Shown piece by piece: positions 1 through 42,027 of a stretch of DNA of 42,027 nucleotides; position 1 is the first letter of the stretch, and every line of letters starts with the position of its first letter. The DNA is from Prevotella sp. GTDB lineage: Bacteria > Bacteroidota > Bacteroidia > Bacteroidales > Bacteroidaceae. The DNA lies in the NCBI GenBank assembly GCA_017556145.1, contig JAFZCU010000105.1:1-42027 (forward strand). Direction: 5' to 3'. The position numbers and the translations under genes were made by a program. The notes under the pieces are model-generated. The model was not told where the DNA came from. It was given only the letters and a program-made list of their open reading frames with translations, and searched no databases.

Positions 1-207
1 AAATTTCTCATGGCGGCAGCGGCCATAACGCTGATGACAATGACGACGGTACTGACATCGTGCACCAGTAACGATGACAACCCCTCGAGTGACCCCACGC
101 ACGACAGCGCCGTCGTGGGAAACTGGTACGCTGACATCACTAACCAAACCTGTCTCCCAAAGCGGTGGCCCGCTGATCAGATAATCGCAGTTTTAACTAA
201 CTTATAG
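1..207 (+). pseudogene. Lipoprotein fragment, cut by the window edge and probably 3'-truncated
   Basis: The reading frame is open from base 1 (Lys-Phe-Leu before the first ATG at 10), so the true start is probably a few codons upstream, outside the window. The visible N-terminus is a hydrophobic signal ending in a lipobox (VLTSC), followed by an Asp/Asn/Ser-rich spacer and a short segment GNWYAD. Such GxWYA segments begin many small Bacteroidales lipoproteins of well over 100 residues, but here the frame stops after 65 residues from the ATG, soon after IIAVL. I infer a 3' deletion leaving a remnant. The spacer resembles that of the next gene (TSC followed by DNP), so the two may share a recombined signal region. 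It could instead be a genuine small lipoprotein; no function can be given. Confidence 0.45.
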
Positions 208-228
208 GAAATAATTAATATTAGGCTT

Positions 229-2136
229 ATGAAAAAGATTCTAATGATGCTCGCAGCCGTCCTTTGCTGCATGGCTATAATGATGTCGGTAACATCGTGT
301 GCCATTGAGGATAACCCCACGCCGGTGGTGGACTACGGCCAGTGGAATATCTCTGATTCTGACATGGACACCAGTGTGCGTCCGGGTGACGACTTCTACA
401 TGTATTGCAACGGCGGCTACTGGAACAGTACAGAGATTGACGAGTCATGGTTCAATATTAAGACCATCATGGTACAAGAGGTTCCTGCCATGATTGAAAA
501 GCGTATGTCAGCACTTCACTTTCCAAATATGGATAAACTGATGGCCGATGCCGCCAAGGCCGATGCCGCAGACATCAGTGCCAAGTTAAACGACGCTTTT
601 GTCAGAATCGATGCCATTACCACACGTGAAGAAGCCTGGCGGTTGTGGGGACAGTTGATAAAGGAGGGCTACGCATCGCAAATCGGAGTAGACTACTTCT
701 CGACAGGTGGACGTATTGGCGTGACGCTTGACATAACAAATAAGGACTATGATCCCGTACTGGATACGCCTGACAAGAACAGTTTCCAGTGGCGACTACT
801 CAACGAACCAGACCTGCTAGCTTGCTTGAAGCCCCTTGGCGGCACTCACAGACGTGCATTCGACCACGGCAAATGGCCTATGTTAACCACGATCTTTACA
901 GAACTCGGCTTCAATCTCGATGATGTTTACTCTATTGACGTGCCCCACTCAAGTGCCCCAGAAAGCGTGGATAAACTTGTGACAGAATTTCTGGATTTAC
1001 AATCGTATGATGTTGAGAAATGGAAAAAACACCTAACAGAACAGATTTCAGCTGACACAGTACTGCTGGATCCTACAACGCGTTCCGAAATGGTCAAGAA
1101 CTTCGCCAATCGTTATCTGAAATACGAGAAATCATATCTTTTCGCCAATGCATATGTTACGTCCGAGATGAAGCAGCGCACACAGGACTACTGCAACCAA
1201 CTGCGCCAGACCTTCCGCCAGCGCATTGCCGACAATGAATGGATGAGCGAGGGGTCCAAGCAATCGGCTACTGAGAAACTCGATGCTATGGCGTTCAATA
1301 TCGGTTGTCCCGACGAATGGTTTCTTGAAGGAATTGCTGATATCAGCAACGAGAAGACGCTCTTTGATGACATCATGGCCCTTCGCCGTAGCCACCTGGC
1401 CTTATTCCAACGTATGGCTGGCATGGAGACAGCGAAAGCCAGTTGGCACGCACTCATTACTATGATGGACCTAACTGTCATGAATGCCTTCTACGTTCCA
1501 ATCTTCAATTCGATGAACATCTATCCAGCATGGATGATGGAACCCTACTATGATCCGCTGCAGAACGATGCCCATAACTATGCAACCCTAATGGTATTCG
1601 GACACGAAATCACCCACGGCTTCGACACCAACGGCGCAAGATACAACAAGATGGGCGACCTTGAAGATATCTGGGCCAGCGATGCCGACCGTCAGGAGTT
1701 CGATAAGCGCGCTCAGCAACTTGTCGATTGCTATAATGGTTTTGAGGTGCTGCCTTGGGCAATACCTGGCGTCTATGCCGACGGTGCCTTTACCGTGTCT
1801 GAGAACATTGCCGACCTGGGCGGTATTCTACTGGCCTACGACACCTACGTGCGCCATCTTCGCGAGACGGGCTTCAAAGGTGAGCAGTTCAACTTGCAGC
1901 GTCAGCGCTTCTTCTTGGCATTAGCAAAACTCTGGCAGGCCAAGTATTCTGTTAAGTACGCCCTCTTGCGTACCAATGGCGATGAAGCTTATCCTGGTAA
2001 TAAAGACAATCATTCCTTGGACCGTGAACGCATCAACGGCATGGTCATGAACACTGATGCCTGGTACGAACTCTTCAACGTGAAAGCCAGCGACAAACTC
2101 TATCGCGCACCGAAGGACAGAGTGAGAATTTGGTGA
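229..2136 (+). CDS. M13-family zinc metallopeptidase (PepO/neprilysin-like), lipoprotein
   Basis: A 635-residue M13 endopeptidase, predicted to cleave peptides outside the cytoplasm. Residues 1-24 form a lipoprotein signal with lipobox VTSC (Cys24), so the enzyme should be membrane-anchored. The zinc site is intact: HEITH at residues 459-463 and the downstream glutamate motif ENIADLGG at 525-532, giving His459, His463 and Glu525 as ligands and Asp529 as the conserved second-shell residue. The family substrate-binding motif appears as NAFYVP starting at residue 419. The N-terminal half (about residues 40-400) carries the M13_N-type helical domain, starting with the typical RPGDDFYMYCNG. The length is slightly below the usual 660-700. 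The start follows an AT-rich gap after the upstream fragment. Substrate unknown; secreted or surface peptide processing is likely. Confidence 0.93.
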   Translation: MKKILMMLAAVLCCMAIMMSVTSCAIEDNPTPVVDYGQWNISDSDMDTSVRPGDDFYMYCNGGYWNSTEIDESWFNIKTIMVQEVPAMIEKRMSALHFPNMDKLMADAAKADAADISAKLNDAFVRIDAITTREEAWRLWGQLIKEGYASQIGVDYFSTGGRIGVTLDITNKDYDPVLDTPDKNSFQWRLLNEPDLLACLKPLGGTHRRAFDHGKWPMLTTIFTELGFNLDDVYSIDVPHSSAPESVDKLVTEFLDLQSYDVEKWKKHLTEQISADTVLLDPTTRSEMVKNFANRYLKYEKSYLFANAYVTSEMKQRTQDYCNQLRQTFRQRIADNEWMSEGSKQSATEKLDAMAFNIGCPDEWFLEGIADISNEKTLFDDIMALRRSHLALFQRMAGMETAKASWHALITMMDLTVMNAFYVPIFNSMNIYPAWMMEPYYDPLQNDAHNYATLMVFGHEITHGFDTNGARYNKMGDLEDIWASDADRQEFDKRAQQLVDCYNGFEVLPWAIPGVYADGAFTVSENIADLGGILLAYDTYVRHLRETGFKGEQFNLQRQRFFLALAKLWQAKYSVKYALLRTNGDEAYPGNKDNHSLDRERINGMVMNTDAWYELFNVKASDKLYRAPKDRVRIW

Positions 2137-2179
2137 TAATAATATTAGCAACTCAGCAATGCACAATCAATAACAAAAC

Positions 2180-3592
2180 ATGGGCAAAGAGACGAAACAA
2201 ATATTGCTGACGATTGGTGCGATGATCACCCAACAGGCTACAGCGGCTGAACAAAATGAACAACAGGCGACACCCGAGCGTCCGAATATCATTTTCATCC
2301 TGGCGGATGATATGGGCTATGGCGATCTGTCGTGCTACGGCAACCGATATATCAAAACCCCGAATATCGACCGTCTGGCCGCAACGGGCACGAGTTTCAC
2401 ACAGGCCTACGCTGGCAGTGGCATCAGTTCACCCTCCCGTTGTTCGCTGATGACGGGCCGCAATAGCGGCAATACCCGCATCCGCGACAATCAGTGCTAT
2501 GCCGGTGGACTCACGGGTCTGAAGATTAACCCTAAGGGCGACACCACCATCGTACGCCGAGCCAACCTGTTGCCACAAGATACCACCATCGCCAAAGTCA
2601 TCGGCACCGCTGGCTATCGCACTTGTCTGGTGAACAAGTGGCATCTCGACGGCTACGACCCCGGTTCTGCGCCCCACCATCGTGGCTTCGACGAGTTCTA
2701 TGGCTGGACTATCTCCACCGTTCACAGCAATTCACCCTATTATTACCCATACTACCGTCTTTGGGGCGACAGCCTCATCCATATCGAGGAGAATGCCCAC
2801 GATGCCCATGTACGTCACAATACGGAAATCTCTACCGACGATGCCATCGCCTTCATCCATCGCAACAAAACCAATCCCTTCTTCCTCTTCCTCGGCTACG
2901 ATGCCCCCCACGAGCCCTATAACATCGACGATACCTCATGGTATGATGAACATGGAGAATGGTCGATGAACACGAAGCGCTATGCAGCACTTGTCACCCA
3001 CATGGACTATCACATCGGCCGTCTGTTGGGTGCCCTCGATAACTTGGGGCTTCGTGAGAACACCCTGATTATCTTCGCCTCCGACAACGGAGCTGCCGTA
3101 ATGGCACCCATCAGCGAATTGAATTGTCATGCAGGCCTGAAAGGTCGCAAAGGTCAGCTCTATGAAGGCGGAATCAAAGTGCCGCTCATCGTAAATCAGC
3201 CAGGACGTGTGCCAGCACGACAAATCAGCAATCAGGTGTATTTCCCCGACTTCATGCCTACCCTCGCAGCATTAACGGGTAGCGAGAAGGCCGTTCCACA
3301 GACAGATGGCATCGATATCTCTCCCCTCTTTTTCGGAGGTGAGGTGGATACTGACCATCGCTATCTCTATTGGGAGTTCCCCGGAAAGCAGCGTGCCCTC
3401 CGCTTTGGCGACTGGAAATGCGTGACGGTCAAGAAAGATGCCCCTTTGGAACTCTATCGGATTACAGACGACCCACGCGAAGAGCACAATCTGGCCAAGG
3501 AGTATCCGGAGATGGTGAAAGCGTTCGACCAGATTATGCGTCGTATGCACAAGCCGTCGGAAAACTATCCGATTGAAGGAGAGAAGGAGTAA
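2180..3592 (+). CDS. Ser-type arylsulfatase (sulfatase family S1)
   Basis: A 470-residue sulfatase that should hydrolyse sulfate esters, probably from host or plant glycans. The metal-binding N-terminus reads LADDMGYGD (Asp43, Asp44). The formylglycine signature is S-S-P-S-R at residues 83-87, followed by CSLMTGR, so Ser83 rather than Cys would be oxidised to formylglycine. A second metal motif, DNG, lies at residues 302-304. A weak signal peptide (hydrophobic ILLTIGAMI followed by Ala-rich sequence near residue 22) suggests export. The gene directly precedes an anaerobic sulfatase maturase; Ser-type sulfatases depend on such radical-SAM enzymes, so the pair makes functional sense. The stop codon lies in a 15-bp tandem duplication that runs to the start of the next gene. 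Substrate is not predictable from sequence alone. Confidence 0.94.
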   Translation: MGKETKQILLTIGAMITQQATAAEQNEQQATPERPNIIFILADDMGYGDLSCYGNRYIKTPNIDRLAATGTSFTQAYAGSGISSPSRCSLMTGRNSGNTRIRDNQCYAGGLTGLKINPKGDTTIVRRANLLPQDTTIAKVIGTAGYRTCLVNKWHLDGYDPGSAPHHRGFDEFYGWTISTVHSNSPYYYPYYRLWGDSLIHIEENAHDAHVRHNTEISTDDAIAFIHRNKTNPFFLFLGYDAPHEPYNIDDTSWYDEHGEWSMNTKRYAALVTHMDYHIGRLLGALDNLGLRENTLIIFASDNGAAVMAPISELNCHAGLKGRKGQLYEGGIKVPLIVNQPGRVPARQISNQVYFPDFMPTLAALTGSEKAVPQTDGIDISPLFFGGEVDTDHRYLYWEFPGKQRALRFGDWKCVTVKKDAPLELYRITDDPREEHNLAKEYPEMVKAFDQIMRRMHKPSENYPIEGEKE

Positions 3593-3610
3593 GGAGAGAA
3601 GGAGTAAGGA
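3576..3610 (+). repeat. 15-bp tandem duplication across the sulfatase stop and maturase leader
   Basis: Two perfect copies of AAGGAGAGAAGGAGT (3576-3590 and 3591-3605) followed by AAGGA. The first copy ends inside the sulfatase stop codon; the second supplies a purine-rich ribosome-binding region ending immediately before the maturase ATG at 3610. Because the period is a multiple of three, the second copy repeats the upstream reading frame including its stop. It looks like a slippage product. Confidence 0.9.
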
Positions 3611-4794
3611 TGAGTATCGCCATTCCCTTTGGAAGTCCGCTCTATGTGATGCTGAAGCCCGCAGGCTCTCGCTGTAATCTGGCGTGCCACTATTGTTACT
3701 ATCTGGAAAAAGGCCGTCTCTATCCAAAGCAAGAACAACAAACTCTCAGCGAAGAACTATTGGAAACCTTCATCCGTCAGTATATCGAGGTCCAGACGAT
3801 ACCGCAGGTCTTATTCACCTGGCACGGGGGAGAACCGCTGCTGCGTCCGCTCTCTTTCTATCGCAAGGCGCTGGCGTTGCAACAGCGATATGCCCGAGGA
3901 CGGCAGATTGACAATTGCCTACAGACAAATGGTACCCTGCTCACTGATGAGTGGTGTGAGTTCCTGCGCGAGAACCGTTTCTTAGTGGGTATCTCCATCG
4001 ATGGGCCCCAAGCCTTTCATGATGCCTACCGTAGCCACTCTTTCGAGAAGGTGATGCGAGGCATCCGACTTCTGCAGAAACACGGTGTCGAGTGGAACGC
4101 GATGGCGACAGTCAACCACCTGAATGCCGATCATCCTACGGATTTCTATCGTTTCTTCAAGGAAATCGGTTGTCAGTACCTTCAGTTTACACCCGTCGTA
4201 GAGCGTATCGGCAGTTCCGGACTTTCTGGCAATCCCAGGCAATCTGGAATTCCCGTGGCGGATTTCTCCGTCACGCCAGCGCAATGGGGCCGATTCCTCT
4301 GTGGCGTCTATGATGAATGGGTGAAGGAAGACATCGGGCAGGTGTTTGTGCAACTCTTCGATGCCACCCTCGCCAACTGGGCAGGCGAGCCACCAAGCAT
4401 CTGCTCGATGTCGTCCACTTGCGGAAGGGCTGCAGCAATGGAAGCCAACGGAGATGTCTATAGCTGCGACCACTTCGTTTTTCCAGAATATCGTTTAGGA
4501 AATATCCGTCAGCAGTCACTCACGGAGATGCTCTATGGCGGACGTCAGCAGCAGTTCGGGCGCGATAAGAGTGCTGGTCTTCCCCGTCAGTGCAGGGAAT
4601 GCCAGTTCTTGTTTGCCTGTCAAGGGGAATGTCCGAAGAACCGTTTCCTCCGCGACTCTTATGGAGAACCAGGCTTAAGCTATCTTTGCGAAGGCTATAG
4701 ACAATTCTTCGCCCATGTCGCAGCCGACATGGACTTTATGAAGGCAGAGCTCGATGCAGGTCGCTCGCCTGCCAACCTCATGTATACACGCTAA
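3610..4794 (+). CDS. Anaerobic sulfatase-maturating enzyme (anSME, radical SAM/SPASM)
   Basis: A 394-residue radical-SAM protein that should convert the active-site Ser or Cys of sulfatases into formylglycine in the cytoplasm before export. The SAM cluster motif is Cys22-x3-Cys26-x2-Cys29 in the context CNLACHYCYY. The C-terminal third is a SPASM-type region with many cysteines (CSMSSTCG, YSCDHF, CRECQFLFACQGECP, YLCEG) expected to bind two auxiliary 4Fe-4S clusters. Length and motif order match anSMEs. It starts 17 bases after the sulfatase stop, so the two are probably one operon and the neighbour its substrate. The stop overlaps by a few bases with the convergent ispF stop, leaving no room for a separate terminator. 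Confidence 0.95.
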   Translation: MSIAIPFGSPLYVMLKPAGSRCNLACHYCYYLEKGRLYPKQEQQTLSEELLETFIRQYIEVQTIPQVLFTWHGGEPLLRPLSFYRKALALQQRYARGRQIDNCLQTNGTLLTDEWCEFLRENRFLVGISIDGPQAFHDAYRSHSFEKVMRGIRLLQKHGVEWNAMATVNHLNADHPTDFYRFFKEIGCQYLQFTPVVERIGSSGLSGNPRQSGIPVADFSVTPAQWGRFLCGVYDEWVKEDIGQVFVQLFDATLANWAGEPPSICSMSSTCGRAAAMEANGDVYSCDHFVFPEYRLGNIRQQSLTEMLYGGRQQQFGRDKSAGLPRQCRECQFLFACQGECPKNRFLRDSYGEPGLSYLCEGYRQFFAHVAADMDFMKAELDAGRSPANLMYTR

Positions 4795-5270
4795 TCTTTT
4801 TCTATCAGCACGACGGCATAAGCACTGATACCTTCTTCACGCCCCGTGAAGCCGAGTTTTTCAGTAGTGGTCGCCTTGATGGAAATGGTATCCTCATCGC
4901 AACCGATGACCTCTGCCATACAAGCCTTCATCGCAGGGATATGGGGATTCATCTTCGGGCGCTCAGCACAGATGGTGGCATCAATGTTACCCACGCGATA
5001 ACCCTTGGTGGCAATCAATTCGATGGTCTTGCGAAGAATGATCTTACTGTCCATTCCTTCTGTCTCTGCTGAGGTGTCAGGGAAATGATAGCCGATGTCG
5101 CGCATGTTAGCAGCACCCAAGAGTGCATCACAGATGGCGTGCAACAGCACGTCGGCATCACTGTGACCCAGCAATCCCTTGCTGTGCTCAATCCGGATGC
5201 CACCCATCCATAAATCGCGGCCCTCCACCAACTGGTGGACATCATAGCCCATTCCTACCCTTATCTTCAT
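4791..5270 (-). CDS. ispF: 2-C-methyl-D-erythritol 2,4-cyclodiphosphate synthase
   Basis: A 159-residue IspF, which cyclises CDP-methylerythritol 2-phosphate in the MEP isoprenoid pathway (cytoplasm, trimer). The metal ligands are visible as Asp10, His12 (GYDVH) and His44 (SDADVLLHA); the conserved FPD and the C-terminal TTTEKLGFTGREEGI motif are present. Length is standard. Its ATG overlaps the porV stop as ATGA (5267-5270), which suggests translational coupling. The order porU-porV-ispF is, to my knowledge, also found in Porphyromonas gingivalis, so this is conserved synteny rather than chance. Confidence 0.97.
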   Translation of the reverse strand: MKIRVGMGYDVHQLVEGRDLWMGGIRIEHSKGLLGHSDADVLLHAICDALLGAANMRDIGYHFPDTSAETEGMDSKIILRKTIELIATKGYRVGNIDATICAERPKMNPHIPAMKACMAEVIGCDEDTISIKATTTEKLGFTGREEGISAYAVVLIEKD

Positions 5271-6466
5271 TTGAACAAATCCTTGATGCCATCCATATCG
5301 AAGGCGAGGGTGAAACGAAGGGTCTGGTCAAGGGGATTCGTACGAGCCGTGGAAATGACATAACCCACATCGAGCGAGAACACGTTCATGCGGAAGCCAC
5401 CACCTACGGTGAAGTACTTCAAGTTACCCTTCGACTCAGCCTGATGATGGTAGCCGGCACGCAAGGAGAACTGATCATGATAGACATACTCGGCACCCAG
5501 GCTCCACTGAATCTCCTCCAACTCCTCCTTGAAACCGCCAGGCGCATCGTTGAAGCTCTTGAAGACACCACTGATGGCACTGACATCGGCATATTCACGA
5601 CGCACACGGTCCTGATAGTCGGTATTCGACTCCCCTTCCTCCTGACGGGGAACGGTGGGCACCAACAGTTTGTTGGCATCGGCGGAAATAGAGAAGCGGT
5701 TGTATTCATCTACAGGCACCATCAGTGAAAAGCCCAGACGCAAATTAGCCGGCAGGAACTGCGACTCCTCATCGCCAAAGAAGGAGATCTTACTACCCAC
5801 GTTGGAGATATTCATACCCAATCCCAGCTGACACTCGCGACCGCCCAGCATCACATACTTATTATAATACATCGCCAGGTCAGCAGCAAAAGCCGAGGCT
5901 GGTTTGGAGTCCTCACTATAGTCATAGCGCAGATCGCTGTAGATCCATCGGATGGCCGCTGCTAATGAGAAATTCTCACTCAGCAACATGGAGTAAGCCA
6001 CATCGAGCGACATCTCGTAGGGTTTCACTGTCATATCGCTGACACCATAGTCGGTATAAACCTCACCTAACGAGAAATAACGCAGTGAACCTGATATGGC
6101 ACTGTAATCACCGATACGATAGTAACCAGAGAGATAGGCCAGGTCGATATCGTTCACGAGCTGTCGCAGCCAAGGGGTATAGTTCAGTGCTAAACCCGCC
6201 CTGCTGATACAGAAGGGATACTTGGCAGGGTTCCAGTATTGTGAAGCGACATCTGGATCAGTGGCTACACCCACGTCACCCATACCAGCACCTCGTGCGT
6301 CAGGGGCGATGGTCTGTGAAATGACGGCGTGCTCAACGGGGTTGAACATCGTCACCTTGTCATCATCCTGAGCAAATAGTGGTGAGAGGTGAGAGGTGAG
6401 AGGTAAGAGAATACCAATAACCACCACTCTCAGCATCCATGTATTTCTGAAAAAATATCTGTTCAT
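5267..6466 (-). CDS. porV: Type IX secretion system outer-membrane protein PorV (LptO)
   Basis: A 399-residue FadL-like beta-barrel. PorV is the T9SS shuttle that takes cargo from the SprA translocon to the PorU attachment complex and is needed for A-LPS modification. The signal peptide ends at FAQ near residue 33. The mature start contains the family hallmark APDARGAGMGDVGVATDPD followed by YWNPAK; the rest alternates amphipathic strands and ends with a strand closing in Phe. It lies 25 bases after porU on the same strand, and its stop overlaps ispF. The signal-peptide codons contain four heptanucleotide repeats (6381-6408); gain or loss of one unit would shift the frame. PorQ is the main alternative, but synteny with porU supports PorV. 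Confidence 0.9.
   Translation of the reverse strand: MNRYFFRNTWMLRVVVIGILLPLTSHLSPLFAQDDDKVTMFNPVEHAVISQTIAPDARGAGMGDVGVATDPDVASQYWNPAKYPFCISRAGLALNYTPWLRQLVNDIDLAYLSGYYRIGDYSAISGSLRYFSLGEVYTDYGVSDMTVKPYEMSLDVAYSMLLSENFSLAAAIRWIYSDLRYDYSEDSKPASAFAADLAMYYNKYVMLGGRECQLGLGMNISNVGSKISFFGDEESQFLPANLRLGFSLMVPVDEYNRFSISADANKLLVPTVPRQEEGESNTDYQDRVRREYADVSAISGVFKSFNDAPGGFKEELEEIQWSLGAEYVYHDQFSLRAGYHHQAESKGNLKYFTVGGGFRMNVFSLDVGYVISTARTNPLDQTLRFTLAFDMDGIKDLFK
6381..6408 (-). repeat. Heptanucleotide tandem repeat in the porV signal-peptide codons
   Basis: Four consecutive 7-mers on the plus strand: GGTGAGA three times, then GGTAAGA. They encode the Pro-Leu-Thr-Ser-His-Leu-Ser part of the PorV signal peptide. 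The unit is not a multiple of three. Confidence 0.92.
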
Positions 6467-6491
6467 ACTTTCTAATAACGTTTTCGCGTAT

Positions 6492-9400
6492 TTATTTATT
6501 GCCTGTAATAATCATTTTCTTGGCCTGCGACACCTTACTGCCACCATCACTACTGACGGAGATGCGATAGATATAGACACCCGTCATCAACGGTCTCCCA
6601 CCACTGATGCTCAGATTCCAGTCCATCGTATAGACATTGCCTGAGGACACGCCGCTCTCCTGATGTCGCCAGAGTTGACGACCTGAAGCGTCATAGAGAT
6701 CGAGCTGTACATCCAGCTGCGTACCCACACGGTCGTGGGTGATGTAGAAGGTAGCGAGATTGCTGCCAGGATGCCGCTTGCAGTCGATGGTGATGTTGCC
6801 CGGCTCTCCCTTCACCACTTCAAACGAGAGTTCTGTCGTCGATGAGTTGTTCATGATGTCCCAAGCCCTGAACATCAATGTATGCTTACCTTCCGACAAC
6901 TCCGGTATGCTGAAGCTCACCTGTCCGCTACGATAGTCGCCGAAGTCATAGGCGAAATAATTGTTCAGGTTGTAGGTCTTCAACATATCCCCATCAATCA
7001 CCAGTTCCAGGTCATGTCCGATGCTGCTGCCTGAAGCATTAATACCACTATCATCATAAAGTTCAGCTACAAAATAAGGTGTCGCATTCACCCTACCTCC
7101 ATTCGTAAACGACGAACTGTTCAGATAACAATAGATGCTCGGCCCAATGGAGTCGTTAGCCAGTGCACTACTACCATTAAGGACGAAATGGTCGCAGAGG
7201 CCGTGAGCCTCCGAGCTTTTACTGCTGTTTACAGCATAAAGCGTCATCAGACCTGAGCCCTCCGTATAGCTGATGTCCTTGGGCACAGCGAAGGTAAACG
7301 AGAACTGCCCGTTTCTCACACTGTCGGAACCATGATAGAGGACCTTTGTACGATCCTGATAGACGAAGGCCGTATCGGCACCTTCGCTGGTGGTATTGTT
7401 CAGTCTGCAAGTAATGGTCTCCTCAGCATCACGGATAGTAGCCGTCACCACACCCGTAAAGCTTTCAGCCCTTGCCTGATCGCCTGTGATATGACCCGAC
7501 ACCTCTATCACACTACCTGCTGCCAGGCGAATAGATTCACCCGATGACACCGTCTGACCACCGATACGGTCGATGGTAATGCCCATCTGCGGGGTAGCCA
7601 ATGCGAGGGCAGGATCTCCCAACAGGGTATATTGCAGTTTGTTGGGCGAAGTATCCCTACCCTGATCCACCAAATCGCACTTCGCCCTGCGCACAGCCTC
7701 ACCGATAGGCATCGGGTGTCCTTGTCCGTCTGTACCTAAGACATATTTCATGAAGGTCAGATTCATCGCCTCATTATAGTTGGCATACACCGTTCGCGTC
7801 GTGCCAAAGAAAGCGATAGCCCCTCCCTTTTGGTTATTCATCGCTGTCTCGCCGATATTATCTTCCTGACTGTCGAAAGGCATGATGTCGCACGAGGCGG
7901 TAATCCATAGGGGCAGACGCAATGAGGTTGTCTCCGCGAAGTCAGGGGTTTTCAACACCATTTCATGCGAGATGGAATAGGCCGCACCATGACCTGAATA
8001 GTTCATCACCAGCGCTCCGTCGGCCATCTGCTGTTTAATCAGGCGTGTCACATCGGGAAAACTATTACCTGTTGATGTAGTGGTACGTGTATAAGCGTCC
8101 CAGTAGATCTTCTGGACATTATAGCCAGGATAGGTGTTCAGTACAAGGTTGGCAACGCGGTCAGCCGTTGCCATGTGCGAGTTGTTGTTACCGTCGTCGC
8201 CCATCATACAGATGGTATTCTGCCAGGCACCCGCCTGTTCATTGTTGGCATAGCTGATAGTCTTGTCAACAAGCACCTTCGCCTCTTCGAGCGTACGGGC
8301 AGAGAAGCGACCCACAGCCACATCGGGCTTGCCCAGATACAATCTGCTACCCTCCTCGATCTGCTCCTCATCGTCGAGCAGACAATAAAAATCATCACTC
8401 ACGTAGCAGTAGACGTGGCTAAAAGAGTTTTCGCTCTCGAAGCAGAGCAGGAAGTCGTCAGGATTGCAGCTGCTCCATTCTGCCGTCCGCATCCGGTTGT
8501 CGTAGGCACCATCGCCAAAGAGCAACAGATAGCGGGGCATTTCCTCATCGGTCTGGGCACGGTCGTAGAGCATCTTCATATATCGGCGATAGGCAGTGGC
8601 ATCGGAGGTGCCGCTACTAAACTCGTTGTAAAGTTCATCGGCAGGTACGATGCGCACCGTCAGGCCATCGCGCTGCTCGTGCAGCTGTTTGATACGCTCC
8701 GCCTGACTCAGCCATTTCTGCGTGGTGGGAATAATGATTACCATATCCACAGCCGAGTCAGCGTGGTGATCCTGATTCATAATACGATACACGAACGAGG
8801 GTTCTGCGAAGGCCGTCTTCGAAAGACTGGGCATCGGCGCTGGTGTGTCGCTGGTCAATGCCAGATAGTCGAGTCGCAGGTTGTTGCCTCTGGTCTGGGT
8901 GATGGTCACTTTATTGTCGCCCTCTTTCAAGTTGTTCAAACGATAAGTCCAGGTGCGGGCAGCAGCCTCTGTATAAGAGTCGAGCGAAACGCTGACGCTT
9001 AGCTCGTCCACCACAGAGTCGTTCACTGCCACCTCTGCCCCGAAGTTGCCGTCGTAGCTCAGCACCACGGTCAGTGTCCCCTGCGTATCATTACAATTCA
9101 AGGTGTATGACTGCGGGGTGTTCATCTTATAAAGAGTCCTGTCGTAAAGGTTCCTTCCTCCGTGATACCAGGCAAAGTCGTCAACCTCATAAAGCGAATG
9201 ATAGTCATTGTTCGAGGGATAATAGGCTGCTGCGAAGGCCGCACTGTCAACAGCCAGCGGCTCCTCGTCACTCTCCGTCAGGAAATAGCAGCCAATATCA
9301 GAATAAGGATTGCGCGTACGCGTAAGGGCATCCTTCGACGCCCAGGTCACAGGCCCCACACCATAGAAGAGCCGCCGGCCTCCGATGGTGACAGTGGGCA

Positions 9401-10058
9401 CCTCCTGCAGATCATCCGTCGCAGCGAGGTAGTCACCCGTCAACTTCTCTGGTTGCAAGGCACCGCCATAGCCGTAGATCTTCACCTTCGAGGGATTGCT
9501 GAAACCTGCTTTTTTCACCAGCGCATCGCTCAGATGGTAGATGCCACTTTCAGGAATACTGATCTTCGCCCAGCTACCCTCCCTCAGCACCGAATGGTCC
9601 GAATACCTTTCACCACTGCCAGCCCGCCTCCTGACTCCTGTCTCCTGACTCCTGACTCCTAATTTAAAGCTCACCAGTTTCTGATATTTCCCATCGCGAA
9701 ACACGAGTGGAACAAACGAAACTTCGAGTATGCCCTGCTTGCGCGAAACGCTGATGCTCTGCGTGATTTCGGGCAGTGGGTTCAGGGGTTTGCCGCTAAT
9801 AGCCTGATAACGCGCTATCTCAGCTTTCGTCATCTCCTCAAACTCAGGGTATTCAATGCTCACGGCATAGGTGGAATCGGCATAGTTGCGACCTAAGGTT
9901 TTCTGCCAGGAATAGACCGGCAACAAGGAATCAATCCTGACCTCATCAGCGGTCAAGTCGACAAAATCCTGTGCCCCCACATTCAAGAGACAGCACAAGA
10001 GCAATACGCTCAGTATCCAAATCTTGCGAATATTCACAATATAATAACGTATGCGCAC
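6492..10058 (-). CDS. porU: Type IX secretion system sortase PorU (C25 gingipain-like)
   Basis: A 1188-residue PorU, the surface sortase that cleaves the C-terminal domain of T9SS cargo and attaches the protein to A-LPS. A hydrophobic signal ends near NVGAQD. The catalytic C25 domain occupies roughly residues 430-800, with His690 (YSGHGAAYS) and Cys723 (TASCD) as the dyad, followed by the usual GGAIAFFGTTRT. The C-terminus holds Ig-like strands and a CTD-like tail (MTGVYIYRI ending in KKMIITGNK), as known for PorU. The start is a GTG at 10058; a second GTG at 10037 gives a better signal peptide and may be the real start. Codons near residues 133-144 contain five heptanucleotide repeats (9628-9662) encoding an Arg-rich stretch that looks inserted. 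Confidence 0.95.
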   Translation of the reverse strand: MRIRYYIVNIRKIWILSVLLLCCLLNVGAQDFVDLTADEVRIDSLLPVYSWQKTLGRNYADSTYAVSIEYPEFEEMTKAEIARYQAISGKPLNPLPEITQSISVSRKQGILEVSFVPLVFRDGKYQKLVSFKLGVRSQETGVRRRAGSGERYSDHSVLREGSWAKISIPESGIYHLSDALVKKAGFSNPSKVKIYGYGGALQPEKLTGDYLAATDDLQEVPTVTIGGRRLFYGVGPVTWASKDALTRTRNPYSDIGCYFLTESDEEPLAVDSAAFAAAYYPSNNDYHSLYEVDDFAWYHGGRNLYDRTLYKMNTPQSYTLNCNDTQGTLTVVLSYDGNFGAEVAVNDSVVDELSVSVSLDSYTEAAARTWTYRLNNLKEGDNKVTITQTRGNNLRLDYLALTSDTPAPMPSLSKTAFAEPSFVYRIMNQDHHADSAVDMVIIIPTTQKWLSQAERIKQLHEQRDGLTVRIVPADELYNEFSSGTSDATAYRRYMKMLYDRAQTDEEMPRYLLLFGDGAYDNRMRTAEWSSCNPDDFLLCFESENSFSHVYCYVSDDFYCLLDDEEQIEEGSRLYLGKPDVAVGRFSARTLEEAKVLVDKTISYANNEQAGAWQNTICMMGDDGNNNSHMATADRVANLVLNTYPGYNVQKIYWDAYTRTTTSTGNSFPDVTRLIKQQMADGALVMNYSGHGAAYSISHEMVLKTPDFAETTSLRLPLWITASCDIMPFDSQEDNIGETAMNNQKGGAIAFFGTTRTVYANYNEAMNLTFMKYVLGTDGQGHPMPIGEAVRRAKCDLVDQGRDTSPNKLQYTLLGDPALALATPQMGITIDRIGGQTVSSGESIRLAAGSVIEVSGHITGDQARAESFTGVVTATIRDAEETITCRLNNTTSEGADTAFVYQDRTKVLYHGSDSVRNGQFSFTFAVPKDISYTEGSGLMTLYAVNSSKSSEAHGLCDHFVLNGSSALANDSIGPSIYCYLNSSSFTNGGRVNATPYFVAELYDDSGINASGSSIGHDLELVIDGDMLKTYNLNNYFAYDFGDYRSGQVSFSIPELSEGKHTLMFRAWDIMNNSSTTELSFEVVKGEPGNITIDCKRHPGSNLATFYITHDRVGTQLDVQLDLYDASGRQLWRHQESGVSSGNVYTMDWNLSISGGRPLMTGVYIYRISVSSDGGSKVSQAKKMIITGNK
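9628..9662 (-). repeat. Heptanucleotide tandem repeat inside porU
   Basis: Five consecutive 7-mers on the plus strand: CTCCTGA, CTCCTGT, CTCCTGA, CTCCTGA, CTCCTAA. They encode the segment LGVRSQETGVRR in PorU. Thirty-five bases keep the current frame; one unit more or less would shift it. Confidence 0.92.
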
Positions 10059-10132
10059 GCGAAATTATTGTTACACTTAGAAACAATTGTTTTTAGCCTA
10101 TAAAAAATTTGCGGGATAACTATGGCGCAAAA

Positions 10133-10206
10133 ATGGCTCTTGCTGAACGATAAGAGCCAAGTGTTGGAAGCCATATGCCAGATTGAATACTGCAATCTGG
10201 TGGATT
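10133..10206. repeat. Two hairpins upstream of the VapE island
   Basis: TGGCTCTT (10134-10141) pairs perfectly with AAGAGCCA (10152-10159). CCAGATTG (10178-10185) pairs with CAATCTGG (10193-10200). The second right arm continues as GCAATCTGGTGGA (10192-10204), which recurs exactly at 11894-11906 beyond the VapE gene. The hairpin resembles two element tips joined head to head and may be a relic of another copy. Confidence 0.65.
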
Positions 10207-10260
10207 GAATAGTTCTCGATGGTGGCGAGGATAGTCCTCGTTAAAGATAGTAGCAATACC

Positions 10261-10368
10261 CACCCCAATGCTTGGGACATCGATAAACGCAAGGAAAGCA
10301 CAGGGTTGGGTGTTTTGTTAAGACTCAACCAGACTCCTAACCAAACACTCCACCCAACACCTACCCTT
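10261..10368. repeat. Left terminal inverted repeat of the VapE element
   Basis: About 108 bases that match the reverse complement of 11796-11904. The outer tip CACCCCAATGCTTGG (10261-10275) corresponds to CACCAGATTGCTTGG (12 of 15). The inner 67 bases (10302-10368) match at about 75 percent in my hand alignment. The inner part is itself a G-rich to C-rich imperfect hairpin (arms 10302-10314 and 10356-10368). Tip-to-arm spacing is nearly the same on both sides (41 and 40 bases). Confidence 0.7.
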
Positions 10369-10399
10369 CGCTTTATCAGTCATCTTTTTCATTACGCTT

Positions 10400-10494
10400 C
10401 TCGAAAAGTGTTAAAAAACAAACTTGTTTGGCAAAAAATGGGATAAAACTTGCAAACCGCAATTTTATTTTGTATCTTTGCGCTCGAAAAGTGT
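10400..10494 (+). promoter_or_regulatory. VapE-gene promoter flanked by a 12-bp direct repeat
   Basis: A Bacteroidetes promoter is visible: TTG at 10450-10452, 20 bases, then TATCTTTG at 10473-10480. The 12-mer CTCGAAAAGTGT occurs at 10400-10411 and again at 10483-10494, on either side of this promoter; the second copy starts about at the expected transcription start. This arrangement could be an operator pair. Confidence 0.65.
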
Positions 10495-10582
10495 GATGCT
10501 CAGCATTGCACCTCGAAAGGCATGACGCTGTGAGAGACACTTACAAGCCAATCTAGCCTAACCACTAAAAATTCTTTTTCCT

Positions 10583-11791
10583 ATGAGTAAGGAACTTACC
10601 ATTCGTGGTGAAGCTCTTGCAGCTTCACGTGAGGGAACGCTTGCAGTAGAGCAATTCCTCAAAGACAATTACCTCTTCCGCTTCAATGAACTGAGCGGGA
10701 AGGTAGAGTTTGTAACCCTGCCGATTGTCGACAAGCCCATCTGGCGTGTGCTCACTCCGAAGGCGCTCAACTCGATCATCATCCGAGCCAAGCGTGAGCA
10801 GATCTACGAGAAGGGCAGTCCCAAGACGGACATCGTCGAGCTGGTGCAGTCGGACGAGGTCGAGACCTTCAATCCCATTGGCGACTACCTGGAACATCTG
10901 CCTCAGTGGGATGGCCAGAACCATGTGGCCCGTCTCTTCGGACGCCTGCCTGGCGTGAGCTCAGAACAGTTGGATTTTCTCTCTGTCTGGCTTCGCTCAA
11001 CCGTCGCCCACTGGCTTCAGATGGACACGCTTCATGGTAATGAGTGCGTGCCTACGCTGATTGGCGCTCAAGGCTGTGGCAAGACCACTTTCGTGGCCCG
11101 ACTGCTGCCACCAGAGCTTCGTGTGTACTTCCTGGACCATCTGAACCTGTCGAACAAATTTGATAAGGAGATGGCCTTGACGAACAATCTGATTGTCAAC
11201 CTCGACGAGTTGGATGCCATCCGTCCCTCTCAGCATGCAGCTCTGAAGCAGACGCTCTCGAAGAGTAAGGTGAACGGACGCCCGATTTATGGCGCCTCGC
11301 AGGATGACCGTCCTCGCTATGCCTCGTTCGTAGCGACGACCAATAATCCCCATCCGTTGTCGGATGCCACGGGTAGCCGTCGCTACATCTGTCTGACAAT
11401 TCCTGAAGGACAGTATATCGACAACACGGGAGAGATTGACTATCAGCAGCTCTATGCCCAAGTGCTTCATGAAATTCGTGAACTGAAGTCGCCCTACTGG
11501 TTCAATAATGAGCAAGTGGCGCGTATTCAGGAGCTGAACCTCAACTACATGGAGCAGAAGGACATAGCTGAGGTAATTGAGGCCTGTATCCGCAAACCCA
11601 AGGAGGGTGAGCAGGGCATCCGGATGAAGAGCGGTGAGATTGTGAAGTTGATCCGACGCGAGTATCCATCAATCAAGGACAACCACAGCACGAAGATTCA
11701 TTTAGGAATGGCGATGAAGGAACTCGGCTTCGAAGGCAAAACACATGGCAACCAGACCTATTACAAAGTGATTCCACTCAAGGCAGCCTGA
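10583..11791 (+). CDS. VapE/VirE-family P-loop ATPase with DUF3874-like C-terminus
   Basis: A 402-residue protein resembling the virulence-associated E (VapE) ATPases, SF3-helicase-like proteins found in phage satellites and integrative elements. The N-terminal 100 residues have no clear assignment. Walker A is GAQGCGKTT at residues 161-169; Walker B is LIVNLDELD with Asp208-Glu209; the sensor region reads FVATTNNPHPLSDATGSRRY. The last 80 residues, ending in QTYYKVIPLKAA, form a small domain that I associate with DUF3874. Residues LNLNYMEQKDIAEVIEACIRK closely match a decayed frame at 23087-23209. The gene has its own promoter, no coding partners, and lies between inverted repeats. A replication or DNA-unwinding role for a small mobile element is inferred, not shown. 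Confidence 0.8.
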   Translation: MSKELTIRGEALAASREGTLAVEQFLKDNYLFRFNELSGKVEFVTLPIVDKPIWRVLTPKALNSIIIRAKREQIYEKGSPKTDIVELVQSDEVETFNPIGDYLEHLPQWDGQNHVARLFGRLPGVSSEQLDFLSVWLRSTVAHWLQMDTLHGNECVPTLIGAQGCGKTTFVARLLPPELRVYFLDHLNLSNKFDKEMALTNNLIVNLDELDAIRPSQHAALKQTLSKSKVNGRPIYGASQDDRPRYASFVATTNNPHPLSDATGSRRYICLTIPEGQYIDNTGEIDYQQLYAQVLHEIRELKSPYWFNNEQVARIQELNLNYMEQKDIAEVIEACIRKPKEGEQGIRMKSGEIVKLIRREYPSIKDNHSTKIHLGMAMKELGFEGKTHGNQTYYKVIPLKAA

Positions 11792-11795
11792 GCTT

Positions 11796-11904
11796 AAGGG
11801 GTGGGTGTCTGGTGGAGTGATTGGGTGAGAGTTGGGGTGAGTGTTCAAGCAACACCCACCCCTTCGCTCTCTTAGTATTTAAAGGTATTCCAAGCAATCT
11901 GGTG
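11796..11904. repeat. Right terminal inverted repeat of the VapE element, with G-rich hairpin
   Basis: AAGGGGTGGGTGT (11796-11808) and ACACCCACCCCTT (11852-11864) are perfect 13-base complements starting four bases after the vapE stop, so the stem may also terminate transcription. Between them lie further GGGTGAG-type runs. Beyond comes AAAGGTATTCC and the tip CCAAGCAATCTGGTG (11890-11904). The whole stretch is the inverted counterpart of 10261-10368. Confidence 0.75.
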
Positions 11905-11925
11905 GAGATTAGCATAGTGCGTCTC

Positions 11926-13224
11926 CTATTTCGAGGTCATGATGTTAAGAACCATATCATCGGTGACACCCATACCGTCGGCTCCTATTGAGGTCAGGTT
12001 CTTAATGCTCTTGTCAACATCGTCGTCTACAATGCCTTCTGCTGAGGATACACACTTGCCTTCCATGGAGAGAAGGGCGGAGAGCACGGCTGTAGAGACA
12101 CCCGAAGTGATTTTCAATGAGCAGGCGGGTTTGGCGCCATCGCAGATCATGCCCGTCAGGTTGGCTATCATGTTCTTGACCGCACGGCAGATATGGTCAT
12201 ACTGGCCTCCCATGAGATAGGTAATGCCGCAGCTGCTGCCAATGCTCGCCACCACGCAACCGCAAAGGGCGGAGAGCTTGCCAAGGCTTTGCTTGATGTA
12301 AATGGCGGTGAGATGACTGAGCATGAGGGCACGGATCAATTCCTCCTCGGTATTCTCGTTCTCCTTAGCATAGACGCAGACGGGATTTGTGGCACAGATG
12401 CCCTGGTTGCCACTGCCGCTGTTGCTCATCACGGGAATCATGGCTCCGCCCATACGGGCATCGCAAGCGGAGGCTGTGCGAGAAATGATATGCGAAAAGA
12501 TGCTGTTGCCGAAGATTCCCTTGGAAAGCGGACGGTCGATGGTCTTACCGAGATTGTGGCCATAGTTACCCTTCAGGGCTTCGCGTGCGGCATTCATGTT
12601 GTAGTTGCGGGCTTCCATGATAAAACGGATCTCGTCGAGGGGCGCGGTGGTGGCGAAATCGTAGACCAGCCGCAGGTTCAGTGCAATCTCCTCGTCTTCT
12701 ACGAGCTGGCTTTCTGCTGCCAGGCTATTGGAATCGTCAATGAAACGCGTGTGGCTACCGGCAATGATGGCGGTAGAAGTCTTGTCGCCAGCCATGCAGT
12801 GCACCTCAACATACAGTTTCTCAGCCATGTTCTCCTTCAGACTGATGGCAATCCGATCCTCAGAGACGTATTCCTTACCCGCCTCTAACGATTCGGGAGT
12901 CAGGTCTTTCAGCACTTCAAGCCGGTACTCGCTCTTACCGATGAGTGCGCCGAGAGCGATGGCAATGGGGAGACCGACCATTCCCGTGCCTGGGATGCCG
13001 ACACCCATCGCGTTTTTCAGAATGTTGGCACTCAAAAAAGTCTCTATCTTCTCAGGGCGACAACCTAACCGCTCTGTAGCCTTGGCTGTACAAAGGGCTA
13101 CTGCCATCGGTTCTGTGCAGCCGATGGCGGGTACAACTTCCTGGTGAACCAGTGAGATAATACTGTCACGCGTTTTCTTGTCAATCATGGTTTGTAGTAT
13201 TTGCTTTTTAGTTATTTGTATCAT
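11926..13224 (-). CDS. UPF0597 / L-cysteine desulfidase-like (serine dehydratase alpha-like) protein
   Basis: A 432-residue member of the UPF0597 family, related to the L-serine dehydratase alpha chain and to archaeal L-cysteine desulfidase and enterobacterial CyuA/YhaM. These use a 4Fe-4S cluster to release sulfide, ammonia and pyruvate from cysteine. Cluster-type cysteines are present: Cys36 in AIGCTEP, and CATNPVC, LCGC, GSSCG, MICDGAKPAC further on. The ATG at 13224 overlaps the upstream stop as ATGA; an internal ATG 12 codons on (MIDKK) is a possible alternative start. It is the last gene of a coupled operon with ribD and an FAH-family gene. Substrate is inferred from the family, with cysteine more likely than serine. 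Confidence 0.85.
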   Translation of the reverse strand: MIQITKKQILQTMIDKKTRDSIISLVHQEVVPAIGCTEPMAVALCTAKATERLGCRPEKIETFLSANILKNAMGVGIPGTGMVGLPIAIALGALIGKSEYRLEVLKDLTPESLEAGKEYVSEDRIAISLKENMAEKLYVEVHCMAGDKTSTAIIAGSHTRFIDDSNSLAAESQLVEDEEIALNLRLVYDFATTAPLDEIRFIMEARNYNMNAAREALKGNYGHNLGKTIDRPLSKGIFGNSIFSHIISRTASACDARMGGAMIPVMSNSGSGNQGICATNPVCVYAKENENTEEELIRALMLSHLTAIYIKQSLGKLSALCGCVVASIGSSCGITYLMGGQYDHICRAVKNMIANLTGMICDGAKPACSLKITSGVSTAVLSALLSMEGKCVSSAEGIVDDDVDKSIKNLTSIGADGMGVTDDMVLNIMTSK

Positions 13225-13838
13225 TTGCAGTTGAACTCGAGCACCTTGCGCTCTTCGAGCCAGCCTTCGAGATGATCATCGATATGGACAGGTCCCACGC
13301 CGGCAGGTGTACCTGTATAAAGCAGGTCGCCCGTCTTGAGGGTGAAGAACTGCGAGATGTAGGCGATGATTTCGTCCACGCTATAGAGCATATCGGAGGT
13401 GCAACCTTCCTGAACCGTCACATTATTTATATTAAGGTGGAAGTGGATGCGCTGGATATCAAGGAACTTCTCTTTCGGCACCCATTCGCCAATGGCGGCA
13501 GAGCCGTCGAAACCTTTGCAGATGGTCCAGGGCTGTCCTGCCTCCGAAGCCTTGCGCTGCAAGTCGCGGGCGGTGAAATCGATGCCTACAGTCACAGCAT
13601 CGTAATAGCGGTGGGCAAAACGCACGGGGATGTTCTTTCCCAACCGACAGATACGTACCACCACCTCTGTCTCATAATCGATGCGTCCCCATTGGTCGGG
13701 GATAAAGAAGGGCTTACCCTGATTGAGAATGGCGGAGTCGGCCTTGGTGAAAATCACAGGCTCGTCTGGCCTTTTCACGGTACCGTGCAACTCCTGATTA
13801 TGAGCGGCATAGTTCATGCCGATAGCAAAAATCTTCAT
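13221..13838 (-). CDS. Fumarylacetoacetate hydrolase-family protein (acylpyruvase-like)
   Basis: A 205-residue compact FAH-fold protein of the YcgM/FAHD1 type. Such enzymes hydrolyse acylpyruvates or decarboxylate oxaloacetate with a divalent metal. Visible metal-site residues are Glu56 and Glu58 (DYETE) and Asp87 (GIDFTARD); the conserved KGFDGSAAIG and YTGTPAGVGP motifs follow. Start and stop both overlap neighbours as ATGA, so translation is probably coupled with ribD upstream and the UPF0597 gene downstream. The real substrate cannot be read from the sequence. Confidence 0.92.
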   Translation of the reverse strand: MKIFAIGMNYAAHNQELHGTVKRPDEPVIFTKADSAILNQGKPFFIPDQWGRIDYETEVVVRICRLGKNIPVRFAHRYYDAVTVGIDFTARDLQRKASEAGQPWTICKGFDGSAAIGEWVPKEKFLDIQRIHFHLNINNVTVQEGCTSDMLYSVDEIIAYISQFFTLKTGDLLYTGTPAGVGPVHIDDHLEGWLEERKVLEFNCK

Positions 13839-14755
13839 TTTCTTTGGTAGATTACGATTTGGTTTCCGTCGTAGTTATGACTCTGCGTCACAACGGCGTT
13901 GGCAGGTATCTGAGGGGCACGGGTGCCACCGCCTACAGTCATCGTGGTGTTTGTCTCCACACGGATCTCGTCCCAGAGTCCTTGCACCAAGAAGGAGCGC
14001 AGCGTCTGTGCCCCACCCTCTACGATGAGTGACTGAATATGATGAGCGTGCAGGCTCTCGATATTCAGCGGATGAGCATGGTCTATCACAAGGCGCTTGG
14101 GATTGTTGCCTTTCCAATCGCGCACGGTCAGCTGTGGATGGTCACGCTCTTCCGTGACGCGACCCACGAGAATGGCATCAGCCTCGGAACGCAACTTGTG
14201 ACTGAGCATTTTTGTAAAAGCGTTCGATATCTGCACGGGCTTGTGATTGTCATCAATGAAACCATTGGCTGTCTGTGCCCATTTTAATATAATGTACGGG
14301 CGCTGCGCGCGATGGTAGGTGAAGAAACAACGGTTCAGCGCCTGACATTCCGCTTCGAGCACACCTACCGTCACATCGATACCTGCTTCCTGAAGTTTCT
14401 TGATGCCTCGGCCCTGCACCTCGGCGAATTCGTCGACACAACCCACCACGACGCGTTTCACACCTTTCTTAATGATCAAGTCGACACAAGGGGGCGTCTT
14501 ACCATAGTGCGAACAGGGCTCGAGCGACACATAGAGGGTAGCCTCTTTCAACAGCGGCTCATCTTCCAGACGCACCGATGCGAAGGCATTCACCTCGGCA
14601 TGGGCCTTGCCACAACGCACGTGGTAGCCCTCGCCGATAATCCGTCCGTCACTGCTCACAATCACTGCGCCCACCATCGGGTTGGGCTTCGCATTCTGCT
14701 GTCCGTTCCGGGCCAGCTGAAGGCATCGTCGCATATATTTCTCGTCGTTATTCAT
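13835..14755 (-). CDS. ribD: Riboflavin biosynthesis deaminase/reductase RibD
   Basis: A bifunctional enzyme of riboflavin synthesis, 306 residues from the ATG at 14755. The N-terminal deaminase has the zinc motif His52-Ala-Glu54 and PCSHYGKTPPC (Cys81, Cys90). The C-terminal reductase half contains RPYIILKWAQTANGFI, ADAILVGRVTEERDHPQLTVR and LIVEGGAQTL. The frame stays open upstream to 14911, but the 14755 start fits the family N-terminus and lies downstream of a promoter (14780-14810), so I reject the longer form. First gene of the ATGA-coupled operon with the FAH and UPF0597 genes. Confidence 0.95.
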   Translation of the reverse strand: MNNDEKYMRRCLQLARNGQQNAKPNPMVGAVIVSSDGRIIGEGYHVRCGKAHAEVNAFASVRLEDEPLLKEATLYVSLEPCSHYGKTPPCVDLIIKKGVKRVVVGCVDEFAEVQGRGIKKLQEAGIDVTVGVLEAECQALNRCFFTYHRAQRPYIILKWAQTANGFIDDNHKPVQISNAFTKMLSHKLRSEADAILVGRVTEERDHPQLTVRDWKGNNPKRLVIDHAHPLNIESLHAHHIQSLIVEGGAQTLRSFLVQGLWDEIRVETNTTMTVGGGTRAPQIPANAVVTQSHNYDGNQIVIYQRK

Positions 14756-14779
14756 TATGCCCAAATCTTTTTTGCTTTG

Positions 14780-14810
14780 CAAAAATAATCTTTTTCCATC
14801 ATAGTCACAA
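14780..14810 (-). promoter_or_regulatory. Promoter of the ribD operon
   Basis: On the minus strand, TTG (14810-14808), 20 bases, then TATTTTTG (14787-14780). The spacing matches the Bacteroidetes TTG-N20-TAnnTTTG form. It lies 25 bases upstream of the ribD ATG and is divergent from the nrdD promoter. Confidence 0.7.
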
Positions 14811-14851
14811 CAAGAAATCATGCATTTTAATCTTTTTTTAGATTTGAAATA

Positions 14852-14881
14852 TTGACGTTTTGGGGAATTTTTGTATCTTTG
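14852..14881 (+). promoter_or_regulatory. Promoter of nrdD
   Basis: TTG at 14852-14854, 19 bases, then TATCTTTG at 14874-14881. Transcription would begin near 14888, leaving a leader of about 110 bases. Confidence 0.75.
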
Positions 14882-14898
14882 CGCTCGGTTTTGGTTTT

Positions 14899-14957
14899 CC
14901 AAAACGGACAACTTTTTTTCGAACCGAACGGAAAAAGTTTCCCAAAACGGACAACTT
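14899..14957 (+). promoter_or_regulatory. Repeated 16-mer and hairpin in the nrdD leader
   Basis: The 16-mer CCAAAACGGACAACTT occurs exactly at 14899-14914 and 14942-14957, 43 bases apart, within the predicted 5' leader. Between them AACTTTTT (14911-14918 region) can pair with AAAAAGTT (14932-14939 region). It does not look like an NrdR box. It could be a repressor operator or an RNA element controlling the anaerobic reductase. Confidence 0.7.
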
Positions 14958-14995
14958 CCGTTGGCAAAAGCAGCATAGAATAATAAAAAAACAAT

Positions 14996-17095
14996 ATGAT
15001 GGAAATTAAAAACTTTACAATCACGAAACGCGATGGGTCACAAGCCCAGTTTTCTTTAGACAAAATCATGAATGCCATCGTCAAGGCATTCGACAGTGTG
15101 AACGAACCCGCTGATCTCGGAACCATTTCAAAGATCATCAGCCATCTGGATATCCACGACGACATTACCGTGGAGAACATCCAGAACCAGGTGGAAGAGG
15201 CTTTGATGCGCGAAGGTTTCTACCACGTGGCCAAGTCGTTCATCCTTTATCGTCAGACCCATACCGAGGATCGCGACACCCTCGAAAAGATGATGTTCTT
15301 AGCTGAATACACAGAATCGGTGAATGCTGCCACCGGTTCGAAATACGACGCTAATGCCAATGTGGAGCACAAAAACATCGCCACTCTGATTGGCGAGTTG
15401 CCCAAGTCGAACTTTATCCGTTTGAACCGTCGTCTGCTGACCGACCGTATCAAAAAAATGTACGGTAAGGAACTTGCCGACGAATATATCAATAAACTGA
15501 CCCACCATTTTATATATAAAAACGACGAGACTTCGCTGGCAAACTACTGCGCCTCGATTACGATGTACCCCTGGCTCATCGGCGGTACGACCAGCATCGG
15601 CGGCAACTCTACTGCCCCCACCAATCTGAAGTCGTTTGCAGGTGGATTCGTGAACATGGTATTCATGGTCAGCTCGATGCTCAGCGGTGCCTGTGCTACA
15701 CCTGAGTTCCTGATGTATATGAACTACTTCATCGGTAAGGAGTATGGTCTGGATTACTGGAAGCGTCCGAACGATCAGGCCGACCTCAGTCTGAAAAAGC
15801 GCTCCATCGACAAGGTCATCACCGACTACTTCGAGCAGATTGTCTACACACTGAACCAGCCCACAGGTGCCCGTAATTACCAGGCTGTGTTCTGGAACAT
15901 TGCCTACTACGACCGCTACTACTTCGAGTCGATCTTCGGCGACTTCTACTTCCCCGACGGCTCGAAACCAGACTGGGATGGTCTCTCCTGGCTGCAGAAG
16001 CGTTTCATGAAGTGGTTCAACAAGGAGCGCACAAAGACCCTGCTCACCTTCCCCGTAGAGACGATGGCACTGCTCACCGACGAGAACGGCGACTGCAAGG
16101 ATCCCGAGTGGGGTGACTTCACGGCTGAGATGTACAGCGAAGGACACTCGTTCTTCACCTACATGAGCAACAATGCCGACTCGCTGAGTTCCTGCTGCCG
16201 TCTGCGTAACGAGATTACAGACAATGGCTTCAGCTATACCCTCGGTGCAGGTGGTGTGTCGACAGGTTCGAAGAGTGTGCTCACCATCAACCTGAACCGT
16301 TGCATCCAGTTCGCTGTGAACCATGAGCTCAACTACCTCGACTACCTCGGCTCCATCATCGATCTCTGCCACAAGGTGCAGCTGGCCTACAATGAGAACC
16401 TCAAGGAGTTGCAGGCACACGGCATGCTGCCGCTGTTCGATGCCGGCTATATCAATATCGGGCGCCAGTACCTCACCATCGGTATCAACGGACTGGTGGA
16501 GGCTGCTGAGTTCATGGGACTGAAGATTACGCCTAACGACGACTATCTGCACTTCGTACAGGGTATCCTCGGACTCATCGAGAAGTACAACAAGCAGTAC
16601 CGCACAAAGGATGTGATGTTCAATTGCGAGATGATTCCTGCTGAGAACGTTGGTGTGAAGCATGCCAAGTGGGACCGTGAAGACGGCTACGTCGTGCCTC
16701 GCGACTGCTATAACTCGTATTTCTACGTGGTGGAGGACGACTCGTTGTCGGTCATCGATAAGTTCAAGTTGCATGGTGCCCCCTACATCGAGCACCTCAC
16801 TGGTGGCTCTGCCCTCCACATGAACCTTGAGGAGCACCTCTCTAAGGAGCAGTACCTCAAGTTGCTCAAGGTGGCCGCACAGGAAGGATGCAATTACTTT
16901 ACCTTCAACATCCCCAACACCGTCTGCAACGACTGCGGTTACATCGACAAACGCTACCTGAAGGAGTGCCCACACTGCCATTCAAAGAACGTCGATTACA
17001 TGACGCGTATCATCGGCTACCTGAAGCGCGTATCCAACTTCTCACAGGCCCGTCAGGAGGAAGCCGCCCGCCGATACTATGCTATGGCAGACTAA
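14996..17095 (+). CDS. nrdD: Anaerobic (class III) ribonucleoside-triphosphate reductase
   Basis: A 699-residue glycyl-radical enzyme that reduces ribonucleotides to deoxyribonucleotides without oxygen. Residues 1-95 form an ATP-cone allosteric domain (starting near ITKRDGSQAQFSLDKI). The substrate-site cysteines appear in SSCCRLRNE (Cys400, Cys401). The C-terminal zinc site is Cys644-x2-Cys647 and Cys658-x2-Cys661, and the glycyl radical is Gly674 in RIIGYLKRVSNFS. Length is typical. The activase gene nrdG follows after six bases. Two adjacent ATGs (14996, 14999) could serve as start. The leader contains a duplicated 16-mer that may regulate expression. Confidence 0.98.
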   Translation: MMEIKNFTITKRDGSQAQFSLDKIMNAIVKAFDSVNEPADLGTISKIISHLDIHDDITVENIQNQVEEALMREGFYHVAKSFILYRQTHTEDRDTLEKMMFLAEYTESVNAATGSKYDANANVEHKNIATLIGELPKSNFIRLNRRLLTDRIKKMYGKELADEYINKLTHHFIYKNDETSLANYCASITMYPWLIGGTTSIGGNSTAPTNLKSFAGGFVNMVFMVSSMLSGACATPEFLMYMNYFIGKEYGLDYWKRPNDQADLSLKKRSIDKVITDYFEQIVYTLNQPTGARNYQAVFWNIAYYDRYYFESIFGDFYFPDGSKPDWDGLSWLQKRFMKWFNKERTKTLLTFPVETMALLTDENGDCKDPEWGDFTAEMYSEGHSFFTYMSNNADSLSSCCRLRNEITDNGFSYTLGAGGVSTGSKSVLTINLNRCIQFAVNHELNYLDYLGSIIDLCHKVQLAYNENLKELQAHGMLPLFDAGYINIGRQYLTIGINGLVEAAEFMGLKITPNDDYLHFVQGILGLIEKYNKQYRTKDVMFNCEMIPAENVGVKHAKWDREDGYVVPRDCYNSYFYVVEDDSLSVIDKFKLHGAPYIEHLTGGSALHMNLEEHLSKEQYLKLLKVAAQEGCNYFTFNIPNTVCNDCGYIDKRYLKECPHCHSKNVDYMTRIIGYLKRVSNFSQARQEEAARRYYAMAD

Positions 17096-17101
17096 CCCGT
17101 C

Positions 17102-17569
17102 ATGCTGAAATACGTCAATACCGGAATAGTATTCCAGGAGATACCTGATGAAGTGACACTGGCAATTAACATCAGTAATTGCCCGTGTCACTGTCCGGGT
17201 TGTCATAGCCATTACCTTTGGGAGGATGTCGGCTTGCCACTGACCACCGAGGCCATCGACGACTTTGTCGGAAAATACGGTTCCAACCTTACCTGCATCG
17301 CCTTCATGGGGGGTGATAACGATCCAAGGGGCGTCGACCACCTTGCGGCATACGTCCATGAGGAATATCCTGAATTGCGCGTTGCCTGGTACAGCGGGCG
17401 TACCGTCATTTCTGCCACCATCGATAAAGACAACTTCGACTATATCAAAATCGGTCCCTTCATTAAGCACCTGGGGCCCCTGAAGAAACCCACCACCAAC
17501 CAACGCCTCTACCGTCGCACTGACGAGGGCGACTTTGAAGATATCACTGCCCGCTTCTGGAAGAAGTGA
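17102..17569 (+). CDS. nrdG: Anaerobic ribonucleotide reductase activating protein
   Basis: A 155-residue radical-SAM activase that installs the glycyl radical on NrdD. The cluster motif is Cys27-x3-Cys31-x2-Cys34 (NCPCHCPGC), preceded by the short N-terminal strand region usual for NrdG. It begins six bases after the nrdD stop and is surely co-transcribed with it. The end is convergent with the Lrp-type gene only 12 bases away. Confidence 0.97.
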   Translation: MLKYVNTGIVFQEIPDEVTLAINISNCPCHCPGCHSHYLWEDVGLPLTTEAIDDFVGKYGSNLTCIAFMGGDNDPRGVDHLAAYVHEEYPELRVAWYSGRTVISATIDKDNFDYIKIGPFIKHLGPLKKPTTNQRLYRRTDEGDFEDITARFWKK

Positions 17570-17581
17570 ACAATTCGTTTT

Positions 17582-18046
17582 CTATATATTGATACCGTAG
17601 TTCTGTTTCACTTCGCTCATCACGAAGGTACTCTCGATGGCACTGATATTCTCGATATCGCCCAACTTGTTGAGCACAAACTCCTGATACTGTTTCATAT
17701 CACGTGCGCGTACCTTTAATAAGTAGTCATAGGCACCCGAGGTGTTGTAGCACTCGGTAACCTCTGGGATGCGCATGATACGACGGGTGAAAGCGTCGGC
17801 CATATCGTGGTTGATCTGTTGGAGTTTGACCTTGCAGAACACCAAAAGACCTCGGTCCAGCTTCTCCGGATCAAGGATAGCCACATACTTCTTGATGTAA
17901 CCTTTCTTTTCCAACCGTTTTTGGCGTTCAAACACGGGTGTTGGGGTCAGATGGACGGCATCGGCCAGCTCTTTTGTGGTCAATTTCGCGTTTTTTTGCA
18001 GTGTTTTCAGGATCTGCAAGTCGGTTTCGTCGAGTATTTCTGCCAT
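17582..18046 (-). CDS. Lrp/AsnC-family transcriptional regulator
   Basis: A 154-residue regulator with an N-terminal helix-turn-helix (residues 5-60: DLQILKTLQKNAKLTTKELADAVHLTPTPVFERQKRLEKKGYI; the TPTPVFERQKRLE part is the recognition helix) and a C-terminal RAM ligand-binding domain (GAYDYLLKVRARDMKQYQEFV). Proteins of this family sense amino acids. It is transcribed divergently from metY with back-to-back promoters, so control of metY and of itself is a reasonable inference. Ligand unknown. Confidence 0.95.
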   Translation of the reverse strand: MAEILDETDLQILKTLQKNAKLTTKELADAVHLTPTPVFERQKRLEKKGYIKKYVAILDPEKLDRGLLVFCKVKLQQINHDMADAFTRRIMRIPEVTECYNTSGAYDYLLKVRARDMKQYQEFVLNKLGDIENISAIESTFVMSEVKQNYGINI

Positions 18047-18115
18047 TTTTTAGAGTTTTATTCTGTTTGAGGGACTTAAAAGGGCCTCCGATGGAAAGAT
18101 ATTCTTTCTCGGTTG

Positions 18116-18182
18116 CAAATTTAGGTATATTTTCTGAATTCTGCAAGAAATTTGGAGGATATTTCTAAAGTTCGTACCTTTG
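18116..18182. promoter_or_regulatory. Divergent lrp-type/metY promoters with adjoining -33 boxes
   Basis: For the regulator (minus strand): TTG complement at 18144-18146, 20 bases, TAAATTTG at 18123-18116. For metY (plus): TTG at 18152-18154, 20 bases, TACCTTTG at 18175-18182. The two -33 boxes are only five bases apart, so a single protein bound there would affect both genes. Partial dyad symmetry (TTTCT at 18131-18135, AGAAA at 18146-18150) lies at the centre. Confidence 0.75.
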
Positions 18183-18279
18183 CACCGTCGAATAAAGGAA
18201 AAGTGAATAGTGAATAATTTGCTACCGCTCTCAGACATAGAATAAACATTATTAATTAAATAAAAGAAAGGATAAGGTT

Positions 18280-19572
18280 ATGAGTACAAAGAAAAATTAT
18301 CGTTTTGAGACTTTACAGCTTCATGTAGGCCAGGAACAGGCAGACCCCGCAACCGACGCTCGCGCGGTGCCCATCTATCAGACCACGTCGTATGTGTTCC
18401 GTAACTCACAGCATGCAGCCGACCGTTTCGGCCTTCGCGATGCAGGTAATATCTATGGTCGTCTGACCAACTCCACGCAGGGCGTGTTCGAGGATCGTGT
18501 CGCAGCCCTCGAGGGTGGTGTAGCCGGTCTGGCTGTTGCCTCTGGTGCTGCTGCAATCACCTATGCTCTGCAGAATATCGCTCAGGCTGGCGATCATATC
18601 GTCGCAGCCGACAACCTCTATGGCGGTTCCTACAACCTGATTACCCACACGCTGGCTACCCAAGGCATCACCAATACGATTATTAATGTGAATGACCTTG
18701 AGGCGCTTGAGGCTGCCATCAAGCCCAACACAAAAGTTGTATATGCTGAGACTTTCGGCAACCCCAATTCCGATGTGCTCGACCTCGAAGGCGTGGCCGC
18801 TGTGGCTCATAAGCATGGCATTCCGTTTATCGTCGACAACACCTTCGGCACACCGTATCTGATCCGTCCTCTGGAGCATGGCGCCGATATCGTGGTTCAC
18901 TCTGCAACGAAGTTCCTGGGTGGTCACGGCACCTCACTCGGTGGTGTCATCGTCGATGGTGGCAAGTTCGACTGGAAGGCTAATCCTGACAAGTTCCCCA
19001 CATTGGCCAAGCCCGATCCCTCATATCACGGAATTGTCTTTGCCGACGCTGTAGGCGCTGCTGCTTACGTTACCCGCATTCGTGCCGTCATCCTGCGCGA
19101 TACCGGTGCTGCCATCTCTCCGTTCAACGCCTTCATCCTGTTGCAGGGTGTCGAGACCCTGAGTCTTCGCGTAGAGCGTCATGTAGAGAATGCCCTGAAG
19201 GTTGTTGACTTCCTGAGCAAGCACCCGAAGGTGGCTGCCGTGCATCATCCTGCACTTGAGAGCCATCACGACCATGCTCTCTACAAGAAGTATTATCCTA
19301 ATGGTGGTGCCAGCATTTTCACCTTCGAGGTGAAGGGCGGTCAGGAAGAGGCTTGGAAGTTCATCGATGCCCTGCAGATCTTCTCGCTGCTGGCTAATGT
19401 GGCCGACGTGAAGAGTCTGGTGATCCATCCCTACACCACCACCCACTCTCAGCTCTCACCCGAGGAACTGGCAGAGCAGCACATCACACCTGCTACCGTC
19501 CGTCTGAGCATCGGCACAGAGCATATCGACGACATCATCGACGACTTGAAGCAGGCACTCGACCAGATTTAA
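18280..19572 (+). CDS. metY: O-acetylhomoserine aminocarboxypropyltransferase / sulfhydrylase
   Basis: A 430-residue PLP enzyme of the Cys/Met metabolism family that makes homocysteine from O-acetylhomoserine and sulfide. The PLP lysine is Lys211 in HSATKFLGGHGTSLGG. The N-terminus (ETLQLHVGQEQADPATDARAVPIYQTTSYVF) and the long 230-260 insertion (GKFDWKANPDKFP...DPSYHG) are typical of MetY rather than MetB/MetC. It has its own promoter, divergent from an Lrp-type regulator. A leader of about 90 bases precedes the ATG. A hairpin lies about 28 bases beyond the stop. Confidence 0.96.
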   Translation: MSTKKNYRFETLQLHVGQEQADPATDARAVPIYQTTSYVFRNSQHAADRFGLRDAGNIYGRLTNSTQGVFEDRVAALEGGVAGLAVASGAAAITYALQNIAQAGDHIVAADNLYGGSYNLITHTLATQGITNTIINVNDLEALEAAIKPNTKVVYAETFGNPNSDVLDLEGVAAVAHKHGIPFIVDNTFGTPYLIRPLEHGADIVVHSATKFLGGHGTSLGGVIVDGGKFDWKANPDKFPTLAKPDPSYHGIVFADAVGAAAYVTRIRAVILRDTGAAISPFNAFILLQGVETLSLRVERHVENALKVVDFLSKHPKVAAVHHPALESHHDHALYKKYYPNGGASIFTFEVKGGQEEAWKFIDALQIFSLLANVADVKSLVIHPYTTTHSQLSPEELAEQHITPATVRLSIGTEHIDDIIDDLKQALDQI

Positions 19573-19599
19573 TCGTTATAGTCAATTATTTATAGAGTG

Positions 19600-19653
19600 A
19601 TCTGTCAAATCCGTCAATAGATTTGGCAGATTGCTCTAAATTTCGTATCTTCG
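19600..19653 (+). promoter_or_regulatory. Terminator-like hairpin overlapping the LuxR-gene promoter
   Basis: ATCTGTCAAATC (19600-19611) and GATTTGGCAGAT (19620-19631) form a 12-base stem with one G-U pair after the metY stop. The -33 TTG (19623-19625) of the next promoter lies in the right arm; 20 bases on is TATCTTCG (19646-19653). Confidence 0.65.
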
Positions 19654-19673
19654 CACCCATAAAACCGACACAG

Positions 19674-20318
19674 ATGAGAAATTATATCATTGCCGACAAT
19701 CAGGAACTGACGCGATTTGCGTTGGAAAGTCTTCTTCAGAAGGAAGATGAGGAAAACGTTGTGTTCCGCGCTTACGACAGGGCCGGACTCGTAGCGCTGC
19801 TCAAAGAGCATGAGAGTGCCGTCGTATTGCTCGACTACACGCTATTCGACTTTGCCGATGAGGACCAGCTATTGATCATTGCAGAGCGTTTCAGCCTGTC
19901 CGACTGGATCCTTATCAGCGACGAGCTCACCCCTCAGTTCATCCGTCGTGTGGTCTATTCTTCCCATCAGTTCAGCGTGGTGTTCAAAGACGGACCGCTG
20001 AGCGAGGTACGCGAAGCTTTGAATGCTGTCGACCGTCATACGCGATACCTCAGTCAGCGTGCGTTGGAGACCATCATCACCCAACAGCAGGAAGATGAGA
20101 CACCCAGCATCCTGACACAGACAGAGACGGAGATCGTGAAAGCTATTGCTTTGGGCAAGACCACAAAGGAGATTGCTGCTGAGCGCTTTTCGAGCATCCA
20201 CACCGTCACCACCCATCGTAAGAACATTTTCCGCAAACTGGGTATAAACACAGCGCACGAAGCGGTAAAATACGCGCTTCGTGCGGGGTTAATCGATCCG
20301 TCTGAATTCTATATTTAG
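19674..20318 (+). CDS. LuxR/NarL-type regulator with a receiver-like domain
   Basis: A 214-residue regulator from the ATG at 19674; the frame extends upstream to a TTG that coincides with the promoter -33 box, so the ATG is preferred. The N-terminal half is receiver-like: Asp8 in IIADN, Asp54 in LLDYT as possible phosphorylation site, but the usual surrounding residues are weak. Residues 145-210 are a LuxR-type helix-turn-helix (LTQTETEIVKAIALGKTTKEIAAERFSS then HTVTTHRKNIFRKLGI). No histidine kinase is adjacent, so it is an orphan regulator or works without phosphorylation. The stop overlaps the convergent SDR stop. Confidence 0.88.
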   Translation: MRNYIIADNQELTRFALESLLQKEDEENVVFRAYDRAGLVALLKEHESAVVLLDYTLFDFADEDQLLIIAERFSLSDWILISDELTPQFIRRVVYSSHQFSVVFKDGPLSEVREALNAVDRHTRYLSQRALETIITQQQEDETPSILTQTETEIVKAIALGKTTKEIAAERFSSIHTVTTHRKNIFRKLGINTAHEAVKYALRAGLIDPSEFYI

Positions 20319-21025
20319 TCTTCCTTGACAATCGGGTAGAGTTCGATGAACTCGCCCTGATGGTTCTGGCCGTCGTTGATGAGCTCTGCCATCTTCTCGC
20401 CAACCGTCTCGATGTCGTGGAAACCAGGCAGTGCCATGTTGCCGTTCAGATCGGTTGTCGTAGGACCTGGGTGAACGGAGAAGACCTCCAACGGTGTATT
20501 GCTCTGTTGCAGTTCGATGGCCATCACGCCCATCATCGCATTCTGTGCAGCCTTGCTGGCTACATAGGCCAGCGGATGCCAATAAGGACTGATTTCAGAG
20601 GGCACTGTCACATTGACGATGCGTCCCTCATTCTTGGTCAGCAGGGGCATCAGGGCCTTGGTGAGGGCGAAGGTGCCGATGAAGTTCACATCGAGCGTCT
20701 CCTTGATATCGCTGATCTCTGTATGCAGACTGTCCACACTCATATCGCCAGGGATACCGGCATTATTCACCAGCAGGGTCAGTTCAGGATATTTGGCGTT
20801 GATCTCTTTGGCCGCCTGTTCGATGTTGGCGAGGTCGCGCAGTTCGATGTTCACCCAACCCAGCACGTCGACACCAGCTGATTTCAGTTCGCTGATAGCT
20901 TTCTCTGCCCGCTCATCATGGCGTGCGCCAAGAATCACCTGCCAACCGCTCTTTCCGAGGTGCTTGGCAATTCCGAATCCGATGCCCTTGTTGGCACCTG
21001 TGACTAAAACAATCTTCTTTTTCAT
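20315..21025 (-). CDS. Short-chain dehydrogenase/reductase
   Basis: A 236-residue SDR with the NADP-type glycine motif TGANKGIGFG at residues 9-18, NNAGIPGD in the middle, and a Tyr-x3-Lys pair in AYVASKAA. The SDR-type serine is displaced (NVTVPSEIS). It resembles carbonyl-reductase-like SDRs annotated as oxidoreductases of unknown substrate. I chose the ATG at 21025 over the longer frame from 21079 because the glycine motif then lies at the standard distance and a promoter (-7 at 21069-21076) lies upstream. A 22-bp palindrome near its -33 region may be an operator. Confidence 0.9.
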   Translation of the reverse strand: MKKKIVLVTGANKGIGFGIAKHLGKSGWQVILGARHDERAEKAISELKSAGVDVLGWVNIELRDLANIEQAAKEINAKYPELTLLVNNAGIPGDMSVDSLHTEISDIKETLDVNFIGTFALTKALMPLLTKNEGRIVNVTVPSEISPYWHPLAYVASKAAQNAMMGVMAIELQQSNTPLEVFSVHPGPTTTDLNGNMALPGFHDIETVGEKMAELINDGQNHQGEFIELYPIVKED

Positions 21026-21068
21026 CTTTTTATCTTGTATAGTTATCGTGTTTATTACAAACGCGCTG

Positions 21069-21076
21069 CAAAGGTA
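21069..21076 (-). promoter_or_regulatory. SDR promoter -7 box
   Basis: TACCTTTG on the minus strand. The expected -33 position falls inside the palindrome at 21096-21117 and lacks a good TTG. Confidence 0.6.
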
Positions 21077-21095
21077 CAAAGATTTGCGTAAATAG

Positions 21096-21117
21096 AAATA
21101 CCATCTGTATGGTATTT
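21096..21117. promoter_or_regulatory. 22-bp perfect palindrome, probable operator
   Basis: AAATACCAT (21096-21104), spacer CTGT, ATGGTATTT (21109-21117). It lies between the divergent SDR and winged-helix regulator genes, across the expected -33 region of the SDR promoter. A dimeric repressor site is likely; the regulator is unknown. Confidence 0.75.
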
Positions 21118-21161
21118 TGCAAAAGAATCTTTATTTTGATGGCGCATTCAGAAAAATACAC

Positions 21162-21169
21162 TATCTTTG
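21162..21169 (+). promoter_or_regulatory. Promoter -7 box of the winged-helix regulator
   Basis: TATCTTTG, 19 bases before the ATG at 21189. A TTG at 21136-21138 is 23 bases upstream, a little farther than usual. Confidence 0.55.
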
Positions 21170-21188
21170 CATGCAAAATATCAGAAAT

Positions 21189-21875
21189 ATGAAACAGAAA
21201 TACGCAGTCATTGTATTCTTTGCGCTGATAGCAGCATCGGGACTGACCAGTTTCAGCAGCTATCGTGCTACGGAACTTTTGGTAGAGGACGATATGAGTC
21301 AGGCGCTGGCTTTGGCCCTCGACGAGCAGCAGAGCGACGTGATCAGCGCTGATACCATCCGAGTGTTCAACAGTCATCTGCAACTGGAGCAGTTGCGAGG
21401 CCATGCGATGTTGGCAGTCGATACGCGACAGAAGGGCTTCCGCTGCGAAGCCAAATGCGCAAAAGCGACCATCTTCTCGATGTCCGAACAACGACCTGCT
21501 CTGGCCCTTTGGGCATTGGCGATGCTATGGGCTGTATTCTGCCTCTATCGACGCAAACAGGAAATGCCACTATTGGCAGCTTTGCCTCATTATGGTGGTC
21601 TGCGCTATTCTGAATCAGAAGCTCGCTTCTTCGATGCAGAAGGTCAGCACGTGAAACTCACACCCATGCAACAGCAACTAATGGAGCTATTCTTCCATGC
21701 TCCTAACCACACACTCTCGAAGACTGATATCTGTGAGGCCCTTTGGCCCAAGAAAGAGGATGCCAGCGAGACGCTCTATACCCTCATCCGAAGGCTGAAG
21801 CCCATCGTTGAGCAGCATTCCAACCTGAAAATCGAAGTGGACAGAGGAAAAGCTTACGGACTGAAAGCCAAATAG
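21189..21875 (+). CDS. Membrane-anchored OmpR-type winged-helix regulator
   Basis: A 228-residue protein with an unusual layout: membrane segment at residues 5-22, an extracytoplasmic part of about 80 residues (two cysteines, Cys86 and Cys90), a second membrane segment at 104-120, then a cytoplasmic winged helix (136-228: KLTPMQQQLMELFFHAPNHTLSKTDICEALW, then TLYTLIRRLKPIVEQ and a YGLKAK wing). This is the DNA-binding fold of OmpR/PhoB with no receiver domain, so it would be a one-component membrane sensor, comparable in principle to ToxR/CadC but with the DNA-binding part at the C-terminus. The start at 21189 removes 24 weak codons and places a promoter upstream. Three PhoB-box-like repeats follow the gene and precede the next one, its likely target. 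Confidence 0.85.
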   Translation: MKQKYAVIVFFALIAASGLTSFSSYRATELLVEDDMSQALALALDEQQSDVISADTIRVFNSHLQLEQLRGHAMLAVDTRQKGFRCEAKCAKATIFSMSEQRPALALWALAMLWAVFCLYRRKQEMPLLAALPHYGGLRYSESEARFFDAEGQHVKLTPMQQQLMELFFHAPNHTLSKTDICEALWPKKEDASETLYTLIRRLKPIVEQHSNLKIEVDRGKAYGLKAK

Positions 21876-21884
21876 TTAGGAACC

Positions 21885-21952
21885 TGTCAGGCAATTGTCA
21901 GACAAATGTCAGGCAATTAATTCGCCAAAAACATAATCTCTTCATACCTTTG
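21885..21952 (+). promoter_or_regulatory. Three 11-bp direct repeats upstream of a promoter
   Basis: TGTCAGGCAAT (21885-21895), TGTCAGACAAA (21896-21906) and TGTCAGGCAAT (21907-21917) abut at exactly one helical turn each. Four bases later comes the -33 region (TCG instead of TTG at 21922-21924), then TACCTTTG at 21945-21952. The layout equals that of PhoB boxes, where OmpR-type winged helices bind head to tail and activate a promoter with a poor -33 box. Confidence 0.8.
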
Positions 21953-21968
21953 CAGCAAAAAAGCAAGT

Positions 21969-22520
21969 ATGAAGAGTTTTCTTTTTCTGTCTGGGATTGT
22001 GTTCATCGTCGTCATGGCGATTGTGTCTCTCTATGAACGTGAGGACGATAAGACCATACCACAGAAGGTGGAACGGGCAATGAGGCTCACACAGATGATA
22101 GCGTATCAGGATGATGACTTCGACTATACCATTCGCCATCCGTCGTTCTTCGAGCAGACAGATGATTCACTATTGGACAAAGGCTGTTGTCGCTTCAGCT
22201 TCTGGCAGGATAGCACTGAGATTGTGCAGACGGCCTTTGTGGAGCCCAATCCTGACTCGCTCACCGTTGAGCAGGCCATGCGGAAATATGCTTCAGACCT
22301 TCATGCTACAGAGCAGACAAAGGGCGAAGATTACTTTATTCTGTCAGGCTCGCTCCACACTGACAGCGGACAAATCGCAGGCCGACGATACTATGCTAAA
22401 TTCGTGAAACACCGCAAACTCTGGTTCGTGCAGTCATTAACTTATCCTGAAGATTGCGAACAAGCCATCAGTCGCCTTCGTCAGGAAATCGACAAGTGGA
22501 AAGTGTGGGAGTCCATATGA
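21969..22520 (+). CDS. Membrane-anchored protein of unknown function, probable target of the winged-helix regulator
   Basis: A 183-residue protein with one N-terminal membrane segment (residues 3-21, FLFLSGIVFIVVMAIVSLY) and a soluble extracytoplasmic domain of about 155 residues containing a CC pair (GCCRFSFWQD). The later part (YYAKFVKHRKLWFVQSLTYP) resembles the strands of small lipid-binding or chaperone-like domains, but I do not recognise the family. It is preceded by three 11-bp repeats and a promoter, so it is probably activated by the adjacent regulator. It could modulate that regulator's extracytoplasmic sensor; this is inference from position only. Confidence 0.75.
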   Translation: MKSFLFLSGIVFIVVMAIVSLYEREDDKTIPQKVERAMRLTQMIAYQDDDFDYTIRHPSFFEQTDDSLLDKGCCRFSFWQDSTEIVQTAFVEPNPDSLTVEQAMRKYASDLHATEQTKGEDYFILSGSLHTDSGQIAGRRYYAKFVKHRKLWFVQSLTYPEDCEQAISRLRQEIDKWKVWESI

Positions 22521-22543
22521 GAACCATTGTGGACTCTGTGAGT

Positions 22544-22861
22544 TCACTTTTTCTTCGGTTTAGGCATTGGGAGTTCCTTGCATGTCTCACGGACGAGTTC
22601 TGACAGATAGTCACGATCGTCCACATCGGCGATGTAGAAATAATCCTTGGCGCCTTCGTAAGGCGGACGCAGGTCTTCTTTTCGCAAAAGTTTCCGTCCT
22701 GCCTCCGTTGGCTTCAGATAGAAACAGTCATCACAGATAAGTCCGAAGATCTTCCCATTACAATAAATACCGTAGTCACCAAACATCTTCTTGGTCACTA
22801 TCTCTCCCGCACCACTACACTGATCGGCGATGTACTGTACAAAGTCCGCGTTACTAGCCAT
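22544..22861 (-). CDS. TfoX N-terminal domain protein
   Basis: A 105-residue single-domain protein of the TfoX/Sxy N-terminal family: VTKKMFGDYGIYCNGKIFGLICDDCFYLKPTEAGR is the core, ending in a Lys/Pro-rich tail. In gamma-proteobacteria TfoX acts in competence regulation, but stand-alone TfoX_N proteins in Bacteroidetes have no established role. A promoter -7 box TATCTTTG lies at 22895-22888 on the minus strand, 27 bases upstream. It ends convergently with the preceding membrane protein. Confidence 0.9.
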   Translation of the reverse strand: MASNADFVQYIADQCSGAGEIVTKKMFGDYGIYCNGKIFGLICDDCFYLKPTEAGRKLLRKEDLRPPYEGAKDYFYIADVDDRDYLSELVRETCKELPMPKPKKK

Positions 22862-22928
22862 TGTCTTTTCGATTTTGATTTTGGATGCAAAGATAATAAA
22901 AACATCTTAAAAGTTATAATCCTGCCGT

Positions 22929-22970
22929 GATTTTATTAAACACCGTCGCGATTTTAATAAACACCGTCGC
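22929..22970 (+). repeat. 21-bp tandem repeat, two copies
   Basis: Units at 22929-22949 and 22950-22970 share the core AAACACCGTCGC and differ at one base (TTATT against TTAAT). Partial further copies flank them. No coding role is evident. Confidence 0.85.
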
Positions 22971-22983
22971 AAAATCCTTCATC

Positions 22984-23323
22984 TCTCCCTAAATCGCTGG
23001 GAATGCCTTTGTACAAAGGGGTTTGAGCACGGGAGGGATGTTTCTGATCCCTCCCATATCTCTCCCGTCATCCCTCCCGTAGCCTTTCATGCGACCCTAA
23101 GTAGCATCACTTTGTAATAAGCCACACGAGACTGACGGAAGTTGGTTATGAACATCTCGCAAAGGTCTTTTTTCTCCATGAAGTCCTGGTTTAGGCCCGT
23201 GTTGTCAATCAGCTGACGAGGTTTGACGGGAGAGATATGGGAGAGATGACGGGAGGGATCAAGGGAGGGATGAAAACTGCGAAAGTCCTTTATATAAAGG
23301 CATTCTGAGAGGTAGACGGGAGG
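22984..23323. mobile_element. Decayed VapE/DUF3874 element (MITE-like remnant)
   Basis: About 340 bases with inverted ends. GAATGCCTTT (23001-23010) and AAAGGCATTC (23296-23305) are perfect complements and both continue into a CCTTT-N4-AAAGG palindrome. Inside lie many GGGAGGGAT and GGGAGAGAT motifs in both orientations, including an 18-base perfect inverted repeat (23053-23070 against 23224-23241) and a hairpin GGGAGGGAT (23031-23039) with ATCCCTCCC (23047-23055). The minus strand carries a piece of the VapE C-terminus. The end layout copies that of 10261-11904: tip, AAAGG-YATTCC motif, then G-rich hairpin about 40 bases in. Confidence 0.6.
23087..23218 (-). pseudogene. C-terminal remnant of a VapE/DUF3874-type ATPase gene
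   Basis: The minus-strand frame from 23218 to the stop at 23087-23089 reads RQLIDNTGLNQDFMEKKDL, then CEMFITNFRQSRVAYYKVML and LRVA. Compared with the intact gene at 10583-11791, IDNTG matches IDNTG, LNQDFMEKKDLCEMFITNFRQ matches LNLNYMEQKDIAEVIEACIRK, and AYYKVMLLRVA at the stop matches TYYKVIPLKAA at the stop. The intervening segments are missing, so two internal deletions are implied and the ATPase domain is gone. No start or ribosome-binding site is present. Confidence 0.72.
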
Positions 23324-23444
23324 GATTGGGACTTTTTCGAAATACTCTGCTCTAATTCATTATCCGAAGCCTCTTGTCTCAAAATAAGAGCCTTTCCTTG
23401 ATGATTAACAGCCTCTTGTTTTCCGTTAAGTAGCTGCTTGATTG

Positions 23445-23503
23445 TTCCCACCTTGGGAATGAAATGTTCCCACGTTGGGAACAAAATATTCCCAGCCTGG
23501 GAA
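23445..23503. promoter_or_regulatory. Three TTCCCA-N3-TGGGAA palindromes at 22-bp spacing
   Basis: Palindromes at 23445-23459 (spacer CCT), 23467-23481 (CGT, extended by G and C outward) and 23489-23503 (GCC). Starts are exactly 22 bases apart, about two helical turns, so bound dimers would sit on one face of the DNA. They lie between the decayed VapE element and the small gene at 23682. Function unknown; operator or replication-type iteron are the main ideas. Confidence 0.8.
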
Positions 23504-23624
23504 TCAGAATAAACAAGGTTAAATAATCGTCATATCACACGGTTTCAGAACGATGTGTTTATTCATCAAAATGAGACTATTTCAGATAAAATCTGAGACA
23601 AATGGCAAAAAAGGAGCGAATTAT

Positions 23625-23655
23625 TTGGAATTATCCGATATTATTTTTATATTTG
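23625..23655 (+). promoter_or_regulatory. Promoter of the small gene at 23682
   Basis: TTG at 23625-23627, 20 bases, then TATATTTG at 23648-23655, a good Bacteroidetes promoter 27 bases before the ATG. Confidence 0.75.
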
Positions 23656-23681
23656 CAAGCGAGAATTAAGAGTTGAATGAT

Positions 23682-23894
23682 ATGAAAGAAAGTACCCTGT
23701 TGAATGAAGCTCAACTAAGTATCCTGAGGCTGCTGGGGTCAATGAAGACCGTGGAGGAGGTGAATGAACTTCGTCAGGTCATCTGTGACTATTATGCGCG
23801 TAAGGTTGATGAAGAGGTGGATTGTCTTTGGGCTGAAGGTAAATGGGACAATGAGAAGAACGAGGCTGTATTGAAAGACAGTTCCTACCAATGA
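23682..23894 (+). CDS. Small acidic protein, antitoxin-like
   Basis: A 70-residue protein, mostly helical and acidic, with the C-terminal segment DEEVDCLWAEGKWDNEKNEAVL. In Bacteroidales, small proteins of this shape often precede a toxin gene and act as antitoxin; the resemblance is from memory of the pattern, not a search. It has its own promoter. The stop overlaps the start of an 18-codon frame as ATGA, which is the usual arrangement of toxin-antitoxin pairs, but that second frame is too short to be a toxin. It may be an orphan antitoxin left after loss of the partner. Confidence 0.55.
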   Translation: MKESTLLNEAQLSILRLLGSMKTVEEVNELRQVICDYYARKVDEEVDCLWAEGKWDNEKNEAVLKDSSYQ

Positions 23895-23947
23895 AACTTA
23901 AAGAATTCCTCGGACTATTGCAGCCTGAGACTAACAATAATGTATAA
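23891..23947 (+). pseudogene. Eighteen-codon frame overlapping the antitoxin-like gene
   Basis: Starts at the ATG in ATGA (23891-23894) and ends at TAA 23945-23947, giving MKLKEFLGLLQPETNNNV. Coupled start but no domain. It could be the truncated beginning of a former partner gene, or noise. Confidence 0.3.
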
Positions 23948-24023
23948 CCCAATAAAAATGACAATGCCTATGGGCTGAGAAATATAAAAAGGACATAAGA
24001 CAGAACGTCCACTTTTGATTCTT

Positions 24024-24166
24024 GTTTCTGACAATTGGGGAATTGAAAGAAATTAGTCAAGAACTGAAGTTGATCGTTCACGCCGTTTGGCGTGGACATT
24101 TGCTCGTTTAAGACTAATAGGTTTTCCCCAATACCTCAGAAACGTAGACGAAGTAAATTGTCCACG
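24024..24166 (+). ncRNA. Structured RNA of unknown class upstream of the BspA-like gene
   Basis: Nested perfect helices: GTTTCTGA (24024-24031) with TCAGAAAC (24136-24143); ATTGGGGAA (24034-24042) with TTCCCCAAT (24124-24132); ATTAGTC (24052-24058) with GACTAAT (24112-24118); and hairpin CACGCC (24079-24084) with GGCGTG (24089-24094) around loop GTTT. A competing helix is possible between CGTGGACA (24091-24098) and TGTCCACG (24159-24166), which would break the inner hairpin. Four concentric stems within 120 bases are very unlikely by chance. The BspA-like ATG is 55 bases beyond, so it could be a leader switch, or an independent small RNA. I do not recognise a known family. Confidence 0.7.
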
Positions 24167-24220
24167 TTTTCTTGTTGTGCCCATTTAAACGAAATGATAT
24201 CCAATTAAAATACATAAACG

Positions 24221-26857
24221 ATGAAGAAGTTATTCATATCAATTGTAGCCATGCTTTTGCCTTTAATGGCAAGTGCTGATGCTGTAGAGATCAATGGAAT
24301 TTTTTATAATCTAATTGATAAGGCAAATTCTGCTGAAGTAACAAAAAATCCTAACTATTATTCTGGTGATATCGTGATACCGGATAAAATTATTTATGAG
24401 GGAATTAACTACAATGTTACCTCAATAGGTAAAGATGCATTTTATAATTGTTTTGGATTATCTACTGTAGCCATACCCAATAGTATAACCATAATTCAGG
24501 ATCGAGCCTTTTTCAATTGTGCAAATTTAAAGTCCATTACAATCCCCAATAGCGTTACATCTATAGGTAAAGAATCATTTTATGGTTGTAAAAGTCTTAC
24601 GTCATTTGTCATTCCTAATAGTGTGACTTCTATTGGTACAGAAGCATTTGGGATGTGTAATAATATTGTTTCTATATCCATACCCAATAGCATTTCAAAA
24701 ATAGATGGTGGATTATTCGAAAATTGTTCAAATTTAAAAACCGTAGATTTACCAAACAGTTTAACGGAAATAGGAACCCGTGCTTTTTGGAAGTGTGAGG
24801 GTTTAGGATCGGTATCTATTCCAGAAGGAGTGATTTACATCGCTTCTGATGCTTTTTCTGGTTGTAGTAGTTTGACTACAGTGGGTTTGCCATCAAGTAT
24901 TACATACATCAATAGTGGCGCTTTCGCCAATTGCAAAAAACTCGAAAGCGTCTTTTGTTATGCAAATAGTATTCCAGGAACAGGAAATGATGTTTTTAAA
25001 GATTCTTATATTGACTATTGTACTTTATACGTTCCTTCTGAGTCTTTGCAAAAATACTGCGAGACATCTCCATGGAAAGAATTTGGTGAGATAAAAGCTA
25101 TCGTCGAAACACCAAGTGTTTATAAATTAACCTATATGGTTGATGGAGTAGTATATAAGGCCTACGATGTGCAAGAAGGAGCTAGCATTACTCCTGAAGT
25201 AGCTCCAACAAAGGAAGGGTATACTTTCTCAGGTTGGAGTGAAATTCCTTCTACAATGCCTAATCACGATGTGACAGTAACAGGTTCATTTACCATTAAT
25301 AAATATAAGCTAACTTATATGGTTGATGGTGTCGAATATAAGTCCTATCAAATAGAGTATGGCGCTAGCATTACACCTGAGGCTGCACCTACAAAAACAG
25401 GATACACCTTCTCTGGGTGGAGCAACATCCCATCAACAATGCCAGCCAACGATGTAACAGTAACTGGTACATTCACTATCAACAAGTATAAACTTATTTA
25501 TAAAGTAGATGGAGTTGAATACAAAACTTACGATGTGGAATATGGCAAATCCATCACGCCAGAACCAGCTCCCACCAAGGAGGGCTATACATTCTCGGGC
25601 TGGAGCTATATACCTTCTACGATGCCCGCAGAAAATGTAACAGTTACAGGTTCATTCACCGTTAATAAGTATAAGCTAATCTACAAGGTAGATGGCGAGG
25701 TCTATAAGACCTACGAGATAGAGTATGGCGCAACCATTACGCCTGAGGCAGAGCCTACGAAGGAGGGTTATTCATTCTCAGGCTGGAGTGAGATACCTTC
25801 CACTATGCCTGCCAGAGATGTGACGGTTACAGGAACATTCTCAAGAGGGGCTTATACTCTGACTTATGTTGTTGATGGCGTAACTTATAAGACTGTTAGC
25901 TACGATTATGGTGAAACCATTACGCCAGAACCTGCACCCACGAAGGAGGGCTATACCTTCTCGGGATGGAGTAACATTCCATCGACTATGCCTGCTAATA
26001 ACGTGACGGTTACAGGTTCGTTCACCGTTAATAAGTATAAGCTAATCTACAAGGTGGACGGCGAAGTCTATAGAACTTACGAAATAGAGTATGGTGCAAC
26101 CATTACGCCTGAGGCAGAGCCTACGAAAGAGGGCTACAAGTTCTCGGGTTGGAGCTATATCCCGAGTAAGATGCCCGCTGAGGATGTGGTGGTAACAGGA
26201 ACCTTCACACAGGAGGCAGAAGTTAAGGATAATGTGTCGTATGAGGTTAATGGCAACAGTGCATCAGTAACCCATGCTAACAATGCAAAGGGTGATATAA
26301 CGATAGAGGAGTCGGTGGTTATCGATGGCAAGACCTACGACGTGACTACTATTGCTGATGGTGCTTTCCAAGGATGTACAGGATTAACTTCGGTAGAAAT
26401 ACCAGCCTCGATTACTAAGATTGGAGAGAATGCCTTCGATGGTTGTTCTGGTCTGCTGATAATTAAGATTGGAAAGGGCATCAAAGAAATTGGTAGCAAG
26501 GCGTTTGCTAATATAGGAAAGAGCAAGGTAAGGACTCGCGCTGAAAGTACAAGTCTGAAAGTGTATTGCGAGGCTGAGGCTATACCATCTACCGCTGCAG
26601 ATGCTTTCGAGAATTCACCGATTGACAAGGGAACACTCTATGTCAAGGATGACTTCGTAAGTATATACAAAGTCCTTGTTCCTTGGAATGGATTCGGTAC
26701 TATAGCAGGACTCGCTACAAGTATCAACTCTGTCTCCATCGATTCTGAGAATGCCTGGATCTTCGACATGCAGGGCAACAGGCGCGGCAATGTCCGTAAG
26801 GGTGTGAACATCATCCGCATGAAGGATGGAAAGAGCAAAAAGGTAATGGTGAAATAA
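24221..26857 (+). CDS. BspA-like leucine-rich repeat surface protein with six InlB B-repeats
   Basis: An 878-residue exported protein. A signal peptide ends near ASA (residue 19). Residues 40-290 are LRR_5/BspA-type repeats (units like SVTSIGKEAFYGCKSLTSV). Residues 301-667 contain six repeats of about 61 residues, each starting YKLTYMVDG or a variant and holding EGYTFSGWS and IPSTMP; these are Listeria-Bacteroides (InlB B) repeats. A second short LRR block follows (about 690-770), then a C-terminal tail INSVSID...IFDMQGNRRG...GVNIIRMKDGKSKKVMVK, which may be a sorting signal. BspA-type proteins mediate adhesion to host proteins. The first 1.2 kb is strikingly AT-rich, while the later repeats approach the local composition, which suggests a mosaic origin. 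A structured RNA precedes the gene and a strong hairpin follows it. Confidence 0.92.
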   Translation: MKKLFISIVAMLLPLMASADAVEINGIFYNLIDKANSAEVTKNPNYYSGDIVIPDKIIYEGINYNVTSIGKDAFYNCFGLSTVAIPNSITIIQDRAFFNCANLKSITIPNSVTSIGKESFYGCKSLTSFVIPNSVTSIGTEAFGMCNNIVSISIPNSISKIDGGLFENCSNLKTVDLPNSLTEIGTRAFWKCEGLGSVSIPEGVIYIASDAFSGCSSLTTVGLPSSITYINSGAFANCKKLESVFCYANSIPGTGNDVFKDSYIDYCTLYVPSESLQKYCETSPWKEFGEIKAIVETPSVYKLTYMVDGVVYKAYDVQEGASITPEVAPTKEGYTFSGWSEIPSTMPNHDVTVTGSFTINKYKLTYMVDGVEYKSYQIEYGASITPEAAPTKTGYTFSGWSNIPSTMPANDVTVTGTFTINKYKLIYKVDGVEYKTYDVEYGKSITPEPAPTKEGYTFSGWSYIPSTMPAENVTVTGSFTVNKYKLIYKVDGEVYKTYEIEYGATITPEAEPTKEGYSFSGWSEIPSTMPARDVTVTGTFSRGAYTLTYVVDGVTYKTVSYDYGETITPEPAPTKEGYTFSGWSNIPSTMPANNVTVTGSFTVNKYKLIYKVDGEVYRTYEIEYGATITPEAEPTKEGYKFSGWSYIPSKMPAEDVVVTGTFTQEAEVKDNVSYEVNGNSASVTHANNAKGDITIEESVVIDGKTYDVTTIADGAFQGCTGLTSVEIPASITKIGENAFDGCSGLLIIKIGKGIKEIGSKAFANIGKSKVRTRAESTSLKVYCEAEAIPSTAADAFENSPIDKGTLYVKDDFVSIYKVLVPWNGFGTIAGLATSINSVSIDSENAWIFDMQGNRRGNVRKGVNIIRMKDGKSKKVMVK

Positions 26858-26888
26858 TACATTCGCAAAATATTCGAATGTGTTATCT

Positions 26889-26930
26889 ACACAAAGAATC
26901 GCTATCAGTAATGGTAGCGATTCTTTGTGT
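26889..26930 (+). terminator. Strong hairpin terminator after the BspA-like gene
   Basis: A perfect 16-base stem: ACACAAAGAATCGCTA (26889-26904) and TAGCGATTCTTTGTGT (26915-26930), loop of 10. A smaller hairpin ACATTCG / CGAATGT precedes it at about 26868-26881. Confidence 0.85.
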
Positions 26931-26993
26931 GTGAATCATGTTATTATTATATAAAAAAAATGTAATTTTTTCCCCCGTTACAATGGAATTGCG

Positions 26994-27001
26994 TAAATTT
27001 G
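26994..27001 (+). promoter_or_regulatory. Promoter -7 box of the GH3-family operon
   Basis: TAAATTTG, 22 bases before the ATG at 27024. The -33 region is a T-rich run without a clear TTG. Confidence 0.55.
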
Positions 27002-27023
27002 CACGCGAAATGCGCAATTTGAA

Positions 27024-28550
27024 ATGAGTATTACTGGTATAGTAAGAAAGGTGTTTGAGTCTCGCCAGCTGGAGTTGGAGAAACATCAGAACGAGGGAAA
27101 GGTATTGCAGGAAGCAGTGCTGGGCCGTCTGATTGCTGAGGCTAAAGACACGGAATATGGCCGTAATCACGCCTTCGCCACGATGAAAGGCTATGAGGAT
27201 TTTGTAAGGCATATTCCTGTCAATACCTATGAAGAACTGAAGGACAGCATCGATCGCATGCGACATGGTGAGACGGATATCCTCTGGCCTGGTCGTGTGA
27301 AATGGTATGCCAAGTCGTCAGGCACTACCAATGATAAATCGAAGTTCATCCCCGTCAGTCAGCAGGGCTTGAAGCGAATGCATTACAAGGGCGGGTTCGA
27401 TGCCGTTGCGATGTATCTGCAGAACAACCCGAAATCACGCCTCTTCGACGGACGGGCGCTGATTCTGGGAGGCAGTCATGCGCCAAACTATAACCTGAAA
27501 GGTTCGTTGGTAGGCGACCTCAGCGCCATCCTGATAGAGAACATCAACCCGCTGGCCAATCTGGTGCGGGTTCCCAAGAAGCAGACGGCCCTGATCTCTG
27601 ATTTCGAGATTAAGCGCGACAAGATAGCCCGTGAGGCGATGAACAAGAATGTGACGAACATTTCGGGCGTGCCCTCATGGATGCTCTCCGTGCTTACTAG
27701 AATGATGGAGATTTCAGGCAAGACGCATCTGGAGGAGGTGTGGCCCAATATCGAGGTGTTCTTCCACGGTGGTGTAGCCTTCACGCCTTACCGTAAGCAG
27801 TATGAGCAGCTCATCACCTCGCCCAAGATGCACTATATGGAGACCTATAATGCCAGCGAGGGCTTCTTCGGGCTGCAGAACGATCCGAACGACAAGTCGA
27901 TGCTGCTGATGCTCGACTATGACGTGTTCTATGAGTTCATTCCGATGGATGGTGGCGATGCCGTTCCCCTTTGGGGCGTGGAAATAGGCAAGAACTATGC
28001 GATGGTCATCTCTACCTGCTGTGGACTGTGGCGTTACGAGATTGGTGATACCATCCAGTTTACGTCGACCAATCCTTATAAGTTTATCATCACAGGTCGT
28101 ACGAAGCACTTTATCAATGCCTTTGGTGAGGAGCTGATTGTCGATAATGCTGAGAAGGGACTGGCCTATGCCTGTGAACAGACAGGGGCAGAGGTCTCTG
28201 AATACACGGCAGCACCTGTGTTTATGGATGCCAATGCCAAGTGCCGTCATCAGTGGATCATCGAGTTTGCCAAGCGGCCCGCGGATCTGCAATTGTTCTC
28301 AGACCTGCTCGACAAGCGCCTGCAGGAAATCAATTCCGACTATGAGGCCAAGCGCTATAAGGATATCACCCTGCAGCACCTCGAAATCATTGAGGCGCGT
28401 GAGAATCTGTTTAATGACTGGCTGAAGCTTCGTGGAAAACTGGGTGGACAGCACAAGGTGCCCCGTCTGAGCAATAGTCGTGAGACCATAGAGCAACTGA
28501 TAGCGCTGAATGAAAGGAAAGAGGAAAGAGGAGAGAGGAAAGAGAAATGA
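27024..28550 (+). CDS. GH3 auxin-responsive-promoter-family acyl-adenylating protein
   Basis: A 508-residue member of the GH3 family within the ANL adenylating superfamily. Plant GH3 proteins conjugate amino acids to hormone acids; the bacterial homologues have no settled substrate. The ATP-binding loop is AKSSGTTNDKSKFIPVS (near residue 97), followed by the acid-binding region YMETYNASEGFFGLQ and the adenylate motif IGDTIQFTS with FIITGRTKHFINAFGEE. The last 12 residues (ERKEERGERKEK) are encoded by four heptanucleotide repeats and look like an addition. The stop overlaps the next gene's ATG as ATGA, so the gene starts an operon with the Ig-like lipoprotein and the DUF3108 protein. Confidence 0.9.
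   Translation: MSITGIVRKVFESRQLELEKHQNEGKVLQEAVLGRLIAEAKDTEYGRNHAFATMKGYEDFVRHIPVNTYEELKDSIDRMRHGETDILWPGRVKWYAKSSGTTNDKSKFIPVSQQGLKRMHYKGGFDAVAMYLQNNPKSRLFDGRALILGGSHAPNYNLKGSLVGDLSAILIENINPLANLVRVPKKQTALISDFEIKRDKIAREAMNKNVTNISGVPSWMLSVLTRMMEISGKTHLEEVWPNIEVFFHGGVAFTPYRKQYEQLITSPKMHYMETYNASEGFFGLQNDPNDKSMLLMLDYDVFYEFIPMDGGDAVPLWGVEIGKNYAMVISTCCGLWRYEIGDTIQFTSTNPYKFIITGRTKHFINAFGEELIVDNAEKGLAYACEQTGAEVSEYTAAPVFMDANAKCRHQWIIEFAKRPADLQLFSDLLDKRLQEINSDYEAKRYKDITLQHLEIIEARENLFNDWLKLRGKLGGQHKVPRLSNSRETIEQLIALNERKEERGERKEK
28516..28543 (+). repeat. Heptanucleotide tandem repeat at the 3' end of the GH3-family gene
   Basis: Four 7-mers: GGAAAGA, GGAAAGA, GGAGAGA, GGAAAGA. They encode the charged C-terminal tail. 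GGAAAGAGGAAAGAGG (28516-28531) is the exact reverse complement of 28631-28646 in the next gene. Confidence 0.92.
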
Positions 28551-30559
28551 TAAGTGGTATGACAAAAAGAAAAGGTATAGGAGGATATATGCGAATGCTT
28601 GTGGCGGTAGGAGTAATCTCCTTCCTCCTTCCTCTTTCCTCTTTCCTCTTTTTCTCCTGTGCCCGAATGGGACAGCCCGATGGTGGCTGGTATGACGATG
28701 ATCCTCCACAGGTCGTTGGCAGCTCGCCAGAAGACAGGGCGACAAATGTCAAGACCAACAAGATCACCATCTTCTTCGATGAGTTTATCAAGATAGAAAA
28801 TGCAAGTGAAAAGGTGATTGTCTCACCCCCACAACTGGAAACACCGGAAATCAAGGGTGCCGGCAAGAAGATTGTGGTGGAACTGAAGGACACGCTGAAA
28901 GAGAATACGACCTATACCATCGACTTCAGCGATGCCATTGTTGACAATAACGAGGGTAATCCCTTGGGCAACTATACCTTCACCTTCTCGACTGGTGAAG
29001 AGATTGACACTTTCGAGATTGCCGGTTATGTGCTCGACGCCAGCAATCTGGAGCCTATCAAGGGTATTGCGGTGGGACTTTATGATGACTTGTCGGATAC
29101 CGTCTTTACCACGAAACCGTTGATGCGTATTTCACGCACAGACAGTCGGGGCTATTTTGTGGTGAAGGGTGTGGCACCAGGTACCTATCGGGCATACGCC
29201 CTTCAGGATATGGATGGCGATTTCTGTTTTAAGCAGACGGGTGAGATGATTGCTTTCAACCATGAGACGTTTGTCCCCTCATCGAAGCCCGATGTCCGTA
29301 CAGATACCATTTGGCGCGATTCGCTGCATATCGACGCATTCCGACGAGTGCCCTATACCCATTTCCTGCCTGACGATGTCACCCTCTTGGCGTTCACACA
29401 TCCTCTGACAGACCGCTATCTGTTGAAGACGGAACGTACGGAACCTAATAAGCTCTCGTTGTATTTCACCTATGGCGACTCTATACTGCCAGAAATCAAG
29501 GGGTTGAATTTTGATGCAGACAGTGCCTTTGTGATCGAGGCCAACGAGAAGCGCGACACCATTCATTACTGGCTGCGCGACACGATGCTCATCAACAAGG
29601 ATTCGCTGCTGATGGATATCACCTACAACATGACGGATACGCTGGGTAATCTTGTGCTTAACACCGACTCCGCAGTAGAGATGCTGCCAAAGGTGTCGTA
29701 TGAGAAGCGTATGAAGGATTTGAACAAGGAAATAGAGAAGTGGCAGAAGCAACAGGAAAAGAAAAAGAAGAACGACCAGCCTTATGACTCTATCTATCCC
29801 GTCAAACCGCTCGATGTGAAGTATAATGTGCCAGGTTCTGCGACTCCAAGTTCACGGATTACCGTAGAGATGCCTGCCCCATTGGAGGTTTGCGATACAT
29901 CGAAGATACATCTCTATTCCATGATCGACTCCGTATGGTATCAGACACCCTGTGAGTTCCGTCAAATAAAGAATAAGCTAAGGGAATATGAGTTGCTGGT
30001 CGATTGGCGATTGGAGACAGAATATAGCTTTGAGGTCGACTCGGCAGCTTTCATCGATATCTATGGCAATGTCTCGAAAGCCAATAAGCAGGGCATCAAG
30101 GTGAAAGGGCCGGATGAGTTCAGTCTGCTGATAGTGAACGTCAGCGGTCTGGAGGTGGCCGATACATCCATTATCGTTCAGTTGCTTAACAACTCGGATG
30201 CACCAGTGATGGAAACACGGGTGAAGAAAGGCACGGCCAGGTTTGAATATCTGACACCAGGCAAATACTATATGCGTGCCTTTGTGGATGCCAATGGCAA
30301 TGGTATCTGGGATACGGGCGACTATAAGGCCGACCGTCAGGCTGAGGCTGTCTATTACTATACACAGGAAATAGAATGTAAGGAGAAATGGGATGTGACC
30401 AAGTCTTGGAATCTGACGGAAGTACCGCGTTTCCGCCAAAAGCCAAGTGCTATCACCAAACAGAAGCCTGATAAGGATAAGAAGTTGAAGAACCGCAACA
30501 TTGACAGAGCCAAGAAGTTGGGAGTTGAATATCTCAAGACCCAAGGCGTGACACTATAA
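28547..30559 (+). CDS. Lipoprotein with an N-terminal Ig-like (Big_5) domain
   Basis: A 670-residue lipoprotein. The signal peptide ends in FLFFSC (Cys38 counted from the ATG at 28547; ATGs at 28559 and 28589 are alternatives, the last giving the most compact signal). Residues 45-150 are a Big_5-type domain (PPQVVGSSPEDRATNVKTNKITIFFDEFI ... YTFTFSTG). A second segment around 155-220 resembles a carboxypeptidase-like regulatory beta domain (IAGYVLDASNLEPIKGIAVGLYDD), and a similar one lies near 560-620. Probably surface-exposed or periplasmic; role unknown. It overlaps the GH3-family gene as ATGA and is followed after seven bases by the DUF3108 gene. The signal-peptide codons hold heptanucleotide repeats. 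Confidence 0.85.
   Translation: MISGMTKRKGIGGYMRMLVAVGVISFLLPLSSFLFFSCARMGQPDGGWYDDDPPQVVGSSPEDRATNVKTNKITIFFDEFIKIENASEKVIVSPPQLETPEIKGAGKKIVVELKDTLKENTTYTIDFSDAIVDNNEGNPLGNYTFTFSTGEEIDTFEIAGYVLDASNLEPIKGIAVGLYDDLSDTVFTTKPLMRISRTDSRGYFVVKGVAPGTYRAYALQDMDGDFCFKQTGEMIAFNHETFVPSSKPDVRTDTIWRDSLHIDAFRRVPYTHFLPDDVTLLAFTHPLTDRYLLKTERTEPNKLSLYFTYGDSILPEIKGLNFDADSAFVIEANEKRDTIHYWLRDTMLINKDSLLMDITYNMTDTLGNLVLNTDSAVEMLPKVSYEKRMKDLNKEIEKWQKQQEKKKKNDQPYDSIYPVKPLDVKYNVPGSATPSSRITVEMPAPLEVCDTSKIHLYSMIDSVWYQTPCEFRQIKNKLREYELLVDWRLETEYSFEVDSAAFIDIYGNVSKANKQGIKVKGPDEFSLLIVNVSGLEVADTSIIVQLLNNSDAPVMETRVKKGTARFEYLTPGKYYMRAFVDANGNGIWDTGDYKADRQAEAVYYYTQEIECKEKWDVTKSWNLTEVPRFRQKPSAITKQKPDKDKKLKNRNIDRAKKLGVEYLKTQGVTL
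28621..28648 (+). repeat. Heptanucleotide tandem repeat in the lipoprotein signal-peptide codons
   Basis: Four 7-mers: CTTCCTC, CTTCCTC, TTTCCTC, TTTCCTC, encoding FLLPLSSFL just before the lipobox. The 16 bases 28631-28646 are complementary to 28516-28531, so the mRNA could form a stem enclosing the start region of this gene. Confidence 0.92.
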
Positions 30560-30566
30560 CATAAAG

Positions 30567-31400
30567 ATGAAAATAAGACTAAGAATGAATATGACAATGA
30601 AACGAATCATGATAATGCTCTTTGCCCTGATGCCTCTGATGTCGCAGGCGCAGTGTGGCATTGAGAATACGGCCTTTAAGTCGGGTGAGGTGTTGGAATA
30701 CGACTTGAAGTTCAATTGGAAACTCATCTGGTTTACGGTCGGTACTGCCACGATGGATACAAAGATGACCAAGTTTGAGGGTAAGGACGCCTGGCGCTCC
30801 TATCTGATAACGAGGGGCAACAATACGCTCGACAAGTATTTCACGATGCGTGACACCCTGCTCAGCTATTGTAATCCCGACCTTTCTCCGCTTTACTTCC
30901 GCAAGGGCGCCCGCGAGGGAAGCCGTTACTACGTTGACGAGGTTTGGTACTCTTATCCTGGTGGCAATTGTCAGTTGAAGAAACATCGTATTGATGCTGA
31001 TGGCGAGGTGCATTGGAAGACGAGCACCTATAAGAACTGTATCTACGATATGATGTCGATCTTCCTTCGTGCCCGCAATTTCGATGCGACGAAGCTGAAG
31101 AAGGGCGAGGTAATCCCTATGCCCATCAGCGATGCCCGCCATTTGTCAAACTCCTGGCTGAGCTATCGTGGTAAGACCAATTACAAGATGGACAGCACCA
31201 AGGAAAAGTTCCGTTGTCTGGTATTCTCGTTCTGGGAGAATGAGAACGGCAAGAGCCACGAACTGATTCGCTTCTACGTGACGGACGACCAGAACCACAT
31301 CCCCGTGCGCCTTGACATGTTTCTGAGTTTCGGCTCTGCCAAGGCCTTCCTTAAGAGTTATAAGGGTGTACGTAGTCCGATGACGTCTAAGGTGCAGTAA
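30567..31400 (+). CDS. DUF3108 domain protein, exported
   Basis: A 277-residue protein with a signal peptide (MIMLFALMPLMSQAQ, cleavage after residue 28 or so) and a DUF3108 domain of antiparallel beta strands (FKSGEVLEYDLKFNWKLIWFTVGTATMDT ... LYFRKGAREGSRYY ... KGVRSPMT). DUF3108 proteins are periplasmic and of unknown function, with a fold that may bind lipids. It follows the Ig-like lipoprotein by seven bases and is the last gene of that operon. Several ATGs near the start (codons 1, 7, 9, 12, 15) make the exact start uncertain. Its end overlaps the convergent aldo/keto reductase by 14 bases. Confidence 0.88.
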   Translation: MKIRLRMNMTMKRIMIMLFALMPLMSQAQCGIENTAFKSGEVLEYDLKFNWKLIWFTVGTATMDTKMTKFEGKDAWRSYLITRGNNTLDKYFTMRDTLLSYCNPDLSPLYFRKGAREGSRYYVDEVWYSYPGGNCQLKKHRIDADGEVHWKTSTYKNCIYDMMSIFLRARNFDATKLKKGEVIPMPISDARHLSNSWLSYRGKTNYKMDSTKEKFRCLVFSFWENENGKSHELIRFYVTDDQNHIPVRLDMFLSFGSAKAFLKSYKGVRSPMTSKVQ

Positions 31401-32346
31401 CCTTTATACAGCGCAGGTTTTTCTCCAATTGGGCCGTGCTACTGGCACCTACCAGAACAGAAGTGACGCCCTTCTGGTGCAGAATCCAAGACAGGGCCAT
31501 TTCTGCTAAAGTTTCTCCGCGATCCTGAGCCTCCTTGTTGTAATGACGCAGCTTTTCGAGCAACTCAGGTGTGAGCATCTCCTCTCTTAGGAATTTGCCC
31601 TTCGACATGCGGGAGTCCTGAGGGATGCCATTTAGATAGCGGTCGGTAAGCAGTCCCTGTGCCAATGGCGAGAAAGAAATAAAGCCGATGCCCTCTTCTA
31701 CGCAGAAGTCAAGGATACCCTCTTCCTGTGGCTCACGGTTGAGCATATTCAATTTGCCCTGATAGATGAGTAGGGGCACATTGCGTTCCTTCAGATATTT
31801 GGCAGCAAAACGCGTAGCTTCGAGTGGCCAACGCGAAATGCCCACATAAAGCGCCTTACCCTGACGCACGATATCTACCAACGCCTGAAGTGTTTCCTCT
31901 AGCGGGGTATTGGGATCGTAGCGATGGCTATAGAATAAGTCCACATAGTCTATCTTCATCCGTTTCAGACTCTGATCGAGCGAGGCCATCAGATATTTTC
32001 TGGAACCCCAGTCGCCATAGGGCCCGGGCCACATGTCATAGCCAGCCTTTGTCGAAATGAAGAGTTCGTCACGATATGGACGGAAATCCTCTTCCATCAG
32101 CCTGCCCATGGTCTCCTCAGCAGAGCCGTAGACAGGGCCGTAGTTGTTGGCCAGATCGAAGTGAGTGATACCATGATCAAAAGCGTAGTGGGTGATCTCA
32201 CGGCTGCGTTCGTAAGGATCGACGCTGCCGAAATTATGCCAGAAACCGAGACTTACCTTAGGCAGTAACACACCAGAACGTCCACAACGTTCATATTCCA
32301 TTCCGTTAGAGTAACGGTCCTTGTCTGCGTAATAGATTTCCTTCAT
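31387..32346 (-). CDS. Aldo/keto reductase (YghZ-like)
   Basis: A 319-residue TIM-barrel NADPH-dependent aldo/keto reductase, closest in pattern to YghZ/L-glyceraldehyde-3-phosphate reductase. The tetrad is visible: Asp in FDLANNYG, Tyr in the same motif, Lys in ISTKAGY, His in YSHRYD. The C-terminal cofactor loop is VTSVLVGASSTAQLEKNL. A promoter -7 box TACCTTTG lies at 32370-32363 on the minus strand, 17 bases before the ATG. Physiological substrate unknown; carbonyl detoxification is the common guess. Confidence 0.95.
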   Translation of the reverse strand: MKEIYYADKDRYSNGMEYERCGRSGVLLPKVSLGFWHNFGSVDPYERSREITHYAFDHGITHFDLANNYGPVYGSAEETMGRLMEEDFRPYRDELFISTKAGYDMWPGPYGDWGSRKYLMASLDQSLKRMKIDYVDLFYSHRYDPNTPLEETLQALVDIVRQGKALYVGISRWPLEATRFAAKYLKERNVPLLIYQGKLNMLNREPQEEGILDFCVEEGIGFISFSPLAQGLLTDRYLNGIPQDSRMSKGKFLREEMLTPELLEKLRHYNKEAQDRGETLAEMALSWILHQKGVTSVLVGASSTAQLEKNLRCIKVTAP

Positions 32347-32391
32347 ATTGGTTGAATTTCTGCAAAGGTAATCATTTTATCGAAAAAAACG

Positions 32392-32421
32392 TTGCTCTTT
32401 TGAAAAAAGTTTGTATATTTG
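32392..32421 (+). promoter_or_regulatory. Promoter of the nuclease-like gene
   Basis: TTG at 32392-32394, 19 bases, TATATTTG at 32414-32421, 20 bases before the ATG at 32442. Confidence 0.75.
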
Positions 32422-32441
32422 CAAGCAAAAAGCAAGAAATA

Positions 32442-33314
32442 ATGACTAACCATACGATTGATATCCCATTTGCTAAGACCCGATCACAGGCGATGCAGGA
32501 GAAAATGCAACGCTTTACCGATGCAGGGAAGTATGAGCAGGACCAGTTTATCGATTTTGAGCCCGAGCGGCATATCTATATCTACAATGGCGAGAGCCGA
32601 CTCTTGCCAGTGAGTGCGCTGATTGCCTATTTCTTTGAGGCGTTCGATGCACAAGCAGCAGCCCAACGACAGTTCGAGCGTTATGGCACCCCCATTGAAG
32701 AGACGCTGAAGAAGTGGGAACGGATTGGTCAGATGGCCCGTGAGGTGGGCACCTTCGTACACGAACAGACAGAGAACTATTTCCGTGACGGGACTTTCGC
32801 CACCGCCTGCCCCTTTACATTCGAAGATAAAACGGAGATGATAGGCGTGGAAAAGGAACGTCAACATTTCCTCCGCTTCGTCAGCGATTACGATATTCAC
32901 CCCTATCGACAGGAATGGCCCGTCTTTGATACAGATCTGAATATCGCTGGTACCATTGATATGGTGTGTAAAGAGGCTGATGGCGAGTTTACCATTTACG
33001 ACTGGAAGCGCAGCAGCAAGGTGGTCAATGTTCTGGGCCAGCCAGTGGTGGAGGCGTTTGGTGGCAAACGGAGTTTCAATGGCATCTCGCTGCCTGACAC
33101 TCCCTTCTATCACTATTGCATCCAACAGAACCTCTACCGTTATATGCTCGAGGCTCACTATGGGGTAAAGGTGAAGGCCATGAACCTGGTGGTGCTCTGT
33201 GCCGACTATTCCTCGTATGTTGTCGCCAATGTGCCCAAAATGGATGAGGTTATCGCGCAGATTATCGCTGTCTGCCACGAAAAAGACCTGGGTCATCAGT
33301 TGTTATCCGACTAA
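32442..33314 (+). CDS. PD-(D/E)XK nuclease-like protein
   Basis: A 290-residue protein from the ATG at 32442; the longer frame from 32352 overlaps the promoter and is rejected. The core matches the RecB-like PD-(D/E)XK layout: an early Glu/His helix (REVGTFVHEQTENYF), AGTIDMV with the metal Asp, YDWKRSSK with the Asp-x-Lys pair, and a downstream Gln-rich helix YCIQQNLYRYMLE. It lacks the cysteines of Cas4 and AddB and has no helicase domain, so it is a small stand-alone nuclease, perhaps in DNA repair or phage-related. No partner gene is adjacent. Confidence 0.78.
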   Translation: MTNHTIDIPFAKTRSQAMQEKMQRFTDAGKYEQDQFIDFEPERHIYIYNGESRLLPVSALIAYFFEAFDAQAAAQRQFERYGTPIEETLKKWERIGQMAREVGTFVHEQTENYFRDGTFATACPFTFEDKTEMIGVEKERQHFLRFVSDYDIHPYRQEWPVFDTDLNIAGTIDMVCKEADGEFTIYDWKRSSKVVNVLGQPVVEAFGGKRSFNGISLPDTPFYHYCIQQNLYRYMLEAHYGVKVKAMNLVVLCADYSSYVVANVPKMDEVIAQIIAVCHEKDLGHQLLSD

Positions 33315-33344
33315 CGACCCAGGCCTCTCTTATCTACCGTATTC

Positions 33345-35411
33345 TTATCCTACCTGACTACCAGGCTTGACATCCTTGGTGGTGGTGACCACGCTGAGGC
33401 TCTCGTCAGCATCAACGGCAGAGAGAATCATACCCTGACTCTCAATACCCATCATGGTGCGAGGCGCAAAGTTGGCCACGAAGAGGATACGCTTGCCAAT
33501 GAGCTCTTCTGGATTCTCATAGAAGGCAGCGATACCAGAACAGATGGTGCGATCTGTGCCAGAACCATCATCGATAGTGAACTGCAGGAGCTTCTTGCTC
33601 TTCTTCACTTTCTGACAATCCTTCACCAGACCTACACGGATATCGAGCTTCTCGAAGTCCTCGAACGATATTGTCTCCTTAATAGGAGCGGCTTTATAGG
33701 CTGCGGCCTCATTAGCCTTTTTAGTAGCCTCAAGCTTATCAAGCTGCTTCTGGATAACCTCATCCTCAATCTTCTCGAAGAGCAAAGCAGGCTCTCCAAG
33801 CTGATGACCAGGCTTCAGCAGATCAGTGCTGCCAAGCTGCTCCCACTCGAAGGAGTCGATATTCAGCATTTCACGGAGCTTCTTACTGCTGAATGGCAGG
33901 AAGGGCTCAAAGGCGATAGCGAGATTGGCTGTCAACTGCAAGCAGATATTCAGAATGGTCTCGCAACGCTTACAATCACACTTCCAAACCTTCCAAGGCT
34001 CACATTCCGTAATGTACTTATTACCAATACGAGCCAGATTCATGGCCTCAAACTGTGCATCGCGGAATTTGAACTGCTCCAACAGCGACTCCACCTTCTC
34101 CTTGACATCCTTGAACTCAGCGAGTGTCTGACGGTCTGTGTCGTTCAGTTCGCCACAAGCAGGCACTACGCCATTCCAATATTTCTTAGTCAACTGGAGA
34201 GCACGGTTCACGAAGTTGCCATAAACAGCCACCAGCTCGTTGTTATTACGATCCTGGAAGTCCTTCCAAGTAAAGTTATTGTCCTTTGTCTCAGGCGCAT
34301 TAGCTGTCAGCACATAGCGCAGCACATCTTGCTTGCCAGGCATGTCTACCAGATACTCGTGGAGCCATACAGCCCAGTTACGAGAGGTAGAGATCTTATC
34401 GTTCTCAAGGTTCAGGAACTCGTTGGCAGGCACATTGTCGGGCATGATATACTTGCCGTGAGCCTTCATCATGACAGGGAAGATGATGCAGTGGAACACG
34501 ATGTTGTCCTTGCCAATGAAGTGCACTAGACGGGTGTCCTCGTCCTGCCACCATTTCTCCCATGAGCCCCACTTCTCAGGCTCCTTCTCGCAAAGCTCCT
34601 TAGTGTTTGATACATAGCCGATAGGCGCATCAAACCAGACATAGAGCACCTTGCCCTCCGCATCCTTTACAGGCACAGGAATACCCCAATCCAAGTCGCG
34701 CGTCATCGCACGGGGCTGGAGGTCCATATCGAGCCAGGATTTGCATTGTCCGTAGACATTAGGACGCCACTCTTTATGCTCCTCGAGGATCCACTTTTTC
34801 AACCACTCCTGATATTCGTTCAGGGGCAGATACCAGTTCTTGGTCTTCTTCAATACAGGTGTAGAACCAGAGATGGTCGACTTAGGATTAATCAACTCTG
34901 TGGGCGAGAGGTCGCGTCCGCACTTTTCACACTGGTCGCCATAGGCACCCTCAGCATGGCAGTGGGGGCACTCACCTGTTACGTAGCGGTCAGCCAGGAA
35001 CTGCTTGGCCTCCTCGTCATACAGCTGTTCTGTTGTCTCCTCTGTCAGCTTACCCTCATCGTAGAGTTTCTTGAACCACTCTGCAGCAAACTTATGATGC
35101 GTCTCGCTGGTGGTACGGCTATAGATGTCGAACGAGATGCCGAACTCCTCGAACGAGTCTTTGATCATCTTATGATAGCGGTCGACTACATCCTGAGGGG
35201 TGATACCCTCCTTGCGGGCTCGTACCGTGATGGGCACACCATGCTCATCCGAACCACCAATAAACAGCACCTCGCGCTTTTTAAGTCTGAGATAGCGCAC
35301 ATAGATATCAGCAGGCACATACACACCAGCCAGATGGCCGATATGCACACCGCCATTCGCATAAGGCAACGCCGACGTCACCGTCGTACGCTTATAAGTC
35401 TTGTTCTCCAT
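33345..35411 (-). CDS. metG: Methionyl-tRNA synthetase
   Basis: A 688-residue class I synthetase that charges initiator and elongator tRNA-Met. The HIGH motif is His23-Ile-Gly-His26 ([11 protein letters not shown]), the KMSKS-equivalent is KISTS starting at Lys339, and the zinc knuckle is Cys148-x2-Cys151 with Cys161-x2-Cys164. The C-terminal 110 residues (from [16 protein letters not shown]) are the dimerising, tRNA-binding OB-fold of the long bacterial form. A promoter lies upstream with a long hairpin in its spacer. Confidence 0.98.
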
Positions 35412-35441
35412 GTCTAAAATACGTATTTATTTTTTCGCCTG

Positions 35442-35495
35442 CAAAGGTACAAATAAGTGGCGGAAAAACCAAATAATTTTGAGTTTTTCCGCCAC
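35442..35495 (-). promoter_or_regulatory. Hairpin between xylanase and metG, overlapping the metG promoter
   Basis: A perfect 13-base stem: GTGGCGGAAAAAC (35457-35469) and GTTTTTCCGCCAC (35483-35495), loop of 13. It begins 20 bases after the xylanase stop on the minus strand and probably terminates that transcript. The metG promoter uses TTG at 35472-35470 in the loop, 20 bases, and TACCTTTG at 35449-35442, so one stem arm fills the promoter spacer. Confidence 0.8.
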
Positions 35496-35514
35496 GCGAG
35501 TATCTTCAAGCAAC

Positions 35515-38094
35515 TTATTTGCTCAACTGCTTCTTGCCACGCTGAATGACAATGCCCTTATAGTTGGCATTCACCTTCTGGCCAGAGAGGTTGTAAAGTG
35601 CATCATCTGATGAAGGTTCATCGACCATAACACCATTGATACCTGTTACCAAACTGAATTGGATCTTGTCAATGTTGCAGTTTGAACCTGTAATTGTGAG
35701 ACGGAGAATCTGCTCGCCAGCCTCCAGTTCTACGGTTCCCTCCACCGTCGTGTAGGTTTTCCAATCACTGCCTGTCTGCGGTACTTTGACATCTGCCAGT
35801 TTCTTGATAGTCTTATCATTCCTTATATTGATTGAGAATCCGGAATTTGTGGAACCAGACGAAACGGTAGCGACAAATTTATAAGTACCGGTTTCCTTCA
35901 CGTTGACAGTGTATTCTACCCACTCGCCCGTATTTGTATAGCCAATGGCTTTGCCGTTAGTGCCACATGTTTCAATATCCACACCATCGCTTGTGCGGTA
36001 ACTGGCATTGCCGCGATTCTCCGCTTCATTATCATGATAGGCAGCACCTTCGCCACCCTTGTCGTAATATTCGGCCTGAATTGTTCCAGGAATAGCGGTG
36101 GGACCTGTTTTTGCGAATGGTTCGCGCTTGGGATTGACATTCAGCGTATAGGTTGCTGTCTTCGACTTGCCATCCGCATCAGTTACGATGGCCATAACCG
36201 TGTAACGGCCTTGCTCCGCAGGCTCATATTCAATAGTGTAAGGTGCCTCTGTCAGTGTGGCTATCAGCAGGTTGTTCACATACACCTTCACATTGGCAAT
36301 GGTGCTCGTTTTCGACGAAGCATTAACCGTGATGGTAGCTTTCTCGCCTCCAAGAATGGCCACAGGACTATCTTCAGAGAAACCAACCTCCATATTCTCG
36401 TCCTGACTGTCTTTCCGGAAAGTGAGGTTCTTGATATAGAAGCCACCCTTGTCGATATTCAGACAGAGTCTGTGACGACCGGCAGTCAGAGGCTTCTTGA
36501 GATCCAAATGCATAGTCTGAAAGTCGGTATTGCTACTAGTCTTAGGAACCTCTATCATATCTGTTAAGAATATCAGGCTTTCTGACAAGTGGAAAAGATT
36601 ACCACTATTCGTTGAAGCAACTTCTGCATCAAAAGAATATAATCCGTCTTCCTTCACATCAATGGTATACTCCATCCAGCCGCCAGTCTGAGTTGCTCCT
36701 GTGCGATTGGCTTTATAAAAAGATACTGTTGAGGCACCTTTGTCATATTCATTTACTACAATGGTACCAGGCATTGTGAATGCAGTTTCATTATAAGGTT
36801 CACGTTTTGTGGTTGTGTTCAGTACACTGAACCGTGAATAACGCTCATAGGTAGAACCGTCAGTAGTTGTGACGATGGCCTTCACCGTGTTCCAACCAGT
36901 TGTATTTGTCGTATACTCTGTTTTATATGGCTCTTGTGTCATAGTGGAAATCAATTCATCGCCCACATAGAGATCGATTTTCTCGATGGTCTTAGTAGCC
37001 ATAGAGGCACGTATACTAATAGGCATCACGTCGCCCTTTGCAACCTTCAGTGCAGCTGGCTTTATGTAGATAGAAGCCTCTTTCTTGAAGCCTGGGAATG
37101 GGCTCTTGGCATTTTTGGCGGCATCACTCTGCATATACTCACGTAACCATGTCATAGCAGGGCGATCTTTACCGTTCTTGATGAGGCCAGAGTTGCCGTC
37201 AGTAGTCCAAGTGCGTCCGTAGATATATCCCCAAAGCGTGATACCTGCACAATAGTCTTGTTCCCACATATAGGGAATTTGTTCTTTATAAGCTTTCAAC
37301 TGATAATTGTCATTGGTTGTGCCTACATCATATTCCGTGCTGTACATGGGCATCATCAGTTCTTTATGCAATTTGTCCATACTTGACTTGAAGGAGGAAA
37401 AAGACAAAACAGTTCCGTCACGATTAAGCATATCGTGCGACTGACAACCATAGGCATCAATCGGGGCACCAGCATCTCGCAGGGTACGCACCAATTCGAT
37501 GAACAGGTCTGTATTCCACTGGAAAGTATTGTAGTCATTATAGACGAGAATTGCATTTGGCCAACGTTCATGGGCCATCTCAAATGCTTGAATAATCCAA
37601 TCAAAGTTTGTTCTTCCCTCACCGCCCAAAGCAGCTCTGTATGGTGCAGGGTTATGACCATTTATAGCTTCATTTACAACATCAATAATCTCCAAATCTG
37701 GATAATGTTCTTTCACACCGTCAAAATACTCTTGTAAAGCTTTATATTGTTCAATTGTGGAAAGATTATTCATCCATGATGGATATTGGCCACCCCATAC
37801 AAGGGTGTGATATTTGAAAGGAAACCCATGCTGTTTAGCATAGTTCGCAGACCTGTCGGCTCCACCAAAAGTAAAATTGCCTCGTGAGGGTTCAATGGCA
37901 TCCCATTTAGATTCGTTTTCTGGTGTAATCTGGTTCCAAAGTTGATAGAACTTCTCGCTTCCATAGTCAACTTGACTACCAGTGGTGATGTTACCCAGGA
38001 ACTTGTCAGGATTGGTTGATAACTGTGCGCTGGCGGTCATTGTGAGGAGGCCGGAAGCACAGGTAAGAATAGTTTTTTTCAGAAAAATGTTCAT
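35515..38094 (-). CDS. GH10 endo-beta-1,4-xylanase with CBM6-like modules
   Basis: An 859-residue secreted enzyme for xylan breakdown. A signal peptide ends at ASAQ (residue 23). The GH10 barrel spans about 28-325, with acid/base Glu142 (DVVNEAI) and nucleophile Glu254 (YSTEYDV) and the WGYIYGRTW region. Then come an Ig-like spacer (340-425), a CBM6-type module (435-565: TGGWMEYTIDVKEDGLY), a second Ig-like spacer (575-660), a second CBM6-type module (665-800: NTGEWVEYTVNVKETGTY) and a short C-terminal tail (LYNLSGQKVNANYKGIVIQRGKKQL). The tail may be a secretion or anchoring signal. The usual second His after the HTLVW motif is Gly. The -7 box TACCTTTG lies at 38142-38135. An SSS symporter gene precedes it on the same strand. 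Confidence 0.95.
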   Translation of the reverse strand: MNIFLKKTILTCASGLLTMTASAQLSTNPDKFLGNITTGSQVDYGSEKFYQLWNQITPENESKWDAIEPSRGNFTFGGADRSANYAKQHGFPFKYHTLVWGGQYPSWMNNLSTIEQYKALQEYFDGVKEHYPDLEIIDVVNEAINGHNPAPYRAALGGEGRTNFDWIIQAFEMAHERWPNAILVYNDYNTFQWNTDLFIELVRTLRDAGAPIDAYGCQSHDMLNRDGTVLSFSSFKSSMDKLHKELMMPMYSTEYDVGTTNDNYQLKAYKEQIPYMWEQDYCAGITLWGYIYGRTWTTDGNSGLIKNGKDRPAMTWLREYMQSDAAKNAKSPFPGFKKEASIYIKPAALKVAKGDVMPISIRASMATKTIEKIDLYVGDELISTMTQEPYKTEYTTNTTGWNTVKAIVTTTDGSTYERYSRFSVLNTTTKREPYNETAFTMPGTIVVNEYDKGASTVSFYKANRTGATQTGGWMEYTIDVKEDGLYSFDAEVASTNSGNLFHLSESLIFLTDMIEVPKTSSNTDFQTMHLDLKKPLTAGRHRLCLNIDKGGFYIKNLTFRKDSQDENMEVGFSEDSPVAILGGEKATITVNASSKTSTIANVKVYVNNLLIATLTEAPYTIEYEPAEQGRYTVMAIVTDADGKSKTATYTLNVNPKREPFAKTGPTAIPGTIQAEYYDKGGEGAAYHDNEAENRGNASYRTSDGVDIETCGTNGKAIGYTNTGEWVEYTVNVKETGTYKFVATVSSGSTNSGFSINIRNDKTIKKLADVKVPQTGSDWKTYTTVEGTVELEAGEQILRLTITGSNCNIDKIQFSLVTGINGVMVDEPSSDDALYNLSGQKVNANYKGIVIQRGKKQLSK

Positions 38095-38153
38095 TGTAGT
38101 TTTTTTGATGTTTTGTTGTTTTGATTTTTCGCTGCAAAGGTAGCTATTTCTTC

Positions 38154-39602
38154 CTACTTATTTATTACATCATGTTTCAAAAAACTTTGAAAATGTGTCA
38201 GCCATAGCCCAATGAAGGTCAACAGGCCGTTGAGCATCAGCAGTTCGTAGCCGAAGCGATAGTCCCACAGGGATTGTGTGGCGAAGTCGAGGGCATAGCA
38301 GATCACGGGTGAAGCCACACAGATATAAGGCACCAGACGGTCGTTTGGCTGCTGCTTGGTGAAAAGGCCGAAGACAAATAATCCAAGCAACGGGCCATAG
38401 GTATACGAGGCGAGGATATAGACAGCATCAATGAGCGATGTGGAGTTGACGGCCTTGAACAGGAGGATGAACAATACAAAGATGCAACACATGACGATAT
38501 GCATCCGTTTGCGTAGCAACTCATTGTCAGGCTGACGACGGATATCGACGCAGAAGCTGGTGGTGAGCGACGTCAAAGCAGAGTCTGCACTCGAGAACGA
38601 GGCGGCCACAATACCCAAGACGAACAAATAAACTGCGCTGGTGCCTTGTACAAAGGTGGGGAGCAGCTCGTCGCCTTTCATGTCTGTGCCCAAAACCATC
38701 GACAACAGGACACCCAACGAGAGAAAGAGCAAATTAGCGGGCACGAAGGCGACACCGTAAGTACACATATCTTTCTGTGCATCGCGCAAGGTCTTGCAGG
38801 TCAGGTTCTTCTGCATCATATCCTGATCGAGGCCCGTCATCACGATGGCGATGAAGGCACCGCTCAGAAACTGTTTCCAGAAATTGTGAGGCGATACCCA
38901 GTCGTCGAACACGAAGATACGGCTCATCCCACTATTGGCAATGGCACCGACAGCCTCGCCTACAGAAAGGCTACGGGTAGGCGCGTCAGCGGGAATAAGG
39001 TGCAACTGTCCTTTGGCTTCCAAGATGATGAGTATCAGGGCTGTAAACAGACATAAGGTCTGAAAGGTGTCCGTAAACACCAGCGTCCCGATGCCTCCCC
39101 GACGCGTATAGAGCCAGATGAGCAGCACCATCACCACCACATTAATTATAAAGGGGATGCCTGCAGGCTCGAATACAAACTGCTGAAGAATGATACATAC
39201 TACGTAGAACCGTACAGAGGCGCCCACCATCTTCGACAACAGGAAGAACCAGGCGCCTGTCTGATAAGAACGGTTGCCCAATCGTTGCCCCAAGTAAGTG
39301 TAGATGCTTGTCAGCTGAAGCCGGTAATAGAGCGGCAGCAGGACAAAGGCGATGACGGCGTAGCCCACGATAAAGCCCAGACACATCTGCAGGTAGGTCA
39401 TCTGTGATGTCAGCACCATACCTGGCACACTGACGAATGTGACACCTGATATCGAGGCGCCTATCATGCCAAAGGCCACCATATACCAGGGCGCCTTGCG
39501 ATTGGCACGATAGAACATGTCGTTGTTGGCCTTGCGGCTCGTCAGGTGACTGATGCCGAAAAGCACGACAAAATAAGCCAGGACTATCAGGAGTATCGTC
39601 AT
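38154..39602 (-). CDS. Sodium:solute symporter (SSS family)
   Basis: A 482-residue inner-membrane transporter with about 13 hydrophobic segments, beginning MTILLIVLAYFVVLFGISHL. SSS hallmarks are AFGMIGASISGVTFVSVPG, the segment ALTSLTTSFCVDI preceded by SFSSADS, and YTYGPLLGLFVFGLF. I chose the ATG at 39602 because the upstream extension to 39740 would cover the promoter (-7 box TAACTTTG at 39619-39612) and overlap the divergent gene's regulatory region. The substrate is not predictable; a sugar or sialic-acid-type solute is plausible, and the neighbouring xylanase makes a sugar attractive but unproven. Confidence 0.92.
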   Translation of the reverse strand: MTILLIVLAYFVVLFGISHLTSRKANNDMFYRANRKAPWYMVAFGMIGASISGVTFVSVPGMVLTSQMTYLQMCLGFIVGYAVIAFVLLPLYYRLQLTSIYTYLGQRLGNRSYQTGAWFFLLSKMVGASVRFYVVCIILQQFVFEPAGIPFIINVVVMVLLIWLYTRRGGIGTLVFTDTFQTLCLFTALILIILEAKGQLHLIPADAPTRSLSVGEAVGAIANSGMSRIFVFDDWVSPHNFWKQFLSGAFIAIVMTGLDQDMMQKNLTCKTLRDAQKDMCTYGVAFVPANLLFLSLGVLLSMVLGTDMKGDELLPTFVQGTSAVYLFVLGIVAASFSSADSALTSLTTSFCVDIRRQPDNELLRKRMHIVMCCIFVLFILLFKAVNSTSLIDAVYILASYTYGPLLGLFVFGLFTKQQPNDRLVPYICVASPVICYALDFATQSLWDYRFGYELLMLNGLLTFIGLWLTHFQSFLKHDVINK

Positions 39603-39664
39603 AACAGCGTGCAAAGTTAAGAAAATTTTCTGGGGAAAATGGCTTAAAAACAAAAATAAATTCC

Positions 39665-39672
39665 TATCTTTG
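39665..39672 (+). promoter_or_regulatory. Promoter -7 box of the small lipoprotein gene
   Basis: TATCTTTG, 18 bases before the ATG at 39691 and back to back with the symporter promoter. Confidence 0.6.
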
Positions 39673-39690
39673 CCGAAAAATTGGAGAGAA

Positions 39691-39918
39691 ATGAAAAAAA
39701 GGTTTTTCAAAAGTCGTGGTTTCAGACAACTGCTGAGCATTCTGGGTTTCGGTTCAGCAGCATTCGTCTTCTCGGCCTGCTATGGACCGGTTCCCAGAGA
39801 GTATCAGAACGGGGCCTATGCCGACAGCGTCAGCGAAACCCTTAGTGCGACCCTCGCTGCAGAAGACTCGCTTTCCGCCACATTGCCCGAGGCAGAAGTG
39901 ACGGATTCTATCCGATAA
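39691..39918 (+). CDS. Small lipoprotein, 75 residues
   Basis: From the ATG at 39691 a basic start (MKKRFFKSRGFRQ) leads into a hydrophobic core and lipobox FSAC (Cys30), then YGPVPREYQ and a Ser/Thr/Glu-rich tail. The segment LLSILGFGSA...CYGPVP recalls the radical-SAM-associated putative lipoproteins of Bacteroidetes, but no radical-SAM gene is next to it, so this is only a suggestion. It has its own promoter, divergent from the SSS symporter. Confidence 0.7.
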   Translation: MKKRFFKSRGFRQLLSILGFGSAAFVFSACYGPVPREYQNGAYADSVSETLSATLAAEDSLSATLPEAEVTDSIR

Positions 39919-40003
39919 GGCACCCCGTATGTAAAATATTGTTAAATAGCCGGCTCTTCATGCAGTATTTTGGCATTTCTGAGTTTTAATGGTAGAAATG
40001 TTT

Positions 40004-40011
40004 TAATTTTG
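40004..40011 (+). promoter_or_regulatory. Candidate -7 box immediately before the serpin start
   Basis: TAATTTTG ends four bases before the first ATG (40016). Transcription would then begin at or just after that ATG, implying a nearly leaderless mRNA or use of the second ATG (40019). The next gene has a similar layout at 41745-41758. Confidence 0.45.
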
Positions 40012-40015
40012 CAGC

Positions 40016-41743
40016 ATGATGAAAAGGACTATTGAATTATTGACACTTGTTCTGGCACTTGTCTTAGGTGCTTGTAGTAATGGGGAAGACAATCCTGGCG
40101 TTGGGGGTGGTTATGCAAATACAGAACACTCGCTCTATGCGGTAGCGCGCCAAAGTGTTGATGCGCCAATACAATATCAGGCAGAAATGCCGTTGTTCTC
40201 ACTTGACAATATCAGGAGTTTCAACACTGAGACGGGCGAACTGATGTTGGAGAATGTGGTTTTCGACAGTCATTTGTTTTCGGATATAGGTTGCCAGTAT
40301 CGTGTCTATTTTTATGATGGTGACGATTTACTGTTCGACGCCCGTGCAGTGTCCTATTTCTCCAGCGCAGCCTATTTCAGTGATCTCACATTCCAATGTG
40401 TTGCTTTTGGACCTGGCGATACGTTTGATGCCTCAGAAACGCCTTTCTATATCCGCTATGGTTATCCGGGAACCCTTGTGGGCGATGAAGCCGTTCAGGA
40501 GCTTATGCTGAAGAATGCAGCAGGAATGGAACGTTTCATTGAAATTCTCCGCCAGACAGGGAAAATCATGTCCGATGAGCCGCTGTCGAACGAGAACAAC
40601 GATCGTATTGACATCAGTCTGACACGTACTGAGCAGGAATTGGTAAAGGGCAACAACGACTTTGCTTTCAACCTGTTCCGCAAAGTGACATCTCAAAAGA
40701 GTGAGATAGTCTCGCCCATCAGCATTACCTATGCCTTGGGTATGCTGAACAATGGAGCTTCTGGTGAGACACAGGCAGAGATCAATAAGGTGTTGGGCTT
40801 TGGCAATACTGGCGCTGATGGCATCAACGACTTCTGTCGCAAGATGCTCACAGAGGCACCCTGTCTCGACAAACTGACAAAGGTGATGATAGCAAACACC
40901 ATTTACATGAACAAAGGCTATCAGCTGAAATCCGACTTTGTCACCAAGGCCAAGACCTATTTTGATGCAGAGCCAGAAACGCGTGACTTCTTCGATGGCC
41001 AAACACGCGACGTTATCAATAAATGGGGTAACGACCATACGGAGGGTATGATTCCTGAGGTGCTGAAGGAAGATGAGTTCGACCCCTCTGCCGTCAGCTA
41101 TCTGCTGAACGCCATCTATTTCAAGGGTGTTTGGGCAGAGAAATTCGACAAGGCCAACACACAGGATGAGACTTTCAAGACTGATGCTGGCGAGAAAAAG
41201 GTTGTGCCGATGATGCATCAGGAGCACGAGTTCAATTATACGGAAGACGAGACTTGCCAGGCCCTGTGCTTGCCCTATGGCAACAATGCCTATCGCATGA
41301 CCATTCTGCTGCCCAAGGAAGGCAAGACCGTCAACGATGTGGCGCAGAAGCTGACTGCAGAGACCTGGCAAAGAAAATTCATATGGATGGACAACGCCAT
41401 TGTGGATGTCAAACTGCCTCGCTTTGAGTCGCAGTCGGAGATTGATTTGACGGGAATCATGTCAGCATTGGGCATGCCAAAGGCTTTTACCCCTGCTGCG
41501 GATTTCTCTAATTTCTGCAATGTCCCTACCTACATCGGCCTGATGAAGCAGGTGGCCAAGATTAAACTCAGCGAAGAAGGCACAGAGGCTGCTGCCGTCA
41601 CCGTGATAGGAATGAAGAATACGACGGCAAATCCATCCGAACCCCAGCGTGTCGATTTCCACGCCAACCGTCCGTTCCTCTATGTCATCAGCGAGCTGTC
41701 AACCGGTGCCATTTTTTTTATCGGACAGTACATGGGAAATTAA
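40016..41743 (+). CDS. Serpin lipoprotein with an extra N-terminal domain
   Basis: A 575-residue serpin, a suicide inhibitor of proteases. The lipobox is VLGAC (Cys20), so it is membrane-anchored. Residues 25-195 form an added domain of beta-rich character that I do not recognise (YRVYFYDGDDLLFDARAVSYFSS). The serpin fold starts near 208 (NDFAFNLFRKVTSQKSEIVSPISITYALGMLNNGA). The hinge EEGTEAAAVT (residues 520-529) is the inhibitory type. Counting from it, P1-P1' falls near Thr536-Thr537, with Met533 and Lys534 nearby. The C-terminal RPFLYVISE...GAIFFIGQYMGN is canonical. It may protect the cell from host or community proteases. Confidence 0.93.
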   Translation: MMKRTIELLTLVLALVLGACSNGEDNPGVGGGYANTEHSLYAVARQSVDAPIQYQAEMPLFSLDNIRSFNTETGELMLENVVFDSHLFSDIGCQYRVYFYDGDDLLFDARAVSYFSSAAYFSDLTFQCVAFGPGDTFDASETPFYIRYGYPGTLVGDEAVQELMLKNAAGMERFIEILRQTGKIMSDEPLSNENNDRIDISLTRTEQELVKGNNDFAFNLFRKVTSQKSEIVSPISITYALGMLNNGASGETQAEINKVLGFGNTGADGINDFCRKMLTEAPCLDKLTKVMIANTIYMNKGYQLKSDFVTKAKTYFDAEPETRDFFDGQTRDVINKWGNDHTEGMIPEVLKEDEFDPSAVSYLLNAIYFKGVWAEKFDKANTQDETFKTDAGEKKVVPMMHQEHEFNYTEDETCQALCLPYGNNAYRMTILLPKEGKTVNDVAQKLTAETWQRKFIWMDNAIVDVKLPRFESQSEIDLTGIMSALGMPKAFTPAADFSNFCNVPTYIGLMKQVAKIKLSEEGTEAAAVTVIGMKNTTANPSEPQRVDFHANRPFLYVISELSTGAIFFIGQYMGN

Positions 41744-41758
41744 TTATATTTCTGCAGC

Positions 41759-42027
41759 ATGATGAAAAAGAATAGAATGTGGCAGGCCATCGCCTTGATG
41801 ATGGCAATGGTATTCATAGCATTTGTTTTAGGTGCTTGTGATTCTGCGGAAGAAATTTCGGATAAGGAAGAGTTGCCGGAGATAAAGTTGCCGAAGATAG
41901 AGTTGAGGAACTTCTCTAGTACGGGGTGCAAGGGTTATCTTGACCATACAAGGTCTGACACCATAAAAGATGTCTTCGAATACAGCTGCATTCATGATGG
42001 CTATCTTTATGTGACGCACCGCGATGT
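41759..42027 (+). CDS. Lipoprotein, truncated by the window end
   Basis: Starts at ATG 41759 (or 41762) and stays open to the window end, 89 codons. The signal ends in lipobox VLGAC (Cys27), followed by an acidic spacer and short repeats of the type LPEIKLPKIEL, then a soluble domain with two cysteines. The leader (TGCAGC then ATGATGAAAA) and the signal region (TTAGGTGCTTGT) repeat those of the serpin gene, so the two gene starts are probably duplicates. Function unknown. Confidence 0.75.
   Translation, partial: MMKKNRMWQAIALMMAMVFIAFVLGACDSAEEISDKEELPEIKLPKIELRNFSSTGCKGYLDHTRSDTIKDVFEYSCIHDGYLYVTHRD

Follow-up and report, generated by a model that had tools for sequence, protein, structure and literature searches.

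At 10261-11904, the stretch of Prevotella sp. DNA analysed here (42,027 nucleotides, in the following called the window) carries a single gene for a VapE-type ATPase between two long inverted repeats. The original prediction regarded this arrangement as a candidate mobile unit, which raises the question whether the unit moves, and which protein would move it. On balance, we consider it probable that 10261-11904 is a self-contained one-gene mobile element, the helicase of which binds the ends of the element and unwinds them, in trans as well, and in this way serves as the mobility protein. The features of the locus, including the short sequence words that make up its ends, are the following:

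10261-10368, plus strand: left end, with an outer word, an inverted word at about 10303-10314 and a word row at about 10322-10366; similarity with a copy elsewhere starts at 10264.
10322-10366, plus strand: inner word row, iteron-like, with words that are degenerate in the window copy (by reading ACTCAACC, ACTCCTAACC, ACACTCCACCC and ACACCTACCC) and a period of about 11-12 bp.
10473-10480, plus strand: promoter-like TATCTTTG, a candidate that we take to resemble the Bacteroidetes promoter core.
10583-11791, plus strand: vapE, 402 amino acids, a VapE-type AAA+ ATPase and predicted iteron-binding self-loading helicase.
10889-11551, plus strand: VapE-like domain PF05272 (residues 103-323).
11561-11743, plus strand: DUF3874-like C-terminal region (residues 327-387), the putative reader of the words.
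11796-11904, minus strand: right end, read inward from 11904, with words at 11835-11842, 11823-11830 and 11799-11806 and an inverted word at 11854-11861; similarity with a copy elsewhere stops at 11902.

A repeat search of the window places the inverted arms at 10255-10366 and 11799-11910 (112 nt, 71% complementary). Gapped alignment of 10251-10380 with the reverse complement of 11786-11915 reaches a score of 96, as compared to at most 55 in 1000 dinucleotide-preserving shuffles, which confirms the predicted pair of repeats of about 108 bp around the gene; the same upstream/downstream alignment applied to 14 other genes of the window gave scores of 38 at most. A hairpin had been proposed for each repeat. 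The right end bears this out: it has a 12-bp stem (GGGGTGGGTGTT/AACACTCACCCC) that includes one G-T pair, and it folds better than any of 200 shuffles (z -2.5). The left end folds more weakly (z -1.85; 8 of 200 shuffles fold equally well). A stretch similar to TTTGTA(T/C)CTTTGC lies 5' of vapE in many copies of the family. Outside the unit, short tandem repeats of the CTCCTGACTCCTG type are found by reading at 9626-9660 of the window, inside the frame of a C25 peptidase (PorU-like).

The gene was originally assigned to a VapE/DUF3874 type. The first part of this assignment is well founded (PF05272, 120.6 bits against a curated cut-off of 25); the score for DUF3874 (PF12990), a Pfam entry without assigned function, is 27.4 bits (E 4e-6) and stays below the cut-off of 28.3, for which reason we speak of a DUF3874-like region only. 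Residues 83-278 match the structure 7pds_A with an E-value of 4.4e-10; this entry is titled "Similar to D. nodosus vapE" and presumably represents a SaPI Rep protein. The unit contains two further frames of at least 80 amino acids (99 and 172 aa, both antisense), neither of which matched a Pfam family; vapE is the sole frame of this size in 10261-11904 that does. In agreement with the original prediction, no transposase was found in the 402-aa protein (Pfam, PHROGs, NCBIfam) or in the antisense frames (Pfam), and no nuclease, transposase or integrase domain was recognised in the unit. In particular, the window protein gave no Pfam match to a Y1 transposase at E <= 0.001 and contains no primase domain according to Pfam, and the integrase, packaging or interference genes that mark phage satellites (PICI/SaPI) were not found in 10261-11904 (Pfam). 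There is no tRNA in the window, and no Rfam family reaches its gathering score there. A reading of the unit as an anti-phage defence system was rejected, since PADLOC gave no match at E <= 0.01.

Inverted ends are present around homologues elsewhere as well. Our locus set comprises 111 best-scoring matches (L003, L010-L118 and the window copy), taken from species representatives, many of which are draft metagenome assemblies. For the 104 loci with sufficiently long flanks, alignment of the upstream with the reverse-complemented downstream sequence gave a median score of 115, with shuffles not exceeding 57. Controls in which the flanks of different loci were mispaired had a median of 44, a 95th percentile of 80 and a maximum of 183, the latter because related copies have words in common. 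Seven loci score only 34-49; some copies therefore exist without intact ends.

The ends of most copies consist of repeats of one word of 8-12 bp, which is common to both and arranged in a fixed geometry. Going inward, two words 7-8 bp apart are followed by a gap of 66-68 bp to the next word, with an inverted copy shortly before it, and from there on by steps of 11-12 bp. Among loci with a word score of at least 38, the right ends yielded 289 spacings (154 of 11-12 bp, 65 of 66-68 bp and 36 of 7-8 bp) and the left ends 293 (170 of 11-12 bp, 38 of 66-67 bp and 24 of 7-8 bp). The words themselves vary among copies (e.g. CACCTACC, CATATAAC, CTCCCGTC and ACTCACCC). A common word scoring at least 40 was detected in 65 of 108 loci versus 14 of 214 mispaired controls; at a score of at least 30, these numbers are 85 of 108 and 47 of 214. 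In the window copy the words have drifted. Its word score of 26 is close to the median of mispaired controls (24), although its end alignment lies far above shuffles. The automatic word search found two ACTCACCC copies, at 10258 and 10323 (one mismatch allowed), and the direct-repeat row just 3' of vapE, with its words at 11799-11842, is degenerate. Because of this degeneracy, the window copy is outside the correlation tests and the automatic target-duplication test described below.

Many of the spacers between words contain a palindromic core near CCTTTGTACAAAGG, which can be aligned in 72 of 109 right ends and 63 of 108 left ends; one sub-group (e.g. L062) appears by reading to be devoid of it. 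Such a core, lying outside the words and common to many copies, could be the site at which an unrelated transposase or recombinase acts in trans, with VapE being responsible for replication or regulation only. That no nuclease was recognised in the unit would be in line with this idea. However, the window copy has only a degenerate form of this core, and an enzyme reading the core would need no words. We return to this explanation below.

The behaviour of related copies at different sites supports a mobile unit. The window copy and L010 reside at unrelated sites, are 84% identical in the main match, and are similar from 10264 to 11902, which agrees with the original limits to within three bases. 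L226 and L037 are 89.7% identical over 1632 bp between unrelated flanks; this is a cleaner comparison than that of L226 with L047 (95.5% over 1651 bp, flanks unrelated), since L047 lies at a contig end and its right limit is uninformative. L078 and L080 (89.9%) are alike only from tip to tip, and the similarity between L181 and L184, which belong to one genome, likewise parts at the tips. The terminal inverted repeats coincide with the edges of the unit, as they do in insertion sequences, except in the class that bears a DUF6078 gene. Nor is the gene fixed at the window site: among 30 loci fetched on the SDH side, vapE is present in the window's own only, and 29 relatives are without it. On its left side L226 borders on a small helix-turn-helix gene (PF01381; HigA-like by reading), with the tip lying directly 3' of the stop codon. 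The same gene end is followed by other DNA in 19 other loci, and vapE was found in 0 of the 20 loci fetched.

These comparisons also bear on a more conservative explanation, according to which a family of resident helicase genes uses the inverted ends as operators or as sites for the control of chromosomal replication, and the likeness between sites stems from ancient duplication and homologous recombination instead of transposition. A protein that binds on both sides of its own gene could well be autoregulated, clear target duplications are missing (see below), and some copies are common to different species together with their flanks (e.g. L055/L064 and L105/L114). Nevertheless, copies of about 90-95% identity with unrelated flanks and similarity that stops at the tips (L078/L080, L226/L037, L181/L184) argue against it, and many short gene-less units per genome would be hard to explain. 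We therefore regard this explanation as improbable. On the evidence of sequence, the existence of a real element family with word-coded ends appears almost certain.

The limits are less sharp in part of the family, where similarity passes the tips: on the right it runs as far as a DUF6078 stop codon, and on the left it continues through palindrome arrays. A DUF6078 gene lies beside or inside the vapE unit in 49 of 111 loci (e.g. L062, L037 and L033), always on the same strand: in 44 loci downstream, just outside the right end, and in five upstream, with at least L027 and L033 having it inside the left end. Hence, the description as a single-gene unit is correct for the window copy and does not extend to every member. 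In eight genomes, 15 of 18 DUF6078 matches adjoin a VapE match by coordinates, including matches to long cousins of VapE, which suggests that DUF6078 is a partner of VapE genes; no mention of DUF6078 was found in the literature searched. L037 has such a gene next to its right end and L226 has none, and therefore the end-bounded unit can occur without DUF6078.

Immediately beyond one end of vapE units, and likewise of several gene-less ones, there are arrays of short palindromes (TTCCCACGCTGGGAA, GGACTGCCAGTCC, AGTCGGTAACTGA and others). They occupy the left flanks of many loci (e.g. L069, L072, L106, L111 and L040), and their type varies by genome. The left end region of one vapE unit, in Prevotella communis E15-14 (L196, 288-2798), contains an IS66 element (transposase PF03050).

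With respect to the insertion sites, flank matches of 55 vapE units (out of 58 with automatic tips, the window copy not being among them) are at the null level for target-site duplication, in a set in which some automatic tips sit on the wrong word as judged by eye. For 28 gene-less units the mean longest flank match was 2.96, compared with 2.52 in shuffled pairs, and no clear duplication was seen. The original prediction called for a comparison of occupied and empty sites. An empty site with both flanks joined was not detected for the window flanks in 199 genomes, for seven further junctions in 10 genomes, for L226 in 398 genomes, or for nine junctions of gene-less units of genome G094 in genomes G178 and G166. 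The closest cases are one-sided. Two of the nine sites are occupied in both G094 and G178 (L346, L348). At L347 the right flank is present in G178 and the unit is absent; at L345 the right flank starts 13 bp outside the tip and the unit is elsewhere; at L343 the two flanks share a contig and are separated by about 1.6 kb of other DNA. The unit is altered at L344, and L341, L342 and L349 gave repeats only. In G166, none of the nine junctions had a match. A preference for gene ends is not clear either, with 35 of 74 nearest genes turning their 3' end to the tip.

The original prediction had proposed to look for co-variation of ends and ATPase. Such co-variation exists, specifically with the C-terminus. 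Word similarity correlates with identity at 63 C-terminal positions (partial r 0.30 given the identity of the ATPase core, 85 loci), and 300 permutations did not exceed 0.12; with 57 representatives of less than 88% identity, partial r was again 0.30 and 500 permutations remained at or below 0.19. For the core given the C-terminus, partial r was only 0.03-0.04. The signal per column is diffuse: eight of the 25 top columns fall into residues 338-402, which contain 62 of the 301 columns tested, and the best column is position 390.

A natural swap is found in genome G265, an assembly of two contigs. The N-terminus and core of L183 match those of L181 (94.3%, 1270 bp) and L184 (97.5%, 731 bp). The last approximately 240 coding bases of L183 are unlike those of L181 and L184, as are, judged by reading, its words on either side; L181 and L184 agree with each other in both respects. 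A comparable pair from different genomes is L103 and L104, with values of 0.91 for the core and 0.44 for the C-terminus and with different words. As far as sequence comparison goes, the word is thus associated across the family with the C-terminal, DUF3874-like region and not with the ATPase core, and it seems likely that the C-terminus reads the word. G265 also contains broken vapE copies (L184, L185), of which one has an internal deletion of about 246 bp with matching ends, and the other is a C-terminal fragment that adjoins DUF6078.

Additional information comes from units without vapE. A comparison of 13 right ends with eight genomes gave 4 matches in G000, 41 in G265, 35 in G035, 23 in G166, 7 in G217, 48 in G094, 45 in G150 and 7 in G067. 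In G265, G035, G166, G094 and G150, many of the matches listed are inverted pairs that are too close together to contain vapE. Paired ends without vapE in five of the eight genomes lend further support to the mobile unit that had been proposed. No such pairs are among the matches listed for G000 (1 of 4 matches), G217 (6 of 7) and G067 (2 of 7), and no further copy of the window copy's own end is present in its draft genome, which is 83% complete. In all matches listed, the end came from the same genome, from the other member of the pair G035 and G166, or, for G067, from the G150 copy.

From four genomes, 40 places were fetched; 28 with clear paired ends were analysed and 12, mostly single ends, were omitted. 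Of the 28 units, the 19 from G035, G166 and G150 measure 208-322 bp, and the nine from G094 measure 253-879 bp; their inverted-repeat scores are 89-214 (without a shuffle control of their own). When compared with 111 vapE right ends, 16 of the 28 have their best match in their own genome, six in the other genome of the G035/G166 pair, and six in L031. In all of the last six, the resident G150 copy L025 comes second; L031 and L025 have right-flank DNA in common. As the units were found through their similarity to resident ends, this ranking does not represent an unbiased sample. The nine units of G094 are divided between two resident copies with different words, five matching L054 and four L043, and one of them (L349) combines, as judged by reading, an end of one word type with an end of the other.

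The multiplication of gene-less ends that bear the word of a resident copy suggests that VapE acts in trans. It also weighs against the unrelated transposase or recombinase introduced above, which would have to produce units bearing resident vapE words and splitting, in G094, into five and four according to the word of L054 or L043. We consider mobilization by such an enzyme rather unlikely, although more probable than the other alternatives.

The distribution of the family is narrow. A protein search of 398 genomes of the genus gave matches at E <= 1e-60 in 182, many of which hold several copies; this threshold probably admits longer cousins as well. A profile of 77 sequences found no match at E <= 1e-100 in 294 other genomes from the order, and within the genomes sampled the element family is confined to the genus Prevotella. 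Among named genome contigs there are 353 relatives. The 80 retained, of which 51 are loci already in our set, are titled Prevotella, Prevotellaceae, Bacteroidaceae or Bacteroidales, with several titles naming ruminant sources. Among them are the isolates Prevotella sp. tf2-5, P6B1 and tc2-28, as well as Prevotella communis E15-14, for which a complete genome exists.

An origin from phages or plasmids was considered and rejected: one scan of viral contigs revealed no encoded relative, and phage and plasmid cousins are distant, with at most 36.2% identity among the matches listed, which cover 15 of 16 records from phages and 15 of 17 from plasmids. This result is relevant to the assumption that the locus descends from something larger, a phage satellite or an integrative element, of which the replication gene alone is left. 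VirE/VapE ATPases are described as frequent in integrated elements (PMC5862659), and longer cousins as well as cousins on plasmids and phages do exist, the longer ones in the same genomes as relatives of the window VapE, and those on plasmids being annotated as BT4734/BF3469. Yet the inverted ends recur across 104 testable loci, and neither the viral contigs nor the distant phage and plasmid cousins provide a source; we regard a remnant as highly improbable.

Inverted flanks are also seen in some long cousins with frames of 693-701 amino acids (L179, L008, L169, L174 and L175; scores 60-114, with 114 for L179 and 71 for L008), while 12 of 17 tested cousins have flank scores of 54 or less. The layout with inverted ends may thus extend beyond the family. 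Three of these loci (L169, L174 and L175) belong, together with L173, to a repeat of several kb (about 5 kb, approximately 95% identical) that is present at four positions of the single-contig genome G024, in each case with a 693-aa VapE cousin. This repeat proved to be of no use for fixing tips.

Published work on related helicases indicates how a unit of this kind might function. The C-terminal domain of SaPI Rep reads iterons located directly 3' of its own gene, and Cch2 is a 3'-to-5' helicase that requires its iteron (PMC7581432). VirE/VapE ATPases are predicted helicases of mobile elements, and the proteins containing them also carry winged-helix domains, possibly for origin recognition; BT4734 belongs to the AEP primase family (PMC5862659). 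On this analogy, one would expect VapE to bind the words and its loading to take place at either end.

We hypothesize that VapE resembles the SaPI Rep proteins in being a self-loading helicase, and that its C-terminal domain binds the word row at each end, where steps of 11-12 bp put successive words on approximately one face of the helix. The ATPase would be loaded at the word rows and unwind the ends. Unwinding, in turn, would drive copying of the unit, or in trans of any DNA between two matching ends, and the copies would join new intergenic sites without target duplication. Cutting and joining of strands might be performed by replication or repair enzymes of the host, or conceivably by an unrecognised activity of the protein itself. 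VapE being the mobility protein is the reading that we favour with reasonable, not high, confidence, and a supply of the cutting activity by the host is put forward tentatively. Equally tentative is a more general principle: a replication-initiator helicase may serve as mobility protein by using its C-terminal domain to recognize, at either end, a word private to the element, may mobilize any DNA between such ends in trans, and may co-diversify with its word into several non-interfering families per genome, with no need of a transposase-type nuclease of its own.

If VapE alone moves the units, DNA would be transposed with a helicase as the only protein encoded by the element, and the question becomes which host enzyme cuts. 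We know of no mobile element with such a helicase as its sole gene, and our literature searches found no description of such elements. They would represent a new kind of element, provided that no hidden nuclease or partner transposase exists; if one is found, they would be a variant of non-autonomous elements. The elements explain the inverted repeats that are dispersed between genes in five Prevotella genomes, and the natural pairs of word and C-terminus offer a ready series of DNA-recognition variants of the DUF3874-like region.

In comparison with known systems, the closest by protein would be the SaPI-type Rep proteins, and the closest by layout, to our knowledge, the REPtrons. SaPI Rep and the Cch/Cch2 proteins of SCC elements are similar in that the window protein is related in sequence to 7pds (which we take to be SaPI Rep) and in that iterons lie directly 3' of the helicase gene in both cases. 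They differ in that the family described here has inverted iteron rows on both sides which bound the unit, that the window unit is without integrase, primase and packaging gene, and that the words of the family diversify between copies. BT4734-type proteins of Bacteroidales, which combine an AEP primase with a VirE/VapE helicase, belong to the same ATPase family, and some have inverted flanks (L179, L008); in contrast, the window protein is without a primase domain by Pfam, and most of the cousins tested show the low flank scores given above. Insertion sequences and MITEs share the size of about 1.6 kb, the terminal inverted repeats and the short non-autonomous derivatives. Here, however, there is no transposase and no clear target duplication, and the ends carry element-specific words instead of a family-wide end sequence. 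REPtrons, i.e. RAYT genes with REP and BIME sequences, consist of one gene between inverted palindromic repeats, and paired inverted copies of these repeats are dispersed over the host genome; the RAYT protein is a Y1 (HUH) transposase. The Prevotella units likewise have one gene and inverted ends, with scattered paired ends in G150, G035, G166, G094 and G265, a trait that is absent among the matches listed for G000, G217 and G067 and for the window's own end. Unlike RAYTs, the Prevotella protein is an AAA+ ATPase without a Y1 match, and its ends are about 110 bp long and carry iteron rows.
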